A stretch of DNA of 64,000 nucleotides from an uncultured Psychroserpens sp. (GTDB lineage: Bacteria; Bacteroidota; Bacteroidia; Flavobacteriales; Flavobacteriaceae): NCBI GenBank assembly GCA_947488655.1, contig CANKZZ010000001.1:248001-312000 (forward strand), in the 5' to 3' direction. Positions 1 through 64,000 of the stretch are shown one piece after another; the stretch's first letter is position 1; each line of letters starts with the position of its first letter. The notes below the pieces were generated by a model. The model was not told the origin of the DNA, searched no databases, and worked only from the letters and a program-made list of their open reading frames with translations. The position numbers and the translations under genes were made by a program.

Positions 1-161
1 ATACAGCTACCACCATCTTCTAAAATTTTTATTATTGTTGGCTTTGCAGAGACAATACGCGTGGCATCTGTAACTTTAAAATCATCATCTAATGGCACAT
101 TAAAATCTACACGAATTAATGCTTTTTTATTGCTAAAATTGAAATCATTTAAAGTTTTCAT
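1..161 (-). CDS. pgk: Phosphoglycerate kinase, N-terminal part only
   Basis: The reverse strand from 161 encodes about 53 residues beginning [20 protein letters not shown]; the rest lies outside the window. The [13 protein letters not shown] stretch followed by a TDATRI-like segment is the conserved N-terminal substrate-binding region of phosphoglycerate kinase, the glycolytic enzyme that makes ATP from 1,3-bisphosphoglycerate. The ATG at 161 is the natural start because it gives the usual family N-terminus. The gene is transcribed away from holB, and about 130 bp separate the two starts. The identification rests on the N-terminus alone. Confidence 0.9.
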
Positions 162-290
162 CTATTGTATTTTTAGAAAGTTGTTTCACAAATGTAACTA
201 ATAAAACCAACTGAAAAAAGGTGTTTTTTTACGAAAACGATTGCAGAGAATAGATATTTAAAGATTTAAATAAAAAAGTATATTTGCTCT

Positions 291-1442
291 ATGCTATTTT
301 CAGACATTTTAGGACAAGAACATATAAAAAGTCACCTGACAAAAAGTGCCGATTTTGGTCGCATACCTCATGCCCAATTATTTGTTGGACCAGAAGGCTC
401 TGGAACCTTACCAATGGCAATTGCTTATGCTCAATATTTATTATGTAAAAATACTGATGGTGAGAATTCTAATGGTAATGAAAGCTGTAATTTAAAATTT
501 AAAAACATATCACATCCTGATCTTCATTTTGTGTTTCCGGTGGCTATAACAGATAAGGTGAAAAAGCATCCTGTGTCTAAACATTTTATGGAAGAATGGC
601 GAGAACTTGTTGAAAGGCAACCTTATGGAAATCTTTTTGACTGGTATCGTATTTTAGGAATTGATAATAAACAAGGTCAAATAGGTGTTGACGAGGCACT
701 AGAGATCGTTAAATCATTATCTTTAAAATCTTATGAAGGTGGTCATAAAGTGATGCTCATTTGGATGGCAGAAAAAATGAATACATCTGCTGCAAATAAG
801 CTATTAAAACTTATTGAGGAGCCACCAAATAAAACGGTTTTTATTCTCATTGCTGAAGATGAAGAACAAATTATAAATACGATTAGATCACGTTGTCAGG
901 TTTTACATTTTCCGCCATTGGCCGAAAATGTGATTAAGGAGGCGCTTATCAAAAATTATCAAATACCTGAGTCTGATGCTATAAAAATTGCACATCAAGC
1001 CAACGGAAATTATAATAAAGCTTGCGATACTGTATATAGCGATAGTGAAGATACGCAGTTTGAAGATTGGTTTGTATTTTGGATTAGATCTGCTTTTAAA
1101 GCAAAAGGTAACAAAAGTGCTATACATGATTTAATATCATGGAGCGAAACTATTGCTAAAACTGGTCGTGAAACTCAAAAACAGTTTTTAAATTTTTGTT
1201 TAGATTTCTTCCGTCAAGCATTGCTTCTAAATTATAATGCTGATAGTTTGGTTTTTATGGAGCCAAAATCGTCATTTAAACTAGAAAAATTTGCTCCATT
1301 TGTTCACGGTAATAATATCATGGAAATTTCCGAAGAACTACAAGACGCTATTTACCATATTGAAAGAAATGGTAATTCTAAGATTATACTTACCGATTTA
1401 TCTATAAAACTTACACGTTTATTACACAGAAAATCAAACTAG
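291..1442 (+). CDS. holB: DNA polymerase III subunit delta'
   Basis: The 383-residue protein is the delta' subunit of the clamp loader, which helps place the sliding clamp on DNA. It starts with the family pattern ILGQEHIKSHL, has a P-loop-like segment GPEGSGTLPMAIAYAQ (residues about 33-48) and the sensor-like region NKLLKLIEEPPNKTVFILI followed by IRSRCQ (residues about 168-204). The P-loop lacks the usual GKT, as expected for delta', which does not hydrolyse ATP. A TATATTTG sequence at 279-286 matches the Bacteroidota -7 element and lies only four bases before the ATG, so the transcript could be nearly leaderless. Confidence 0.93.
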   Translation: MLFSDILGQEHIKSHLTKSADFGRIPHAQLFVGPEGSGTLPMAIAYAQYLLCKNTDGENSNGNESCNLKFKNISHPDLHFVFPVAITDKVKKHPVSKHFMEEWRELVERQPYGNLFDWYRILGIDNKQGQIGVDEALEIVKSLSLKSYEGGHKVMLIWMAEKMNTSAANKLLKLIEEPPNKTVFILIAEDEEQIINTIRSRCQVLHFPPLAENVIKEALIKNYQIPESDAIKIAHQANGNYNKACDTVYSDSEDTQFEDWFVFWIRSAFKAKGNKSAIHDLISWSETIAKTGRETQKQFLNFCLDFFRQALLLNYNADSLVFMEPKSSFKLEKFAPFVHGNNIMEISEELQDAIYHIERNGNSKIILTDLSIKLTRLLHRKSN

Positions 1443-1475
1443 TTTGCGGGTTTCTTTGGTGAGAAATTAGTGAGT

Positions 1476-2321
1476 TTATTGAAATGTGTATGATGTCTTT
1501 ACAAACTCTGTTACTCTAAAATAACCGTACGCATAGTTTTCATCATTGGTTTGGTTTATACAATTACCTCTTAACTCTGCTGCTGTAGAAGAGAATGGAT
1601 CTCCTCCACCGTAGTATTGCTCTATGAGTAATCTTGTGAAATTATAATACCTTTCGGAAATTGCAAATAATTGTATATCTACAACGTCACCAGCTTGAAA
1701 AGGTGCTTGGTTATTGTCTTCATCTTCATCTTTCTCGAAAAAATTATGAATTTCATTACCATTTAAAAACTCATCAGACAGGTCTTCTAAATTGGCAAAT
1801 AGATCGCCTTGCTCATAAAAACTAAATAGATAAAAATTGTCTTGGTCTACAGGGTCGTCAAAATAAACATTAACCTCTAATAGCTCGTCGTCAAATCCTC
1901 CTTCTAATGATTGAGTAACGTTATTTATCTCTGGCACAGTTAATAGCGTCTCTGTAGCCACGTAGATTTCTTCATTATATATAACTTCTAAATTGTACGT
2001 ATTACCGAGAATTGGTACAAAATTAGAAATGGTATAAGTACCATTATTTTGGTCTGTAAATATAAATTCTTGGTTAGTATCTGCGTTGGTTACTTTTACC
2101 GAAGCACCTGTTACACTAGGAATATCTTGCGTTTGATAATAAGGTGTTGATGTGCTTAATTTAATAGTTTGATTGTTTCCTGTGGTTCCTTTTTCCCAAT
2201 CTAAAGATGCTTCTATAACAAGTCTAATTTGTCCTGTTGGTACTTCTATATCAATAACATCTTCACAAGACATGAAAGAACATGCTATTATTAATATGAT
2301 ACCTTTTATATATGATTTCAT
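1476..2321 (-). CDS. DUF4249 family outer-membrane lipoprotein
   Basis: The 281-residue protein has a lipoprotein signal peptide with lipidation at Cys19 (SFMSC). Immediately after it comes the EDVIDIEVPTG segment typical of DUF4249 proteins. The body is rich in beta-strand-forming stretches and acidic loops. DUF4249 proteins are usually encoded next to TonB-dependent receptors and are thought to be surface partners of them. Here the receptor gene lies directly upstream with a gap of only four bases, so the two are almost certainly co-transcribed. The transported substrate cannot be read from the sequence. Confidence 0.85.
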   Translation of the reverse strand: MKSYIKGIILIIACSFMSCEDVIDIEVPTGQIRLVIEASLDWEKGTTGNNQTIKLSTSTPYYQTQDIPSVTGASVKVTNADTNQEFIFTDQNNGTYTISNFVPILGNTYNLEVIYNEEIYVATETLLTVPEINNVTQSLEGGFDDELLEVNVYFDDPVDQDNFYLFSFYEQGDLFANLEDLSDEFLNGNEIHNFFEKDEDEDNNQAPFQAGDVVDIQLFAISERYYNFTRLLIEQYYGGGDPFSSTAAELRGNCINQTNDENYAYGYFRVTEFVKTSYTFQ

Positions 2322-2325
2322 GTTT

Positions 2326-4701
2326 TTAAAATTTAAAATTATAGGTCACCGATGGTATTAAACCAAATATTGAAATTCTCGTGGCTTCATTTAAGCCTGT
2401 TTGGTCATTTTGATTAAAAGTTATTGAGGCTGCATTTTTTCTATTATATAGATTGTAAATACCAAATACCCACTCACCCTTCCATCGTTTATCTGGTTTA
2501 TTATTTGGTGTATATGTGGCAGAAATATCCAATCTATGATATGCTGGTAAACGATCTTCATTTCTGTTAGAAAAGGTTGCTATAGAAAATCCCTCGTAAT
2601 TGTATTGACCGTTAGGATACGTCACTGGACGACCTGTTTGAAAAACTAGATTTGAACTAAAGCTCCATTTATCATTAAGCTTATAAATTCCTGTTAGCGA
2701 AATATCGTGAGTTCTATCATAAGGTGTGTTGTACCAATTACCATTATTGATTCCTGGTCCTCCTGCTTGACCGCCTAGAGTGCGTTGTTCGGACTTTGAT
2801 AATGTATACGCTAGCCAACCGGTGAATTTACCTTTATTTTTCCGCAGTAAAACCTCTAAACCATAGGCTCTGGCTTCGCCATTTAAAATTTCGGTTTCAA
2901 TGGTGTTATTTCCTATTAAATCTGAACCGTCTATATAATCAATACGATTGTCTATTGCTTTATAATAAGTTTCTAACTCTAATGCATACGTGTTATCCTT
3001 GAAATTTTTATAGTAACCAATTGCATATTGTGTAGAACGTTGTGGTTTAATATATTTTCCGCTAGTTGTCCAAACATCTAAAGGTGTTACAGATGATGTG
3101 TTTGATAATAAATGTAAATATTGAGTAGATCTTGTAAGACTTGCTTTTATTGATGAAACTTCATTTAATTGATAAGATAAACCTAAGCGTGGCTCAAAAT
3201 TATCGTAATGTTGAATACTTTCTCGTTTATCAAAAAAAGTTTCTGAGGTAACCTCTCCTCGCTCATAAATATCTAATTCGCTATTGTAAACTACAGGCTG
3301 ATTATTACTGTAATTGGAAATGCTCTGTCCTCCCAACCTAGAAAACGAACTATATCTTAATCCATATTGTGCTGTTAATTTATTAGTAATTTGGTGCTCT
3401 GCACTTACATATAGTCCTCCTTCAAAAGCACGTTTTTGATCTAGTTTTAAATAATTAATTGGAGAAGTTTGAGATGTTGGACTTACTTCTCCTGGATTAA
3501 GTTTATATGATATACCACTTGCACCAAATTCTAATTTTAGTTTATCGCTTAGATAGTACTTAAAATCATACTTAATATTGTAATTTTTAATATCTGCAAC
3601 CCAATCTAACTCTATAAAATCTAATATTATTTGATAATCATATTTACTGTAAATTAAAGATAAGTTTGAAAAAAGTTTATCATTAAAAATATGATTCCAT
3701 CTTAGATTAGCGGTAGCATTACCATAGTTGTTTTCTATAATTTTTGATAAGTTAAAAATATCTCTTCCAAAATATCCAGATAAGTAAACTCTATTGTTTT
3801 TATTAATTTCGTAATTAGTTTTTAGATTTAAATCATAAAATGAAATTTTATCATCTTTTATGTCCTCTATACCCTTCATAAATAGATGTGCATAAGATGT
3901 TCTACCAGCAATTAAAAAAGAACCTTTATCTTTTACTATTGGACCCTCAACTGCTAATCTACTAGATATCAATCCAATACCTCCATTTACATTAAAGGCT
4001 TTATTGTTTCCATCTTTTTGTCTTACATCTAAAACAGACGATACACGACCACCAAATTTTGCAGGTATATCTCCTTTATACAGTTTAATGTCTTTAATTG
4101 CATCTGCATTAAATACAGAGAAAAAACCAAAAAAGTGTGAGGTGTTATATATGATTGCTTCATCTAAAAGCACTAAGTTTTGATCAACCGCTCCACCTCG
4201 TACATTAAAGCCCGAAGAACCTTCTCCATTATTAGTAACTCCTGGAAGCATTTGTATAGACTTTATAACATCAACCTCTCCTAAAACAGCAGGCATTTGT
4301 TTAATAGTACCTGCATTAAGTTTGGAGACACTCATTTGAGGCTTTTTTATACTTATTTGCTCTGGTTCATCTGCTACAATAACCACCTCATTTAAATTAG
4401 TGGCAGATTCTTTAAGCTCTATATTTAATGTTTGATCTGCATTTAATTGTATTTCTCGAGAGATACTCTCATAACCTATGTAAGAAATGAGTACTGTGTA
4501 ATTTCCTTTTGCTGCTGTAATAGAATAAAACCCATACTCATTGGTGACAGCTCCATTTGTGGTGCCTTTTAAGAAAACGGTTGCTCCAAGAAGCGTTTCG
4601 CCATTGGTAAAGTCTTTTATAGTACCTCTAATGCTATATTTCTCTTGGGCTAATAGTAAAGAACTAACTATTAGGCAAAAACCTAAAATTAGGTGTTTCA
4701 T
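2326..4701 (-). CDS. TonB-dependent receptor with carboxypeptidase-like N-terminal domain
   Basis: The 791-residue outer-membrane protein has a signal peptide ending near Ala18, a carboxypeptidase-regulatory-like domain (residues about 22-105; IRGTIKDFTNGETLLGATV) and a plug domain containing PQMSVSKLNAGTIKQMPAV and FNVRGGAVDQNLVLLD (about 120-235). A long beta-barrel ends in an aromatic residue (VTYNFKF). The family imports substrates across the outer membrane using TonB energy. The partner DUF4249 gene follows at once. The architecture is SusC-like, but no SusD gene is present, so glycan import is not implied. Confidence 0.88.
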   Translation of the reverse strand: MKHLILGFCLIVSSLLLAQEKYSIRGTIKDFTNGETLLGATVFLKGTTNGAVTNEYGFYSITAAKGNYTVLISYIGYESISREIQLNADQTLNIELKESATNLNEVVIVADEPEQISIKKPQMSVSKLNAGTIKQMPAVLGEVDVIKSIQMLPGVTNNGEGSSGFNVRGGAVDQNLVLLDEAIIYNTSHFFGFFSVFNADAIKDIKLYKGDIPAKFGGRVSSVLDVRQKDGNNKAFNVNGGIGLISSRLAVEGPIVKDKGSFLIAGRTSYAHLFMKGIEDIKDDKISFYDLNLKTNYEINKNNRVYLSGYFGRDIFNLSKIIENNYGNATANLRWNHIFNDKLFSNLSLIYSKYDYQIILDFIELDWVADIKNYNIKYDFKYYLSDKLKLEFGASGISYKLNPGEVSPTSQTSPINYLKLDQKRAFEGGLYVSAEHQITNKLTAQYGLRYSSFSRLGGQSISNYSNNQPVVYNSELDIYERGEVTSETFFDKRESIQHYDNFEPRLGLSYQLNEVSSIKASLTRSTQYLHLLSNTSSVTPLDVWTTSGKYIKPQRSTQYAIGYYKNFKDNTYALELETYYKAIDNRIDYIDGSDLIGNNTIETEILNGEARAYGLEVLLRKNKGKFTGWLAYTLSKSEQRTLGGQAGGPGINNGNWYNTPYDRTHDISLTGIYKLNDKWSFSSNLVFQTGRPVTYPNGQYNYEGFSIATFSNRNEDRLPAYHRLDISATYTPNNKPDKRWKGEWVFGIYNLYNRKNAASITFNQNDQTGLNEATRISIFGLIPSVTYNFKF

Positions 4702-4883
4702 TTAAATTGATTGATTTTATAATATATAGTCTATCTAACTAAGACGACTCTAAATTACATATGTTACATGTTTATGAGGTAAAAATTTATTTAAATTTTC
4801 TCTTTAACTCAACAAAATAAATCATACTGATGTTATAATAAACTACTAAAACAGTGAACATTAAATAGCTAATTATATTGCAT

Positions 4884-4909
4884 AAAAAAGCCGACTAAAA
4901 GTAGTCGGC
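4884..4909 (-). terminator. Rho-independent terminator after the OmpH-like gene
   Basis: A perfect seven-base-pair stem (GCCGACT at 4890-4896 pairing with AGTCGGC at 4903-4909) is followed, on the minus strand, by a run of Ts. It lies 24 bp beyond the stop codon of the OmpH-like gene. Confidence 0.8.
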
Positions 4910-4932
4910 AGTTTTATTGTATATAATATATA

Positions 4933-5454
4933 CTATTCTTCTTTTTTATAGGCATCATTAAGGCCTTTTAAAATCTCATCAGAGATATCACTTACTTCTT
5001 CACCATACATGACAGTACTAGTTAAATCGCTGGTTCCAAATATAAAACTGTAACCATTTGTTTTACCGTAGTTTTCTACATAAGTTTTCATTGTTGACAT
5101 CACACTATCCATTTCTTTAGAAAAAGCCTGTTGTAATTGTTGCTGCTCAAATTGAAGTTGTTGTTGTAAAACTTGACTCTTTTGATTAAATGCTTGACCT
5201 TGCTCTTGCTGTTTTGCTTGAGACATTTTTGAAGCTGCCATTTGAAATTGCTGATATTCTAATTGAAACGCTTTCCCAATACTATCAGATTTTTTATTAA
5301 AATTATCTTCTCTGTCTTTAAATTTTGCCTCTATGTCAATTTTTTCTTGGTAATCATTTATTACTTCAGATCTATTAACAAAGGCCATTTTTTTCTGTTC
5401 TTGACATGATGCCAAAAGAAGTACAAGTGAAAGTACTGCTACTATTTTTTTCAT
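4933..5454 (-). CDS. OmpH/Skp-family lipoprotein
   Basis: The chosen ATG at 5454 gives a 173-residue protein with a clean lipoprotein signal (LSLVLLLASC); a longer reading frame from 5517 would put a meaningless stretch before it. After FVNRSEVINDYQEK comes a long Gln-rich helical region (residues about 45-125), then a YGKTNGYSFIFGTSDLTSTV segment. This is the Skp/OmpH layout: a coiled-coil chaperone that holds unfolded outer-membrane proteins in the periplasm. Here it appears lipid-anchored. A TACATTTG box lies 25 bases upstream of the ATG. Confidence 0.85.
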   Translation of the reverse strand: MKKIVAVLSLVLLLASCQEQKKMAFVNRSEVINDYQEKIDIEAKFKDREDNFNKKSDSIGKAFQLEYQQFQMAASKMSQAKQQEQGQAFNQKSQVLQQQLQFEQQQLQQAFSKEMDSVMSTMKTYVENYGKTNGYSFIFGTSDLTSTVMYGEEVSDISDEILKGLNDAYKKEE

Positions 5455-5478
5455 TTTTTGAATTTTAGTTATTTTCTG

Positions 5479-5486
5479 CAAATGTA
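5479..5486 (-). promoter_or_regulatory. Bacteroidota-type -7 element before the OmpH-like gene
   Basis: The minus strand reads TACATTTG, a full match to TAnnTTTG, 25 bases before the chosen ATG. It also argues for that start over the longer frame. No convincing -33 TTTG is seen. Confidence 0.4.
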
Positions 5487-5671
5487 GTAAAGTGAAAGAA
5501 TTTATGTTAAAAAACATACTATTTAAATTATTAATAGTAATTAGAATAATTATTTTTAATATCTATTACAAAAGGTTTATATAAATAGTCCTAGATAATT
5601 ACTTCTTACTTACTTAATAGCATTACATCGTTCTCATTAAGAAAACCTCTTAAATCGCTTAAAAATGCGTT

Positions 5672-6547
5672 TTACTGCTTTTTTATGATATAAATGAGCG
5701 ATGAATACTCTCCAGAGCGCTTTGCCTTTCTATTTGAGGTCCATCCTATCCAAAATGACTTAAAGGGATTCATGGATCCGTTTTTATATTTTTCAGAAAG
5801 TAGCGATACATAATATGAATCAAAAATCATAGGTTCGGTTTTAACAACTGTCATGTCTTTTGTTGCTACTAATCTCGAAATTGAGGTTTGAGAAAAATGC
5901 CATAAATGTCTTGGCACATCAAAAGCTGCCCAAAAGTTTTTATAATATTTTGCATCATAGCTTTTATAATTTGGAACAGCTATTACTAATCGTCCATTTG
6001 GTTTTAATAGTGACTCAAATATTTCTATGTGAGATTCTAATTTTGGTAAATGTTCTAAAACATGCCAAAGCGTAATTATATCAAAACTTAGTGGTTCTAA
6101 TTTTAATAAATGATCAATATCAAAAACTGAATCATCAGATTTTTGATTAGCAATTGCTCTCGCGTTTTCGTTGGGTTCAATTCCAAAAACTTTCCAATGA
6201 TTATCTTTAGCAACTTTTAAAAAATCACCAGTACCACATCCAACATCTAGTAATTTTTTTTCTTCGGAAGTTGACCTCTCTGCATCTTTCTTTACTAGTC
6301 CATTAATCAACTTTAATTTTCTATTAAGTGCAATACCTTTAATAAAATGATATGCTTTTTCAAATAGATTACGTTTAGCACCTGTATGAGAAATGTAATC
6401 GTCACTCTGGTAATATGCTCCTAATTTATCTTCGGAAGGTTGCGGATGGGTTTCGAGAAAATCAAATTCTTTATTATAAATCAACTCAAATTTTTCTCCT
6501 GAAACGGAGTGATCTTTGACATTTAAATAAGGTGATTTTTTATTCAT
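5672..6547 (-). CDS. Class I SAM-dependent methyltransferase
   Basis: The 291-residue protein contains the S-adenosylmethionine-binding motif LLDVGCGTGDFL (residues about 98-109), then GIEPNENARAIA and the post-I region DIITLWHVLEHL, all typical of the Methyltransf_23/UbiG-like fold. The N-terminal part (LETHPQPSEDKLGAYYQSDD) is common in Bacteroidota proteins annotated as methyltransferases acting on lipids or glycans. The substrate is unknown. No operon partner is visible: the gap to mnmG holds dispersed repeats and a parS-like site. Confidence 0.85.
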   Translation of the reverse strand: MNKKSPYLNVKDHSVSGEKFELIYNKEFDFLETHPQPSEDKLGAYYQSDDYISHTGAKRNLFEKAYHFIKGIALNRKLKLINGLVKKDAERSTSEEKKLLDVGCGTGDFLKVAKDNHWKVFGIEPNENARAIANQKSDDSVFDIDHLLKLEPLSFDIITLWHVLEHLPKLESHIEIFESLLKPNGRLVIAVPNYKSYDAKYYKNFWAAFDVPRHLWHFSQTSISRLVATKDMTVVKTEPMIFDSYYVSLLSEKYKNGSMNPFKSFWIGWTSNRKAKRSGEYSSLIYIIKKQ

Positions 6548-6552
6548 AAAAT

Positions 6553-6579
6553 AGATTCATCGCTTTGCTCTGAATGACA
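6553..6579 (-). repeat. Dispersed repeat (TGTCATT...GAATCT family)
   Basis: Read on the minus strand, this 27-base segment matches the segment at 50616-50642 at 22 of 27 positions. Related sequences of this kind are scattered between genes in many Flavobacteriia. Origin and function are unknown. Confidence 0.5.
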
Positions 6580-6600
6580 AAAGGCATGTTTTTTTATTGA

Positions 6601-6616
6601 TGTTCCACGTGAAACA
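6601..6616. promoter_or_regulatory. parS-like site (TGTTCCACGTGAAACA)
   Basis: This 16-mer fits the bacterial ParB-binding consensus TGTTNCACGTGAAACA at every fixed position. A second, perfectly palindromic copy lies at 8620-8635. Both flank mnmG, a gene often near the replication origin. Confidence 0.7.
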
Positions 6617-6631
6617 ACTATTTAATTTTGT

Positions 6632-6739
6632 GACTTCGACAAGCTCAGTCACTGAAATATTTTAATCTAGCAAACTCAGTTTAATTGAAATCTAAAGCTG
6701 AGTTTATCATAAATAGTTAGCTGAACTTGTCGAAGCTAT
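6632..6739. repeat. Long imperfect inverted repeat (CTTCGACAAGCTCAG family)
   Basis: Outer arms near 6632-6650 (CTTCGACAAGCTCAG) and 6719-6738 (CTGAACTTGTCGAAG) pair with few mismatches. Inner segments around AACTCAGTTTA and TGAGTTTA pair as well. The right arm touches the last codons of mnmG, so the transcript could fold into a long hairpin that may act as its terminator. Confidence 0.55.
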
Positions 6740-8607
6740 CGTCCCATATAAACTAACAACACAGAAACATCTGCTGGAGAAACTCCACTAATTCGAGATG
6801 CTTGAGAAATAGTTACTGGTTGTATTTTAGTTAATTTTTGAATCGCCTCTGTACTCATAGATTTTAATTTACTATAATCAAAACCAGCTGGTATTTTCAC
6901 ATCTTCTAACCTACTCAGCTTATCGGCATTATTTTTTTCTTTGGCAATATAACCAGAGTATTTAATCTGCACCTCAGCTTGCTCAATAACTTCTCTATCG
7001 AGATTATGCTCATTAATATAATTTTTAACATCTTTAAATTTACGCATATCATCAGACGTGATATTTGGTCTAGAATACAACTTAAACATCTTATCAGATT
7101 GTTTAACCAATGCTGAATTTTTGGATTCTAAAACAGGATTTGCTTCTTCTGGTTTTATACTTGTCTCTCTAAAAAAATTCACAAAATTATCAGATTCAGA
7201 TTGCTTTTTTTCCATTCTGCGTAAACGCGTTTCGCTCGCTAAACCTAAATCAAAACCTTTAGGAGTTAATCTAAAATCTGCATTATCCTGTCGTAACAAC
7301 GTTCTATATTCTGCACGAGATGTAAACATTCTATAAGGCTCTTCAGTTCCTTTTGTTATTAAATCGTCAACCAAAACTCCAATATAGGCTTCATCTCTTT
7401 TTAAAATAAATTCGTCCTTTTCTTGCACTTTAAGTGCTGCGTTAATACCAGCCATTAAACCCTGAGAAGCTGCTTCTTCGTATCCAGTTGTTCCATTAAT
7501 TTGACCAGCAAAAAACAAACCGTCAACTAGCTTAGTTTCTAATGTGTGTTTTAATTGCGTTGGCGGAAAATAGTCATACTCGATCGCATAACCAGGTCTA
7601 AAAAATTTAACGTTCTCAAATCCCACTACAGATCGTAAAGCTTTAAACTGCACATCCTCTGGCAAGGAGGTAGAGAAACCGTTAACATAAACTTCGCAAG
7701 TATTCCAACCCTCTGGTTCAACAAATAATTGATGCCTATCTTTATCTGCAAATCTATTAATTTTATCCTCTATAGAAGGACAATATCTAGGACCTGTACT
7801 TTGTATTCTACCATTAAACATTGGCGACCGATCGAACCCTTCACGAAGTAAATTATGAACCTCAGGACTTGTATAAGTCATATGACAAGAACGTTGTTCT
7901 TTTAAAGGTTTTATATGTTCTAAATATGAAAATTTCTCAGGTCTCTCATCTCCAGGTTGCTCTACCATTTTAGAATAATCTAAAGAACGACCATCAACTC
8001 TTGGAGGTGTTCCTGTTTTCATTCTACCAGATTCAAAACCTAAATTAATAAGCTGTTCTGTAATTCCGGTTGCAGCTCTCTCACCTGCTCTTCCTCCTCC
8101 AAAATTTTTATCACCAATATGGATTAATCCATTTAAAAAAGTACCATTAGTTAAAACGACAGTCTTGGCTTTTATCTCCAAACCAAGTGATGTTTTCACA
8201 CCTACCACTTTATGGTTTTCTACTAATAAACCAGAAACCATTTCTTGATAGAAATCTAAATTTTTGGTTTGCTCTAGCAATAACCTCCAATCTTCTGCAA
8301 AGCGCATTCTGTCACTTTGTACTCTAGGACTCCACATTGCAGGTCCTTTAGATTTGTTCAACATTTTAAATTGAATAGCAGACGTGTCACTAACAATACC
8401 GCTATAACCACCAAGGGCATCAATTTCTCTTACAATTTGTCCTTTAGCGATTCCACCCATTGCAGGATTACAAGACATTTGTGCAATGTTTTGTAAATTC
8501 ATGGTAATGAGCAATGTTTTGCTTCCCATGTTTGCAGCAGATGCAGCAGCTTCACTTCCTGCGTGACCTGCTCCAACAACTATGACATCATAAACTTCGT
8601 TAAACAT
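6736..8607 (-). CDS. mnmG: tRNA uridine-5-carboxymethylaminomethyl(34) synthesis enzyme MnmG
   Basis: The 623-residue protein has the FAD-binding N-terminus DVIVVGAGHAGSEAAASAA, the motifs MSCNPAMGGIAKG and GPRYCPSIEDKI, and a helical C-terminal domain ending in the usual ISGVSPADVSVLLVYMGR. MnmG works with MnmE to modify the wobble uridine of several tRNAs. Length and motifs are normal. The leader carries a TATATTTG box at 8661-8668 and a perfect parS-like palindrome at 8620-8635 between promoter and ATG. ybeY lies upstream in the same direction, but the spacing and the internal promoter suggest separate control. Confidence 0.97.
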   Translation of the reverse strand: MFNEVYDVIVVGAGHAGSEAAASAANMGSKTLLITMNLQNIAQMSCNPAMGGIAKGQIVREIDALGGYSGIVSDTSAIQFKMLNKSKGPAMWSPRVQSDRMRFAEDWRLLLEQTKNLDFYQEMVSGLLVENHKVVGVKTSLGLEIKAKTVVLTNGTFLNGLIHIGDKNFGGGRAGERAATGITEQLINLGFESGRMKTGTPPRVDGRSLDYSKMVEQPGDERPEKFSYLEHIKPLKEQRSCHMTYTSPEVHNLLREGFDRSPMFNGRIQSTGPRYCPSIEDKINRFADKDRHQLFVEPEGWNTCEVYVNGFSTSLPEDVQFKALRSVVGFENVKFFRPGYAIEYDYFPPTQLKHTLETKLVDGLFFAGQINGTTGYEEAASQGLMAGINAALKVQEKDEFILKRDEAYIGVLVDDLITKGTEEPYRMFTSRAEYRTLLRQDNADFRLTPKGFDLGLASETRLRRMEKKQSESDNFVNFFRETSIKPEEANPVLESKNSALVKQSDKMFKLYSRPNITSDDMRKFKDVKNYINEHNLDREVIEQAEVQIKYSGYIAKEKNNADKLSRLEDVKIPAGFDYSKLKSMSTEAIQKLTKIQPVTISQASRISGVSPADVSVLLVYMGR

Positions 8608-8619
8608 AATTTTATGTAT

Positions 8620-8635
8620 TGTTCCACGTGGAACA
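8620..8635. promoter_or_regulatory. parS-like perfect palindrome (TGTTCCACGTGGAACA)
   Basis: A perfect 16-base palindrome lies 13 bases before the mnmG ATG. It shares the CCACGTG core and flanks with the site at 6601-6616 and differs from the common parS sequence mainly by CCACGTGG in place of TCACGTGA. Confidence 0.6.
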
Positions 8636-8660
8636 TCAGTATTAATTTTTTTTCAGTTTG

Positions 8661-8668
8661 CAAATATA
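8661..8668 (-). promoter_or_regulatory. -7 element of the mnmG promoter
   Basis: The minus strand reads TATATTTG followed by C, matching TAnnTTTG. Transcription would start roughly 45 bases before the mnmG ATG, which puts the parS-like palindrome in the leader. Confidence 0.45.
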
Positions 8669-8686
8669 CGTTGAAATCCTCATATA

Positions 8687-9097
8687 TTATTTAAGAACAG
8701 CCAAGTAGTAGTTTTCCTTTTCTCTCATAAGTTTAGCATCCTCATCTGTCTTGTCTTTATAACCACAGTAATGAAGAATGCCATGAATCATAACACGTTT
8801 CAATTCTTCGGAAATTTCAACCTCGAAATCTTTAGCGTTATCAGTCACTCTTTCAATAGAAATATAAATATCTCCATGTAGCTCTTTTCCGACGGAATAA
8901 TCAAAACTAATAATGTCTGTTAACGTATCATGTTCTAGAAACTGAACATTTAATTGATGCAAATATTCGTCATCACAAAAGATATAATTGATCTCTCCTT
9001 CTTTGCAATTCTCTTTTGAAATTGTATTAGATATCCATTGTGAAATTATCGTTTCATCATCTAATCTAAAATCTGTTTCGTAGTTAAAACTAATCAT
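8687..9097 (-). CDS. ybeY: Endoribonuclease YbeY (rRNA maturation factor)
   Basis: The 136-residue protein carries the metal-binding motif HGILHYCGYKD (residues about 109-119). The first two ligands are histidines, and the third position appears as Asp, as I recall from other Bacteroidota copies, in place of the E. coli His. LTDIISFDY and GDIYISIE are further family landmarks. YbeY acts in 16S rRNA 3'-end maturation and ribosome quality control. The gene overlaps the end of the DUF4175 gene by eight bases, indicating translational coupling. Confidence 0.93.
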   Translation of the reverse strand: MISFNYETDFRLDDETIISQWISNTISKENCKEGEINYIFCDDEYLHQLNVQFLEHDTLTDIISFDYSVGKELHGDIYISIERVTDNAKDFEVEISEELKRVMIHGILHYCGYKDKTDEDAKLMREKENYYLAVLK

Positions 9098-12000
9098 TGA
9101 CTTTTTTAAAATACTCTTGAACTTTCTTTTTGTAAACTTGCTGCAAAGGTAATGCTTGACGGTTTAAAATTTCGGTAGTATTAAAATATTCTTTAGCCTT
9201 TGGTATTTGGTTAGGAATCGTATTATCGTAGTTTTTATTATTTGTTTCAGATTTACGCTTATTATCTTGTCCTTGCATAAATGTGGCGTTTTCCAATTTC
9301 AGCAATTGATGTTGTAAATCCATCATTTTTTGAAGCGTTTGGTTTGTAAATCCTTTATTGATTAAATCTAACTCCACTTCTTCCATATCTTTTAATAATT
9401 TTTGACCAGAAGGATTACTAATCCCATCTTTCTCTAATCTTTTTTCTAAAGCCTGACGTAATTGTTGTTGTTTTTGATAAATTTCATAGAGCTCTCCGTT
9501 TTGCAATTCGCTATCGCCTTCTCCCTCTCCTTCGCCACCTTTACCTTCGCCTTCTCCTTTTTGCTCACCATCTTTTCCTTTCTTTCCATCTTTGCCACCT
9601 TTCTCTCCTTCTTTTTCACCCTCTTTTCCTTCTCCACTTTCTCCTTTCTCGCCTTTTTTTGGTTTCTTTCCTTTTTCACCTTTCTTCATTCCCTCTTCCA
9701 TTTGTTTATTAAGTTCTTCTTGACTCATAATAATATCTGGAAGTTGTTGTTCTCCTTCACCCTGACCTTTACCCATTGAAGGATTCATTTCTTGGTTTAA
9801 ATTATCGAGTACATCACTTAAAAAGCTCGCCAACTCATTTGTAGCAGTAATGGTATATTGTTGAGAGGAAACACCTTGATATAGTTGATTTTCAGATAAT
9901 TGACCTAAAGTTTTGTCTATATTATAAAATACATCTGTTATTTGAGAATTTACACGCTCAGAAATAGCAGGTTGTCTCAATGATAAAGAGAACAAACTAT
10001 CATCAATATGCTCAAAATGCTCTCTTAAGTCATTCTGCTTACGCAAAAACTTACCGTACTCATTATGATTAACCTCTATACTTTTAAAATCATTCATTAA
10101 ATGTTCTTGGTCAAATGAAAACAAAACAAGGTTATCTAAAATTTGGCGCAATACATCAATATCTTCTTGCATTTGTTCGCCTCCACCCATTGCCATTGCT
10201 TGACCCATTTGTTGTGTCATTTCTTTCATTTTCTTTGCAGCTTGCTTTTGCTTTTTCTTAGCTTCTTGCTGAGGACCTGGAGGACTATCAGACTGCTCAC
10301 CATCTTGTTTTTCTTGCTCCTCCTGTTTTTCTTGAGGCTCTTGTGGTTCTCCTTCTTCTTGTTTGTCCTGCTCTTCTTGTTCTTCTAAAGCCTCTGTAGC
10401 TTCTTTTTGATCTTGTTTAATAGATTCCTCAGTTGGTTTATCTTGAGGTAAATCCATTGGTTTTTTTAGCTCCTTATTTTCTTTTTGAAGTTCATCCATT
10501 TGTTTCTGGAAATCTTCAAACTTTTCATTAAGTTTCTCCTGCTCTTCTTTTGTATTCTTTTCTTTATTTTCTTCGGAAAGCTTCTCTTGCTCTTCTGCCA
10601 GCTTTTCCAAATCTTTCATCAACTTTTCAGTTTTCTTAGCGACATAAAATCGCTTTGTCAATTCTAAAAGTTGTTTTAAACTTTTCTCCTTATTTTTATT
10701 CTGCTTTGCTAGCTCTTCTAATTTTTGAGTAAACTCTTCCTTGTTGATTTTGTCTTTCATTTTCTCCAACTCATCTAAAAGTTTTTCATCCTTTTTGAGT
10801 TGCTCTTCATTTTCTTCTAGACGCTTTTGTAAATCCTCTTTGAATTTATCCTTCTCTTTATCTTCATTTTGAAACTCCTCAATGTTCTCTTTCAATTTCT
10901 TGTTGAAAGTTTTCATCAATTGCTCTTGCTCTTTTTGGCGCTTTAAAAAGTTTTCAAATTTCTTTTTATCATTAAAATTAAGCTCTTCTTTTTCCTTTTG
11001 GGTTTTAGACAATTCTTTTAGCTCCTTATCCTGATCTTTTAATTTATCAAACGTTTTACTAATATCCTTAATCGTTTCATTTTGCTCATTTAAATGTTTT
11101 TGTTCTTCTTCATCTTTAGTTAATTTTCTATAACTAAATACCGAACTTTTTGAACTTTTATAATTATGGATAGCATCATTATCAAACACCTGAAAATACA
11201 ATTCATAATCTACACCTTCTTCAAGATTTAATTGATTTGGAAACGCACTTACAAACTCATCAAAGTTAGACTTAGAAACACTCATGACTTCATATGATTT
11301 TGCTTCTGGATTCTTACTAGGGTAATAAACCATTTGCAACTTACTTAAACCATAATCATCACTCACTTGACCTAAGAAGTATAACGTCTGGTTGTCTAAA
11401 GAATCCTTTTCCATCTTAACATTCATCTCAGGATAATTATCCTTAATAACGTTGATAGAAAATGCTAAATTCTCGTAGTCTTTTAATGCTGCATTACTTG
11501 TACTAATACTATAATCTGTATTGTTATAGATGAGTTTTGAAGCTTTAAAATTTCCGTCGGAAATTGGCTCAAAAGCAACCGTGTCTTTAGAATAAAAAAC
11601 CACTTCATCGGTAGATTTGGTCTTAACATTCCAAGTCACATTCGTACCTTCAGGAATTGTAGAATTACCAGTACTTTTTAAAACCTCATCTTTCTTTTTG
11701 GTGTACGCAGGATAATCGAGTACCATTTCAAAATTAACGAGTGTTGGCACCTTAATTATCTCTAAATTGTAATTTTTTGACCTTACATCATTTGCAGATA
11801 AACTAAACGAAACCGCTTCCTTAGGTTGCGCAAATACATACTCAAATTGTCCTGGTGCAATTTGCTGCATAAAGTAAGATTGCTCATTAAAATGAATTTG
11901 TGCATTCTCTGGAATTAAGTCTCCAGCAGTGTTAACTGTAACTTTAAAATCTTTATTTTCTATGGCTTTTAGATTCTCATTAACTACAAAAAATTGAAAT

Positions 12001-12584
12001 GGTGCTGGTGGCTCATAAGCAGTATTGTAATTAACTACACGCTCATAACTATCGCTAAACCAATTGATTTTTCCTGTAACAAAAGACAACAATAAAATTA
12101 CAATTGGAATTGCAGCATATTTTAAATATTTGGTGTTTTTACTAAAATTTACCGCTAATTTGAACGGAATTGGGCTTAATTCTGCCGATTTTTGTTCAAT
12201 ACTCGCTTCTAAGAGTTCAGATTGTGAATTGTCTTGATTAAGCTGGAGCACATTTAATAATTTATCACTCACTTCTGGGAAATGGCTACCAATAATTTGA
12301 GAAGCGTCGTTATAATTTATTCCTTTTTGAAGTTTAAATAACTTTGCTATCGGAAAAATGATAAACTTAGCAAACAAGGATACTTCTACTGCGATAAATA
12401 CCCAAAATAAAACGGTTCTTGCTGTTGGACTCAACCATAAAACATACTCTATAAGTAATGTGACAATGAGATATAACAACCCAATGGCAAAAAACAAAAT
12501 TGCACCTTTAAGCAGCTCATTTGTATAATAACGCCTGATAAATTGCTCTAATTTGCCTTGAATATTTTTAAAATTTCCTGCCAT
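9090..12584 (-). CDS. DUF4175 family membrane-anchored coiled-coil protein
   Basis: The 1164-residue protein begins with two adjacent membrane segments (about 27-46 and 57-77) and a third near 155-172. A beta-rich region follows, then a very long Lys/Glu/Gln-rich coiled coil (about 490-790). Residues about 960-1035 are low-complexity, built from KGEKG and GEGEGK units. This matches large DUF4175 proteins of Flavobacteriia, whose function is not known; the layout suggests an envelope structural or tethering role. It overlaps ybeY by eight bases. The skewed codons create open frames on the opposite strand that are not genes. Confidence 0.82.
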   Translation of the reverse strand: MAGNFKNIQGKLEQFIRRYYTNELLKGAILFFAIGLLYLIVTLLIEYVLWLSPTARTVLFWVFIAVEVSLFAKFIIFPIAKLFKLQKGINYNDASQIIGSHFPEVSDKLLNVLQLNQDNSQSELLEASIEQKSAELSPIPFKLAVNFSKNTKYLKYAAIPIVILLLSFVTGKINWFSDSYERVVNYNTAYEPPAPFQFFVVNENLKAIENKDFKVTVNTAGDLIPENAQIHFNEQSYFMQQIAPGQFEYVFAQPKEAVSFSLSANDVRSKNYNLEIIKVPTLVNFEMVLDYPAYTKKKDEVLKSTGNSTIPEGTNVTWNVKTKSTDEVVFYSKDTVAFEPISDGNFKASKLIYNNTDYSISTSNAALKDYENLAFSINVIKDNYPEMNVKMEKDSLDNQTLYFLGQVSDDYGLSKLQMVYYPSKNPEAKSYEVMSVSKSNFDEFVSAFPNQLNLEEGVDYELYFQVFDNDAIHNYKSSKSSVFSYRKLTKDEEEQKHLNEQNETIKDISKTFDKLKDQDKELKELSKTQKEKEELNFNDKKKFENFLKRQKEQEQLMKTFNKKLKENIEEFQNEDKEKDKFKEDLQKRLEENEEQLKKDEKLLDELEKMKDKINKEEFTQKLEELAKQNKNKEKSLKQLLELTKRFYVAKKTEKLMKDLEKLAEEQEKLSEENKEKNTKEEQEKLNEKFEDFQKQMDELQKENKELKKPMDLPQDKPTEESIKQDQKEATEALEEQEEQDKQEEGEPQEPQEKQEEQEKQDGEQSDSPPGPQQEAKKKQKQAAKKMKEMTQQMGQAMAMGGGEQMQEDIDVLRQILDNLVLFSFDQEHLMNDFKSIEVNHNEYGKFLRKQNDLREHFEHIDDSLFSLSLRQPAISERVNSQITDVFYNIDKTLGQLSENQLYQGVSSQQYTITATNELASFLSDVLDNLNQEMNPSMGKGQGEGEQQLPDIIMSQEELNKQMEEGMKKGEKGKKPKKGEKGESGEGKEGEKEGEKGGKDGKKGKDGEQKGEGEGKGGEGEGEGDSELQNGELYEIYQKQQQLRQALEKRLEKDGISNPSGQKLLKDMEEVELDLINKGFTNQTLQKMMDLQHQLLKLENATFMQGQDNKRKSETNNKNYDNTIPNQIPKAKEYFNTTEILNRQALPLQQVYKKKVQEYFKKVND
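9510..9690 (-). repeat. Low-complexity coding repeat in the DUF4175 gene
   Basis: The plus strand shows repeated CTTCTCCTT/CTTTTCCTT units. On the coding strand these give runs of Gly, Lys and Glu. The units are irregular, so this is compositional rather than an exact tandem array. Confidence 0.6.
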
Positions 12585-12704
12585 ACTATTAAATAACTCA
12601 CTAATATAGAATTTATTTTTATCTGAAATTGACTAAAATTGGTAAGATTCTGTTAATTTCGAAGAGCTATGTTAAATTTAACATTAGTTAAAATTAAGTA
12701 ATCA

Positions 12705-13748
12705 ATGAAAGATCTCAAATATCTTGCTGCCTTTTCAATTCCGATAGCTGCATTTATAAGCATATATTTTAAAGGTTCGCTCGTGTTTATAACAGTCATT
12801 TTTTCTTTTATAATCATTCCTATTCTAGAACTTATTTTCCCTGTCGAAAACAAAAATTTAGAGTCTAAAGACGTTGAAAATAAACTAAAGAATAAAATCT
12901 TTGATTGGTTGCTATATCTTAATCTACCAATAGTATACGGTTTGGTTTTCTTCGGAATTTATGAAGCTACCAACACTCCAGTTGAAACTTATGAATTGGT
13001 TGGTATGATCTTTTCTGTAGGTATCGTTTTAGGCGTCAACGGGATTAATGTTGCTCACGAACTTGGTCACAGACAATCCACAAACGAACGCTTTCTTGGT
13101 AAAGCTCTATTATTACCAGCGCAATACATTCATTTTTATATTGAGCATAATTTTGGACACCATTTACATGCTGCAACTCCAGAGGATCCTGCAACCGCAA
13201 GATATAATCAATCGGTTTACTCTTTTTGGTTTACATCCATCTTTAGACAATATGTGAAAGCTTGGGATATTCAGCAAAAACTACTAAAAAACAACAATAA
13301 AAGCTTCTTTTCAGTCAAAAACGACATGTTTTGGTATGTTTTGCTTCAAATTGGGTATTTATTGACTGTGTTTTCTTTCTTTGGAAGTATTGGGTTGTTG
13401 TTTTCAATTTCCGCAGCAATTGTTGGAATTCTACTTCTAGAATCTGTCAATTATATTGAACATTACGGATTACTTCGCCTTAAAACAAAATCTGGGAGAT
13501 ATGAGCGCGTAAAAGAAATGCATTCCTGGAATTCTAACCATGTGATTGGTCGAATCGTTTTGTATGAATTGACACGTCATAGCGATCACCATTTCAAAAC
13601 AACAAAAAAATATCAAATTTTAGATTGCCATGATGAGAGTCCGCAAATGCCTTTTGGTTACCCAACATCTGTTGTTTTAGCAATGGTACCTCCTTTGTGG
13701 TTTGGGATTATGAACAAGCGTGTACCTAAGGAAATGGTTTTAGAATAG
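12705..13748 (+). CDS. AlkB-type alkane 1-monooxygenase (membrane di-iron)
   Basis: The 347-residue integral membrane protein has all the histidine boxes of the AlkB family: HELGHR (residues about 119-124), HNFGHHLHAATPEDPATAR (about 147-165) and RHSDHH near the C-terminus. The marker NYIEHYGL lies between the second and third boxes. The family hydroxylates terminal carbons of alkanes or related chains using a non-haem di-iron centre and electrons from rubredoxin. No rubredoxin or reductase gene is adjacent, so the substrate is uncertain. The gene is divergent from the DUF4175 gene. Confidence 0.85.
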   Translation: MKDLKYLAAFSIPIAAFISIYFKGSLVFITVIFSFIIIPILELIFPVENKNLESKDVENKLKNKIFDWLLYLNLPIVYGLVFFGIYEATNTPVETYELVGMIFSVGIVLGVNGINVAHELGHRQSTNERFLGKALLLPAQYIHFYIEHNFGHHLHAATPEDPATARYNQSVYSFWFTSIFRQYVKAWDIQQKLLKNNNKSFFSVKNDMFWYVLLQIGYLLTVFSFFGSIGLLFSISAAIVGILLLESVNYIEHYGLLRLKTKSGRYERVKEMHSWNSNHVIGRIVLYELTRHSDHHFKTTKKYQILDCHDESPQMPFGYPTSVVLAMVPPLWFGIMNKRVPKEMVLE

Positions 13749-13792
13749 TTTTTAGAAGTCGTCACAGTTTTAAGAATCTGTTGAAGTAAATC

Positions 13793-13823
13793 TTGAACTT
13801 TGAAATACAAAAATCTATCTTTG
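13793..13823 (+). promoter_or_regulatory. Promoter of gltX
   Basis: TATCTTTG at 13816-13823 is a full TAnnTTTG match, with TTG at 13793-13795 twenty bases upstream as the -33 element. The predicted start of transcription is just before the gltX ATG at 13843. Confidence 0.5.
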
Positions 13824-13842
13824 TGCCTTCAAAATAAAAATC

Positions 13843-15354
13843 ATGACCAAACCCGTTCGTGTGCGTTTTGCACCAAGCCCAACAGGACCTTTACATATTG
13901 GAGGTGTTAGAACAGCACTTTTTAACTATTTATTTGCTAAAAAACATAAAGGCACATTTGTACTTCGTATTGAAGATACAGACCAAAATCGTTATGTTGA
14001 AGGTGCAGAAGATTATATTGTTGAATCTCTAAATTGGTGCGGAATTCCTTTTGACGAAGGTGTTGGTAAAAACGAAAAGTTTGGTCCTTACCGTCAAAGC
14101 GAACGTAAACATTTATACAAGCAATATGCAGATGAACTGATAGAAAAAGGTCACGCATATTATGCTTTTGATACTGCCGAAACTTTAGATTTTCATAGAA
14201 AAGATCACGAAGCTAAAGGAAAAACCTTTATATACAATTGGCACAATAGACTCAAATTGAGTAATTCATTATCACTTTCCGAAGAAGAAGTAAAAGCAAA
14301 ATTAGAGGCTGGAGACGATTATGTGATTCGTTTTAAATCACCACAAGATGAAACTTTGCACTTAAAAGATATTATTCGTGGAGATATTAAGATTGATACT
14401 AATGTTTTAGATGATAAAGTATTGTTTAAAAGTGATGGAATGCCAACCTACCATTTAGCAAATATCGTGGATGACCATTTAATGGAAATCTCTCACGTGA
14501 TTCGTGGTGAAGAATGGTTACCATCATTAGCATTACACTATCAATTGTACGATGCTTTTGGTTGGGATGCTCCTGAGTTTGCTCACCTTCCGTTGATTTT
14601 AAAGCCAACAGGAAAAGGTAAATTAAGCAAGCGTGATGGTGATAAATTAGGATTTCCTGTATTTCCTTTAGAGTGGACAGATCCAAAAACTGGTGATGTG
14701 TCTAGAGGTTATAAGGAAGATGGTTATTTTGCAGAAGCAATGATAAATTTCTTGTCTTTTTTAGGTTGGAATCCAGGAACAGAACAGGAAATTTTTAATC
14801 TAGATGAATTGATTAATGCTTTCGAATTAGAACGTGTTAACAAAGCTGGAGCACGTTTTGATCCAGATAAAATTAAGTGGTTTAACCATCATTACATGCA
14901 AGAGCAGGACAATGGTGAGTTAGCTGTTTCATTTCAAAATTTGAGATCAGAATTAAAAGATATCGATATTAACTACATTGAAATGGTTATTGCCTTAATT
15001 AAAGAGCGCGCCACTTTTGTGAGTGATTTTTGGGACTTAAGTCATTTCTTCTTTACGTCTCCTCAAGAATTTGACGAAAAAGCCTCTAAAAAAGCAATTA
15101 AGGACGACACGGTAACTATAATGTTAAAGGTAAAAGACATTATCACTCACATAGACGATTTTACGGTAGAAGCGCTTCAAAAAGATATTAAAGGTTGGAT
15201 TACTACTAATGAAATTGGCTTCGGAAAAGTGATGATGCCATTACGTTTGGCGCTTGTTGGAGCATTGCAAGGTCCAGATGTTTTTGATATTATGTTTATG
15301 ATTGGAAAAGCGGAAACTGTAAAGCGTATTGATGCTTTAATTGCTAATGCGTGA
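13843..15354 (+). CDS. gltX: Glutamate--tRNA ligase
   Basis: The 503-residue class I aminoacyl-tRNA synthetase has the HIGH-type motif PTGPLHIGGVRTALFNYLF (residues about 12-30) and the KMSKS-type motif KGKLSKRDGDKLG (about 258-270), with a helical anticodon-binding domain behind. It charges tRNA-Glu in the cytoplasm. Its stop codon overlaps the start of the next gene by four bases (GTGA), so the two are probably translated together. Length is normal for Bacteroidota GluRS. Confidence 0.97.
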   Translation: MTKPVRVRFAPSPTGPLHIGGVRTALFNYLFAKKHKGTFVLRIEDTDQNRYVEGAEDYIVESLNWCGIPFDEGVGKNEKFGPYRQSERKHLYKQYADELIEKGHAYYAFDTAETLDFHRKDHEAKGKTFIYNWHNRLKLSNSLSLSEEEVKAKLEAGDDYVIRFKSPQDETLHLKDIIRGDIKIDTNVLDDKVLFKSDGMPTYHLANIVDDHLMEISHVIRGEEWLPSLALHYQLYDAFGWDAPEFAHLPLILKPTGKGKLSKRDGDKLGFPVFPLEWTDPKTGDVSRGYKEDGYFAEAMINFLSFLGWNPGTEQEIFNLDELINAFELERVNKAGARFDPDKIKWFNHHYMQEQDNGELAVSFQNLRSELKDIDINYIEMVIALIKERATFVSDFWDLSHFFFTSPQEFDEKASKKAIKDDTVTIMLKVKDIITHIDDFTVEALQKDIKGWITTNEIGFGKVMMPLRLALVGALQGPDVFDIMFMIGKAETVKRIDALIANA

Positions 15355-15776
15355 AACAAGGTTTAATTATCGTTTTCACATGTTTTCTTTTTAGTTGCAA
15401 AACGTCAAAAGTTGATGCCTCTAAACGTTTGATAATGTCAAATATCACAAAGAATTTGGTGTTTAAAACTGGAACAGATATTTTAATATCTGATTTTGAA
15501 GATGAGTTTCAATATATACTAGGTTTTATGCTAGCAAAAAGAAATTCAACTTTTGAAATTGCAGGTCATACAGATTCAGTTGGTGCCAAAGACAGAAACT
15601 TAGAATTATCACAACGACGAGCAGATAAAATTAAATTATTACTTATTAATAAAGGCTTTGATGGCTCTAAATTGAAAGCTGTTGGCTATGGAGAGCGTCG
15701 ACCATTTGCTACCAATAAATCTCAAGAAGGTCGAGACGCTAATAGACGTATTGAAATTTATGTAATACCAAATTAG
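15351..15776 (+). CDS. OmpA-family lipoprotein
   Basis: The 141-residue protein starts at a GTG overlapping the gltX stop. That start gives a lipoprotein signal with the lipidated cysteine at residue 15 (CFLFSC). The C-terminal OmpA-like domain (about 45-140) contains EIAGHTDSVGAKDRNLELSQ and RRADKIK, the usual peptidoglycan-binding region, so the protein probably links outer membrane and cell wall. The pairing with gltX is likely only a shared transcript. The GTG start is inferred from the overlap and signal peptide; no ATG is available before the signal. Confidence 0.85.
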   Translation: MKQGLIIVFTCFLFSCKTSKVDASKRLIMSNITKNLVFKTGTDILISDFEDEFQYILGFMLAKRNSTFEIAGHTDSVGAKDRNLELSQRRADKIKLLLINKGFDGSKLKAVGYGERRPFATNKSQEGRDANRRIEIYVIPN

Positions 15777-15801
15777 ACGATTTTAAATTTTTATTATAAA
15801 A

Positions 15802-16485
15802 TTAAAACGTAATCATCAATCCAAAAGATAGCATGCTTTGGTTGCCCTTAAATTTTTCTGAAGATGGTGTTGTGGTTAAATTTTGGTCATTAAGTTTTCC
15901 TAAAATATTTGTAAACCCGTAACTATAGGTTGCACGCAATCTAAAATTGGTAATACCTGCCGAAACACCTACAACTCCATTAACATTAAACTGTGAAATA
16001 TCAGTAATGTCTTGAGCAAATAAAGCATCATAACCGTCTATTATAAAGTTATTTTGGCTATCATCTTTAAGTTCTAAACTCGTATTATATTGTAACTGTG
16101 GTCCAAAATCAAAAGTTATATTGTCTGATATGATTTTAGCATGTACCATAAACGCAACCTGTACGGTTTTTAGCTCGTATTCTATAGGTTCTTGAGTTAT
16201 AGTTGTTAAGCTAGGTCGTCCTGTAATCTCTAAAGAGTTTTGTGCATATTGAAACCCGTAACTTACTGCATACCATTTGTGTGGTATATCTACAGTGGCA
16301 ACCATACCACCAATAAAGCCATCACCACTTTTAGTTGTAAAATTATCTGTTTTTATATCATATTGCGTGAGACCTCCAATAGCACCAATTCCGTTTTTAA
16401 TTGCGTATCTTGTATGTTGCGCTATAGAAATTGTAACAAACCCTATACAAAACACTACTAATAATATAAACTGCTTCTTTTGCAT
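15802..16485 (-). CDS. Outer-membrane beta-barrel protein
   Basis: The 227-residue protein has a Sec signal peptide (MQKKQFILLVVFCIGFVTIS, cut after IAQ) and alternating hydrophobic strands ending in SMLSFGLMITF, typical of small outer-membrane barrels of the PorT/OmpW-like size class. The specific function is not recognisable. It is convergent with the OmpA-like gene upstream of it on the map and divergent from the SPFH gene. A TATATTTG box at 16507-16514 lies 22 bases before its ATG. Confidence 0.65.
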   Translation of the reverse strand: MQKKQFILLVVFCIGFVTISIAQHTRYAIKNGIGAIGGLTQYDIKTDNFTTKSGDGFIGGMVATVDIPHKWYAVSYGFQYAQNSLEITGRPSLTTITQEPIEYELKTVQVAFMVHAKIISDNITFDFGPQLQYNTSLELKDDSQNNFIIDGYDALFAQDITDISQFNVNGVVGVSAGITNFRLRATYSYGFTNILGKLNDQNLTTTPSSEKFKGNQSMLSFGLMITF

Positions 16486-16506
16486 GACTTAAGTGTGAGA
16501 ATTGAA

Positions 16507-16514
16507 CAAATATA
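16507..16514 (-). promoter_or_regulatory. -7 element before the beta-barrel gene
   Basis: The minus strand reads TATATTTG, a full TAnnTTTG match, 22 bases before the ATG at 16485. Confidence 0.4.
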
Positions 16515-16562
16515 ACTTAATTTAGTAACTGATTATTTATCTAACCATTAAAAAAAACTGCT

Positions 16563-17495
16563 ATGAGAGACTTTCCAATTTATTTAATACCCCTTATTTT
16601 ATTTGCTTTAATCATTCTCTATTCCTCATTTTTCGTGGTGAAACAACAAACCGCTGCAATTATTGAACGTTTTGGTAAATTTCATAGTATTAGACAGTCT
16701 GGATTAAAAATGAAAATTCCATTAGTTGATAAAATTGCTGGAAAATTGAGTTTAAAAATTCAACAACTAGATGTTATTATAGAAACCAAGACTTTAGATG
16801 ATGTTTTTGTACGTATTAAAGTATCTGTGCAGTATCGTGTTATTAGCTCAAAGGTTTATGATGCATTCTATAAATTAGACTATCCTCATGATCAAATTAC
16901 ATCTTATGTATTTGATGTGGTACGTGCAGAAGTGCCTAAAATGAAGTTAGACGACGTTTTTGTTAAAAAAGATGATATAGCATTAGCTGTAAAGGCTGAG
17001 TTAAATGATGCTATGTCTGATTACGGATTTGATATCATAAAAACGTTGGTTACAGATATTGATCCAGACGCACAAGTTAAAGCTGCGATGAATAGAATTA
17101 ATGCTGCAGATCGTGAAAAAACAGCTGCTCAATTTGAGGGTGATGCTGCTCGTATTTTAATTGTAGAAAAAGCAAAAGCCGAAGCTGAAAGCAAACGTTT
17201 ACAAGGTCAAGGTATTGCAGATCAACGTAGAGAAATTGCTAGAGGTCTAGAAGAATCTGTAGAAGTATTAAATAAAGTTGGAATTAATTCTCAAGAAGCC
17301 TCTGCATTAATCGTTGTTACACAACATTATGATACTTTACAATCTATTGGTCAAGAAACCAACAGTAATTTAATATTATTACCAAACTCGCCTCAAGCAG
17401 GAAGTCAAATGTTAAATGATATGGTTGCAAGTTTTACAGCCAGTAATCAAATAGGTGAAGCTATGAAAAATGCAAAAAAGAAGGAGCAAAAATAA
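16563..17495 (+). CDS. SPFH/band 7 (stomatin-like) membrane protein
   Basis: The 310-residue protein has one N-terminal membrane segment (residues about 5-26) followed by a band 7 domain: VVKQQTAAIIERFGKF, IKVSVQYRV and VRAEVPKM. A coiled coil rich in Ala and Glu (KAKAEAESKRLQGQG) follows. Such proteins assemble into large rings or membrane scaffolds and influence membrane protein turnover. It stands alone, with a strong terminator immediately downstream. Length is typical of the stomatin/HflC-like subfamily. Confidence 0.9.
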   Translation: MRDFPIYLIPLILFALIILYSSFFVVKQQTAAIIERFGKFHSIRQSGLKMKIPLVDKIAGKLSLKIQQLDVIIETKTLDDVFVRIKVSVQYRVISSKVYDAFYKLDYPHDQITSYVFDVVRAEVPKMKLDDVFVKKDDIALAVKAELNDAMSDYGFDIIKTLVTDIDPDAQVKAAMNRINAADREKTAAQFEGDAARILIVEKAKAEAESKRLQGQGIADQRREIARGLEESVEVLNKVGINSQEASALIVVTQHYDTLQSIGQETNSNLILLPNSPQAGSQMLNDMVASFTASNQIGEAMKNAKKKEQK

Positions 17496-17502
17496 TACAA
17501 TG

Positions 17503-17540
17503 AACACGCTTCATTTATCAAATGAAGCGTGTTTAATTTT
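17503..17540 (+). terminator. Bidirectional terminator, 13 bp stem
   Basis: AACACGCTTCATT (17503-17515) and AATGAAGCGTGTT (17521-17533) pair perfectly around a five-base loop, with T-rich sequence after and A-rich sequence before. It serves the SPFH gene and the convergent 70-residue gene. Confidence 0.85.
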
Positions 17541-17751
17541 AGTGCTTAGTCTTATATTCTGAAATCATCTTTTTTAACTCTTGCAAATACGATTTTAATT
17601 CTTCTTCGTTAATCTCTGCCTCTTGGTTATCACCTTTAGGGAGCGTACTTTGCGTCTCGCTTAAATATTTTTGTAGTTCAGGATAATTTTCTTCAATATC
17701 TCTGGTAACCACCGAAATTTCGGTTAATATAGTTCTTGTGCTATTCTTCAT
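17539..17751 (-). CDS. Small acidic helical protein, function unknown
   Basis: The 70-residue product (MKNSTRTILTEISVVTRDIE...) is hydrophilic and mostly helical, with no signal peptide and a Glu-rich second half (EINEEELKSYLQELKKMISE). I recognise no family. Its reading frame ends exactly at a strong bidirectional terminator shared with the SPFH gene, which supports it being a real gene. It probably acts in the cytoplasm as a small binding protein, but that is only inference. Confidence 0.65.
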   Translation of the reverse strand: MKNSTRTILTEISVVTRDIEENYPELQKYLSETQSTLPKGDNQEAEINEEELKSYLQELKKMISEYKTKH

Positions 17752-17836
17752 AATTTATATATGTTTAGTATCTTAAAAGGTACGAATAGAAACAAAAATC
17801 TCAAAACTTAAATCAATGTTTAACTCAAATTTCACA

Positions 17837-18991
17837 TTAAAAAGGATGACGCTCATCCCATTCTCTTATTGGGTTAGCATACTTTACAATTAATTTTAAA
17901 ACAGTATTAGCAATAATATTATTTGTATGTTTTAAGTATAAATACATTTTGTAAGGTTTGGCTCCTATAGAACTTTTAATCTCCATAGCAGTTCTTGCAA
18001 AAATAACTTCTTTGTAGTTGTGTGAAATTCCAAATGAAGCCATATCATACAACATATTGAGATAGATTTGGTGTTTATGCTGTAAGTCTTGCTTGTAACC
18101 TAAAAAGTAGGTTTCTAATTTATGATGATTTAAAATTAAAGTGTAAAAACCTATTAATTGATTATCCATGAAATAACCAAATAATTTAAAGTCATCCTTA
18201 AGCTCTAATTTTAAGTTATAAAAGTGATTTTTATGAAGCTTAAACGAGTTAACTCCTGCATTATCAGAGACATTTTCGTATAACTCATATAATAATTCGT
18301 TTAAGGCGAGTACATCATCTAAAGTTAATTCTCTACGCTCTATTGCACTACTTTTTTTAAGAGCAGTTTTGTAACGACTTCTATATTTTTTATTAAAATT
18401 AGACACATAATCACCTGGTGTTACCCAATGCGCTTTAATCTTAAAAATCATATTTGGTTGCACCTGCGCTTTATATAATTTTTCTCTTAGAAAAAACGCT
18501 TTACTCTCATGTACTGCATCCTCTTTAAAATAATCTTTATAAGCAATAATTCGAATTTTTTTATTGAAGTCGGTTTTAATTTGCTTTGCTAATGTTTTTA
18601 AAGCAATAGATACCAAATCAAGAAATTCATCTTGCGATATAAACTCAGGATTAAAATAAAAACCATGTTGTCCTGTATGCATTAAATTACCAACAATTAA
18701 AGCATTTCCTTTTACAATTTTAGAGATTAGCAATTTTCCGCAACGCTTAAAAAACTGGTTTGAAGTTTTTCTAAAAACATCATTTACATATAATTCTACA
18801 CGCTGTATTATTGCGATACCAACTAAGGTTTCCGAAGAAAAAATACCTAAAAAATGTGTTGAAATATTGCTAGGACTAGAGTTTTCTAGTGCTCTTAAAA
18901 AAGCGCGTTTTAAAAAAATATCAGCAACGGGAAGCGCATCCCAAGAGTCAGGTAAATCGTTAACAGAATTGTATAATTTATGGTGTATCAC
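17837..18991 (-). CDS. GNAT/FemAB-like acetyltransferase
   Basis: The 384-residue protein looks like the acyltransferase superfamily that includes GNAT and FemAB-like members: a C-terminal half with LFGYFMDNQLIGFYTLILNHHKLETYFLGY and a conserved QIYLNMLYDMASFGI helix. Position-wise this is the second of two related folds (about 200-345). The donor and acceptor are unknown. It is separated from the DUF1761 gene by a terminator. Confidence 0.65.
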   Translation of the reverse strand: MIHHKLYNSVNDLPDSWDALPVADIFLKRAFLRALENSSPSNISTHFLGIFSSETLVGIAIIQRVELYVNDVFRKTSNQFFKRCGKLLISKIVKGNALIVGNLMHTGQHGFYFNPEFISQDEFLDLVSIALKTLAKQIKTDFNKKIRIIAYKDYFKEDAVHESKAFFLREKLYKAQVQPNMIFKIKAHWVTPGDYVSNFNKKYRSRYKTALKKSSAIERRELTLDDVLALNELLYELYENVSDNAGVNSFKLHKNHFYNLKLELKDDFKLFGYFMDNQLIGFYTLILNHHKLETYFLGYKQDLQHKHQIYLNMLYDMASFGISHNYKEVIFARTAMEIKSSIGAKPYKMYLYLKHTNNIIANTVLKLIVKYANPIREWDERHPF

Positions 18992-18994
18992 TAT

Positions 18995-19034
18995 AAAAAT
19001 TAGAGGCTAAAAATTACAATTTTCAGCCTCTAAT
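18995..19034 (-). terminator. Terminator after the DUF1761 gene
   Basis: ATTAGAGGCT (18999-19008) pairs with AGCCTCTAAT (19025-19034), and the minus strand then runs into Ts. It separates the DUF1761 gene from the acetyltransferase gene. Confidence 0.8.
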
Positions 19035-19054
19035 TGTGTTAATTGTTTAAAAAA

Positions 19055-19534
19055 TTATGCAGTCCATCCAGAAATTATGCTTCCCATAATTGTTAAACAT
19101 ACAATCCAATAACCCGCATTTATAAAGATATATTTAAAGTTTTTACGCTCAAACAAGCCATTTATCCCAATTATTGGTAGCGCAAATAAAATTCCTGCCA
19201 TTGCTCCATGCAGTGCACCATGTCTAAATGTTCGCCACTTACCTTCAAACTCTTCCATAAAAGCTTGTGTTGTTGCGCCATCCAAATTACCTTCTGTAAG
19301 TCCATAAACTCCAAACTCGTGAATTACCAAAAAATTGGTAAAAAATGCTAGAAAGAACGATAATAGTAAGGAAACTCCAAAAATGATGGCCATATTGCCA
19401 CTTTTCATTTTGACTTCTGTCATTTCTGCTGCTCTCATCCAGGCTATTCCAAATACTTTTGGATTATACCAAATAAAACCCAAAACAATGGGTATTACTG
19501 TAGCAACTGCAATTGCTAAAAAATTAAATTCCAT
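19055..19534 (-). CDS. DUF1761 membrane protein
   Basis: The 159-residue protein has four hydrophobic segments (about 4-22, 50-70, 108-128 and 137-157). It shows the DUF1761 landmarks PIVLGFIWYNPKVFGIAWM near the start and WRTFRHGALHGAMAG in the middle. The function of the family is unknown. It forms a single-gene unit between two terminators. Confidence 0.85.
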   Translation of the reverse strand: MEFNFLAIAVATVIPIVLGFIWYNPKVFGIAWMRAAEMTEVKMKSGNMAIIFGVSLLLSFFLAFFTNFLVIHEFGVYGLTEGNLDGATTQAFMEEFEGKWRTFRHGALHGAMAGILFALPIIGINGLFERKNFKYIFINAGYWIVCLTIMGSIISGWTA

Positions 19535-19570
19535 GATAAATATTGATTATAGTTAGTGCCTCTAATGTAC

Positions 19571-19607
19571 AAAAAAACCTCTAAGGTATTCACATAGAGG
19601 TTTTTTT
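19571..19607 (-). terminator. Terminator after glnS
   Basis: AAAAAACCTCTA (19572-19583) and TAGAGGTTTTTT (19595-19606) form a perfect 12 bp stem, with a T-run on the minus strand, 19 bases beyond the glnS stop. Confidence 0.85.
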
Positions 19608-19625
19608 AGGTTTAATTGTATAGCA

Positions 19626-21626
19626 TTATAACGCTTTAGCTTCGGCTACTAAGAGTTGATTTTTGTCTTCTAAAGCTTTAGAAATAAAATCATTAATAGC
19701 ATCGTTTTTTTCTAATCCGTTGTTTAGCAAAACACCTAAACTTATCATAGTTATTATACGTGTTCCTGCTTTTTTTACTGAAGTTCCAAAGAGTGCTTCT
19801 ACGTCTTCATACGATACATTCTTTGCTAATTCTTGAATTTCGGCCTTTGCTTTTGCTCTTTGCTCATCCTTCATTCTATCATACTTTTTACCATATGATT
19901 TAATTTGTTCTATTACAGACCTATTATTTTGTTGTGCTGTTTTATTTTGTTGTTGTGCTGGTTGTGGCTTTTGCTTTGCCCAAGAATCGCGCAATCCAAC
20001 AATTTTATTAAATACTAAATGCTCTGGTTTAGAATCGTTATCTACATTAAAATAGCCTAAACGTTGAAATTGAAAACGATCACCAATTTTGGCATCTGCT
20101 AAACTAGGTTCTACAAAAGCTTCAATTACCTTAAGCGAATTAGGATTAATAAACTCCATAAAATCTTTGTCCTGATGACTATCTGGAGCTTCATCCATAA
20201 ATAATCTATCATATTCTCTAACCTCAGCTTTTAAAGCATGTTGTATAGATACCCAATGAAGAGTTCCTTTGATTTTCTTTTCGGTATCTGAGGTATAAGT
20301 ACAGTGAATTTCTTTAATAGTTCCTTGGGCATCCTTAATAACACTTTCGGCTTTGATAATATAAGCGTTTTTAAGACGTACCTCTCCTCCTAGTTTCAAT
20401 CTAAAAAATTGATCACTTGCTTGTTCTTTAAAATCGGCTTTTTCAATATAAATTTCTTTAGAAAAAGGCACTTTTCTAAAACCTGCACTATCATCTTCTT
20501 GATTGTTTTCGGCTTCTAACCACTCTACCTTATCATCTGGATAATTAGTAATAACCACTTTAACAGGATCTAAAACTGCCATTACTCTTGGAGCAGAATA
20601 ATTTAAATCCTCTCTAATACAAAATTCTAATAGAGAAACATCAATTACATTTTCTCGCTTTGCAACTCCAACTTTATCTATAAAAGTTTTAATTGCATTT
20701 GGAGTATAACCACGTCGCCTTAAACCAGAAATGGTAGGCATTCTAGGATCATCCCATCCAGATACTACTCCATCTTCTACCAATTTGAGCAACTTACGCT
20801 TACTCATAATTGTATAACTTAAGTTTAAACGCGCAAATTCTCGCTGTTTAGGTAACATTGGTAGCTCATTAGCTGCATAACCATATACATGCTCTTTAAA
20901 CCAATCGTAGAGCTCTCTATGAGGCTTAAATTCGAGCGAGCATAAACTATGTGATATTTGTTCTATATAATCACTTTCGCCATGCGTCCAATCATACATT
21001 GGGTAAATGCACCAATCGTCACCTGTTCTATGATGATGTTTTTTTAAAATACGATACATCAAAGGATCACGCATTAACATATTTGGATGTTGCATGTCAA
21101 TTTTAGCGCGCAAAATATGTGAACCTTCCTCAAACTCTCCTGCTTTCATTCTTCGGAAAAGGTCTAAATTCTCTTCTACACTTCTATTACGATATGGTCC
21201 ATCAACACCTGGTTGTGTTGGTGTACCTTTTTGCTCTGCCATAGCTACACTAGATTGAGAATCTACATAAGCCTTACCATCTTTGATAAGTTGTTCTGCC
21301 CAATCATAAAGTGTTTGAAAATAATCTGAAGAATAGAGCTCATTAGCCCATTCATAACCCAACCACTCTATATCTCTTTTGATAGCATCAACATATTCTT
21401 GCTCTTCTTTTGCAGGATTTGTATCATCAAAACGAAGGTTTACTGGTGCGTTGTATTTTTCACCTAAACCAAAACTAATGCCTATAGCCTTAGTGTGACC
21501 AATGTGTAAATAACCATTTGGTTCTGGCGGAAAACGAAAACGTAATTTATCTTTTGACAACCCGTTTTTTAAATCTTCCTCTATGATGTGCTCAATAAAA
21601 TTTAGCGATTTTGTTTCTTCAGACAT
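19626..21626 (-). CDS. glnS: Glutamine--tRNA ligase with C-terminal extension
   Basis: From the ATG at 21626 the protein has 666 residues; an upstream frame from 21647 adds seven unlikely ones. The HIGH motif is PPEPNGYLHIGHTKAI (about 34-49) and the KMSKS equivalent is TIMSKRKLLKLV (about 270-281). Residues to about 555 cover the standard catalytic and beta-barrel anticodon-binding domains. The last 100 or so, after a Gln-rich linker, form an additional helical domain ending ISKALEDKNQLLVAEAKAL. It charges tRNA-Gln. The role of the extension is not known to me. Confidence 0.96.
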   Translation of the reverse strand: MSEETKSLNFIEHIIEEDLKNGLSKDKLRFRFPPEPNGYLHIGHTKAIGISFGLGEKYNAPVNLRFDDTNPAKEEQEYVDAIKRDIEWLGYEWANELYSSDYFQTLYDWAEQLIKDGKAYVDSQSSVAMAEQKGTPTQPGVDGPYRNRSVEENLDLFRRMKAGEFEEGSHILRAKIDMQHPNMLMRDPLMYRILKKHHHRTGDDWCIYPMYDWTHGESDYIEQISHSLCSLEFKPHRELYDWFKEHVYGYAANELPMLPKQREFARLNLSYTIMSKRKLLKLVEDGVVSGWDDPRMPTISGLRRRGYTPNAIKTFIDKVGVAKRENVIDVSLLEFCIREDLNYSAPRVMAVLDPVKVVITNYPDDKVEWLEAENNQEDDSAGFRKVPFSKEIYIEKADFKEQASDQFFRLKLGGEVRLKNAYIIKAESVIKDAQGTIKEIHCTYTSDTEKKIKGTLHWVSIQHALKAEVREYDRLFMDEAPDSHQDKDFMEFINPNSLKVIEAFVEPSLADAKIGDRFQFQRLGYFNVDNDSKPEHLVFNKIVGLRDSWAKQKPQPAQQQNKTAQQNNRSVIEQIKSYGKKYDRMKDEQRAKAKAEIQELAKNVSYEDVEALFGTSVKKAGTRIITMISLGVLLNNGLEKNDAINDFISKALEDKNQLLVAEAKAL

Positions 21627-21802
21627 ATGTTTAAAAATAATAGGCAAAGTTATTAAATATTTGTGTCGAACGCATTCAATCTTTTTGAGTTTTAGAGAAA
21701 ATTAAAAGTTTTGTGATATTTAGATGCTATTTTTTACTTGCATAGTATCTCTACGAAATTGAAAAGTGGTTTTAAAATTGTGCAAAAGAATTTTTTAGCA
21801 AA

Positions 21803-21836
21803 TTGAAAAAGTTTAAATGCGTACGTCCTATATTTG
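21803..21836 (+). promoter_or_regulatory. Promoter of folB
   Basis: TATATTTG at 21829-21836 matches the -7 consensus, with TTG at 21803-21805 as a possible -33 element 23 bases upstream. The leader before the TTG start codon would be about ten bases. Confidence 0.45.
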
Positions 21837-21853
21837 TTTTAAAATAGAATGTT

Positions 21854-22216
21854 TTGGGAATAATAAAAGTTGAAAATATACGCGTTTTTGCACATCATGG
21901 TTGCTTAAAAGAAGAAACTAAAATTGGTAGTGATTATCGTGTAGATATAGAAATAAAAGCAGATCTTCAAAAATCATCAAAAACTGATGAATTGTACGAT
22001 ACTGTAGATTACGTTTTGCTTAATAAAATAGCAAAGGAAGAAATGCAAAAACCTTCTAAACTACTCGAAACAGTTGCTAAACGTATGTTAACACGAATTT
22101 TCTTAGAAGAAAAATTAGTAAAAAAAGCAACTGTAAGCGTTAGCAAACTTAATCCTCCAATTGGTGGTGATGTAGAAAGTGTAACGATTAAAATGACCGA
22201 AAGACGAAAAAAGTAA
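21854..22216 (+). CDS. folB: Dihydroneopterin aldolase
   Basis: The 120-residue protein matches FolB: VENIRVFAHHGCLKEETKIGSDYRVDI at the N-terminus and the C-terminal VSVSKLNPPIGGDVESVTIKM. FolB converts dihydroneopterin to hydroxymethyl-dihydropterin in folate synthesis. The start is a TTG: the only nearby ATG (21849) is in another frame and stops after four codons, and the conserved residues begin right after the TTG. The promoter box just upstream fits this start. No other folate gene is in the window. Confidence 0.9.
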   Translation: MGIIKVENIRVFAHHGCLKEETKIGSDYRVDIEIKADLQKSSKTDELYDTVDYVLLNKIAKEEMQKPSKLLETVAKRMLTRIFLEEKLVKKATVSVSKLNPPIGGDVESVTIKMTERRKK

Positions 22217-22225
22217 GGGTTTGTA

Positions 22226-22254
22226 TTGTTAAACGGTAATTTTTTATAAATTTG
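22226..22254 (+). promoter_or_regulatory. Promoter of tRNA-Cys
   Basis: TAAATTTG at 22247-22254 is a full -7 match, with TTG at 22226-22228 eighteen bases upstream. The tRNA begins 44 bases further on. Confidence 0.45.
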
Positions 22255-22297
22255 CTTTCTCGCTAGAAATAACGAGATACCTTTTAAAATTTAAAAA

Positions 22298-22368
22298 GGT
22301 GTCGTGGCCGAGTGGCTAGGCTTTGGTCTGCAACACCAACTACAGCGGTTCGAATCCGCTCGACACCT
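22298..22368 (+). tRNA. tRNA-Cys (GCA)
   Basis: A full cloverleaf is visible: acceptor stem GGTGTCG/CGACACC, an anticodon arm TTGGT-CTGCAAC-ACCAA giving anticodon GCA, and a T arm AGCGG-TTCGAAT-CCGCT. The CCA end is not encoded. A terminator follows. Confidence 0.95.
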
Positions 22369-22372
22369 CAAG

Positions 22373-22402
22373 AAACCTTCAACGAAAGTTGGAGGTTTTT
22401 TT
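22373..22402 (+). terminator. Terminator after tRNA-Cys
   Basis: AAACCTTCAAC (22373-22383) pairs with GTTGGAGGTTT (22388-22398), including one G-U pair, around a GAAA loop, and is followed by eight Ts. Confidence 0.85.
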
Positions 22403-22445
22403 TATAAAATTTTGATGATAGTTTCCTAATAACTTAGAAATTGAT

Positions 22446-22796
22446 TTAATTAAACCAAACTGCATAACGCTGTCTTCTTAACTCTAAAGCTAAGGTTTCT
22501 TCCATTTTAAGCGCTTCTGCCCTAGTTGCTATGGGATTGATATGATTGTACAAACTAGGCCTTAAATACGATCCATATTTTTCAACGATGTTTGCAGAAA
22601 TCTTATAACCTTTTTTATTGCGATGACCTGTTTTGTGTTGTAAAAAACGCTCCTTTGGTGTTTTACTAGTCATGCCAACATAGAGACATTCTAAAACACC
22701 ATTAAATTGCGGATTAGCTTCTCTAAACTTTCTGTTTTCTGTAAAAACTCTCTTAGATAATTCTACAACGTAGATGCGATATTCTGTCTTTGCCAT
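22446..22796 (-). CDS. GIY-YIG-like small protein
   Basis: The 116-residue protein resembles the GIY-YIG nuclease fold: an opening strand EYRIYVVEL, then LYVGMTSKTPKERFLQHKTG in the place of the second motif. The classical GIY is not intact (YRIYVVEL), and a Glu is present at about residue 95 (MEETLALELRR). It could be a small DNA-processing enzyme or a non-catalytic relative. It lies directly downstream of, and in the same direction as, the LysE-like gene, eleven bases apart, so the two may be co-transcribed. Confidence 0.6.
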   Translation of the reverse strand: MAKTEYRIYVVELSKRVFTENRKFREANPQFNGVLECLYVGMTSKTPKERFLQHKTGHRNKKGYKISANIVEKYGSYLRPSLYNHINPIATRAEALKMEETLALELRRQRYAVWFN

Positions 22797-22807
22797 CGTT
22801 AGTTGTT

Positions 22808-23482
22808 TTATAAACGATGTTCAATTTCCTCTTGAAGTCGTTCTTTTCCCTTCGGAAAAAAGCCTTGTACTAATAATAATATTCCGAAGCCTAAAATAGC
22901 AAGCGCAACAATTTTTTTGGTCTTAAAAATAAGTCTGGGAGTTAATTTGTTTCTTAAACGTTTGGCAGCTGCAATTTTTAATAAATCGGTTAAAAAATAA
23001 ACCGTTAACATAGTGGCTATAAAAACTTCTACTCCGTTTTCAGATTCTGTAATCGTACTACCAACAACAATAAATCCAAGCCATCCTATTAATACACCAA
23101 TGTTAATAAAATTGAGTAGAAACCCTTTTATAAAAAGCTTACCAAACGCATTTTTTTGAATCTCAACTTTATGATATTCCCTAACAATAGAGCGAAATGA
23201 TTTAGACGTTTTAACAAAAGAAATTAAACCATAGGTTACTAAAAGAATACCACCAAAAATGATAAAATTAGGATCATCCTTAATCTTATCAACCAGTTTA
23301 TTTGTGCTGTAAAATGCAAGAAGAATAAAAACTATATCTGCTAAAATTACACCAAAATCAAAAATTAGAGCACTTTTAAATCCTTTTGTAGCACTAGTCT
23401 CAAGCAGTACAAAAAATACTGGACCAATAGTAAACGCAAGGATTATTCCGAAAGGAATTGCTGCTAATATATCATCAAACAT
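22808..23482 (-). CDS. LysE family amino-acid exporter
   Basis: The 224-residue protein has about six hydrophobic segments and begins with IPFGIILAFTIGPVFFVLLETSATKGFKSALIFDFGVILAD, the typical LysE/RhtB opening. The family exports amino acids or related small molecules. The substrate cannot be inferred. The C-terminal 25 residues are charged and probably cytoplasmic. Two copies of the repeated CTTCGGAA motif lie within its coding sequence (22850 and 22882, in opposite orientations). Confidence 0.85.
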   Translation of the reverse strand: MFDDILAAIPFGIILAFTIGPVFFVLLETSATKGFKSALIFDFGVILADIVFILLAFYSTNKLVDKIKDDPNFIIFGGILLVTYGLISFVKTSKSFRSIVREYHKVEIQKNAFGKLFIKGFLLNFINIGVLIGWLGFIVVGSTITESENGVEVFIATMLTVYFLTDLLKIAAAKRLRNKLTPRLIFKTKKIVALAILGFGILLLVQGFFPKGKERLQEEIEHRL

Positions 23483-23551
23483 AGTAAAGAAAAAAGCTTT
23501 CCTACAAATCTAATAAAAAAGTCTCGTTCTTACTATGAGAAGTGTTATAGT

Positions 23552-24226
23552 TTAATTGGCACGTTTTATTCTACCTCCAAAAGTAGTTTTTTCTTTAACG
23601 TTTTGAGGATTACCATAGATAACAACATCACCACCAGCGGTTATTCTAGCATCTACGTTTTTAGTCGCATTAACATCTGCCTCACCTGCTGCTTGTATTT
23701 TTACGGTCGTATTTTTTGTTTCAAAAGCTTTACCTTCATAAATACCACCTGTATTAAGTGTAATATTTTGAGATACTGCTTTACCTCTGGTTTCTATGAT
23801 TCCGCCAGTGACAGCTCTTATCTCAACATTTTTAACGTCTAAACCAATTAATAAACGAGCACCTTCTTGAGATCTTAGTTCTATATTGTTTTGCTCAATA
23901 AGTTCATTTGCAGTAATAAAAGCGCCTTCATTACCATCAATAACATCTAGTGTGGTATAGTAAACCGAAACAAATGTTCGTTTACCATTAAAGCTCTTAT
24001 CGAGCTTCATTCTAATTTTTAAAGTTCCAGATTTATTAATGACCTCAACATCTTGAATATCATCGCCTGTAACTTCTACTCTAGCTTCATCAGATTTAAT
24101 TAAATTAACAACAATTAAGTCATACACCTTAACTTCATTAAAATCTCCCGATGTGACTTCTTTAGGGTTTTGCGCAGTTAATAATGAAGTAATAACAAGT
24201 AATGCGATTGTAAAATATGTTTTCAT
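23552..24226 (-). CDS. Head-GIN-domain secreted protein (DUF2807)
   Basis: The 224-residue protein has a signal peptide (MKTYFTIALLVITSLLTAQ) and then repeated short beta strands with the head-GIN landmark VTSGDFNEVKVYDLIVVNLI and later repeats such as VEVTGDDIQDVEVINKSGTL. The domain forms a beta-helix-like fold and is common in exported Bacteroidota proteins; its role is unclear. It is a single-gene unit. Confidence 0.85.
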   Translation of the reverse strand: MKTYFTIALLVITSLLTAQNPKEVTSGDFNEVKVYDLIVVNLIKSDEARVEVTGDDIQDVEVINKSGTLKIRMKLDKSFNGKRTFVSVYYTTLDVIDGNEGAFITANELIEQNNIELRSQEGARLLIGLDVKNVEIRAVTGGIIETRGKAVSQNITLNTGGIYEGKAFETKNTTVKIQAAGEADVNATKNVDARITAGGDVVIYGNPQNVKEKTTFGGRIKRAN

Positions 24227-24348
24227 CTTAAATGTGTTTTAGTGTATTTACGTATGTGTTTGTATTAAAGATGATAAACTTTGTTATTTGTTACACTTTA
24301 GATTTAAAAAAATAATAAGATACGTCTTAGTTTTTGACTTTATACGTA

Positions 24349-24645
24349 TTAAGACGCAGTAACCGCAGTACCTGTCACAGAAACGACAGCATAGTTACTA
24401 GCTAATAATTCAATTTCTACTTTAATACCAACAATGGCATTTGCACCCAATTTTTTGGCGTTATCAGTTAAACTAACAAATGCACGCTCTTTTGTGACAT
24501 CAATACTATCTTGAATTGCTTTATGGTATTTAGACATACTAAATCCCATAGATAGCTTTTCTTCATTAATGGCAACTCCAGTGACGATGCCTTTGTAGTC
24601 TGAAATTTTAAATCCTTCGATAGAATTTGTAGTGGTTAAAATCAT
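24349..24645 (-). CDS. YbjQ/UPF0145 family protein
   Basis: The 98-residue protein has the family pattern MILTTTNSIEGFKISDYKGIVTG at the start and ANAIVGIKVEIELL in the second half. YbjQ-like proteins form ring-like oligomers and were once called heavy-metal-binding; their function is still uncertain. The neighbouring gene rnr is probably unrelated, since a terminator-like hairpin lies between them. Confidence 0.85.
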   Translation of the reverse strand: MILTTTNSIEGFKISDYKGIVTGVAINEEKLSMGFSMSKYHKAIQDSIDVTKERAFVSLTDNAKKLGANAIVGIKVEIELLASNYAVVSVTGTAVTAS

Positions 24646-24674
24646 GTGTGTATTTTTTTTATAAGTCCCTTTTT

Positions 24675-24779
24675 CTTCGGAAATGTTACAAGCAAAAAAG
24701 AAGTGCTACTAAATTAAATATTCTCTTATGAATATCTAATGTAATAGCACAAAAATTATAATGTTTTATATTTCCGAAG
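24675..24779. repeat. Palindromic intergenic element bounded by CTTCGGAAAT/ATTTCCGAAG
   Basis: The ends carry CTTCGGAAAT and ATTTCCGAAG as an inverted pair. Inside, about 24703-24723 and 24730-24750 form a 21 bp stem with three mismatches (GTGCTA...TAGCAC). On the minus strand the inner hairpin is followed by T-rich sequence, so it may also terminate rnr. A similarly organised element lies at 46015-46142. Confidence 0.45.
24690..24752 (-). terminator. Likely rnr terminator hairpin
   Basis: The inner hairpin of the palindromic element (stem from 24703 to 24750) precedes TTCTTTTTTGC on the minus strand. It lies about 40 bases beyond the rnr stop. Confidence 0.5.
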
Positions 24780-24787
24780 TGAAGAAA

Positions 24788-27028
24788 TTATTCTTCTACA
24801 TGTTTACCAATTAAGGTAAAATCGAGATGTTTTTTCACTAAATCTGTGTTTTTAACTCTTACAACAACCTCATCACCAAGTTGATACATGGTTTTAGAGT
24901 TTTTACCAATAAGTGCATAATGATCTTCATCAAAGACGTAGTGATCGTCTTTCATATCACGAACGCTTACCATACCTTCACATTTATTCTCAATGATTTC
25001 TATGTAAATTCCCCAATCTGTAACACCCGAAATGACACCTACAAAATTCTCGTTTTTATGATCTTCCATAAAACGAATTTGCATGTATTTGATAGAATCT
25101 CTTTCGGCTTTTGTAGCAAGATTTTCCATGTTACTAGAGTGGTTACATTTGTCTTCATAAGCCTCTTCGCTTACCGATTTTCCACCATCTAAATAATGCT
25201 GTAATAAACGATGTGCCATCACATCTGGATATCGACGAATTGGCGATGTAAAGTGACTATAATAATCAAATGAAAGTCCATAATGACCAATATTATCTGT
25301 AGAATATTCTGCCTTACTCATTGTACGAATCGTTAAGGTATCTACTAGATTTTGTTCCTTTTTACCGTTAACCTCTTTTAATAAATTATTTAAAGAAGAA
25401 GACACACTTTTTCTGTCCTTAAAATTAAGTTTATAACCAAAGCGTCCAACTACATTTTGAAGTGCAGCTAATTTTTCATCATTAGGTTCATCATGAATAC
25501 GATACACGAACGTTTTCTTTTGTTTACCAACAAATTCACCAACTTTTCTATTAGCAAGTAACATAAACTCTTCAATAAGTTTATTGGCATCTTTACTTGT
25601 TTTAAAGTACACTCCTACAGGATTTGCTTCTTCGTCTAAATTGAATTTTACTTCAACCTTATCAAAAGAAATAGCACCTTGACTCATACGTTTACGACGC
25701 ATGATTTTTGCCAGCTCATCTAGTTTTAAAGTAGCTTGAGCAACTTCTTTTGAGGTTTGATATTCCTTGCCAGAAATAGCAACTTCTTTAGGTATGGTTG
25801 TGTCAATTTTATTAGGATTTTTTAGAACGTCATTTCCGTTCATTCCTTTATTATTCTCAATAATTGCTTGTGCTTCTTCATAAGCAAAACGCGTGTCTGA
25901 ATAGGTTACCGTTCTACCAAACCATTGGTCTTTAATTTCGGCTTTATCATTCATTTTAAACACAGCCGAAAAGGTATACTTCTCTTCATGCGGACGTAAT
26001 GAACAAGCTCCATTTGATAAAATTTCTGGAAGCATTGGTACGACTCTATCAACTAAATATACAGATGTTGCTCGCTCGTAAGCTTCATCATCTAAAATGG
26101 TACCTTCTTGCAAATAGTGAGAAACATCTGCAATGTGAATCCCTATTTCAAACAACCCATTATCTAAAACTTTAAATGATAAAGCATCATCAAAATCTTT
26201 GGCATCTTTAGGATCAATTGTAAAGGTTAAATCTTTTCGCATGTCGCGACGTTTAGCGATTTCTTCTTTAGTAATTGAGGTATCTATTTTATTTGCAAAC
26301 TCTTCTACTTCATGCGGAAATTCTAATGGTAAACCATATTCTGCTAATATCGCATGAATTTCGGTATTGTGTTCTCCTGGTTTTCCTAAAACTTTAAGGA
26401 CTTTACCAGAAGGAGAATCGGCTTTTTCTGGCCATTCCTCTAGAGATACTAATACTTTGTCACCATCTTGAGCTTTGTTAATCTTGTTAATAGGTACAAA
26501 AATATCGGTATGCATTTTATTACCATCTACAATAACGAAAGCAAAATTCTTTTTCTCGTGAATTTGAATAACACCAACATACTCGCTTTTAGCGCGTTTA
26601 ATGATGTTTGTGACTTCGCCTTCCAACTTACCACGTTTTCTACGTTTATATGCATAGAACTCAACCTCATCACCATGCAGTGCTTTGTTCATGTTATTTG
26701 AAGCAATGTAAACATCATCCTCAAAATCATCACTAATAATATAGCCAGCACCTCGAGATGCCATATCTACAATACCAATATGATACTCGGTATTAACTAT
26801 GGCCTTAAACTTACCACGTTCTAACTCTTCAATCTCTTGCTTTGCTTTGAGTTGTTGAAGTTTCTTTATAATTTGATTTCTACTACTAGCATCGTTAACA
26901 CCAATTTTAGCAGCAATTTGTTTGTAATTAAAAGTTTGGTTTCTATCTTTTTTTAAAATACTTAGAATTGTATTTGTTAGGTTGGAAATCTTGTTATTTG
27001 AAGGTTTCCTGTGTTTCTTTTTACTCAT
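24788..27028 (-). CDS. rnr: Ribonuclease R
   Basis: The 746-residue protein has an N-terminal helix-turn-helix, two cold-shock-like regions and the RNB catalytic domain with FTIDPKDAKDFDDALSF (residues about 268-284), whose aspartates bind the catalytic magnesium. The later TSPIRRYPDVMAHRLL segment is also typical. A C-terminal S1 domain begins near GVISGVTDWGIYIEI. RNase R degrades structured RNA from the 3' end and takes part in rRNA and mRNA turnover. Its start faces an 830 bp gene-free region shared with rpiB. Confidence 0.96.
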   Translation of the reverse strand: MSKKKHRKPSNNKISNLTNTILSILKKDRNQTFNYKQIAAKIGVNDASSRNQIIKKLQQLKAKQEIEELERGKFKAIVNTEYHIGIVDMASRGAGYIISDDFEDDVYIASNNMNKALHGDEVEFYAYKRRKRGKLEGEVTNIIKRAKSEYVGVIQIHEKKNFAFVIVDGNKMHTDIFVPINKINKAQDGDKVLVSLEEWPEKADSPSGKVLKVLGKPGEHNTEIHAILAEYGLPLEFPHEVEEFANKIDTSITKEEIAKRRDMRKDLTFTIDPKDAKDFDDALSFKVLDNGLFEIGIHIADVSHYLQEGTILDDEAYERATSVYLVDRVVPMLPEILSNGACSLRPHEEKYTFSAVFKMNDKAEIKDQWFGRTVTYSDTRFAYEEAQAIIENNKGMNGNDVLKNPNKIDTTIPKEVAISGKEYQTSKEVAQATLKLDELAKIMRRKRMSQGAISFDKVEVKFNLDEEANPVGVYFKTSKDANKLIEEFMLLANRKVGEFVGKQKKTFVYRIHDEPNDEKLAALQNVVGRFGYKLNFKDRKSVSSSLNNLLKEVNGKKEQNLVDTLTIRTMSKAEYSTDNIGHYGLSFDYYSHFTSPIRRYPDVMAHRLLQHYLDGGKSVSEEAYEDKCNHSSNMENLATKAERDSIKYMQIRFMEDHKNENFVGVISGVTDWGIYIEIIENKCEGMVSVRDMKDDHYVFDEDHYALIGKNSKTMYQLGDEVVVRVKNTDLVKKHLDFTLIGKHVEE

Positions 27029-27858
27029 TTAATTTGTAATCTTATATTTCCTAAAAGTGTTAGGAATTCTTTGTTATTCAACTTAATAATAGGAGGAGAG
27101 AAGCTATTAAGTTTATGCAAATCTACGGTTTAATTATTTAATAGTGTTTCTAGACCGTTAAATTAATGAAAAAGAGCTGTTAATTTAACAGCTATAATAA
27201 TCAATTTCACTTTTTTTTCTTCGGAAATTAAGACATACTATTTTTCTACGTGAGTAGCATAAATTAAAAACTAAATTTCAATTTACTAAATTTTGTAGTT
27301 ATCAACATATATATACATAACATCATTTTTCTTTTAAAATTTAAAAAATAAAATGGTGGTTATTATAGTATGTTAATAGTGACTATAACTTTATTAGCTT
27401 TTACTTTGATAAGTCACTTATCATAATTACTTAATATGTAGTTAACAATTACTTTACATTTAAACAGCTCATTTTTAATCGAATTAACAAAGCTATTAAC
27501 AGGTGTTAATAACCTATGTTGACAACTCAAACTTAATAAGTATTTCACTTTTTTGTGTTGGTATCTCATAATATGAATGCTAATAACTTCACAAAAAAAA
27601 GTGACTAACTTTTTAGGTTTTCAACTTTATGATTGTGATTGTAAAAATTAATGGATAATCCTAATAAAAGTTTTAAGTACTTAAAAGAAGATATGAACAA
27701 GTAATGAATACAAATAGCTATAGATGTTAACAGCTCATATTTCCGAAGTAAAAAATCTTAAATTCAAACTTATATATTATGAATAACTATGTGGTTTATC
27801 TTATGGTTTTATTATAAGCAATTATTAACTTTAGGGTTTTAAACAACATACATATATT
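27029..27858. other. 830 bp AT-rich gene-free region between rnr and rpiB; weak oriC candidate
   Basis: No open frame looks coding. The region holds a perfect palindrome (AGCTGTTA-ATT-TAACAGCT, 27175-27193), the palindrome GATAAGTCACTTATC (27408-27422) and repeated AGTGACTA (27378 and 27600). AACAGCTCAT is repeated at 27463 and 27729, with the shorter TTAACAGCT at 27186. DnaA-box-like TTATCAACA lies at 27299, and TTGTCAACA (reverse) at 27517-27525. None of the boxes is a perfect TTATCCACA. The outer parts carry the CTTCGGAA motif in convergent orientation (27219 and 27741). Origin function is inferred from AT richness, iterations and the nearby parS-like sites. Confidence 0.3.
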
Positions 27859-28293
27859 ATGACAATTTCTATAGGTAACGATCACGCAGGAACCGAGTAC
27901 AAGCAAGCTATTGTAGCACATTTAGAGGCTAAAGGCTATAGTGTTAATAACTATGGTACAAACTCTAATGATAGTGTAGATTATCCAGATTATGTACATC
28001 CTGTTGCTAACGATATTACAAACAAAAAGGTAGATTTTGGAATTTTAATTTGCGGAAGCGCAAATGGAGTTGCTATTACTGCTAACAAACATCCACAAGT
28101 AAGAGCTGGTGTGTGTTGGACAAAAGAAATAACTGAGTTAACAAGACAACATAACGATGCAAATATTTGTTGTATTCCTGCTCGATTTACTGCTTTACAA
28201 CAAGCTATAGCTATTATTGATACTTTTTTAGATACAAAATTTGAAGGTGGACGACACCAAAACCGAGTAGATAAAATAACAATGTCTTGCTAA
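27859..28293 (+). CDS. rpiB: Ribose 5-phosphate isomerase B
   Basis: The 144-residue protein has the RpiB/LacAB pattern: SIGNDHAGTEYKQAI at the start, then VDYPDYVHPVA and the active-site stretch GILICGSANGVAITANKHPQVRAG (residues about 61-84), with the catalytic Cys in ICGSANG. It interconverts ribose 5-phosphate and ribulose 5-phosphate. It stands alone, divergent from rnr, with the unusual gene-free region upstream. Confidence 0.95.
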   Translation: MTISIGNDHAGTEYKQAIVAHLEAKGYSVNNYGTNSNDSVDYPDYVHPVANDITNKKVDFGILICGSANGVAITANKHPQVRAGVCWTKEITELTRQHNDANICCIPARFTALQQAIAIIDTFLDTKFEGGRHQNRVDKITMSC

Positions 28294-28394
28294 TATTATT
28301 ATTTAGGTCAACGTATATAATTAACTGTATTAGATATTAAAATTTATGCGTTTTGCTAATTCTTAATGATGCTATAAAAATAATTGTCTTCTAA

Positions 28395-29306
28395 ATGAGT
28401 CATTCACATTCTTATACTCACAATCATGATGATTTAAAAGGTAGAAATTTAATTATTACTATTTTTTTAAACATTGTTATTACAGTAGCACAAGTTATTG
28501 GAGGCTTACTCTCTGGTAGTTTATCTCTTTTGAGTGATGCATTACATAATTTTAGTGATGTTATTTCTTTAGTAATTAGTTATATAGCTAATAAATTATC
28601 TAAAAAGGAAGCCTCTCTTCAAAAAACTTTTGGGTATAAACGTGCTGAAATTTTAGCAGCTTTTATAAATGCTGCTACATTAATTATAGTTGCGATTTTA
28701 CTAATTATAGAGGCTATTGAACGTTTTCAAAATCCGCAAGAAATTGAATCAAATCTTGTGATTTGGTTGTCTTTAGTTGCAATTTTAGGTAATGGTTTTA
28801 GTGTACTATTAATTAAAAAAGATAGTAAATCTAACATGAATATGAAGAGCGCCTATTTGCATTTACTAACAGACATGATGGCAAGTGTAGCGGTTTTTAT
28901 TGGTGGTTTACTTATGAAATATTATCAACTTTTTTGGGTAGATAGTGTACTTACATTTGCCATTGCAGTTTACCTTATTATAATGGGTTACGATTTATTA
29001 AGAGACTCATTTAAAGTTTTAATGCTTTTTACACCAGACACTATAAAAATACAAGATATCGTTAATGATATTCAAAAAATTGAAGCCATTAAAAATGTGC
29101 ATCATGTGCATATCTGGCAACTAAATGAAGAAGAAATTCATTTAGAAGCACATATAGATTTTGAAAAAGATATTACATTATCTCAATTTGATATAATTTT
29201 ACAAGAAGTAGAAGAATTGGTGTTTCATAACTTCGGGATCAATCATGTAAACATTCAACCAGAATTTGGTAAATGTGATGCAAAAGATGTTATCATACAA
29301 GATTAG
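28395..29306 (+). CDS. Cation diffusion facilitator (Zn/Co efflux type)
   Basis: The 303-residue protein begins with a His-rich metal-binding stretch (MSHSHSYTHNHDD) and has six membrane segments. The metal-site motifs SLLSDALHNFSDV (second segment) and HLLTDMMAS (fifth segment) place it in the CDF family, close to CzcD/ZitB. A cytoplasmic C-terminal domain has NVHHVHIWQLNEEEIHLEAHI. It probably expels zinc from the cytoplasm. No metal regulator is adjacent. Confidence 0.92.
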   Translation: MSHSHSYTHNHDDLKGRNLIITIFLNIVITVAQVIGGLLSGSLSLLSDALHNFSDVISLVISYIANKLSKKEASLQKTFGYKRAEILAAFINAATLIIVAILLIIEAIERFQNPQEIESNLVIWLSLVAILGNGFSVLLIKKDSKSNMNMKSAYLHLLTDMMASVAVFIGGLLMKYYQLFWVDSVLTFAIAVYLIIMGYDLLRDSFKVLMLFTPDTIKIQDIVNDIQKIEAIKNVHHVHIWQLNEEEIHLEAHIDFEKDITLSQFDIILQEVEELVFHNFGINHVNIQPEFGKCDAKDVIIQD

Positions 29307-29374
29307 TTAGTATTTAATTAATCTCGTTTAAATATGATTATGCTATTATATCTTTACCACTACAAAATATAATT

Positions 29375-29818
29375 ATGATAGATATTAAGGTTAAAACTAT
29401 TAATCAATTAAATACACTAGAACTCTATGATTTACTCCAATTGCGTAGTGAGGTTTTTGTAGTAGAGCAAGATTGTGTCTACCAGGATCTTGATGGTAAA
29501 GATCAAAAAGCTTTACATATTATAGGTTTTAAAAATAATAAAGTTGTTGCCTACACGCGAGTATTTAAACCAGGAGATTATTTTAAAAATGCAAGTATAG
29601 GTAGAGTAGTAGTAAGTCTTAACGAAAGAGAACATAAATACGGTTATGATATAATGAAAGCCTCAATACAAGCTATAAAAACGAATTTTAATGAAACTAC
29701 TATTAAAATTTCTGCTCAAGTTTATTTAAAGCGTTTTTATAATAATTTAGAATTTTATGAAGTAGGAGAGGAGTACTTAGAAGATGGAATTCCTCACATA
29801 GGAATGCTTAAAACTTAA
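29375..29818 (+). CDS. ElaA-like GNAT acetyltransferase
   Basis: The 147-residue protein fits ElaA: YDLLQLRSEVFVVEQDCVYQDLDGKDQKALH near the N-terminus and the acetyl-CoA-binding region SIGRVVVSLNEREHKYGYDIMKASI (about 71-95). The acceptor is unknown. The end overlaps the convergent OmpA-family gene by four bases, with no room for a terminator between them. Confidence 0.88.
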   Translation: MIDIKVKTINQLNTLELYDLLQLRSEVFVVEQDCVYQDLDGKDQKALHIIGFKNNKVVAYTRVFKPGDYFKNASIGRVVVSLNEREHKYGYDIMKASIQAIKTNFNETTIKISAQVYLKRFYNNLEFYEVGEEYLEDGIPHIGMLKT

Positions 29819-30678
29819 TTTTCACTTCTTGAGGTGTTTTGACCAACATATGTTATTAATATTTCTACACGACGATCTAATTTAGGCTCTCCACCTAAAG
29901 GAAACTTTCTGCGCATACCAACATATTTCATGCGTCTTTTATTAACACCTTGTTTTGCTAAATAATCATAAATAAATTTAGCTCTAGCAACAGATAGATT
30001 GCGTTTTTTAGTCTTTCTATCTATAGCATCTCTGCTATTTTTTGTACAACATACATGACCTTGTATTGTAAAATAGAGATCTTTTCTATCTACTAAAATT
30101 TCGGCTAATTCTTTAAGTGTAGCTTTAGATTCTGGTAATAATTTACTGTAACCTGTTTTAAATAAAATATTATTAAGTTCAAACTTATCTCCAGCTTTTA
30201 GTTCTCCTTTTAAAAGCTCTGTAGCTTCTCTCTTTTTAGCTTCGGCTACTTCTGGATTATCTTTTGGTTTTGGAGGAAATACAGATGATACAATTATCTC
30301 TACCTTACGATTAAGACCTCGTATTTTGTTTAAATCATCCTCTTTAACGAGTTTAAGTAATATTTTACCCTTACCATCAACATTAGTTATTATAGACTCG
30401 TCAAATTCATTATTTGAAAAAATAGTTTTAATAGAATTGGCACGATCTTGTGATAATATGAGATTGTAACCATCACTTCCTCTATCATCTGTAAAACCAT
30501 ATATAGATATTTTAGCAATATCCATACTTTCAATTTCAGATAAAAACATCAACAATCTATTATGCTCTGTAGGAGGTACTTCAAACTTATCGGTTTCAAA
30601 ATACACCTCATGAGTCATCTCTTTTTGAGCAATCAAAAATTGTGTAAAAAGAAGCGTTATTAGTAGTAGTTTTTTCAT
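29815..30678 (-). CDS. Protein with two OmpA-like domains
   Basis: The 287-residue protein has a signal peptide (MKKLLLITLLFTQFLIAQ). It has two OmpA-like domains: residues about 25-130 (SIYGFTDDRGSDGYNLILSQ) and about 165-280 (TIQGHVCCTKNSRDA and RNLSVARAKFIYDYLAKQGV). Tandem domains suggest it contacts peptidoglycan from the outer membrane or periplasm. The gene follows the S41 protease, 66 bases downstream in the same direction, and may belong to the same transcript. Confidence 0.82.
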   Translation of the reverse strand: MKKLLLITLLFTQFLIAQKEMTHEVYFETDKFEVPPTEHNRLLMFLSEIESMDIAKISIYGFTDDRGSDGYNLILSQDRANSIKTIFSNNEFDESIITNVDGKGKILLKLVKEDDLNKIRGLNRKVEIIVSSVFPPKPKDNPEVAEAKKREATELLKGELKAGDKFELNNILFKTGYSKLLPESKATLKELAEILVDRKDLYFTIQGHVCCTKNSRDAIDRKTKKRNLSVARAKFIYDYLAKQGVNKRRMKYVGMRRKFPLGGEPKLDRRVEILITYVGQNTSRSEN

Positions 30679-30744
30679 GTTAGTTTAGAAAACACAAATT
30701 AAATATAATTTTTTTTAATGTTTTCGTCAAATTTATAATCAATA

Positions 30745-32379
30745 TCAATCTAAGTAACTTAAATAATTAGATGGATTTTTAAGGATTTCTACTCCTTTTT
30801 GTATTTCAAAATTATTAGCAACGTAATAAGAATACAAACCTTCTCGATAGAAATAACGTTTTACAATCTCATCAGATAATAGAGATAATAACTCTGCTTT
30901 ATTTTCATCTATTGCTTTGTCTTTATAGGAGTTTAATGACGAAATTAAACTTGTATACTCTGTATTAACCTCCTTATCTAACCGTTCTTCCTTGGCAACT
31001 GCCAATGCATTAGCAAAAGCCTTTTCTGTTTCAGTTTCAAAACTAAAGTTGTTTGCTTTTAAAAAGTTTTTAAAATTTTTAAAATCTGTGTCTGAGAGTT
31101 TAAAAGTCTCTAATTGAGTTACAGAGTTATTGTAATAATAGTCTGTAGCATATTTAAAAATTAGATTTTCATTTATAATGGCTTTAGTTATTGGACTTAA
31201 TTTGGTTTCGTCTAATTCTAAATCTGGTTGTACACCACCACCATCATACACAGTTCTTCCTTTTTTTGTTTTAAAAGCATTATAATTTTCTTGCTTTGTT
31301 CGTGTTGCTTTACCATTATCATCACGATTCCAATAATCAAGAGCTTGGATACAACGACCAGATGGTGTATAATATCTAGAGATAGTAATTTTCATTTGGG
31401 TACCATAAGTTAGCTTTTTAGGACGCTGTACGAGTCCTTTTCCAAAACTACGAGCTCCAATTACAACTGCACGATCTAAATCTTGTAAAGCTCCCGAAAC
31501 TATTTCACTCGCAGAGGCACTAGAGCCATCAATTAAAACCACTAATGGGATTTCTGTATCCATTGGCTCATTAGTTGTATAATACGTTTTATTGTACTTT
31601 TTAACTTTAGATTTTGTGGTCACCACTAGTTGATTTTTTGGAACAAATATATTGGTCACATTAACCGCTTCTCTTAATAATCCGCCAGGATTTCCTCTAA
31701 GGTCTAAGATAAGTTTTTCGGCACCCTGATTTTTTAAATCTCTAAGTGCACTTTTAGTTTCGGCAGATGTTTTGGCATTAAATTTTCTAAGTACAATATA
31801 ACCCGTATTTTCATTAACCATAGAGTAATGTGGTACTGCGTGTATATCTACTGCCTCTCTTTGTATTGTTGCATTTTGAGTTTTACCTTGTCTAATGTAA
31901 GTAACCTCAACACTAGTACCAGCTCCACCTTGCAATAAATTACCAGCATCATCTTTAAAATCTGCAACGGTAACATTATCTACTTTAATAATTTCATCAC
32001 CAGCTTTTAGTCCAGCTTTATCTGCAGCGTAATCTTTATAAGGTTCTATAATGACTAAACGATCTTTTAAGGTCAAAACATTAGCTCCAATACCTGTATA
32101 ATCTCCAGCATTATTAATTCTAGCCGACTCTACATCCTGCTCATTATAATAATTTGTATACGGATCTAAATCTGCAAGCATACTCTTAATTGCAGTATCC
32201 ATAAGGTCTCCAGGATTTGTCTCATCAACATAATTCATATTGAGTTCTTTAAAAAGCGTAGTAAAAATTTCTATTTGTTTAGCTATTTCAAAAAAGTCGC
32301 TTTTAAAGGCGGTACCACCAAAAAATATAGTGAGTGCAAAAAACGGAATTAAAACACGTTTTTGTAGTAGTTTTTTCAT
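30745..32379 (-). CDS. S41 family C-terminal processing protease
   Basis: The 544-residue protein has an N-terminal membrane anchor or signal (VLIPFFALTIFFGGTAF), a PDZ domain (about 90-170; DKAGLKAGDEIIKVDNVTV) and the S41 catalytic region. The nucleophile is in GSSASASEIVSGALQD, with the Lys in GARSFGKGLVQ. The C-terminal domain is helical. Family members trim C-termini of periplasmic or envelope proteins. Its ATG lies 12 bases after the rnpA stop, so it is translated from the same transcript as rnpA. Confidence 0.93.
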   Translation of the reverse strand: MKKLLQKRVLIPFFALTIFFGGTAFKSDFFEIAKQIEIFTTLFKELNMNYVDETNPGDLMDTAIKSMLADLDPYTNYYNEQDVESARINNAGDYTGIGANVLTLKDRLVIIEPYKDYAADKAGLKAGDEIIKVDNVTVADFKDDAGNLLQGGAGTSVEVTYIRQGKTQNATIQREAVDIHAVPHYSMVNENTGYIVLRKFNAKTSAETKSALRDLKNQGAEKLILDLRGNPGGLLREAVNVTNIFVPKNQLVVTTKSKVKKYNKTYYTTNEPMDTEIPLVVLIDGSSASASEIVSGALQDLDRAVVIGARSFGKGLVQRPKKLTYGTQMKITISRYYTPSGRCIQALDYWNRDDNGKATRTKQENYNAFKTKKGRTVYDGGGVQPDLELDETKLSPITKAIINENLIFKYATDYYYNNSVTQLETFKLSDTDFKNFKNFLKANNFSFETETEKAFANALAVAKEERLDKEVNTEYTSLISSLNSYKDKAIDENKAELLSLLSDEIVKRYFYREGLYSYYVANNFEIQKGVEILKNPSNYLSYLD

Positions 32380-32390
32380 TAGTGTATTTT

Positions 32391-32768
32391 TTATTCTTGT
32401 GACACTTTTTTAGAAAATGTCTCTAAAAGTTGTTTCATTTTTTTTTCTACGGAATCAAAATTCGTTCCATCCTTACCAATGTACAAAATCATTAACGTAT
32501 AACATGACGAAATGTTGTTAAAATACGCACCTTTATTTAGTCGGTAGGCTTCTCTCATTAAGCGTTTAATGCGATTTCTATGAACTGCTTTTTTAAAATT
32601 ACGTTTACTTACAGAAACACCGGTTTTAAATTGTGTATCATCTTCAAACTCAGTTTTAAGATATACCATACGTAACGGATACGCACTAACCGATTTCCCT
32701 TCGGAAAACAGCTGTTCTATATGTTTTTGGCTTTTAAGCTTTTCTTTTTTAGGATAAGAAAATGACAT
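32391..32768 (-). CDS. rnpA: Ribonuclease P protein component
   Basis: The 125-residue basic protein has the RnpA signature HRNRIKRLMREAYRLNK (about 58-74) after the opening FSYPKKEKLKSQKHIEQLFSEGK. It assists the RNA subunit in cutting tRNA 5' ends. Unusually, it directly follows an S24 regulator with no intervening base, and the S41 protease follows it. The common partner rpmH is not here. Confidence 0.95.
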   Translation of the reverse strand: MSFSYPKKEKLKSQKHIEQLFSEGKSVSAYPLRMVYLKTEFEDDTQFKTGVSVSKRNFKKAVHRNRIKRLMREAYRLNKGAYFNNISSCYTLMILYIGKDGTNFDSVEKKMKQLLETFSKKVSQE

Positions 32769-33578
32769 CTAGTTTTTAGATTTTAGAGACACCCTTTGTT
32801 GTAGGTCTACAATTTTACTTTCAAGTTCATGAAGCCTATCATACACATCTACAGGCTCTGGCATTTGCTTAGAGGCAAACATGGTTACATACCAAATTTC
32901 CATAATATCTTCGGCATTTATAGTGTATGTTGGGTAGTTTCCATCTTTATTATCACTTTTTAAAATGAGTTTTCCTCGCTCTTCAATACGATTAATAACT
33001 CGTTTTAAAACCACACCGTCATTTTTACTAATAATGATATAAACTCTACCGTCTTTAATATCTTTAAAATCTTCTACATAGCGACCAAAAACCATATCGC
33101 CATCAAAAAATGTACGTACCATTGAGTTACCTTGAACTTCAAAGCATCTAAAAGTTCCGTTTGTTAATTGAGGCATGTGAAATGCAGGTAAGGTTTCAAT
33201 ATACTCAGCATCACCATAACCGTCGAGATATCCTGCTCTTGCTTTTGCTGGAACATATACTACGTTTTCTTCACCTTCTGGAGTTGTAGAAATTACTTTT
33301 GGCATTCCAGAATATGTTTGAATTGATGTAGACTCGCTCTTTAGCATTACAGAACTTTTTCCGAAGAGAAAATCAGGATTAATTTCAAACTCGTCTATTA
33401 TTGCAGAGAGCACATCATAACCAGGCTTAGTCTTTTTACGTGAGCCATCGGGTTGTGGTCTTCCATTAACAATACTATCTATCGTAGTTCCTGTTACTCC
33501 TATACGTTTAGAAAATGCATAATTATTAAGATGAAAATGATTAATTATAGCAGTAATTTTTTCGTCTATTGATTCCAT
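32769..33578 (-). CDS. XRE/S24-type repressor-like regulator
   Basis: The 269-residue protein has an N-terminal helix-turn-helix (about 5-70; KRIGVTGTTIDSIVNGRPQPDGSRK). The C-terminal S24 domain has FEVQGNSMVRTFFDGDMV (about 146-163), carrying the catalytic-type serine, and later RVYIIISKNDGVVLKRVINRI with the lysine. This is the LexA/CI-like layout, where DNA damage can trigger self-cleavage; the cleavage site itself is not identifiable with confidence. It heads the rnpA operon. Its upstream region has inverted repeats and a 14-mer shared with the endolysin promoter. Confidence 0.85.
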   Translation of the reverse strand: MESIDEKITAIINHFHLNNYAFSKRIGVTGTTIDSIVNGRPQPDGSRKKTKPGYDVLSAIIDEFEINPDFLFGKSSVMLKSESTSIQTYSGMPKVISTTPEGEENVVYVPAKARAGYLDGYGDAEYIETLPAFHMPQLTNGTFRCFEVQGNSMVRTFFDGDMVFGRYVEDFKDIKDGRVYIIISKNDGVVLKRVINRIEERGKLILKSDNKDGNYPTYTINAEDIMEIWYVTMFASKQMPEPVDVYDRLHELESKIVDLQQRVSLKSKN

Positions 33579-33617
33579 AATACCAATAATAATAAGTTTA
33601 ACGTTTTACAATTTCTA

Positions 33618-33632
33618 TGTAATTTGATTACA
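33618..33632. promoter_or_regulatory. Palindromic operator-like site (TGTAAT-TTG-ATTACA)
   Basis: A perfect 6+3+6 palindrome lies about 40 bases upstream of the S24 regulator's ATG, between its predicted promoter and the gene. It could be an autoregulatory operator. Confidence 0.45.
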
Positions 33633-33636
33633 ATAC

Positions 33637-33650
33637 TTTGTAAAATGTTT
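33637..33650 (+). promoter_or_regulatory. 14-mer shared with the endolysin promoter, copy 1
   Basis: TTTGTAAAATGTTT is identical to 34438-34451 and lies in the leader of the S24 regulator gene. Confidence 0.45.
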
Positions 33651-33673
33651 TATATTTATACTCTAATTAAACG

Positions 33674-33703
33674 CTAAGATACGAAAATTACATAAAAATC
33701 AAA
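33674..33703 (-). promoter_or_regulatory. Predicted promoter of the S24-rnpA operon
   Basis: On the minus strand TTTG (33703-33700) is followed 18 bases later by TATCTTAG (33681-33674), one mismatch from TAnnTTTG. The inverted repeat at 33686-33716 overlaps it. Confidence 0.35.
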
Positions 33704-33716
33704 CATTTGTGTAATT
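33686..33716. promoter_or_regulatory. Inverted repeat AATTACA...TGTAATT over the S24 promoter
   Basis: AATTACA (33686-33692) and TGTAATT (33710-33716) are inverted copies of the same half-site found in the palindrome at 33618-33632. The second arm includes TTGTGTAAT, which recurs at 34459-34467. Confidence 0.4.
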
Positions 33717-33904
33717 GTTATAGCCTCTTCTTCAAATTCTTATTAATAAAGATGTCTCATTAATTTCAACCCTGGTCTTTTAATTAGAAATATGTTGGTA
33801 AACAAAAAATGGTTATGACTTAACCTTTAGGGTTTTAGTAATGTAAATTGTTAGAAAAATATAATTATAATAGCTTTTGTATTTTGCATCCTTAAAGCAA
33901 AAGC

Positions 33905-34408
33905 ATTTACCTAGCCTTAGATGTTCACTATAAAACCAACTATGCCAAAAGCAGAGGTATTACATTTTTAACCAAAGATGATGAAGTGTCTCAAAATATT
34001 ATTATTGAAATTCTAAATGACATTGAACCTTACCAACCAGGAGCATTTTATAAACGCGAATTACCATGTTTATTGGCAGTAATTGCAAGAGCAGATCTCA
34101 GTAATGTTGAGGCCATTATCGTAGATGGTCATGTCTATATTGATAATGATGGCAATTATGGTTTAGGTGGTTACTTATATAGGTCTTTAAATCATAAGAT
34201 CCCAATAATAGGCGTTGCTAAGCGTGCTTTTCATACCAATATAGAAACGACAATAAAAGTTGTTCGAGGTAAGAGTAATAATCCTTTGCATGTATCTGCT
34301 ATTGGTATAGATTTATTAACTGCAGCACAATTTATACAAAATATGCATGGTAAGCATAGGCACCCTACACTACTTAAAACTCTAGACGCATATAACAAAA
34401 CTAAATAA
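33905..34408 (+). CDS. nfi: Endonuclease V without a normal start codon
   Basis: From about 33905 the frame reads IYLALDVHYKTNYAKSRGIT and continues with EPYQPGAFYKRELPCLL, EAIIVDGHVYIDNDGNYGLGG and IPIIGVAKRAFHTN. This matches deoxyinosine 3'-endonuclease (endonuclease V), which repairs deaminated adenine. The conserved early Asp (LALDVHY) lies before the first GTG (33986), so a GTG-started protein would lack it. Between the preceding stop (33893) and the Asp there is no ATG, GTG or TTG; an ATT at 33905 is the best available start. The gene may use a rare start or be recently damaged. Confidence 0.65.
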   Translation: MYLALDVHYKTNYAKSRGITFLTKDDEVSQNIIIEILNDIEPYQPGAFYKRELPCLLAVIARADLSNVEAIIVDGHVYIDNDGNYGLGGYLYRSLNHKIPIIGVAKRAFHTNIETTIKVVRGKSNNPLHVSAIGIDLLTAAQFIQNMHGKHRHPTLLKTLDAYNKTK

Positions 34409-34437
34409 CAACAAAATACAAAATTTAACATTATTAA

Positions 34438-34451
34438 TTTGTAAAATGTTT
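34438..34451 (+). promoter_or_regulatory. 14-mer shared with the S24 leader, copy 2
   Basis: TTTGTAAAATGTTT, identical to 33637-33650, ends inside the -33 element of the endolysin promoter. A bound repressor here would block transcription. Confidence 0.45.
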
Positions 34452-34480
34452 GTATTAATTGTGTAATATGATTATATTTG
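34449..34480 (+). promoter_or_regulatory. Promoter of the endolysin/holin pair
   Basis: TTTG (34449-34452), then 20 bases, then TATATTTG (34473-34480): a full match to both Bacteroidota promoter elements. It leaves a leader of about 160 bases before the ATG at 34650. Confidence 0.6.
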
Positions 34481-34649
34481 TGTTCGCTTTTTTAACAACG
34501 TTTACCGTTAAATACTAACAATTCGTGTTAAGTAGAAACTTATAAAATCTAGATTAATACTATTCTGGTTAAGAAATCCTATTCTAATGGGACTTAAAAT
34601 AATCTTTGGTTGAGAGTTTGGTCTACTTAAAATTAATTCAAACATATGT

Positions 34650-35078
34650 ATGAATATTATCTCCAAAGCGCTATCAGAGTATGGCGTTAAAGAAACCGTT
34701 GGCTCCAAAGACAACCTTAGAATTTTAAAATACTTTAATGAAACTGGTTTTGATGGTTCAAAACTTAAAGACGAAACTGCTTGGTGCAGCGCCTATGCTA
34801 ATTGGGTTGCAAAAACTGCTGGATATGAATATTCAGGACAGCTCACAGCAAGAAGCTGGTTACGCGTTGGTACCTCAACGCATACACCAAAAGTTGGAGA
34901 TATTGTGGTGTTGTGGCGAGAGTCTCCACAAAATTGGAAAGGTCATGTTGGTTTTTTCATTAAAGAAACTAAAAATTATGTGTACGTCCTTGGTGGTAAT
35001 CAACGCAATATGGTATGTATTAAAGCATATCCAAAACCTAGAGTGTTAGATTATAGACAACTAGCACATATAAAATAA
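34650..35078 (+). CDS. TIGR02594-type cell-wall hydrolase (endolysin-like)
   Basis: The 142-residue protein has the NlpC/P60-CHAP-like pattern: DETAWCSAYANWVAKTAGYEY (about 41-61) supplies the catalytic Cys and HTPKVGDIVVLWRESPQNWKGHVGFFI the His. It carries no signal peptide, as expected for a phage-type endolysin released through a holin. The holin-like gene follows 23 bases later, making a lysis pair. The promoter is clear and overlaps a 14-mer shared with the S24 regulator leader. No other phage genes are nearby. Confidence 0.8.
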   Translation: MNIISKALSEYGVKETVGSKDNLRILKYFNETGFDGSKLKDETAWCSAYANWVAKTAGYEYSGQLTARSWLRVGTSTHTPKVGDIVVLWRESPQNWKGHVGFFIKETKNYVYVLGGNQRNMVCIKAYPKPRVLDYRQLAHIK

Positions 35079-35101
35079 TATTAACCCAAAAAACAAATAC
35101 T

Positions 35102-35539
35102 ATGGAAAAAATAGTGAAACTCATGTTTTGGTTACTCACGTTTTTGTCTCCTGTTAACGCAGTAATGGTAACAATGGTTTTTTTAATCATTGTCGATTTT
35201 ATTACAGGTGCTTACGCCTCAATAAAAAATCGAATTCCTATTCGTAGTTCTAAAATTGGTCATACCATTTCTAAATTTTTTATTTACAATTTGGTTATTC
35301 TGGCAGCTTATTTTGTAGAAGAGCATATTGTCAATGAAGTACCATTTTTGAAGATCATTGCTGGATTTATTGCTATTACAGAAATTAAATCTATACTAGA
35401 AAACTACAATGTAATTTATGGTATCAATCCTTTTAAAGCCTTAATTAATTTAATTAAGCTTACATCTTTTAAGGAGTCTATCGACGTGATAACAGAAGGT
35501 AAATCATCCTACACAAAAAAGGGTAAAGAGCAAAAGTAA
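35102..35539 (+). CDS. Phage holin family protein
   Basis: The 145-residue protein has about three to four membrane segments. Its first half matches the Bacteroidota phage holin family: VTMVFLIIVDFITGAYASIKNRIPIRSSKIG (about 25-55). The tail is short, charged and Lys-rich (YTKKGKEQK). Holins open the inner membrane so the endolysin can reach the wall. It directly follows the endolysin-like gene and is followed by a terminator. Confidence 0.82.
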   Translation: MEKIVKLMFWLLTFLSPVNAVMVTMVFLIIVDFITGAYASIKNRIPIRSSKIGHTISKFFIYNLVILAAYFVEEHIVNEVPFLKIIAGFIAITEIKSILENYNVIYGINPFKALINLIKLTSFKESIDVITEGKSSYTKKGKEQK

Positions 35540-35569
35540 TTTAAACAATTATTACCTAGAGCCTATGAA

Positions 35570-35625
35570 AATCTCGGTCTGATTTTATAATGTAAAACAG
35601 ATTGAGATTGGAGGTTTTTATTTTT
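35570..35625 (+). terminator. Terminator after the holin gene
   Basis: AATCTCGGTCTGATTTTA and TAAAACAGATTGAGATT (35570-35609) form a stem with two G-U pairs and one bulge, followed by a T-rich tract. Confidence 0.6.
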
Positions 35626-35976
35626 CAGAATTATGAAATTTACACCATAAAACTCATGAAAATAAGTCTGTTTTCTTCGGAAAAATTACTGGTTTTCTCA
35701 TCTTGGTAATTGTAATTATCAATTTACTTTACAAACGTTGTAGTGAGCTAATTTCCGATGTTAATAACTGCATGAGACCTTTTAACAAATAAAAATAGAC
35801 TTATTTAGAGCTTCAAACGTGAAGTTATAAAGCGTTTTGTTTTGTCAACATGAGTTTAGGCTTACAGTATAACCATAAGGTAAATTAGTTTGTGAGTTAT
35901 ATATCAAGTCTTGATCAAAATCGAAAACCTACTCATAAAATTGAACTTGGTATTAAATAGATTAAATGGCTTAAAA
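35626..35976. other. Gene-free stretch of about 350 bp
   Basis: No coding frame is supported. The only notable element is a CTTCGGAA motif at 35675-35682, followed about 70 bases later by a degenerate TTTCCGATG. Nothing else recognised. Confidence 0.5.
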
Positions 35977-36010
35977 TGTAAAAAGCTACAATACTTAAAT
36001 TGTAGCTTTT
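35977..36010 (-). terminator. Terminator after the M1 peptidase gene
   Basis: AAAAGCTACAAT (35981-35992) and ATTGTAGCTTTT (35999-36010) form a perfect 12 bp stem, with T-rich sequence on the minus strand. Confidence 0.8.
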
Positions 36011-36032
36011 ATATATTTAGGTTAACTATAAA

Positions 36033-37907
36033 CTATTCCGTAGCAACAGGATACACATTATTATCTAACTTAACATCTGCCATTAACCCTTTAGGATCAA
36101 TTTTTACAGATTGTACAGTTTTAGACGTTTCTAACTTATAAGTTGGATAAGCCCAAGCCCAATCGTCTTTTACAGTCGCTGAGGTTTGTTTTGCGCCACG
36201 CATCATGCGTAGTGGTATGTAAAAATCTTCTGTTGAGCCATCTGTATACATTACTGTTATGTCTATTGGCATTGGCATTAAACCAATACGCTCTAGCGTT
36301 ACAGTATTACCTTCAATAGATTTTACAGCGTAATCTATAGTATTTGTGGTTTGTCCAAAATCTATTAAATACCAATCTAGTTCCATACCAGAGACACGCT
36401 CTGCAGTTCTTACAATATCTAATGGTTTTGGGTGTTTAAAAGCCCAATCATCATAATATTTTTTAATAGTTGTTTTTAAATTCTCATCACCAATAATATA
36501 ACCTAATTGTGAAATGAAAACAGCACCTTTACTATAAGCCGAAATACCATAAGCCTGATTAATATTATAACGATCTGCATGAGTTGTTAACGGTTGCTCA
36601 ACACCAGAATTTGCTAAATAAGCGTAGCCTTGATACGAACGACTCAACGGATTTTCCTTTTTACTATCCATAATCTCATTCATGGCTAAAGCCGAAATGT
36701 AACTCGTAAACCCTTCGTCCATCCACTCATGTTTTGCTTCATTAGTTGCTAATAAAAACTGAAACCAAGTATGTGCCAATTCATGAGCTGTTACACCAAC
36801 TAAACTACCATAACTTCGTTTTCCGGTGATAAGTGTAGACATGGCATACTCCATACCACCATCTCCTCCTTGTATTACTGAGTATTGCTCGTAAGGATAT
36901 TTGCCAATATGCTCACTAAAATATTGCATTAACTCTACAGTTTTAGGTTGTAGTTTTTTCCAGTTATCTAGGTTCTCTTTTGGTAAATCTTTCTTGTACA
37001 AAAAGTGCAGCATTGGTCCGTTAGGAACTTGCATCGTATCATGAATATAGTCCTTATCTGCAGCCCAAGTAAAATCATGAACGTTTGGCGCAACAAAGTG
37101 CCAAGTATTTGTTTTTCCCTTTTTACGCTTTACTTTGTCTTGAGATACGTAACCATGGCCAATCTCGTCTGCATTTTGTAAATTTCCTGTGCCTCCAATA
37201 ATGTAATCTTTATCTATAGTAATTTTTACATCAAAATTTCCCCAAACACCGTAAAATTCTCTACCAATGTAAGAGTCTGCATGCCAACCTTCGTTATCAT
37301 ACTCTGCTAATTTTGGATACCATTGCGTCATAGAAAGTGCAACACCTTCGGCATTATTACGTCCAGAACGTCTTATTTGAACTGGCACTTGACCTGTAAA
37401 CTCCATGTCAAACTCAACAGTTTCTCCAGCTTTAATTGGCGATTTTAAATCTACAATCATTACTGTACCTTCAATCTCGTAATCTAGCTTATTACCTTCT
37501 AGCTGTAATGATTTTACGTTTATAAATCCAATCTCATCATCTTTTAGTTTAGAAATGCGACTTTCATATACTGGGTTTTCTTTAGTCCCAGTATTATTAG
37601 TCATTCTACCATCTGGATCTTTGATGCTTTGTAAACGTGCATCCATTTCGCTACCTGGTTGAAAGGCGTTAAAATACAAGTGATAATACACACGATGTAA
37701 ATCATCTGGTGAGTTGTTAGTGTATTCAATATTTTGTTTACCAGTAAATTGATAGGTTTTTACATCCATATCAATCTCCATTGTATAATCGGCTTGTTGT
37801 TGCCAATAATGGTCTGTTTTGTATTCTATGTTAGTATTTTGCGCATTAATTTCCGAAGAAAAAAATGTTACGCATAACAGTAATATTGTGCTTAATTTAA
37901 ATGTCAT
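36033..37907 (-). CDS. M1 family zinc metallopeptidase
   Basis: The 624-residue protein has a signal peptide (STILLLCVTFFSSEINAQ) and the M1 signature GVTAHELAHTWFQ followed by a downstream Glu in WMDEGFTSY; both are zinc-ligand regions. The exopeptidase motif appears as GGMEYAMST in place of the usual GAMEN. It probably trims peptides from their N-terminus in the periplasm or outside the cell. A further beta-rich C-terminal domain completes the family layout. The S8 protease gene lies 26 bases upstream in the same direction. Confidence 0.92.
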   Translation of the reverse strand: MTFKLSTILLLCVTFFSSEINAQNTNIEYKTDHYWQQQADYTMEIDMDVKTYQFTGKQNIEYTNNSPDDLHRVYYHLYFNAFQPGSEMDARLQSIKDPDGRMTNNTGTKENPVYESRISKLKDDEIGFINVKSLQLEGNKLDYEIEGTVMIVDLKSPIKAGETVEFDMEFTGQVPVQIRRSGRNNAEGVALSMTQWYPKLAEYDNEGWHADSYIGREFYGVWGNFDVKITIDKDYIIGGTGNLQNADEIGHGYVSQDKVKRKKGKTNTWHFVAPNVHDFTWAADKDYIHDTMQVPNGPMLHFLYKKDLPKENLDNWKKLQPKTVELMQYFSEHIGKYPYEQYSVIQGGDGGMEYAMSTLITGKRSYGSLVGVTAHELAHTWFQFLLATNEAKHEWMDEGFTSYISALAMNEIMDSKKENPLSRSYQGYAYLANSGVEQPLTTHADRYNINQAYGISAYSKGAVFISQLGYIIGDENLKTTIKKYYDDWAFKHPKPLDIVRTAERVSGMELDWYLIDFGQTTNTIDYAVKSIEGNTVTLERIGLMPMPIDITVMYTDGSTEDFYIPLRMMRGAKQTSATVKDDWAWAYPTYKLETSKTVQSVKIDPKGLMADVKLDNNVYPVATE

Positions 37908-37933
37908 ATATTTTATTTTTTTTGCTGAAATTT

Positions 37934-39553
37934 TTAGTTGCCTTTAGCCATTTGTGATGCCATAATTAGAGCGTTGTAAGCATTTACAATACGTCCTGAT
38001 TTTGAGATTTCACTTAAAGATTTAATTTGTTTATCTGCACCAATGGTCACTTTTGCTTTAATAGGTAAACCAGAGTCCATTAATATTTTCTTTACTTGAG
38101 ACGCAGTTAAACTTGGGTATTGCGAGCGAATTAAAGCTGCAACTCCTGCCACATTTGGAGCAGCCATAGAGGTACCACTGTTCATATCATATTCGTTTTC
38201 TGGCATGGTAGCATAAATATCACTTCCTGGAGCAAAAACGTCTACATTTACTTTACCGTAGTTAGAAAAACCAGACACCATTGTAGAGCCATATTTGTTG
38301 GTTAAAGCACCTACAGTTATCACATTATCTGATACTTCTGGACCTGTACCAATAGCATCATTTGGGTAATTGTGGGCAACGTCAATATCTTCGCTATCAT
38401 TTCCTGCTGCATGTACGAAAAGTACATCCTTATCTGCAGCATATTTAAGTGCGTCTCTAACCCAATCACTGTGAGGTGAGAATGATTTACCAAAACTTGC
38501 ATTGATAACTTTTGCACCATTATCTGCAGCATAACGAATTGCTAATGCTACATCTTTATCATACTCGTCTCCATTTGGAGTAGATCGTATTGCCATAATT
38601 TGTACGTTGTTGGCAACACCATTCATTCCTAAATTATTGTTACGCTCTGCAGCTATAATTCCTGTAACGTGTGTACCATGGCTTTCAGATTTTTTTGATG
38701 GTCTCGGGTTGTTATTACCATAGCCTGGTTTGTCATTTAAATCGTTAGGGTCATCTCCCGTTTTACGACCTTGTAAGTTTTTATTAAGGTTAACGTTAAG
38801 GCGATCGTTGATTTCTTCTAAGCCATTTTTAAAAACTTTTTTTGCGTTTGCAATAGACTCTAAATTGTTACCATAGACAAATTGTGCAACCTGTACAGCT
38901 TGGCCTAATCTTTCTTCTTCGGTTTTAATAGCAATGACTTCTTTTTTTGTATAATCTGCTTTACCAAAGTGTGCTGTTAGAATCTCGTCTGCCATTGTTA
39001 CTTGTTGGTAAATTTGCTCATATTGAGTTTTGTAACCTACATATTTTTGATACTCGCTGTTATATAGTGCTTCTGCTTCTGCATATCTTGGCGCATTTTT
39101 ATCTCCTGCAGCAAGTATTCTAACATATTCTAATTGCTCATCATAACCATCACCAACAAAATTCCAACCATGAATATCATCAATATAACCGTTGTTATCA
39201 TCGTCTTTTCCATTGTTAGGAATTTCTTTTTTGTTAGTCCAAATAACATCATCTAAATCTTCATGATCTATATCTGTACCACTATCAATTACAGCTACGA
39301 TAACTGTTTTTCCTTTTTTATTTTTAATAATTTCTTTGTAAGCTTTATCAACACTCATTCCTGGAATAGTGTCTTTAACTAAATCTAGATGTGCCCAATT
39401 ATTTTTTTCGGCATCTGTAAGTGAAGCCTCTTTAATAGGCGAATTATCTATATTTTCTATTGGTGTAGAAAGTACACCTGTTGTTGAGCCACAGCCAAAT
39501 AATATGGCAGATAGGGTTATTGTGTATAAAAAAGGTCTAAATAGTTTTATCAT
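37934..39553 (-). CDS. S8 family subtilisin-like lipoprotein protease
   Basis: Starting at the ATG at 39553 gives a lipoprotein signal (ITLSAILFGCGS). A longer frame from 39607 would overlap the neighbouring gene and add nonsense. The catalytic triad is clear: VIDSGTD (Asp, residue about 89), SHGTHVTG (His, about 295) and NSGTSMAAP (Ser, about 480). The roughly 200-residue insert between Asp and His includes a Gln/Tyr-rich helical segment. It should be an outer-membrane-anchored or periplasmic protease, probably co-transcribed with the M1 peptidase. Confidence 0.93.
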   Translation of the reverse strand: MIKLFRPFLYTITLSAILFGCGSTTGVLSTPIENIDNSPIKEASLTDAEKNNWAHLDLVKDTIPGMSVDKAYKEIIKNKKGKTVIVAVIDSGTDIDHEDLDDVIWTNKKEIPNNGKDDDNNGYIDDIHGWNFVGDGYDEQLEYVRILAAGDKNAPRYAEAEALYNSEYQKYVGYKTQYEQIYQQVTMADEILTAHFGKADYTKKEVIAIKTEEERLGQAVQVAQFVYGNNLESIANAKKVFKNGLEEINDRLNVNLNKNLQGRKTGDDPNDLNDKPGYGNNNPRPSKKSESHGTHVTGIIAAERNNNLGMNGVANNVQIMAIRSTPNGDEYDKDVALAIRYAADNGAKVINASFGKSFSPHSDWVRDALKYAADKDVLFVHAAGNDSEDIDVAHNYPNDAIGTGPEVSDNVITVGALTNKYGSTMVSGFSNYGKVNVDVFAPGSDIYATMPENEYDMNSGTSMAAPNVAGVAALIRSQYPSLTASQVKKILMDSGLPIKAKVTIGADKQIKSLSEISKSGRIVNAYNALIMASQMAKGN

Positions 39554-39560
39554 AATAGTA

Positions 39561-40421
39561 TTAATTAAATATATCGTTTGTTGTAAAAGTTTCTTTAAGT
39601 CGCACACCTTTATCGGTGTGTTGTACGGTTATAATTTCATTATGTGCATCGTGCTCTAAAAATAAATAGTAATTATTATTGGCAGCAAGATTTAAAAAAT
39701 GTTCTTTTTCATCTAAAGTTAATAAAGGTCTTGTATCATAGCCCATAACAAAAGGTAAAGGTAAATGCCCTACGGTTGGAAGCAAATCTGCCATAAAGCA
39801 TATGGTTTTATCTTTATATTTAATCATTGGTATCATTTGCTTCTCAGTATGACCATTTGCAAAAAAAATATCGAATCCTAATTGCGAATTAGATACAAAA
39901 TTATTTTGCGGTAGGTTTGTGAATTTTAACTGACCGCTCTCTTGCATTGGTAAAATATTTTCTTTTAAAAACGAAGCTTTCTCTCTATTATTTGGGTTAG
40001 TTGCCCAATCCCAATGATTTTTGTTGCTCCAAAAATGTGCGTTTTTAAAAGCGGTTTCGTAGCCAGTTTTGTCTTTGTTCCATTGTACACTTCCACCACA
40101 ATGATCAAAATGTAAATGGGTCATAAAAACATCTGTAATATCGTCTCTATGAAAACCGTATTTTTTTAGGGATTTATCTATAGTATCATTTCCCCAAAGG
40201 TGATAGTAGCCAAAAAACTTCTCACTTTGTTTATTGCCCATACCAGTGTCAATTAAAATTAATCTATTATTGTCCTCAATGAGCAAACAACGTGCCGAAA
40301 TATCTATCATATTATTAGCATCGGCAGGATTTGTTCTCGTCCATAGCGACTTTGGGACAACACCAAACATGGCACCTCCATCTAATTTAAAATTACCAGC
40401 ATTAATGGGATATAATTGCAT
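39561..40421 (-). CDS. Metallo-beta-lactamase-fold hydrolase
   Basis: The 286-residue cytoplasmic protein has the MBL metal motif VFMTHLHFDHCGG (about residues 105-117), a second ligand region FANGHTEKQM and DTGMGNKQSE at the substrate side. The family covers lactonases, glyoxalase-II-like and other hydrolases, and no substrate can be chosen from the sequence. It ends just before the S8 protease start, so the two may share a transcript. Confidence 0.9.
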   Translation of the reverse strand: MQLYPINAGNFKLDGGAMFGVVPKSLWTRTNPADANNMIDISARCLLIEDNNRLILIDTGMGNKQSEKFFGYYHLWGNDTIDKSLKKYGFHRDDITDVFMTHLHFDHCGGSVQWNKDKTGYETAFKNAHFWSNKNHWDWATNPNNREKASFLKENILPMQESGQLKFTNLPQNNFVSNSQLGFDIFFANGHTEKQMIPMIKYKDKTICFMADLLPTVGHLPLPFVMGYDTRPLLTLDEKEHFLNLAANNNYYLFLEHDAHNEIITVQHTDKGVRLKETFTTNDIFN

Positions 40422-40562
40422 CTAAATAAAGATTTGACATGCAAATTACTAAAAGCAATAAACATTACTTGAGTTTAGTAGTAATTATTGAAGCTTTTTT
40501 AACATTTTTATATCGTCATAAGTGTTTAAAAAATTAAATTTACAATAGTAAAGTTTTACAAG

Positions 40563-40907
40563 ATGAAAGATAAGTCTAAAAAAAGCAGAATGAAATTGTT
40601 GAGATTTGGTAGAGATTTTAAGCCAGACGAACGTGTAATTTTAAGAGATTATTTGGCTATTGAGAGAACGCGTTTAGCTAACGAACGTACACTTTTATCC
40701 TATATTAGATCATCACTATATTTATTATTGGGAGCAATTGCATTTTTTCAACTTAAAGAATTTGCTAATTTTAAATACGTAGCCTTAACAGCATTAGTTT
40801 TTAGTATTACTTTTTTTATAATTGGAGTTTATAGGTTTATACTGCTAAAGAAAAGTCTAAAGAGGGTTTACTACAAATCTGAAGATATGTTTAAAGACAA
40901 AGACTAA
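40563..40907 (+). CDS. DUF202 membrane protein
   Basis: The 114-residue protein has the DUF202/YidH pattern: RDYLAIERTRLANERTLLSYIRSSL (about 28-52), then two further hydrophobic segments (about 54-70 and 74-94). Function is unknown for the family. Its end overlaps the convergent SulP gene by four bases. Confidence 0.88.
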   Translation: MKDKSKKSRMKLLRFGRDFKPDERVILRDYLAIERTRLANERTLLSYIRSSLYLLLGAIAFFQLKEFANFKYVALTALVFSITFFIIGVYRFILLKKSLKRVYYKSEDMFKDKD

Positions 40908-43117
40908 GACGTTTTATTTTTCTTAGCGATAACATCTCTTAATCGCTTGCCAAAATCTAGTAGTGCTTTTATTTCTTTAGTACTTGCCAATCGTTGTTTA
41001 CTAAAAATAAGTAAACTATTACCATTAGACTCTATATGATAGTAAGGGTTGCATTCAAAAAAATGAATTAACTCATTGGTGAAAAACAATTTTATAGCCT
41101 CTGTATGCTCTCCTACGAGATGAAATCTTTTAGAAAAATCAGGATGATTGTCAAAATTAATATCTGTAAAACCAGCAATAGCATACACTTTATCTATTAT
41201 AGTTTCTCTATCTAATGAAAACACCGGAATTGTTTCTTGCAAATCGATATGTAGCATTGAGGTTCTCACCACTTCTTTTGCGATAAACTCACCTTCAGAA
41301 AACTCAATATCAAACAATTTTGAGTTAGAGTTATCATTTTTTAATTCGTTATAAATATGATTAGGTTGCTTAGTTTTAAAGAACAAAAACGGATCTAAAA
41401 AACTAGTGTTTTTATTTTTATCTGCACTGTATATAAGGTCATAATCGTTAGCTATAGCCTCAAGATTTTCTTGCCTTTTGGTAAGGTTGTATCCAAAGAG
41501 TTTTGGAACAGCTGCAATTTTTCTTAATGCAAATGGATGTTTAGAATCGGCATCATGCATATCTAATCCAACAATATCAAAATGACCTCCACTTTTAATA
41601 AAAGCACTTTGATAATTATTTAAATTTTCCATCACAGTATGATCTACAAAATCACACATAGAGAAGTCAACAATTACATCATTATCTGTTGAAATAGCAT
41701 TTAGTTTTTGTTTTAACCTATAAAAATTAGCAAAAGTGCAAAAGTGCTTTACACTAACATAGTAACTAGAGTTTTTGTCATTTTCTTTAAACATTAAAAC
41801 ATTTGGTTTTATCCAATGTCTTAAAAAAAGCGTTACGTTTTTATTTATCACAAAGTGAATAATTATCGTAATAATTACACCAGCCGAAATTCCTAAAATT
41901 AAACCAAACTTTAAAGTTGTAAGCAACGTCACAAAAAATATTAAAAGTTGCTCTTTACCAACCGAAAATATCTTTTTTATTAATTCTGGAGAGGCTAATT
42001 TGTATCCAGTATATACTAAAATAGCCATTAGTGCAGGTAAAGGGATACGAGTCAATTGAGTACTAAAAACAACAATAAAAACAACAAGAAAAAAGGCATG
42101 AGAAAAATTGGCAGACCTATTAGAACCTCCATTATTAACATTCACAGAGCTTCTGGCAATAACTGTTACAACATTTAATCCTCCAACAAAACCACTCAAC
42201 ATAGTCCCTAGCCCTAAAGCCTTTAAATCTCTATTTACATTAGATCGTCGTCTTTCGGGATCTAATTTATCTACAGCCTTTATACTTAAAAGAGATTCAA
42301 TACTAGCAATTAAGGTTAGAGATAAAACGCTTCCCCAAAACGCCAAATTACCAATTTTTGCAAAAGAGACCTTAGGTAATTGTGTTGTAATTTCTGTAAA
42401 CGACGGAATTTCTGGTATCATGTAATCTTTTGCAATTGGATTGTTTTGATGCAAAACCAATTCAAAATAGTAACTAAATGCAATAGATAAAACCACAATC
42501 CACATTGGAGCAGGTATGAGATGCCAATACTTATTTCTAAGTTTTGGATAAAACACCATTATAGCTAAACTTAATAATCCTGCTGCAGCAGCATAAATGA
42601 GACCTGTATTCTCATAATGCATGGCATCATTGATAGTAAAAGGAATTTCAACTAAATAATCTATTGTATTTTCTCGGGTAATTTTATGACCAAACATAAT
42701 ATGAAACTGCTTACCAAGAATGATAAGCCCAATTGCTGCCAGCATACCTTGAATAGCTGATGAAGGAAAAAAATCAGCAAGATTTCCCATTCTCAAAAAA
42801 CCAAGTAACATAATTAATGCACCAGAACAAATAATGGCAGCAAAAGCACCTTCTAAACCAAGTGTTGTAATAGCGCCTAACGTAACAATTACAAGCCCAT
42901 TTCCTGGCCCAGTAATAGTTACATAACTACCACCTAAAATTGAAACCACTACACCACCAACAATTGCTGTAATAATACCAGAAATAGCAGGAGCATCACT
43001 AGCCATAGCAAGTCCTAAGCCAAGTGGCAACGCTATTAAGCTAACCACAAATCCTGAAAATATATTTTTAGGAAGTTGCTTTAAAAAAAGTGATATGTTA
43101 TTCTTTTTTGGTGTCAT
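40904..43117 (-). CDS. SulP family anion transporter with STAS domain
   Basis: The 737-residue protein has a membrane part (about 15-430) with the SulP landmark GFVVSLIALPLGLGLAMAS and GGSYVTITGPGNGLVIVTLGAI. A STAS domain (about 455-560, VIVDFSMCDFVDHTVMENL) and an additional C-terminal region complete it. SulP carriers move sulfate, bicarbonate or similar anions; here either is possible. Its ATG overlaps the end of the universal stress protein by four bases, so the pair is translationally coupled. Confidence 0.92.
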   Translation of the reverse strand: MTPKKNNISLFLKQLPKNIFSGFVVSLIALPLGLGLAMASDAPAISGIITAIVGGVVVSILGGSYVTITGPGNGLVIVTLGAITTLGLEGAFAAIICSGALIMLLGFLRMGNLADFFPSSAIQGMLAAIGLIILGKQFHIMFGHKITRENTIDYLVEIPFTINDAMHYENTGLIYAAAAGLLSLAIMVFYPKLRNKYWHLIPAPMWIVVLSIAFSYYFELVLHQNNPIAKDYMIPEIPSFTEITTQLPKVSFAKIGNLAFWGSVLSLTLIASIESLLSIKAVDKLDPERRRSNVNRDLKALGLGTMLSGFVGGLNVVTVIARSSVNVNNGGSNRSANFSHAFFLVVFIVVFSTQLTRIPLPALMAILVYTGYKLASPELIKKIFSVGKEQLLIFFVTLLTTLKFGLILGISAGVIITIIIHFVINKNVTLFLRHWIKPNVLMFKENDKNSSYYVSVKHFCTFANFYRLKQKLNAISTDNDVIVDFSMCDFVDHTVMENLNNYQSAFIKSGGHFDIVGLDMHDADSKHPFALRKIAAVPKLFGYNLTKRQENLEAIANDYDLIYSADKNKNTSFLDPFLFFKTKQPNHIYNELKNDNSNSKLFDIEFSEGEFIAKEVVRTSMLHIDLQETIPVFSLDRETIIDKVYAIAGFTDINFDNHPDFSKRFHLVGEHTEAIKLFFTNELIHFFECNPYYHIESNGNSLLIFSKQRLASTKEIKALLDFGKRLRDVIAKKNKTS

Positions 43118-43962
43118 TGAATAATTAAAACATCGGTTGGCAATTCAGATAAAATGTACTCTATATCGTGAGGAAAAATACGATCCCAAAAACTGGTCTT
43201 AATTGGAGCATTCATAACCAACAAGTCAGCTCGTATAAATTGCGCATAATGCCCAATACTATAACCACGTTTTCCAAAAATAGATTGCGTTTTAGTAATT
43301 GTTTGAGATTTGTATGCTTCAGGAATTTCGGCAATAATAGAGTTCACACGAGAGTCTTCCCTCATTTTTAAACGCTCTTTAATAATAGCAGATTTTCTAA
43401 GCGATTTATCATCATCAACAGATACAGCAACCTCTTGCTTTGTAATTTCTTCTACAATTGTAATTTTTTTAGATTGTAATTTATGAGAGATATAGAATGC
43501 TGTTGATATTGCTTTTTTAGTTTTTGTGTCATTTAACCCGTTAACTACTATGTGCTTACAAGCAATACGCTCTACAGACGGTTTTATAAGTAATAAGATT
43601 GAACAATTGGCTTGCCTTGTTATTTTTCTTGCAATTGTTCCTAAATAATATTGTACAAAGTTTTCTTTTTGAAGTGCTCCTAAAATTAATAAATCAACAT
43701 TTTTTTCTTCGGAAACTGATAAAATCACATCAACTGGGTTACCTGTTTTAAAAACGAGCTCGTAGTTGAGGTTGTCATTTATAAAGGGTTGAATAAACTC
43801 TAGAATTTGCTGTTCTTTCTCCTGAGATTTTTCTCCTACATGAATAAGGACTAATTTACTCTCAAAATAGAGCGATAGTCGTGCAGCTTCATAAAGGTTA
43901 GCTTTAAGGTTTGGAGAAAAAGCAACTCCAATACCTATAGTCTTAAAATTTTTGTGGGTCAA
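43114..43962 (-). CDS. Double universal stress protein
   Basis: The 282-residue protein contains two USP domains (about 5-145 and 150-282), the first with DLLILGALQKENFVQYYLGTIARKITRQANCSILLI-like nucleotide-binding strands. USP proteins bind ATP or act as stress adapters. It precedes and overlaps the SulP gene by four bases (ATGA), suggesting it modulates the transporter. Confidence 0.87.
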   Translation of the reverse strand: MTHKNFKTIGIGVAFSPNLKANLYEAARLSLYFESKLVLIHVGEKSQEKEQQILEFIQPFINDNLNYELVFKTGNPVDVILSVSEEKNVDLLILGALQKENFVQYYLGTIARKITRQANCSILLLIKPSVERIACKHIVVNGLNDTKTKKAISTAFYISHKLQSKKITIVEEITKQEVAVSVDDDKSLRKSAIIKERLKMREDSRVNSIIAEIPEAYKSQTITKTQSIFGKRGYSIGHYAQFIRADLLVMNAPIKTSFWDRIFPHDIEYILSELPTDVLIIQ

Positions 43963-44105
43963 ATGCTATAAAAATCAATTTCGAGGGTAAGTTAATATAA
44001 TTTTTGTGGCTTCTAAAGCATTTACCGGTTTCATAGCTTTTAAATCTTTTTTTTATAGTCGTTACGATAGATTCAAGTATATTTAACATTTTTAAATAAA
44101 GTAGT

Positions 44106-45953
44106 ATGTTAGAATTAGCAGGAATTATCATTTTAGGAATATTAGCACAATGGGTTGCTTGGAAGTTTAAAATTCCAGCTATACTTCCATTAATTCTAAT
44201 AGGTCTTTTAGTTGGCCCTATAGCTGCAGAGTTTTTAAGTGCAGATGGCACCAAATGGATAGAACCTATTTGGAATGGAGACGAAGGTCTTTTTCCTGGT
44301 CAGAGTTTATTTTACTTCGTGTCTCTAGCTATTAGTGTCATTCTTTTTGAAGGAGGATTAACCCTTAAAATGAGTGAGGTTAAAAATGTTGGACCTGTAA
44401 TTACAAAGCTAATTTCTGTAGGTTCAATAGTAACTTTTTTTGGTGCTGCTGTCGTTGCACATTTCACATTTGATTTAAGCTGGGAAATTGCATTTTTATT
44501 CTCAGGTCTTATTATAGTTACAGGACCTACGGTTATAACTCCAATTTTAAGAAACATACCATTAAAAAAAGATATTTCAGCAGTTTTAAAATGGGAAGGA
44601 ATTTTAATTGATCCTATTGGAGCATTAGTTGCGGTATTGGTTTTTGAATTTATTAGTGTTGATGGTGGTGGAGAATTTACTAAAACAGCCTTAATTGAGT
44701 TTGGAAAAATCGTGTTGTTTGGGACCACTTTTGGTTTCACATTTGCACACGGTATGAATTTTATTATCAACAAAAAATTAGTACCTCATTACTTGTTAAA
44801 TGTATTTGCTTTAGCTGCAGTTTTAGGAGTTTTTGTTTTGTCTGATACTTTTGCGCACGAGTCTGGTTTATTAGCAGTAGTTGTAATGGGAATGGTTTTA
44901 GGAAACACAAACGCTCCCTATTTAAAAGAACTCTTATATTTTAAAGAGTCGTTAAGTGTACTTTTAATTTCTATTCTATTTATTTTACTTTCTGCCAATA
45001 TAAATATGAGTGATTTGTACTTAATTTACACCTGGAAAACAGCAGTACTCTTTGCTGCAGTTGTGTTTATCATTAGACCAATTGGTGTGTTTTTAAGTAC
45101 ACAAGGTTCTACCTTAAAACTCAAAGAAAAATTATTTATTAGTTGGGTAGGTCCACGAGGAATTGTTGCAGCAGGTATTGCTTCACTTTTTGGATTAAAA
45201 CTAGCTAAAGAAGGTGTGCCTGGTGCAGAGTATATTACACCTTTAGTGTTTATGATCGTTTTAGGTACCGTATTATTAAATGCAACAACTGCAAGATTAT
45301 TTGCAAAAATGGTTGGTGTGTTTTTAACAACCTCTGATGGGATTTTAATTGTTGGTGCCAGTAAAGTATCTCGTTTAATTGGTCATTATCTAGAGTCTAA
45401 TGGTAGGCACGTGGTGTTAATAGATAGTAATCAAAGTAATATAGATAAAGCTAAAGAACTTGGTTTAGAGGCAATAAACTCTAACATATATTCTGACACC
45501 TTGATGGATAATATAGAATTAAATGATGTTGGTTATTTAATGGCATTAACAGCAAGTAATGATATTAATAAATACGCTATTAATAAATTTGGTAAACAAT
45601 TTGGAGAGAACGGATCGTTTAGATTAGTGAGTGTTGACGAAATGAGAGATAGTAACAACAACCCTAAAGAAGGTTTGTTTTCTCACACAGATGATTATAT
45701 GACGCTCAATAATGTAGTTAGAAAATTTCCTAGCATTCAAGAAATAGAATTAAAAGATAAAGACCATTACGAGAGCTTAATAGAATTATCAAATAACGAT
45801 AAAGATATTATACCATTGTTTATTAAAAATGATGATAACGAAATAGAAATTATCTCTTCTTACAACAAAGATGTTGAAGAAATTGGTAAAAATTGGCATT
45901 TGGTTTATTTAGGTAAACCTTTTGATGTTGAGGTTGTTGCTAATGAAGAATAA
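44106..45953 (+). CDS. CPA-type Na+/H+ antiporter with TrkA-like domain
   Basis: The 615-residue protein has about 12 membrane segments in the first 400 residues, including GPTVITPILRNI and WVGPRGIVAAGIASLFGLKLA, typical of the NhaP/CPA1-CPA2 families. A RCK/TrkA-N-like nucleotide-binding domain (about 410-520) opens with GILIVGASKVSRLIGHYL. It exchanges Na+ or K+ for protons, useful in a marine setting. No operon partner. Confidence 0.9.
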   Translation: MLELAGIIILGILAQWVAWKFKIPAILPLILIGLLVGPIAAEFLSADGTKWIEPIWNGDEGLFPGQSLFYFVSLAISVILFEGGLTLKMSEVKNVGPVITKLISVGSIVTFFGAAVVAHFTFDLSWEIAFLFSGLIIVTGPTVITPILRNIPLKKDISAVLKWEGILIDPIGALVAVLVFEFISVDGGGEFTKTALIEFGKIVLFGTTFGFTFAHGMNFIINKKLVPHYLLNVFALAAVLGVFVLSDTFAHESGLLAVVVMGMVLGNTNAPYLKELLYFKESLSVLLISILFILLSANINMSDLYLIYTWKTAVLFAAVVFIIRPIGVFLSTQGSTLKLKEKLFISWVGPRGIVAAGIASLFGLKLAKEGVPGAEYITPLVFMIVLGTVLLNATTARLFAKMVGVFLTTSDGILIVGASKVSRLIGHYLESNGRHVVLIDSNQSNIDKAKELGLEAINSNIYSDTLMDNIELNDVGYLMALTASNDINKYAINKFGKQFGENGSFRLVSVDEMRDSNNNPKEGLFSHTDDYMTLNNVVRKFPSIQEIELKDKDHYESLIELSNNDKDIIPLFIKNDDNEIEIISSYNKDVEEIGKNWHLVYLGKPFDVEVVANEE

Positions 45954-46014
45954 AATCGTTTGTTCTTAATTATTAAAGACAAATTATATTTCACTACAGC
46001 TATTTGTAAATAGT

Positions 46015-46142
46015 CTTCGGAAATGTGAAAGCTTTAAAACACGTCTGTTTAACGCCTATTATTCTAACTAGAAAAAAGTAATTATGCTAGCCTTTTCTAC
46101 ATAGAATAGGTTACGATTACATGTGTTTTCCAATTTCCGAAG
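46015..46142. repeat. Palindromic intergenic element bounded by CTTCGGAAAT/ATTTCCGAAG
   Basis: The inverted ends match those at 24675-24779. Inside are nested inverted segments: AAAACAC (46036-46042) with GTGTTTT (46123-46129), and CCTATT...ATTCTA (46055-46066) with TAGAATAGG (46102-46110). It lies between the convergent antiporter and lepA genes. Confidence 0.45.
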
Positions 46143-46221
46143 AAAAAAAAGAAGTGTTATTTAATTTATGTAGCTTCTACTCGCTTAAGCTGTGAACCTC
46201 TAAAAATATATAATAAAGGTT

Positions 46222-48018
46222 TTAATCGTTGAGCTTTAAAACAGCCATAAATGCTTGTTGTGGTATTTCTACGTTACCAACTTGGCGCATACGTTTTTTA
46301 CCTTTTTTCTGTTTCTCTAACAATTTACGTTTACGAGAAATATCACCACCATAACATTTTGCAGTTACATCTTTACGAAGTGCTTTTATAGTTTCTCGAG
46401 AAATAATTTTTGCTCCAATTGCAGCCTGAATAGGAATATCAAACTGTTGTCTTGGTATTAGTTCTTTTAGCTTTTCGCACATTTTTTTACCAATATTGTG
46501 TGCGTTATCTGCATGAATTAAAGCAGAAAGAGCATCTACTGTTTGAGCGTTTAATAAAATATCTAAACGTACCAATTTTGAAACCTTCATTCCTATAGGA
46601 GAATAATCAAAAGAGGCATAACCTTTAGAAACGGTTTTAAGACGATCATAAAAATCAAAAACAATTTCTGCAAGAGGCATTTCAAAAGTCAACTCAACAC
46701 GCTCTGGCGTTAAATACGTTTGATTTAAAATCATACCACGTTTTTCTATACATAAAGACATCACATTACCCACAAAATCAGATTTTGTAATAATAGTAGC
46801 TTTAATAAATGGCTCTTCAACACGATTAACGGTTGTAGGCTCTGGTAAATCTGATGGGTTATTTACAATAAATGGTTCATCTGGATTTTTATTGGTGTAG
46901 GCGTGATACGATACGTTAGGTACTGTTGTAATTACAGTCATATCAAACTCACGTTCTAAACGTTCCTGGATGATTTCCATATGCAACATTCCTAAAAACC
47001 CACAACGAAATCCAAAACCTAAAGCTGCAGAGCTTTCTGGCTGAAATACCAATGAGGCATCATTAAGTTGCAGTTTCTCCATAGAGTTACGAAGCTCTTC
47101 ATAATCTTCTGTATCTACAGGATATATACCAGCAAATACCATTGGTTTTACATCTTCAAAACCTTCAACAATATTAGTAGTTGGGTTAGCAAAATCTGTA
47201 ATTGTATCTCCAACTTTTACTTCTTTAGCAGTTTTTATTCCGGTAATCAAGTACCCAACGTCACCAGCTTTTACGCTTTTTTTGGCAACTTGAGTTAATT
47301 TAAGAGTACCAACTTCGTCTGCAAAGTATTCTTTATCTGTAGCGACAAATTTAATTTTTTGTCCTTTTTTAATTTCGCCATTAAATACTCTAAAGTAAGT
47401 TTCAATACCTCTAAAAGTATTATAAACCGAATCAAAAATTAATGCTTGTAATGGCTCATCTACATTACCTTTTGGCGCAGGAACACGCTCAATAATTGCT
47501 TTTAAAATGTTATCTACCCCAAAACCTGTTTTACCACTTGCATGTATTACCTCACTTGGATCACATCCCAAAAGTTCAACAATATCATCGGTTACTTCTT
47601 CTGGATTTGCACTTGGTAAATCAACTTTGTTAAGTACTGGTATTATTTCTAAATCATTTTCTAAAGCTAAATATAGGTTAGAAATGGTTTGTGCTTGTAT
47701 ACTTTGAGCAGCATCTACAATTAATAAAGCGCCTTCACAGGCAGCAATAGATCGAGATACTTCGTATGAAAAATCTACGTGACCAGGAGTATCAATAAGG
47801 TTTAGTACATAATTCTCACCCTCAAAAATATAGTCCATTTGTATGGCATGAGATTTTATGGTTATACCACGCTCGCGCTCCAAATCCATACTATCTAAGA
47901 GTTGGTCTTGTTTTTCTCGAGCGGTCACAGTACCTGTATAATCTAATAAACGATCTGCAAGTGTACTTTTTCCGTGATCAATGTGTGCGATGATGCAAAA
48001 ATTCCTGATATTCTTCAT
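46222..48018 (-). CDS. lepA: Elongation factor 4
   Basis: From the ATG at 48018 the protein has 598 residues, the usual LepA length; a longer frame from 48072 adds 18 residues. GTPase motifs are clear: [10 protein letters not shown] (G1), DTPGHVDF (G3), NKVDL (G4). The C-terminal LepA-specific domain ends [14 protein letters not shown]. LepA acts on the translating ribosome, possibly by back-translocation or in 30S assembly. It is a single-gene unit. Confidence 0.97.
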
Positions 48019-48140
48019 ATACTCTAATTCATCTTCTTTAAGATTTGCAAATATAACCGAATTATTACGCATATAATATCATAAATGTTTACAAAAAGTA
48101 CATTAACTACGGAAAACCCGTAAAAAGGATTCAAAAACAA

Positions 48141-50591
48141 ATGTTATATTGCACCGTAAAACCCATTGTAATTTTGAATTTCCTACGCTCTCTCTTTCTT
48201 TTCTTGTTGTGCGCATTTGTAAGTAATGCTCAAGATTATTCTGTTTCTGGTAAAGTTTTTGATTCTAATAACACCATTATAGAGTTTGCAAATATTATTG
48301 TTTATAATGAAGATGAAAGTGAAGTATTAAAAGGTACATCTACAGATGTAGACGGTTTTTTTAATTTAACTAACTTAGAATCTAACACATATATCTTAAA
48401 AATTAGTTTTATTGGCTATCAAACTTATGAGCAGAAAATTGTTTTAACAGGTCATTTAGATTTAAAAACAATTATTCTAGAAGATGATATTGAAAGCTTA
48501 GATCAAATTACCATAACTGCAAAAAAGCCAACTTTAATTAGAGAAGCAGATCGACTTATTTTTAATATTGAAAACACTGCCTTAGTTGAAGGTAATATGC
48601 TTCAAGTACTTAAAAGCACTCCAGGAGTTTTAGTTTTGGGAGATGAAATTACCGTTAAAAACTCTAATCCAACGGTTTATATAAATAATAGAAAAGTGCA
48701 TTTATCTGCAGACGATTTGAGTCAGTTATTAGAAGGCTCATCGGCAAATTCAATAAAATCTATTGAGGTTATTACAAATCCCTCTGCTCGTTATGATGCA
48801 GAGAGTGGAGTGGTTATAAATATTGTTATGAGCAAGAATCTAATAACAGGTTATAGAGGTACTATTTCTACAAATTTTACGCAAGGGGTTTTCCCAAGAT
48901 ATAATGCTGGGACAAGTCATTTTTTCAAAAATGAAGATATTAGTTTTAATGTCAACTATAATTACTCAAAAGATAAATTTAATAGAGACGGTGTTAATAC
49001 TATTAATTATTTAGATAGTGCCAATGCTATAGATGAGTCTTGGCGCTCATTTACTAATAGAAATACATGGTCAGAGACTCATAACCTCAATGCTAACTTT
49101 GATTATTTTATTAGTGATAATAATACATTAAGTTTTTCTTCTAATAGTTTATATGTACCATATTTTAAATATAGAATAGCTAATAATACTTTAATCAGTG
49201 ATGCTAATGATAATTTTTTGTCACGTTTTACTGCAGATAATGTTTCTAAAGATAATAAATACAACTTAGGTTTTGATGTAGATTTTAATCATCAATTTAC
49301 AAAAGGAAGTTTAGCCTTTAATACGCATTTTACAACTTACAATTATGAAAGAAATCAAGGTGTAGTAAGTAACTTTTTTGACAACAATAATGATTTTATT
49401 GTGCGATCTGCATTTAACACAAATTCTAATCAAGACACTCAAATATTGGCAGCTAAGTTAGATTACACTTTACCATTAAATGATAATTCTACATTTGAGA
49501 CAGGCATAAAGGCCTCTAATATTAAGACTGAAAGTGATATTACTCAATTTGATATTGCGCCAAACTCTGGTAACGAGGTTATTGATGAAGAAAACTCTGA
49601 TGCTTTTGATTATGATGAGCGTATTTATGCAGCTTATGCTAATTATGCTTTAAATACAGATACCTGGAGCATAAATGCTGGTTTAAGAGCCGAGCAAACA
49701 GATCTAGAAGGTGTTTCATTATCAACAAATCAAATAAATACCCAGGACTATTTAGAATTGTTTCCTAATGCAAGTGTACAATATAACATTTCAGAAAAAT
49801 TTAGTGTAAAAGCAAATTATAAACGCAGTATTGCACGACCTGGTTACACAGATTTAAACCCATTTAGATTCTTTTTAAATGATAATTACGTTGTAGTTGG
49901 TAACCCTAATTTGGTGCCTACTTTCAAAGATCATTATGAGGTTGGCGCCTCATTATTCGACGGTTTAATTAATCTTGGAGCTTATTATGATAATTATGAT
50001 GGTGCAATTTCTGAAATACCAAGGCAAAATAACGATACTAATATTATAGAGTTTAAGTCTGTAAATTTTGATAAAACAATAGAATATGGTTTTGATTTTA
50101 TATTAGATTATTACCCAACAGATTATTGGAACCTATATTTTGTTACTTCTTTTTATAATATAGAAGAACAAACAGATTTTGGTAATGGCTTTGTGACACA
50201 GAGTCAATGGTCTAATTACTCTGAGTTGTTTAATAGCCTTTCATTATTAAAGGATCAAAGTTTAAATCTGAGCTTATCTCTAACATGGGTTGGAAAAAAT
50301 TTGCAGGGTTTTCAAGTAGTTGATAATCGTTTATTTTCTGAACTTGCCATGTCAAAAACTGTTTTCAAGAAAAAAGGAACCATTTCATTATCTGTAAGTG
50401 ATTTATTTAATATGCACGATTTTGATTTAAGCACACGTTATCAAAATCAATTTAATACACAGTTTGTTGATATAGATGATCGTTATATAAGATTAGGTTT
50501 TCGATATAAATTTGGTAACACTAGGTTAGAAACCAATGAGCGTACGAAAGACTTAGAAGAACGCGATCGCTTAAATAAAACGAGTAATTAA
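48141..50591 (+). CDS. TonB-dependent receptor-like outer-membrane barrel
   Basis: The 816-residue protein has a signal peptide (FLFLLCAFVSNAQ) and a carboxypeptidase-like domain (about 32-110; SVSGKVFDSNNTIIEFANI). A plug containing ADRLIFNIENTALVEGNMLQ and VLKSTPGVLV follows, then a large beta-barrel. This corresponds to the OMP_b-brl_3 type of Bacteroidota receptors. Substrate unknown, and no partner lipoprotein gene is adjacent. The initiating ATG gives a slightly longer signal than usual. Confidence 0.85.
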   Translation: MLYCTVKPIVILNFLRSLFLFLLCAFVSNAQDYSVSGKVFDSNNTIIEFANIIVYNEDESEVLKGTSTDVDGFFNLTNLESNTYILKISFIGYQTYEQKIVLTGHLDLKTIILEDDIESLDQITITAKKPTLIREADRLIFNIENTALVEGNMLQVLKSTPGVLVLGDEITVKNSNPTVYINNRKVHLSADDLSQLLEGSSANSIKSIEVITNPSARYDAESGVVINIVMSKNLITGYRGTISTNFTQGVFPRYNAGTSHFFKNEDISFNVNYNYSKDKFNRDGVNTINYLDSANAIDESWRSFTNRNTWSETHNLNANFDYFISDNNTLSFSSNSLYVPYFKYRIANNTLISDANDNFLSRFTADNVSKDNKYNLGFDVDFNHQFTKGSLAFNTHFTTYNYERNQGVVSNFFDNNNDFIVRSAFNTNSNQDTQILAAKLDYTLPLNDNSTFETGIKASNIKTESDITQFDIAPNSGNEVIDEENSDAFDYDERIYAAYANYALNTDTWSINAGLRAEQTDLEGVSLSTNQINTQDYLELFPNASVQYNISEKFSVKANYKRSIARPGYTDLNPFRFFLNDNYVVVGNPNLVPTFKDHYEVGASLFDGLINLGAYYDNYDGAISEIPRQNNDTNIIEFKSVNFDKTIEYGFDFILDYYPTDYWNLYFVTSFYNIEEQTDFGNGFVTQSQWSNYSELFNSLSLLKDQSLNLSLSLTWVGKNLQGFQVVDNRLFSELAMSKTVFKKKGTISLSVSDLFNMHDFDLSTRYQNQFNTQFVDIDDRYIRLGFRYKFGNTRLETNERTKDLEERDRLNKTSN

Positions 50592-50615
50592 ATTTTTTTT
50601 TCTTCGGAAATATTC

Positions 50616-50660
50616 TGTCATTTTAAGCCAAGCGAAGAATCTATATTACTTAGAAATCTC
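50616..50660 (+). repeat. Dispersed repeat (TGTCATT...GAATCT family)
   Basis: TGTCATTTTAAGCCAAGCGA...GAATCT matches the inverted copy at 6553-6579 at 22 of 27 positions and is followed by GAAATCTC. It sits between the convergent barrel and TolB-like genes. Confidence 0.5.
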
Positions 50661-50746
50661 TTTTTTTGAAAGATGTTATCAAAATTCCATTCCGCACTTA
50701 ACGGTTTTCTATCCGAAAATGTATTCGTTTACTGAAGTCTATCCTT

Positions 50747-51862
50747 TTAATCCTGCCATTCTGCAATAAATAAATTCGTATCACGTCCACCACCATTATT
50801 TCTATTAGAAGAAAAGGCTAAATACTTACCGTCGTTAGAGAATACAGGGAATGCATCAAAAGTTTCACCATGAGTAACGCGCTCAAGGTTTTTTCCATCG
50901 AGATCAATTAGGTACAAATTAAAAGGAAATCCGCGTACAGCTTCAAAGTTTGACGAGAACAAAATTTTCTCACCAGATGGATGAAAAAACGGGCTCCAAT
51001 TGGCATTTCCTAAATCGGTTAATTGACGCAATTCACTACCATCTGCATTACAAATGTATAACTCCATTTCGGTTGGTTCAACTAAGCCATCGGCAAGTAA
51101 ATCTTTATACTCTTTGATCTCTTTTTCTGTTTTTGGACGCGATGATCTAAAGATTATTTTAGTTCCGTCAGGAGAAAAGAAAGCACCTCCATCATAACCT
51201 AACTCATTAGTAATTTGTTTTACATTGCTACCATCAATATTCATTGTATATAATTCTAAATCACCACTTCTAGTTGAGGTAAACACAATTTTATCACCTT
51301 TTGGAGACACTGTTGGTTCTGCATCATAACCTACTTCATTAGTTAATTGTTTAACAATGTTCCCTTCTAAATCAGCCATAAAAATATCATAGCTATCATA
51401 AATTGGCCAAATGTATTTTCCGTTTTTACGTAAAGGGGTTTCGGGACATTCGTCTTGTTTTAGATGTGTAGACGCATAAATTATATGTTTATTATCTGGT
51501 AAAAAGTAAGCACAAGTAGTACGACCTTTTCCTGTTGATAGCATTGGTGGTGCAATACTATCTGTAAATGTTTCATTGGCATTCATTAAAAACATTTGAT
51601 CGCAACCAACATTCCATTTTTTGTTGTTAGATTGAAACACTAATTGCTTATCGTCAAAACTCCAGTAAGCCTCTGCATTATCTCCACCAAAGGTTACTTG
51701 ACGTATAGCTTTAAAGTGTTTTTCTTCAGGATAGATTAATGAATCTTTACCAGCTACTAAGACCTCAGTTTGCTCAACTTTTTTTTCTTCGGAAGTTGTT
51801 TTAGACTCGTTTTTACAACTTAAAAATGTGAAGATTATTAGTACTACAACTATGTATTTCAT
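50747..51862 (-). CDS. PD40/TolB-like beta-propeller lipoprotein
   Basis: The 371-residue protein has a lipoprotein signal (IIFTFLSCKNES). It has repeated propeller blades with WDxD- or SPDG-type segments: EPTVSPKGDKIVFTSTRSGD, GGAFFSPDGTKIIFRSSRPK and SPFFHPSGEKILFSSN. TolB-like propellers mediate protein contacts or are fused to peptidases. The gene faces a divergent M28 peptidase gene, a pairing that suggests related roles. Confidence 0.87.
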   Translation of the reverse strand: MKYIVVVLIIFTFLSCKNESKTTSEEKKVEQTEVLVAGKDSLIYPEEKHFKAIRQVTFGGDNAEAYWSFDDKQLVFQSNNKKWNVGCDQMFLMNANETFTDSIAPPMLSTGKGRTTCAYFLPDNKHIIYASTHLKQDECPETPLRKNGKYIWPIYDSYDIFMADLEGNIVKQLTNEVGYDAEPTVSPKGDKIVFTSTRSGDLELYTMNIDGSNVKQITNELGYDGGAFFSPDGTKIIFRSSRPKTEKEIKEYKDLLADGLVEPTEMELYICNADGSELRQLTDLGNANWSPFFHPSGEKILFSSNFEAVRGFPFNLYLIDLDGKNLERVTHGETFDAFPVFSNDGKYLAFSSNRNNGGGRDTNLFIAEWQD

Positions 51863-51877
51863 CTGCTAAATATTAAC

Positions 51878-51885
51878 TAAATTTG
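51878..51885 (+). promoter_or_regulatory. -7 element before the M28 peptidase
   Basis: TAAATTTG matches TAnnTTTG and lies 16 bases before the ATG at 51902. The -33 element is not clear. Confidence 0.4.
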
Positions 51886-51901
51886 TGCAAAATTAAGATA
51901 T

Positions 51902-53143
51902 ATGCGTACTAACTACCTAATTATTGCTCTTTTTTTGACGGTTTTAACTGCGTGCAAGTCAAATTCCGAAGAAAAAACTGAAGAGATTACTATTAAAGAT
52001 GATGTAGCTTTTTTAGCAGATGATAAGCTAGAAGGTCGTCAAACGGGTTCTAATGGTGAGAAGGCAGCTGCCGAGTATATAGCAAAACGTTTTAAAGATT
52101 TAGGTTTAAAGGCCAAGGGAACAAAAGGATATTTACAAGCGTTTTCATTTAAACCTAAAACAGATCCTCATCAAGAAGTTAATTATACAATTGTAGATGG
52201 TGATAGTACAATTACAGGTACTAATGTTATTGGGTTTTTAGATAATGATGCAGAGCATACAATTATTATAGGTGCTCATTATGATCATTTAGGTTATGGT
52301 GCAGAGGGATCTCTATTTAGAGGCGATAAGAAAGAAATTCATAATGGAGCAGATGATAATGCAAGTGGTGTTGCAGTTATGTTAAATCTTGCGCAAAAAT
52401 TAAAATCTGCAAATACAGGAAATAATTATTTGTTCATGGCTTTTTCTGGTGAAGAAATGGGACTATTAGGCTCTAATTTTTTTAATAAAGAACCAACAAT
52501 TGAGCTATCCAAAATTAATTATATGCTTAATATGGATATGGTTGGTAGATTAAAACAAGACAGTACGCTTGCGGTTTATGGAGTGGGTACTTCTCCTATT
52601 TTAAAACAAGTGGTTAAAGCTAATAACTCTAAATTTAAAATTATAGAAAACGAGTCTGGTGTTGGGCCAAGTGATCATACATCGTTTTATAATAGTAATA
52701 TACCTGTGTTGCACTTTTTTACAGGACAGCATAAAGATTATCATAAACCAGGCGATGACACCGAGAAGTTGAATTATAAAGGTATGGAAATGATTTCTAG
52801 TTACATATTTGATATCATTTCAGACTTAGATAATAATGGCAAGTTACCTTTTAGAAAAACAAAAAACGAAAGCGAAGATGTACCTCGTTTTAAGGTTGGT
52901 CTTGGTGTAATACCAGATTATTTGTTTGATGGAGAAGGCATGAAAATAGATGGTGTTAGCGAAGACAAACCAGCACAAAAAGCAGGACTTGAAAGAGGTG
53001 ATATTGTTGTTAAACTTGGCGATAGTTTAGTGACAGATATGATGAGTTATATGAGAGCTTTATCTACTTTTGATACAGGAGATAAAACGAAAGTGACTGT
53101 GAAACGTGGTAAGGACGAAATTGAAGCCCAAATTGAATTTTAA
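51902..53143 (+). CDS. M28 family aminopeptidase with PDZ domain
   Basis: The 413-residue protein has a lipoprotein signal (LFLTVLTACKSN). M28 zinc-site motifs are present: GAHYDHLGYG, NGADDNASGVAVML, FSGEEMGLLGS and MLNMDMVGRL. A final PDZ domain (about 315-405) has DKPAQKAGLERGDIVVKLG. It likely trims peptides in the periplasm, anchored by its lipid. It is divergent from the PD40 lipoprotein. Confidence 0.93.
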   Translation: MRTNYLIIALFLTVLTACKSNSEEKTEEITIKDDVAFLADDKLEGRQTGSNGEKAAAEYIAKRFKDLGLKAKGTKGYLQAFSFKPKTDPHQEVNYTIVDGDSTITGTNVIGFLDNDAEHTIIIGAHYDHLGYGAEGSLFRGDKKEIHNGADDNASGVAVMLNLAQKLKSANTGNNYLFMAFSGEEMGLLGSNFFNKEPTIELSKINYMLNMDMVGRLKQDSTLAVYGVGTSPILKQVVKANNSKFKIIENESGVGPSDHTSFYNSNIPVLHFFTGQHKDYHKPGDDTEKLNYKGMEMISSYIFDIISDLDNNGKLPFRKTKNESEDVPRFKVGLGVIPDYLFDGEGMKIDGVSEDKPAQKAGLERGDIVVKLGDSLVTDMMSYMRALSTFDTGDKTKVTVKRGKDEIEAQIEF

Positions 53144-53202
53144 GTTAGACTATCTAGCATTAGTGCTCTATATGTTTATGTTTTATAAATATTAAAAAAC
53201 AC

Positions 53203-53406
53203 TTAAAACCCAGACATTAAAGCACCACATACTCCTAAGCTTATAATAGTATAAACTATGGCAATAATAAAAAGAACTTTAGCTGCTTTTTTGTTTTTTC
53301 TATAAACTGCAATTCCAATTATTGTTAATAAAACTCCTGGACCAAACATGATAAATAAAATCATGATTAATAATCCGCTAAAATCCATATTTGGTGATAA
53401 AAGCAT
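53203..53406 (-). CDS. Small membrane protein, function unknown
   Basis: The 67-residue frame has two hydrophobic segments (about 8-28 and 42-60) separated by YRKNKKAAK. A second methionine (position 53388, MDFSGLLIM) may be the real start. No family is recognised. It follows the 55-residue membrane protein gene on the same strand about 54 bases away, and both lie after the radical SAM gene. Confidence 0.6.
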   Translation of the reverse strand: MLLSPNMDFSGLLIMILFIMFGPGVLLTIIGIAVYRKNKKAAKVLFIIAIVYTIISLGVCGALMSGF

Positions 53407-53459
53407 ACGTTTTAGTTTTAAAAATTAAAGCCACTACAAGCTGCAATGCATATGAAAGT

Positions 53460-53627
53460 TTAGATGATGACAATACCTAAAATTATTTTACTTCGTTTTT
53501 TGTGCTCTTTATATTGAATCAACCCAATGATAAATAATAGAAAAGGAATGATGAACATAAATATAAAAACGATAATCATCAAGGTTAAAGCATAACCATC
53601 GCTTCTATCTTGAATTAAAGATATCAT
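53460..53627 (-). CDS. 55-residue membrane protein overlapping the radical SAM gene
   Basis: The minus strand from 53627 reads MISLIQDRSDGYALTLMIIV and continues with a hydrophobic helix (about 14-39), then a charged tail ending in SKIILGIVII. The ATG overlaps the stop of the radical SAM gene in the sequence ATGA, the classical form of translational coupling, which strongly supports a real gene. No family is recognised. It may anchor or regulate the enzyme. Confidence 0.6.
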   Translation of the reverse strand: MISLIQDRSDGYALTLMIIVFIFMFIIPFLLFIIGLIQYKEHKKRSKIILGIVII

Positions 53628-55018
53628 TTAATTTCATTTCTCAGTTCTTCTAACTTTGCTTTTTTATCATCACGATAAAACAAATTCATCGTTTCAAAAG
53701 GGATAATTTTATTGTCTTTATCTACAATATGAACACATGATTTTTTAATCGCTCTCACATCAAAATTATATGCATCTATAAATTGCATTATGATGATGCG
53801 AAATAAATTATCATAACCCAACTCTGGCGCATCAATATTTGGTAAACAGCACATAATAGATTTTAAATTCTCTTCTGCTTTTTCTACGGAATTTCCTGTA
53901 CTAAACAATTCAATCATTTTGCCATGAAGTTGTTCGTCTTGCTCGTAAATTATGGTATTCTTGCTATTATCTAATAAATCATTTGGGTTGATATAGCGCG
54001 TTAGAGGAAACACTTCATCTTCCAATTTTAAAGCATAACCCATAACTAAAGCGTCAGGATTACAAGGCACAGGTAATAAATCATCACTATTAAAAATAGT
54101 AGTCTGTTCCATGATTTTACGACGCACTTCTGTTAACGTCATGCGATCTGTTTCTGGATTAAAATTCTCCAAACGACCTGCAATTTGAGTTGGCTGAAAC
54201 GTGACACCTCTAATACATTTCTGCTTTAAGGCATAATCTATAATTTTCCCAATTTCGCCATCATTTAATCCTTTTTGAAGCGTTACAACCAAAGTTGTAG
54301 ACAGATTTAATTGGTTGAGGTTATTAATAGCTTGCTTTCTAATATCATTTAAATCGGCACCTCTTAATTCTCGAAGCACACTATTTTCAAACGAATCAAA
54401 CTGAAGATAGATCTCAAAATCTGGAGCATACGTTTTTAATCGCTCTGCAAAAGCAAAATCTTTTGCAATTTTAATTCCGTTGGTATTGAGCATTACATGT
54501 CTAATAGGTAATGTTTTTACATAATCCATAATTTCCCAAAACTGAGGATGAATTGTTGGTTCTCCTCCCGAAATTTGTACTACATCAGGTTCCTTTTCGT
54601 TTCTCACGATAGTATCTAACATGGCTTTAACTTCATCTAAAGTACGATGACGACCATACGTTGGTGACGAGCCAGCATAACACGTTGGGCACGTTAAATT
54701 ACAACGATCTGTAACCTCAACAACGGTTAAGCAAGAATGTTGCTCGTGGTCTGGACACAAACCACAATCATAAGGACACCCATAATCGGTTTTTGTATTA
54801 AACGTATACGGTGTTTCACTTGGTTTGTTGTAATTTCTAATGTTTTTATAGTACTCAATATCATCTGCAATGAGTACTTTAGAATTGCCATGCTCTTTGC
54901 AACGTTTGAGCATGTACACGTTTCCATTTTCAAAAACGATTTTGGCATCAACACGTCGTAAACACTCATGACACAAGCTTAACGTAAAATCGTAATAGGT
55001 ATAATTTCTAACTGGCAT
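53624..55018 (-). CDS. Radical SAM protein similar to the tetraether synthase (MJ0619-like) family
   Basis: The 464-residue protein has a Cys-rich N-terminus (C16, C19 and C40, ribbon-like), then YGCPYDCGLCPDHEQHSC (C81, C85, C88, C96) and VVEVTDRCNLTCPTC with the radical SAM cluster at C106, C110 and C113. The CPYDCGLCPDH stretch before the core is what I recall from archaeal MJ0619-type enzymes, which join lipid chains into tetraethers and were earlier linked to pterin methylation. ISGGEPTIHPQFW is present. Its start overlaps the Lgt-like gene by 11 bases, pointing to joint lipid chemistry. The exact reaction is unknown. Confidence 0.85.
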   Translation of the reverse strand: MPVRNYTYYDFTLSLCHECLRRVDAKIVFENGNVYMLKRCKEHGNSKVLIADDIEYYKNIRNYNKPSETPYTFNTKTDYGCPYDCGLCPDHEQHSCLTVVEVTDRCNLTCPTCYAGSSPTYGRHRTLDEVKAMLDTIVRNEKEPDVVQISGGEPTIHPQFWEIMDYVKTLPIRHVMLNTNGIKIAKDFAFAERLKTYAPDFEIYLQFDSFENSVLRELRGADLNDIRKQAINNLNQLNLSTTLVVTLQKGLNDGEIGKIIDYALKQKCIRGVTFQPTQIAGRLENFNPETDRMTLTEVRRKIMEQTTIFNSDDLLPVPCNPDALVMGYALKLEDEVFPLTRYINPNDLLDNSKNTIIYEQDEQLHGKMIELFSTGNSVEKAEENLKSIMCCLPNIDAPELGYDNLFRIIIMQFIDAYNFDVRAIKKSCVHIVDKDNKIIPFETMNLFYRDDKKAKLEELRNEIK

Positions 55019-55751
55019 TCTTTAGTTTTTGATAGATGAACGGACTATAATACAACCAACAAATTACACATAATAGTTGAATTGTGCTCAGTCCAAGGAC
55101 GTGAAACACATTCGGTTTTATAAATTCGATACAGAATCGAAACCCGAAATAAAGGAGCATAAAAATCTTAAAAAGTTCACCGTTTTTTAAGTTGGCACGT
55201 TTATGAAGCTGTTGTAATCCAATAAATAAAATTATTAGAAAAACCAGTTCGTAAAGTGAAGTAGGATGTCGTTGGAGACCATCTCCCAAATCCATCCCAA
55301 AATATGAAGTTGTTACATTTCCGTAGGTAAACTCATTAATGCCAGAAAGAAAACAACCAATACGACCAATAAAAATGCCCAAAATAATTGGTAGCACAAA
55401 CAAATCTCCAGAAGAGGTTTTCTCACCAATAATTTTTTTGGCAACTTCAACACCTAGCAAACCACCAAATAATCCGCCCATTATGGTTTTTGTATTAAGG
55501 AGTTGAATAATATTTTCTTCGGAAAAATCAACTAAAGGGTTTTCGAGAATTCCAATTAAACGCGAGCCAATCAAAGCACCTAAAGCAGCTCCAAGAATGA
55601 TAGATAAACGATTTCCAGAATTGATATGATCTTTAGATTTGCGTCTTAAAATCACGTAATACCTAAAGGCAATAAAAAATGCGAGATACTCTAACACTAA
55701 GTGAATATTGATAGAAATACCGAAGAATTCAGGTTGAAAAGGTATTTGCAA
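55008..55751 (-). CDS. Lgt-like prolipoprotein diacylglyceryl transferase family protein
   Basis: The conserved part begins at LQIPFQPEFFGISINIHLVL; its first codon is a TTG at 55751, giving 247 residues. A frame from an ATG at 55886 would run into dusB. About seven membrane segments are visible. Lgt landmarks are FIGRIGCFLSG (about 128-138) and RHPTSLYE (about 161-168). The canonical Asn and Glu of GRIGNFINGE are replaced (Cys and Ile), so it may not modify prolipoproteins; it is a divergent member. It overlaps the radical SAM gene by 11 bases. Confidence 0.75.
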   Translation of the reverse strand: MQIPFQPEFFGISINIHLVLEYLAFFIAFRYYVILRRKSKDHINSGNRLSIILGAALGALIGSRLIGILENPLVDFSEENIIQLLNTKTIMGGLFGGLLGVEVAKKIIGEKTSSGDLFVLPIILGIFIGRIGCFLSGINEFTYGNVTTSYFGMDLGDGLQRHPTSLYELVFLIILFIGLQQLHKRANLKNGELFKIFMLLYFGFRFCIEFIKPNVFHVLGLSTIQLLCVICWLYYSPFIYQKLKNAS

Positions 55752-55825
55752 AGAGTAAATTATTTTAGTTATAAGTGATGAAGATACACAATTACCTAAA
55801 AAGCTGTAATTTTGCGCAAAATAAA

Positions 55826-56824
55826 ATGAGTTTGGTAAAAATAGGCGATATAGAACTTCCAGATTTTCCGTTGTTGTTAGCTCCAATGGAAGATGTTAGC
55901 GATCCACCGTTTCGTGCATTGTGCAAGGAGCAAGGTGCAGATGTGGTGTATACAGAGTTTATTTCTAGCGAAGGCTTAATTCGTGATGCTGCAAAAAGCG
56001 TCATGAAACTAGATATCTACGAAAAAGAACGACCTGTAGGCATTCAGATTTTCGGGGCTAATATGGAGAGCATGCTTCAAACCATTGATATTGTTGAGCG
56101 TTCTAATCCAGATATTATAGATATTAATTTTGGTTGCCCAGTAAAAAAAGTGGTGAGTAAAGGTGCAGGAGCAGGAATTTTGAAAGACATCTGCTTAATG
56201 GAACAACTCACTGCCGAAATGGTAAAACGCACCAATTTGCCTGTTACCGTAAAAACACGTTTAGGTTGGGATCACGACTCTATAAAAATTGTTGAGGTTG
56301 CTGAGCGATTGCAAGATGTTGGTTGTAAAGCCATTTCAATTCACGGTAGAACACGTGCACAAATGTATAAAGGTGATGCAGATTGGAAACCTATTGCAGC
56401 TGTAAAAAATAACCCAAGAATGCATATTCCTGTGTTTGGAAATGGAGATGTAAACACTCCAGAACGCGCTATGGAAATGCGAGATAGTTATGGACTTGAT
56501 GGTTGTATGATTGGTCGTGCAACAATTGGTAACCCTTGGTTTTTTAAACAAGTAAAACACTTTTTTGAAACGGGAGAGCATTTAGATCCAATTTCTATGG
56601 CAGAACGAGTGGATGCTGCTCGTCGTCATCTTCAAATGTCAATTGACTGGAAAGGTGAAAAGCTTGGTGTTTTTGAAACCAGACGTCATTACACCAATTA
56701 TTTTAAAGGGATTCCTAATTTTAAAGAGCACAGAATGAAAATGGTGACTAGTGACGACTCTAAAGATGTTTTTGCTGCTTTTGATGAGGTTCTAGAATTG
56801 TTTGGAGATCATCAGTTCTCTTAA
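55826..56824 (+). CDS. dusB: tRNA-dihydrouridine synthase
   Basis: The ATG at 55826 (MSLVKIGDIELPDFPLLLAP) is preferred over one at 55775. The 332-residue protein has the FMN-dependent core: LAPMEDVSDPPFRALCKEQGAD, DINFGCPVKKVVSKGAGA with the catalytic Cys, and VKTRLGW, ISIHGRTRAQMY and GNGDV. Dus enzymes reduce uridines in tRNA. The gene is divergent from the Lgt-like gene. Confidence 0.95.
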   Translation: MSLVKIGDIELPDFPLLLAPMEDVSDPPFRALCKEQGADVVYTEFISSEGLIRDAAKSVMKLDIYEKERPVGIQIFGANMESMLQTIDIVERSNPDIIDINFGCPVKKVVSKGAGAGILKDICLMEQLTAEMVKRTNLPVTVKTRLGWDHDSIKIVEVAERLQDVGCKAISIHGRTRAQMYKGDADWKPIAAVKNNPRMHIPVFGNGDVNTPERAMEMRDSYGLDGCMIGRATIGNPWFFKQVKHFFETGEHLDPISMAERVDAARRHLQMSIDWKGEKLGVFETRRHYTNYFKGIPNFKEHRMKMVTSDDSKDVFAAFDEVLELFGDHQFS

Positions 56825-56850
56825 TATTTAACTTAGTAAATAGATTTATA

Positions 56851-58053
56851 TTATCCTTTAACTAAATCTCGCGTAATTCTTTGTGAAGCTAATTTAGAAG
56901 CTAAAATTCCTAAAACAACTATTGTAATTAAAACAATAAAAAAGTTTACCACTTCTAGAACTACAGGATAAGGAATAGAAGGTGTTAGCATAATAAGAGA
57001 AAACTCTTGTTGTAAAAACACAATTACAAAACCTAATATTAAACCTAAACCTCCTGCAAGAATAGTCATTAAACTTCCTTGTAAGAAGAAAATACGTCTA
57101 ATATCTTTTGTGGTTGTACCTAAATTAAAAAGGGTATTTAATGATGCTTTTTTATCTAATATCATCATTATTAATGCGCCTATAACGTTAAATAACGCAA
57201 TGATAATTACAAGCGTAAATATGAGGTAAACAGCAACATTTTCTGTATTAAGCATTTTATAAAGTGCATCATTTAATTGCGCTCTATTTTTAAGTGTAAT
57301 TCGATTTCCAAAAATAGCGTTTAACTCTTGCGAGACTTGAGCTTCATTTGCACCATCTACTAATTTTAATTCTATAGATGATACTTGATTTTCATCGTAG
57401 TTTAATAAGTACTTTGCAGTTTCGATATTAGCATAAATATATTGGCTGTTAAGTTCTTCATTAATATCAAATACACCTACGTTATATGCTTGTAGAGAAT
57501 TAAATGCACCTTTGACAGAAGTAATTTGACCCTTTCCAGGTTTAGGAACATAGATTTTTTGATGTCGTGTAAGGTCTAAAACTCCGTAAGATAATTTGTT
57601 TGAGATAATACCACCAGAAACAATTTGATTAGTTCCTTGTTCTAACCAATTTCCGTAGTAAACCATAGTATCAATTGTGGTAACTTTTGTAAAGTTTTGA
57701 TCCACACCTTTCATGGTAACGATTTGTTTTTTGCCATCAAATTCTAAAATAACACGCTCTTCAATGATTTTGGAGTAGTTTTGAATAGCATTTATAGATT
57801 TAATTTTGAGCGCTTCGTCATTAGATATAGTAAAAGATTTTCCTTTTGCAGGAAATATCTTCAAATCTGGATCTACAAAAGAGGTGTATTCTAGGCTTAA
57901 ATTTTTTAAACCTGCAAAGCCAGAGAGGACAATAAATAGTGCAGCAGCAGCAATAACAGTGCCTGAGGCTGCAATAATAGTCATTATGTTTATAGAATTA
58001 TTACTGCTTTTAGAAAACAGATAGCGTTTTGCTATGTAGAGTGCTACATTCAA
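56851..58053 (-). CDS. FtsX-like ABC transporter permease (LolC/E-type)
   Basis: The 400-residue protein has an N-terminal membrane segment after MNVALYIAKRYLFSKSSNNSIN, a large periplasmic domain (about 45-260) and three C-terminal membrane segments (about 270-390). This is the FtsX/MacB topology of LolC/E, which release lipoproteins from the inner membrane. No ATPase partner is adjacent. Its start is five bases from the end of rbfA, so the two are co-transcribed. Confidence 0.88.
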   Translation of the reverse strand: MNVALYIAKRYLFSKSSNNSINIMTIIAASGTVIAAAALFIVLSGFAGLKNLSLEYTSFVDPDLKIFPAKGKSFTISNDEALKIKSINAIQNYSKIIEERVILEFDGKKQIVTMKGVDQNFTKVTTIDTMVYYGNWLEQGTNQIVSGGIISNKLSYGVLDLTRHQKIYVPKPGKGQITSVKGAFNSLQAYNVGVFDINEELNSQYIYANIETAKYLLNYDENQVSSIELKLVDGANEAQVSQELNAIFGNRITLKNRAQLNDALYKMLNTENVAVYLIFTLVIIIALFNVIGALIMMILDKKASLNTLFNLGTTTKDIRRIFFLQGSLMTILAGGLGLILGFVIVFLQQEFSLIMLTPSIPYPVVLEVVNFFIVLITIVVLGILASKLASQRITRDLVKG

Positions 58054-58058
58054 CTAAC

Positions 58059-58457
58059 TTATTTCTTTTTACGTTTAGCTAAAAGATCTGCTTCCTTAAT
58101 TGGGTCCTCTTCTCGTTTTAGAGATCGCTCTATACCATCAATATATTCTAAAGAATCGTCTATAAAAAATTCTAAGTTTGGCATACGACGAAGTTGATTT
58201 CTGGTACGTTGTGCCATTTCATGTCGTATTAATGGTGTATTAGATCTAATGCCTTCTATTAGTTCTTTACCTTTTCCGTTAGGAAACACACTAAGATAGA
58301 CTTTTGCAACAGATAGGTCTGTCGTTACATTTACTTTACTTACAGAGATAATAACTCCACGCATACCACCATCTGTCGCTGCTTTTTGCAATATATCTGC
58401 GAGATCTTTTTGTAAAAGTCCGCCAATTTTTTTTTGTCTTTGAGTAAATTCTTCCAT
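58059..58457 (-). CDS. rbfA: Ribosome-binding factor A
   Basis: The 132-residue protein fits RbfA: RQKKIGGLLQKDLADILQ at the start, then VSKVNVTTDLSVAKVYLSVF and the helix-turn-type RTRNQLRRMPNLEFFIDDSLEY. RbfA assists 30S maturation, especially in the cold. Its end adjoins the FtsX-like permease gene. Length is normal. Confidence 0.95.
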   Translation of the reverse strand: MEEFTQRQKKIGGLLQKDLADILQKAATDGGMRGVIISVSKVNVTTDLSVAKVYLSVFPNGKGKELIEGIRSNTPLIRHEMAQRTRNQLRRMPNLEFFIDDSLEYIDGIERSLKREEDPIKEADLLAKRKKK

Positions 58458-58671
58458 TGTATTAAATTTAAGTCGTTGTTACCTCATCATCAGTTATTCT
58501 AATATAACGACTTTATCAAAAATGAAACCACATTTTGGTTTCTATTTGCAAAAATAGGCGATAATTAAGGATTATGTTATTTTTGAAAGAGGAAATGATG
58601 AAATAGATGCTCATTTCCGAAGAAAAAAATAATACGTTTTTCGTTTTAACGGGAACTGAAATAAGGTTTAC

Positions 58672-59076
58672 ATGAATAAAATAGAACATATAGGTATTGC
58701 GGTAAAAGATATTGAAGCGTCAAATGAGTTGTTTGGTGCGCTCTTCGGAAAAAAACATTATAAAACAGAAGCTGTAGAAAGTGAAGGTGTAATTACTTCT
58801 TTTTTTAAGAATGGACCAAATAAAATAGAGCTATTACAAGCAACAACAGAAGATAGTCCTATTGCAAAATTTATTGACAAAAAAGGAGAAGGCGTGCATC
58901 ACATTGCTTTTGCTGTAGAAGATATAGAAACCGAAATTGAGCGTTTAAAAGGCGAAGGTTTTAGAATGATACATGAAAAGCCAAAGAAAGGAGCAGATAA
59001 TAAACTTATAGCATTTTTGCACCCAAAATCTACTAATGGCGTTCTCATTGAGCTATGTCAGGATATTGATAAGTAA
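58672..59076 (+). CDS. mce: Methylmalonyl-CoA epimerase
   Basis: The 134-residue protein is a small VOC-fold protein with the paired landmarks MNKIEHIGIAVKDIEASNEL and GEGVHHIAFAVEDIETEIERL, containing the metal-binding His residues and a Glu near the C-terminus (LIELCQDI). It converts the two forms of methylmalonyl-CoA in propionate metabolism. It stands alone before the tRNA. Two copies of the repeated motif flank and enter its start. Confidence 0.93.
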   Translation: MNKIEHIGIAVKDIEASNELFGALFGKKHYKTEAVESEGVITSFFKNGPNKIELLQATTEDSPIAKFIDKKGEGVHHIAFAVEDIETEIERLKGEGFRMIHEKPKKGADNKLIAFLHPKSTNGVLIELCQDIDK

Positions 59077-59091
59077 ATTGCTATAAATTTC

Positions 59092-59122
59092 TTGTAGAGT
59101 TTTAAAATATGTAGTAATATTG
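59092..59122 (+). promoter_or_regulatory. Promoter of the CAU-anticodon tRNA
   Basis: TTG at 59092-59094 is followed 20 bases later by TAATATTG (59115-59122), one mismatch from TAnnTTTG. Confidence 0.4.
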
Positions 59123-59161
59123 CACACTCTTCAGAAATGAAGTTATTGGATTTATCCAATA

Positions 59162-59235
59162 GGTCCCATAGCTCAGTTGGTTAGAGCACCTGACTCATAA
59201 TCAGGTGGTCCTTGGTTCGAGCCCAAGTGGGACCA
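59162..59235 (+). tRNA. tRNA with CAT anticodon (elongator Met or Ile2)
   Basis: The cloverleaf is complete: acceptor GGTCCCA/TGGGACC, D arm GCTCAGTTGGTTAGAGC, anticodon arm CCTGA-CTCATAA-TCAGG and T arm CTTGG-TTCGAGC-CCAAG. The CAT anticodon cannot alone separate elongator methionine from lysidine-modified isoleucine tRNA. The mobile-element genes begin right after it. Confidence 0.92.
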
Positions 59236-59246
59236 CTTTTAAGATC

Positions 59247-59281
59247 AAGCCTTTCAAGAAATTGGAAGGCTTTTTTATTTT
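59247..59281 (+). terminator. Terminator after the CAU tRNA
   Basis: AAGCCTTTCAA (59247-59257) pairs with TTGGAAGGCTT (59262-59272), with one G-U pair, followed by TTTTATTTTTT. Confidence 0.8.
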
Positions 59282-59318
59282 TTGACTGAAACTATACTGA
59301 AACATTTAGTAAATTGTC

Positions 59319-60179
59319 GTGGATATGGACGAACGTATTTTTTCAATCTTCAATAACATTCAAAACTTTTTAACTATCGAAAATATAGATGGTTTAAAAA
59401 GGAAGTTTATAAAATCTAAATATAATAAAGAAGACCCGCCGTTTGATATAAATCTCGAATCAGGCATTTTAAAAATATATAACTCTCATTCAGATAATGT
59501 TGACATAATTTCTTTCGATGATAGTTTAAGAAATGATTTATCAATTTGGACTAACAAAATAAAGCTTGAGTTAGATGTTGCTTTAGTAAATTCTGAAGCT
59601 AAAAGAAAAATATCTAATTATGCGGATACTACATTTAATTATATTTTATCTGGTCAGAAAGACCTGTTTGAAAAACATCCAATATGTAAAGATGCTTTAT
59701 CTGAAATAAAACTGTATTTAAGCGATAAACATGCTTTAGATTTATTAGAGACAACCCAAATTGATATTATTAATAATGATTATTCTAGTTCAATTTTTAA
59801 AGTAAAATACGCATATAGTAAAAGATTATTTTTTGTGGAATTATATGATTTAGTTTCAACTCTTGAATTAATAGACGATGAAGAAATTTATGAGGAAAAT
59901 TTCATAAATGCACTTACATCTAATGGAACTTCAGATTATATTAAGTTTAATTCAGAAACAGGATTTGTGGCTTACTTTTTAAAGCTACTATTCCCAATAT
60001 TTAATAATTTCAATGGTAAAATTATTGAACAATCTGAGAGGTTTTTTACTAAACAAAATAAAATATTAACTCAAAGTAATTATAACACCTCTTTAAAGAG
60101 AGTCAAGGATAAAGACAACGAATTTCTTTTAAAAATAGATAATTCGGTCAAAGACTTAATTTCAAAATATTCTGTTTAA
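59319..60179 (+). CDS. Unknown protein of the integrated element (possibly RteC-like)
   Basis: The 286-residue protein is hydrophilic and has no signal peptide. Around residues 165-270 the pattern LFFVELYDLVSTLELI and later FFTKQNKILTQSNYNTSLKR faintly recalls the RteC regulators of Bacteroidota mobile elements, but the similarity is too low to claim. It is the first gene after the tRNA and runs in the same direction as the element genes. If RteC-like, it could control excision or transfer. Confidence 0.6.
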   Translation: MDMDERIFSIFNNIQNFLTIENIDGLKRKFIKSKYNKEDPPFDINLESGILKIYNSHSDNVDIISFDDSLRNDLSIWTNKIKLELDVALVNSEAKRKISNYADTTFNYILSGQKDLFEKHPICKDALSEIKLYLSDKHALDLLETTQIDIINNDYSSSIFKVKYAYSKRLFFVELYDLVSTLELIDDEEIYEENFINALTSNGTSDYIKFNSETGFVAYFLKLLFPIFNNFNGKIIEQSERFFTKQNKILTQSNYNTSLKRVKDKDNEFLLKIDNSVKDLISKYSV

Positions 60180-60304
60180 AAACATTCTTACACATAGTCT
60201 TACACTTTAAATTACACAACTCTTACACTTTCCGTTTTCCCTTATTATGAGTTTATAAGTTTGCGCAATAATTAGGTGTTCAGCACCTTTTAAACTTAAA
60301 AATT

Positions 60305-60586
60305 ATGAAAAATAATGAAAATGAAGAAATCTTCAGGCTGCAACTAATAGCCCAGAAGGAAGTATTGAGCTTTCGAGAAGCTCTTGTTTATTTAGATGTT
60401 AGCAATTCTTTTTTATATAAGCTAACATCAAAAAAGGAGATAAGTTTTTCAAAACCAAATAACGGCAAGCTATACTTTAAGAAAAAGGATTTAGACGAAT
60501 GGATGCAAAATAATCAGAGCGAATCAATTTCCAACAAAGAAAAGCAAGTCAATAATTATTTAAAAGGAAAGAGTAATGGAAAATAA
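60305..60586 (+). CDS. Helix-turn-helix DNA-binding protein (excisionase-like)
   Basis: The 93-residue protein has an HTH_17/MerR-type helix-turn-helix: SFREALVYLDVSNSFLYKLTS, then LYFKKKDLDEWM (about 23-68). Such proteins in Bacteroidota elements act as excisionases or regulators. Its end overlaps the DUF3987 gene by 11 bases, and an AAAGGAAAGAG sequence lies just before that gene's ATG. Confidence 0.85.
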   Translation: MKNNENEEIFRLQLIAQKEVLSFREALVYLDVSNSFLYKLTSKKEISFSKPNNGKLYFKKKDLDEWMQNNQSESISNKEKQVNNYLKGKSNGK

Positions 60587-61853
60587 TGAAAAACTGGAAG
60601 AGTCAATCTATAATGATTTACCAGAGATGTTAAAATCTTTGACTGAGCCGTTTACTGATAGAGAAAAGGACATTGTATTACTATCGTGTATTGGAGTTTT
60701 AAGTTCTTGCTTACCTAAGGTTTCAGGAAAGTACGGTAGGGATGAAGTTTATGCAAATATATATTTCTTGCTCTTAGCTCCTGCTGCATCAGGCAAAGGG
60801 GCTATGATGTATTCAAGAATTTTAATTGAAAAAATTCATGATAAAATCAAAAATGAAAGTCTTGAAAGAATTGAGAAATTTAAGCAAGCTCAAAAGAATA
60901 AAAAGAATAAAGAGTTTTTAGATATTCCGCCTTTAGAAGTTAAAATTTTGCCTGCCAACACAAGTAGTACAGGCATGCTTTTATTAATGGATTCTTCTAA
61001 ACACGGAGTTTTGATTCTGGAATCAGAAGCGGACACGATGGGAAATATGCTTAAAAATGATTGGAGTAGTTATTCAGATATATTGAGAAAAACATTTCAA
61101 CACGAACCAGTATCCCTAACAAGAAAGTCTGACAGTCTATTTGTAGAAACAAATGAACCGAAACTATCAATAGTAATGAGTGGAACACCTGAACAGGTAA
61201 AACCACTTATCAAAACTAAGGAAAATGGTTTGTTTTCTAGGTTTTTAATATACTCATTTAATGAGGTTTCAGAGTTTAAAAATGTCTTTCAACAAGATTC
61301 AATAAACTTTAAGTCAAGTTTTGAGGAGGCTTCGAACCTTGTTTTTGATTTATATAATAGATTAATAGCAAGAGAGGAGAAAGTTGAATTTAGATTTACT
61401 GAAGCTCAACAAAATGAATTGACTTCTGAATTTCAAAACATACATGAAATCATTGTAGAACATCATGACAATGGTTTTATATCTAATCTCAAACGGCACG
61501 GACTAATCTTATTTAGGATGGCTATGGTATTCACAGTAATTAGAAATATCAACAATCTTAATAGTCCCCTCGTGTGTAGCGACACAGATTTTAAATTATG
61601 TTTAAATATCACTAAAAACTTACTAAAACATGGCTTATCAGTTTTTTACAGTTTTGACGAGAATTTTCTTCCAAAACAAGATGAAGATTTGTTAGCCTGT
61701 CTTAAAGATACATTTCAACGTAAAGATATAATTAAGGTAGGAACAGAGAAATTTGAAATTCCTATAAGGACTATTGACGACAAGTTGAAGCAGTGGATTA
61801 AACAAAAAGTTATAAAAAAAATAAGTCACGGAAAATATAGTAAGGCTTTTTAA
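60576..61853 (+). CDS. DUF3987 family ATPase/helicase-like protein
   Basis: The 425-residue protein has the DUF3987 pattern: an opening that matches FTDREKDIVLLSCIGVLSSC, then LAPAASGKGAMMYSRILI with a P-loop-like SGKG (about 61-78). LILESEADTMGNMLKN is a Walker-B-like acidic segment, and IVMSGTPEQVKPLI follows. The family occurs with primase or replication functions on mobile elements. Its overlap with the HTH gene suggests joint expression. A weak hairpin follows. Confidence 0.8.
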   Translation: MENNEKLEESIYNDLPEMLKSLTEPFTDREKDIVLLSCIGVLSSCLPKVSGKYGRDEVYANIYFLLLAPAASGKGAMMYSRILIEKIHDKIKNESLERIEKFKQAQKNKKNKEFLDIPPLEVKILPANTSSTGMLLLMDSSKHGVLILESEADTMGNMLKNDWSSYSDILRKTFQHEPVSLTRKSDSLFVETNEPKLSIVMSGTPEQVKPLIKTKENGLFSRFLIYSFNEVSEFKNVFQQDSINFKSSFEEASNLVFDLYNRLIAREEKVEFRFTEAQQNELTSEFQNIHEIIVEHHDNGFISNLKRHGLILFRMAMVFTVIRNINNLNSPLVCSDTDFKLCLNITKNLLKHGLSVFYSFDENFLPKQDEDLLACLKDTFQRKDIIKVGTEKFEIPIRTIDDKLKQWIKQKVIKKISHGKYSKAF

Positions 61854-61875
61854 TTTAGTGAGTGTTTTCCTTATA

Positions 61876-61905
61876 AAATCAACCTCAAATCCTTGGGGTT
61901 GATTT
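61876..61905 (+). terminator. Weak hairpin after the DUF3987 gene
   Basis: AAATCAACC (61876-61884) pairs with GGTTGATTT (61897-61905); two more pairs extend the stem. No T-run follows, so terminator activity is doubtful. Confidence 0.35.
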
Positions 61906-61928
61906 CATCAATTTAAAATATTTTAATT

Positions 61929-63146
61929 ATGAGCAATACGACATTAAAAATCGTCATTGGCGGAAAACCTTTGTCAGATGGTTTACATGCTGTTTATCTA
62001 AGGATTATAAAAAATCGAAAGAAAAAAGAGATTAATTTAGGACTACGTTGTACACGACAAAACTTCATAAATGAACAATTCGTGAAAGGACATCCAGATT
62101 ATAAGATTGAGAATCAACTCTTACTTAAATTGAAGACTAAAGCCTATGACATCATAAGAGATTTTAGACTTCAAGACTACGATTTCACCTTAAATGAATT
62201 TGAAAATAAATTCAGAGGAAACGATATAGAATCAGAGAAAAATATAAATGCGATTTCGTTTTTTGATGAAATTATAACTGAAATGGAAGTAGCTGGTCGA
62301 ATAGGTAATTCAAGAGCTTATAGAGAAACAAAAACGGCTCTAATTAAATATGCTGGTGACAACATTTATTTTAAAGAAATCACAGTTGGATTCTTAGAAA
62401 AATTTGAATCAATTTTAAGACAAAACGGAAATGGAAATGGTGGAATAGCATTTAAAATGAGAGAATTGAGAGCATTATTTAATAAAGCGATTAATAGAGG
62501 TTTGATAAGTCAGGATTTATATCCTTTTAAGCGGTACAAAATATCGAAGCTAAAGTTAAATAAGAATAAAAGAGCATTAACCATAGATGAGTTTAAAAGA
62601 ATTAGAGATTTAGATTTATCGTCTCATCCTCATTTGCAAGAAGCACATAATTATTTCATGTTTTCATTTTATACTAGAGGCATGAATTTTATTGATTTAT
62701 TAAAGTTAAAATGGACTGATATCCAAAATGGAAGAATCCACTATACACGTTCAAAAACAAAAGGACAATTTAGTATTGAAATCATTAAAAATGTTCAAGA
62801 AATTTTAAACTTTTATAAAGCTCAGAATAGAGATACGGATTATGTTTTCCCTATTCTACTGAGTAACGAAATGACACCGAAACAAATAGACAATAGAAAG
62901 CATAAAGTATTACAACGTGTAAACTTTCGACTTAAAGAAATAGGACATTTGGCTAATGTAGAAACAAAGCTTACTAGTTATGTTGCACGGCATAGTATGG
63001 CAACTATTTTAAAACAAATGGGGACAAGTACAGACATTATATCAGAGATAATGGGGCATAGTGATGTTCAAGTTACAATGACCTATCTTAAAGAGTTTGA
63101 CAACGATATTTTAGACAAAGAAAATAAAAAGCTTCTGGATTTATAG
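61929..63146 (+). CDS. Tyrosine recombinase (integrase)
   Basis: The 405-residue protein has an N-terminal Arm-binding part, a SAM-like core-binding domain (about 105-205) and the catalytic domain. The first Arg is in FYTRGMNFIDLLKL, then ARH (Arg354, His355), GHSD (His377) and the nucleophile Tyr386 in TMTYLKEF. This layout is that of Bacteroidota integrases of the CTnDOT/phage type. It would recombine the element into the tRNA region. It is separated from the tRNA by three genes, which is unusual since integrases often lie next to the attachment site. Confidence 0.93.
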   Translation: MSNTTLKIVIGGKPLSDGLHAVYLRIIKNRKKKEINLGLRCTRQNFINEQFVKGHPDYKIENQLLLKLKTKAYDIIRDFRLQDYDFTLNEFENKFRGNDIESEKNINAISFFDEIITEMEVAGRIGNSRAYRETKTALIKYAGDNIYFKEITVGFLEKFESILRQNGNGNGGIAFKMRELRALFNKAINRGLISQDLYPFKRYKISKLKLNKNKRALTIDEFKRIRDLDLSSHPHLQEAHNYFMFSFYTRGMNFIDLLKLKWTDIQNGRIHYTRSKTKGQFSIEIIKNVQEILNFYKAQNRDTDYVFPILLSNEMTPKQIDNRKHKVLQRVNFRLKEIGHLANVETKLTSYVARHSMATILKQMGTSTDIISEIMGHSDVQVTMTYLKEFDNDILDKENKKLLDL

Positions 63147-63168
63147 ATTCAGATAATTATGAACATTC

Positions 63169-63203
63169 AAAGGTTAATTTCAGATTGAGATTAACCTTTT
63201 TTC
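63169..63203 (+). terminator. Terminator after the integrase gene
   Basis: AAAGGTTAAT (63169-63178) and ATTAACCTTT (63190-63199) form a perfect ten-base stem followed by Ts. Confidence 0.8.
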
Positions 63204-63236
63204 ATTTTAATATTAATTATTTTAAATACAAAAATT

Positions 63237-64000
63237 ATGGAATTAAGACCGTCAGAAAGAAAACAAGCCAAGATTAAAATGGCTTTACAAGGAAGTGCAG
63301 GGGCTGGCAAAACAATGTCAGCCCTTTTACTTGCAAAAGGATTAACCAATGACAACTTATCAAAAGTAGCTGTCATAGATACTGAAAATGGTAGTTCAGA
63401 CCTATATGCGCATCTAGGAAATTATGGCGTACTCAATTTACAACCACCTTATACACCAGAGAAGTATATTCAAGCAATTGATATTTGTCTTGAGGCAGGA
63501 ATGGAAGTTATTATCGTGGATAGCACAAGTCACTGTTGGGATGAATTAATAGATTTCCATAGTAAGTTGCCAGGAAACAGTTTCACAAATTGGAACAAGG
63601 TAACACCTAGACAAAAAGCTTTTGTAGATAAGATTTTACAATCACCAGCTCATTTTATTGCCACTATGAGAACCAAACAAGATTATGTACTGAACCAAAA
63701 GAATGGAAAGTATGTTCCTGAAAAGGTAGGACTGAAAGCTGTGCAAAGAGATGGTGTGGAATATGAATTTACATTAGTTTTTGATATTGACTCAAAACAT
63801 TTTGCAACTGCAAGTAAGGACAGAACTAACCTATTCAATGATAAACCAGAATTCATTATAAGCACAGCCACAGGCAAAAAAATCTTAGAATGGTGTAATG
63901 CACCAAGCTCTCAAGAAGATGTCTTAAAACGCATTAATGGATGTCTATCTATTAGTGAATTGATGAAGCTTTATAAAGAGTTTCCACAATTTCAACAGTC
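63237..64000 (+). CDS. AAA/RecA-like ATPase, phage Sak4-type, truncated by window end
   Basis: The frame from 63237 begins MELRPSERKQAKIKMALQGS and is open to the end of the window (over 254 residues). It has a Walker A motif GSAGAGKTMSALLLAKGL (about 19-36) and a Walker-B-like VIIVDSTSHCWDEL (about 91-104). Such ATPases of the phage recombination type are found with single-strand annealing genes. It supports an element of phage or conjugative origin. The C-terminus is outside the window. Confidence 0.8.
   Translation, partial: MELRPSERKQAKIKMALQGSAGAGKTMSALLLAKGLTNDNLSKVAVIDTENGSSDLYAHLGNYGVLNLQPPYTPEKYIQAIDICLEAGMEVIIVDSTSHCWDELIDFHSKLPGNSFTNWNKVTPRQKAFVDKILQSPAHFIATMRTKQDYVLNQKNGKYVPEKVGLKAVQRDGVEYEFTLVFDIDSKHFATASKDRTNLFNDKPEFIISTATGKKILEWCNAPSSQEDVLKRINGCLSISELMKLYKEFPQFQQ

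Follow-up and report, generated by a model that had tools for sequence, protein, structure and literature searches.

Among the systems closest to the locus reported here is Tes (GDGT-MAS; MJ0619, NCBIfam model NF045702), for which the accessible text of PMC9433317 proposes that a cluster sulfur in the C-terminal region of MJ0619 holds the tail intermediate. Sequences of bacterial Tes homologues have been published (PMC8941075, and a sequence-similarity network in PMC9433317), and the available passages of PMC8941075 and PMC11868695 name such homologues, without proof, as possible makers of brGDGTs; the latter also gives Mss, a bacterial membrane-spanning lipid synthase, as an enzyme for coupled tails. 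TrsS (NF045646) appears together with radical SAM in the open-licence PMC literature as a mention in a table, and the 'TrsM' of PMC11588087 was set aside, the same paper having elsewhere, in its accessible part, TsrM, which is a different enzyme. For Lgt, the passages available of PMC13251419 and PMC4728403 name six residues that the E. coli enzyme requires (Y26, H103, R143, N146, G154 and R239), describe H103 as not conserved across all phyla and, in PMC4728403, place R143 and R239 at the lining of the donor site. Distant Lgt homologues carrying N146C are reported in the accessible text of PMC13251419, which describes Leptospira Lgt as partly functional in E. coli, presumes low activity for MSMEG_5408 and, in those passages, mentions no radical SAM link for either.

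Here we describe a locus in a window of 64,000 nucleotides from an uncultured Psychroserpens sp. that combines distant members of these families (Table 1). The initial annotation of this DNA had reported three genes overlapping in series, and their coordinates match that description, with an overlap of 11 bases between the Lgt-like and radical SAM (rSAM) genes and an ATGA overlap between the rSAM gene and a 55-aa ORF. A further small ORF of 67 aa, lying 53 bases past the 55-aa ORF, had been overlooked; the operon is real and comprises four genes, not three. Pairwise comparison with nine relatives, in which several dS values exceed 1, yielded dN/dS ratios of 0.03-0.04 for the rSAM gene (9/9 relatives), 0.08-0.13 for the Lgt-like gene (8/9, one comparison being saturated) and 0.12-0.32 for the 67-aa ORF (9/9). 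None of the three window proteins searched against PHROGs gave a match. An alternative in-frame TTG for the Lgt-like gene lies upstream, at 55886, and would make it overlap a divergent ORF (55775-56824) that we take to be dus-like.

Table 1. Features of the operon, in window coordinates.
Feature	Position	Strand	Remarks
Lgt-like gene (PF01790), integral membrane enzyme	55008..55751	minus	247 aa; TTG start at 55751
Lgt signature core G129 R130 I131 G132 C133	55353..55367	minus	GRLGN in E. coli; Asn146 -> Cys
Tes/TrsS-superfamily radical SAM (rSAM) gene	53624..55018	minus	464 aa; N-terminal zinc-ribbon/rubredoxin-like domain
rSAM N-terminal auxiliary cluster motif CPYDCGLCPDHEQHSC	54731..54778	minus	residues 81-96; C96 extra relative to MJ0619
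Radical SAM CX3CX2C motif	54680..54703	minus	residues 106-113; present in 55/55 aligned sequences
55-aa membrane ORF	53460..53627	minus	shortened paralogue of the 67-aa ORF; stops before the Cys
67-aa two-TM protein, third core component	53203..53406	minus	C-terminal lipobox-like ...IISLGVC-GALMSGF
Conserved C-terminal Cys60 codon of the 67-aa protein	53227..53229	minus	

The rSAM protein matched the Pfam Radical_SAM family (E 4e-24) and, over its N-terminal domain, the HMPTM zinc ribbon, a name that goes back to the pterin methyltransferase activity once assigned to MJ0619. Its top match in the PDB was Tes MJ0619 (7tol, E 1.1e-68), which a profile built on seven rSAM relatives retrieved at E 2.1e-97, and its AF2 model (pLDDT 87.4, falling below 50 only at residues 373-400) matched 7tom in Foldseek with E 3.1e-39, TM scores of 0.80/0.75 and 30% identity in the structural alignment. 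The two cysteine motifs noted previously are both present, CPYDCGLCPDH at residues 81-91 and CNLTCPTC at residues 106-113. Furthermore, the rubredoxin-like Cys3His site, the N-auxiliary CX3CX2C + His site and the RS motif of MJ0619 all occur in the window rSAM, with their Cys positions kept in 55/55 aligned sequences and the His36 equivalent in 52/55; the positions of Arg210, Gln268 and Arg275 are kept as well. In the N-auxiliary motif, C81, C85, C88, H91, H94 and C96 are invariant across all 55.

In spite of this shared architecture, the C-terminal region departs from that of Tes. C455, C470 and Tyr459 are replaced in the window rSAM by S427, E442 and I431 and are kept in 0/55 aligned sequences, the loop before C319 is shorter, and C96 is an invariant residue that MJ0619 lacks. 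MJ0619 C456 is retained as C428, and Met439 is retained in the window and in 34/46 main-type sequences. C319 is invariant across the aligned rSAMs and a CC pair at 390-391 is found in 47/55; C319 and CC390-391, possibly with C428, are candidate ligands of a C-terminal cluster, whose exact ligands in MJ0619 the source passages of PMC9433317 do not state. The CC pair falls inside the low-confidence stretch of the model. These differences imply that the chemistry of rSAM may not be that of MJ0619 and that, with C455, C470 and Tyr459 absent, tail coupling cannot be transferred from Tes.

Model scores and phylogeny were in line with this divergence. The best NCBIfam model for rSAM was TrsS, at 325.9 bits against a cutoff of 490, and the one sister-type protein scanned (L101) likewise fell below that cutoff. 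Against the Tes model, rSAM scored 288.4 bits (cutoff 450) and seven other main-type and sister-type rSAMs scored 254-306, as compared with 494 and 442 for the Tes-type loci L104 and L105 and 149 for L103. On the inferred tree, the main type (53 rows, window included), the sister type (9) and Tes (3) were separate, each with an ultrafast bootstrap of 100. Tes was represented only by MJ0619, L104 and L105, which formed a 100/100 clade apart from the equally supported 53-row clade of the window; long branches were flagged, and the midpoint root is a matter of drawing only. In this tree, the nearest named relative of the window rSAM was that of an uncultured Winogradskyella (L176). Together, these results indicate that rSAM is, by sequence and predicted fold, a relative of Tes that does not qualify as one: the earlier assignment to the MJ0619/Tes enzymes holds for homology and for most cofactor sites, while membership of Tes itself is not supported by the cutoff, the clade or the C-terminal cysteines. 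The structure predictions and phylogeny that had been suggested as a check recovered Tes-like and Lgt-like folds and placed rSAM outside the Tes clade.

These data bear on the possibility that the operon makes free membrane-spanning lipids, with rSAM coupling phospholipid tails in the manner of bacterial Tes or Mss, the Lgt-like enzyme editing the headgroup and the small protein acting only as an anchor or chaperone. Mss, which we take to be a radical SAM enzyme, is comparable here in its described role in tail coupling. Homology to Tes and its fold are what such a scheme would predict, and the proposals for bacterial Tes homologues as brGDGT makers in the passages available of PMC8941075 and PMC11868695 lend it precedent, whereas the separate clade and the altered cysteines in the C-terminal cluster region argue against it, as does the fact that Tes-type loci L104 and L105 contain no Lgt-like gene in the stretch examined.

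The Lgt fold proposed earlier for the upstream protein was borne out. It matched Pfam LGT (PF01790) with E 3e-27 and 95.9 bits, above the cutoff of 24.9, and the sole Foldseek match at E <= 0.001 for its AF2 model (pLDDT 94.1) was E. coli Lgt (5azb; E 1.2e-5, TM 0.57/0.51). A canonical Lgt is encoded elsewhere in the same genome (C6; 197 bits, compared with 96 bits for the operon copy), and the operon protein is therefore a second, divergent Lgt-family member of the genome. The signature in the window reads GRIGCF, with Cys at the position of E. coli Asn146; E151 aligns with Ile, in keeping with the earlier remark that the usual Asn and Glu are missing, though a Glu sits two residues further on. 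R130 and C133 are invariant in 51 aligned sequences, and the counterparts of E. coli Lgt R143 and R239 are R130 and R205, both of them invariant. The protein thus keeps R143, G154, R239 and the RHPxxLYE region, but has M in place of H103 and C in place of N146 by alignment, H or L at the Y26 position depending on the alignment used, and a shorter periplasmic head. The Asn-to-Cys change is the one found in the N146C homologues mentioned above. Identity with true Lgt was rejected on the H103 and N146 replacements and on a score of 49.3 bits against the NCBI equivalog TIGR00544 (cutoff 118.9). Since E. coli Lgt needs both H103 and N146, neither of which is present here, the Lgt-like protein may be no transferase at all.

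In a different explanation, rSAM would be a non-coupling enzyme, for instance a methylase of lipid tails or of pterins; the Lgt-like protein would supply lipid or sequester it, and the cysteine of the small protein would serve in redox or in metal binding. The invariant Cys of the Lgt-like signature (C133) and the Pfam name of the rSAM N-terminal domain are compatible with it; for MJ0619, however, tail coupling was demonstrated later (PMC9433317, accessible text), and we give this explanation little credence.

Linkage of the two enzymes was assessed for the main type in 127 distinct loci, each rSAM being counted once. An Lgt-like gene lies 5' of rSAM, on the same strand and within 3.5 kb, in 117/127; 58 of these gene pairs overlap, 30 are within 50 bases, 13 are 51-400 bases apart and 16 (many from Hymenobacter) are farther, which places 101/117 within 400 bases. 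Among the other loci, one has the Lgt-like gene downstream, five are ended by contig ends and four have none in the flank examined, though for two of the four a different contig carries a strong Lgt-like gene (G089, 204 bits; G325, 182 bits). The co-occurrence survey that had been called for showed the same pattern in 57 genomes, which include that of the window and share ancestry, so that they are not 57 independent tests: the same 12 genomes harbor both genes and 45 harbor neither, the strong Lgt-like gene scoring at least 220 bits in the 12 and the next best match 45 bits. The presence of the pair is patchy even within one genus (8/23). Matches to rSAM at E <= 1e-25 were found in 34/395 genomes of the phylum, 28 of them with at least 58% identity, and in 38/299 genomes of the family; one family match (G505) is only a fragment, contains a stop and is accompanied by no strong Lgt-like match.

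The pair is not confined to a single bacterium. A scan of named genomes gave at least 587 pattern matches and 567 relatives, of which the best 80 were used. Among these 80, the pair is found in the Paenibacillaceae, Bacillaceae, Cyanobacteria, Chloracidobacterium, Planctomycetales, Rhodocyclales/Chromatiales and Spirochaetia, and in the archaeal Poseidoniales/Thalassarchaeaceae; several of the records are MAGs, and single taxon assignments may be wrong. Overall, the pair occurs in Bacteroidota, Bacilli, Cyanobacteria, Acidobacteriota, Planctomycetes, Proteobacteria and Poseidoniales archaea. The Poseidoniales are reported, in the accessible text of PMC6461757, to lack the archaeal glycerol-phosphate backbone enzyme, with nearly all genera encoding a G3P dehydrogenase, which makes a G3P lipid donor conceivable there. 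The available part of PMC8941075 reports one putative Tes homologue in 231 MG-II MAGs, which fits the main-type clade being something else. ORF clusters recurring in at least four loci were inspected by eye: those shared across phyla are rSAM, the Lgt-like gene, small TM genes and shadow ORFs, and the other conserved neighbours, unannotated, look lineage-local or like common families.

The initial annotation had named the 55-residue membrane protein as the partner of the two enzymes, a role that our analysis assigns instead to the downstream 67-aa Cys protein. The 55-aa ORF was rejected as a third component, as it stops short of the Cys and its closest counterparts in relatives, where found, share only 32-61% identity; in a close relative (L013) the equivalent 70-aa ORF is likewise without Cys. 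Between phyla, the ORFs directly 3' of rSAM look dissimilar, and what they have in common is a last TM helix ending in a Cys. With each rSAM counted once, 124 loci extend for 400 bases or more 3' of it, and 108 of these have a small TM ORF directly 3' of rSAM, the TM test being a crude one (19-residue mean hydropathy > 1.6). The first such ORF has a Cys in its last 30 residues in 106/108, and all 108 do so when the next ORF is counted too; before removal of duplicates the figures were 118/120 and 120/120, and a stricter Cys rule was passed by 115/120 loci, duplicates included (these 120 derive, as do the 139 loci left after four truncated ones were dropped, from sets that contain duplicates). 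In 11 of the remaining 16 loci a C-terminal-Cys protein is located elsewhere in the cassette, either between the two enzyme genes (L021, L056, L057, L095, L107), 5' of the Lgt-like gene (L134, L157, L158, L184), as a long version 3' of rSAM (L186) or as three copies (L187), which brings the total to 119/124. No such protein was found in the stretch examined at L090, L132, L164, L170 and L178, nor at the deep-branching L103, though the latter has an Lgt-like neighbour.

In a control, in which two loci were counted twice, the Cys rule was passed by 77/95 same-strand TM ORFs of the cassettes, as against 42/690 TM ORFs elsewhere and 0/28 on the opposite strand. The rule is not fully specific, as the 42/690 show and as does one 60-aa ORF beside Tes-type L105 that passes it; Tes-type L104 has no C-terminal-Cys small protein in the stretch examined. 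A mere anchor for free-lipid synthesis would have no need of a conserved Cys at one fixed place, and with the Tes-type loci as they are we regard that explanation as rather unlikely, though not negligible.

The surroundings of the Cys were examined in 108 non-redundant proteins, 12 repeated C-terminal windows having been removed. Position -2 is G, A or S in 101/108, positions -11 to -1 are free of D, E, K and R in 107/108, and the last K or R lies 16-24 residues N-terminal of the Cys in 105/108; the net charge of positions -32 to -13 is at least +1 in 104/108, that of the tail is 0 in 94/108, and just 3-22 residues follow the Cys. The setting is thus lipobox-like, with a positive loop, a hydrophobic stretch, in most cases [L/F/N][G/A/S]x-Cys, and a short tail, and by the positive-inside rule, on which alone the topology is based, this charge pattern agrees with placing the Cys on the outer face, the side on which Lgt is active. 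The proteins do not have the canonical N-terminal, LspA-cleaved lipobox. In that lipobox, position -1 is limited to small residues by a requirement of LspA; here it is often I, V or T, as one would expect were an Lgt-type step the only one. This departure at -1 goes together with an unusual, C-terminal location. The N-terminal parts vary in length and in TM number and the Cys end is the constant part, which, with its lipoprotein-like position relative to the helix, makes it a natural acceptor for the Lgt-like enzyme. No Pfam model scored above cutoff for eight example small proteins or for the window 67-aa protein. Small proteins can occur in tandem, two in the window (one without Cys), two in L114 and three in L187.

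Small, fast-evolving and sometimes tandem putative substrates next to a radical SAM gene also invite the idea that rSAM modifies the small protein itself, as in the maturation of RiPPs or membrane proteins, and that the Lgt-like protein is its partner in the membrane. The conserved Cys, however, is predicted to be extracytoplasmic, a single Cys at a TM end is the only fixed feature that emerged, and rSAM is closest to a lipid enzyme, the RiPP maturase SkfB scoring 22 bits in the PDB comparison vs 236 for Tes; we consider this idea improbable.

A shared lipid role of the two enzymes, as suggested originally, is the most economical reading of the sequences, and the retention of the MJ0619 sites in rSAM counts in its favor, given that MJ0619 binds lipid tails (PMC9433317, accessible passages). 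Our preferred reading, which is tentative and falls somewhat short of even likelihood, is a three-component lipid-tailoring system in which the Lgt-like enzyme lipidates the small-protein Cys and rSAM remodels or couples the tails. The small multi-TM protein would present its Cys at the extracytoplasmic end of the last helix; the Lgt-like enzyme would bind phosphatidylglycerol (PG) through its two conserved arginines and transfer the diacylglyceryl group to the Cys as a thioether; and, with no signal peptidase II step, the product would be a lipidated integral membrane protein. Before or after the transfer, the Tes-like rSAM may direct 5'-deoxyadenosyl radical chemistry at unactivated lipid-tail carbons, coupling two tails or making another C-C or C-S modification, for which either donor PG or the diacylglyceryl group on the Cys would be a plausible substrate. 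We thus infer that the small protein is the acceptor, PG the donor and the lipid tails the substrate of rSAM. As rSAM is expected to be cytosolic and the Cys to be on the outer face, the model leaves the order of the steps unexplained.

The sister-type operons share with the window the Lgt-like gene and the small C-terminal-Cys protein, and add an ICMT-family methyltransferase and a DUF4395 protein, neither of which was seen at the window operon. Their gene order is rSAM - ICMT - DUF4395 - Lgt-like - small protein, and the Cys protein is present in all nine distinct loci with sequence there (L100, L101, L102, L110, L111, L113, L114, L115, L118). A TrsS selenocysteine was considered for L110 and dismissed, the in-frame stop being a TAA next to an insertion, which gives no evidence for Sec; L110 was excluded from the rSAM alignment. 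A broader and more doubtful proposal is that these operons represent a prokaryotic form of C-terminal Cys lipidation, in which an Lgt-family enzyme acts with Tes-like tail remodelling or coupling, possibly yielding a tail-coupled or membrane-spanning anchor, and ICMT methylation is added in the sister operons. If true, such lipidation would mirror eukaryotic CaaX processing in function, through convergence, and be common to bacteria and Poseidoniales archaea.

Each enzyme family was already known, as was TrsS as an NCBI model; the pairing with an Lgt-like gene and a Cys protein, read from sequence, appears to be new. Neither pair nor trio was found described in open-licence PMC titles and abstract starts, a search that is in part a weak negative. 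The cassette suggests an unusual lipid on a membrane protein made by a novel route and, if this is correct, points to protein lipidation chemistry not found described in the literature searched; the existence of a large Tes-like branch would likewise warn against taking every bacterial 'Tes' match as a marker of membrane-spanning lipids. Among the best 80 of the 567 relatives, the cassette is present in the named cultured genera Hymenobacter, Mucilaginibacter, Chitinophaga, Flavobacterium and Paenibacillus, and is thereby open to simple deletions and mass spectrometry.

The radical SAM (rSAM) and Lgt-like genes of the cassette were both identified in two sampled genomes (G089 and G325) on separate contigs, indicating that their co-occurrence outlasts close linkage. 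In a third genome (G505), which retains only a remnant of the rSAM gene, no strong match to the Lgt-like protein was found, which suggests that the pair was lost jointly there. The disrupted rSAM frame of locus L110 reflects either a broken gene or a fault in the assembly.

Coordinates and composition of variant cassette features
Feature	Location	Description
Disrupted rSAM frame	L110:4947-6317	In-frame TAA and small insertion within the CPxDCG motif
rSAM gene remnant	G505:C7:758700-758981	94 residues, 76% identity, one stop
Sister-type operons	L100-L102, L108-L118	rSAM, ICMT/PEMT-family membrane methyltransferase, DUF4395, Lgt-like, small C-terminal-Cys protein
Tandem small proteins	L187:9205-10746	Planctomycetales; three, each with terminal TM Cys, between rSAM and Lgt-like gene
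55-aa ORF	window 53460-53627

In the operons of the sister-type rSAM clade, the Lgt-like protein carries a GCC motif, and at L118 a single ORF appears to hold both ICMT and DUF4395.

The small membrane protein also varies in form. At L160 (Thalassarchaeaceae) it is a 161-aa ORF located directly after the rSAM gene, with an N-terminal EF-hand-like segment falling slightly below the Pfam cutoff (E 8e-6); it looks as if a soluble cargo had been joined onto a Cys-ended membrane tail. The 55-aa ORF of the window and the 67-aa small protein are tandem paralogues, the former being the shortened one. The counterpart of the 55-aa ORF at L013, of 70 aa, has likewise lost the Cys, and in further close relatives (L012, L014 and L015) the first ORF retains this residue.
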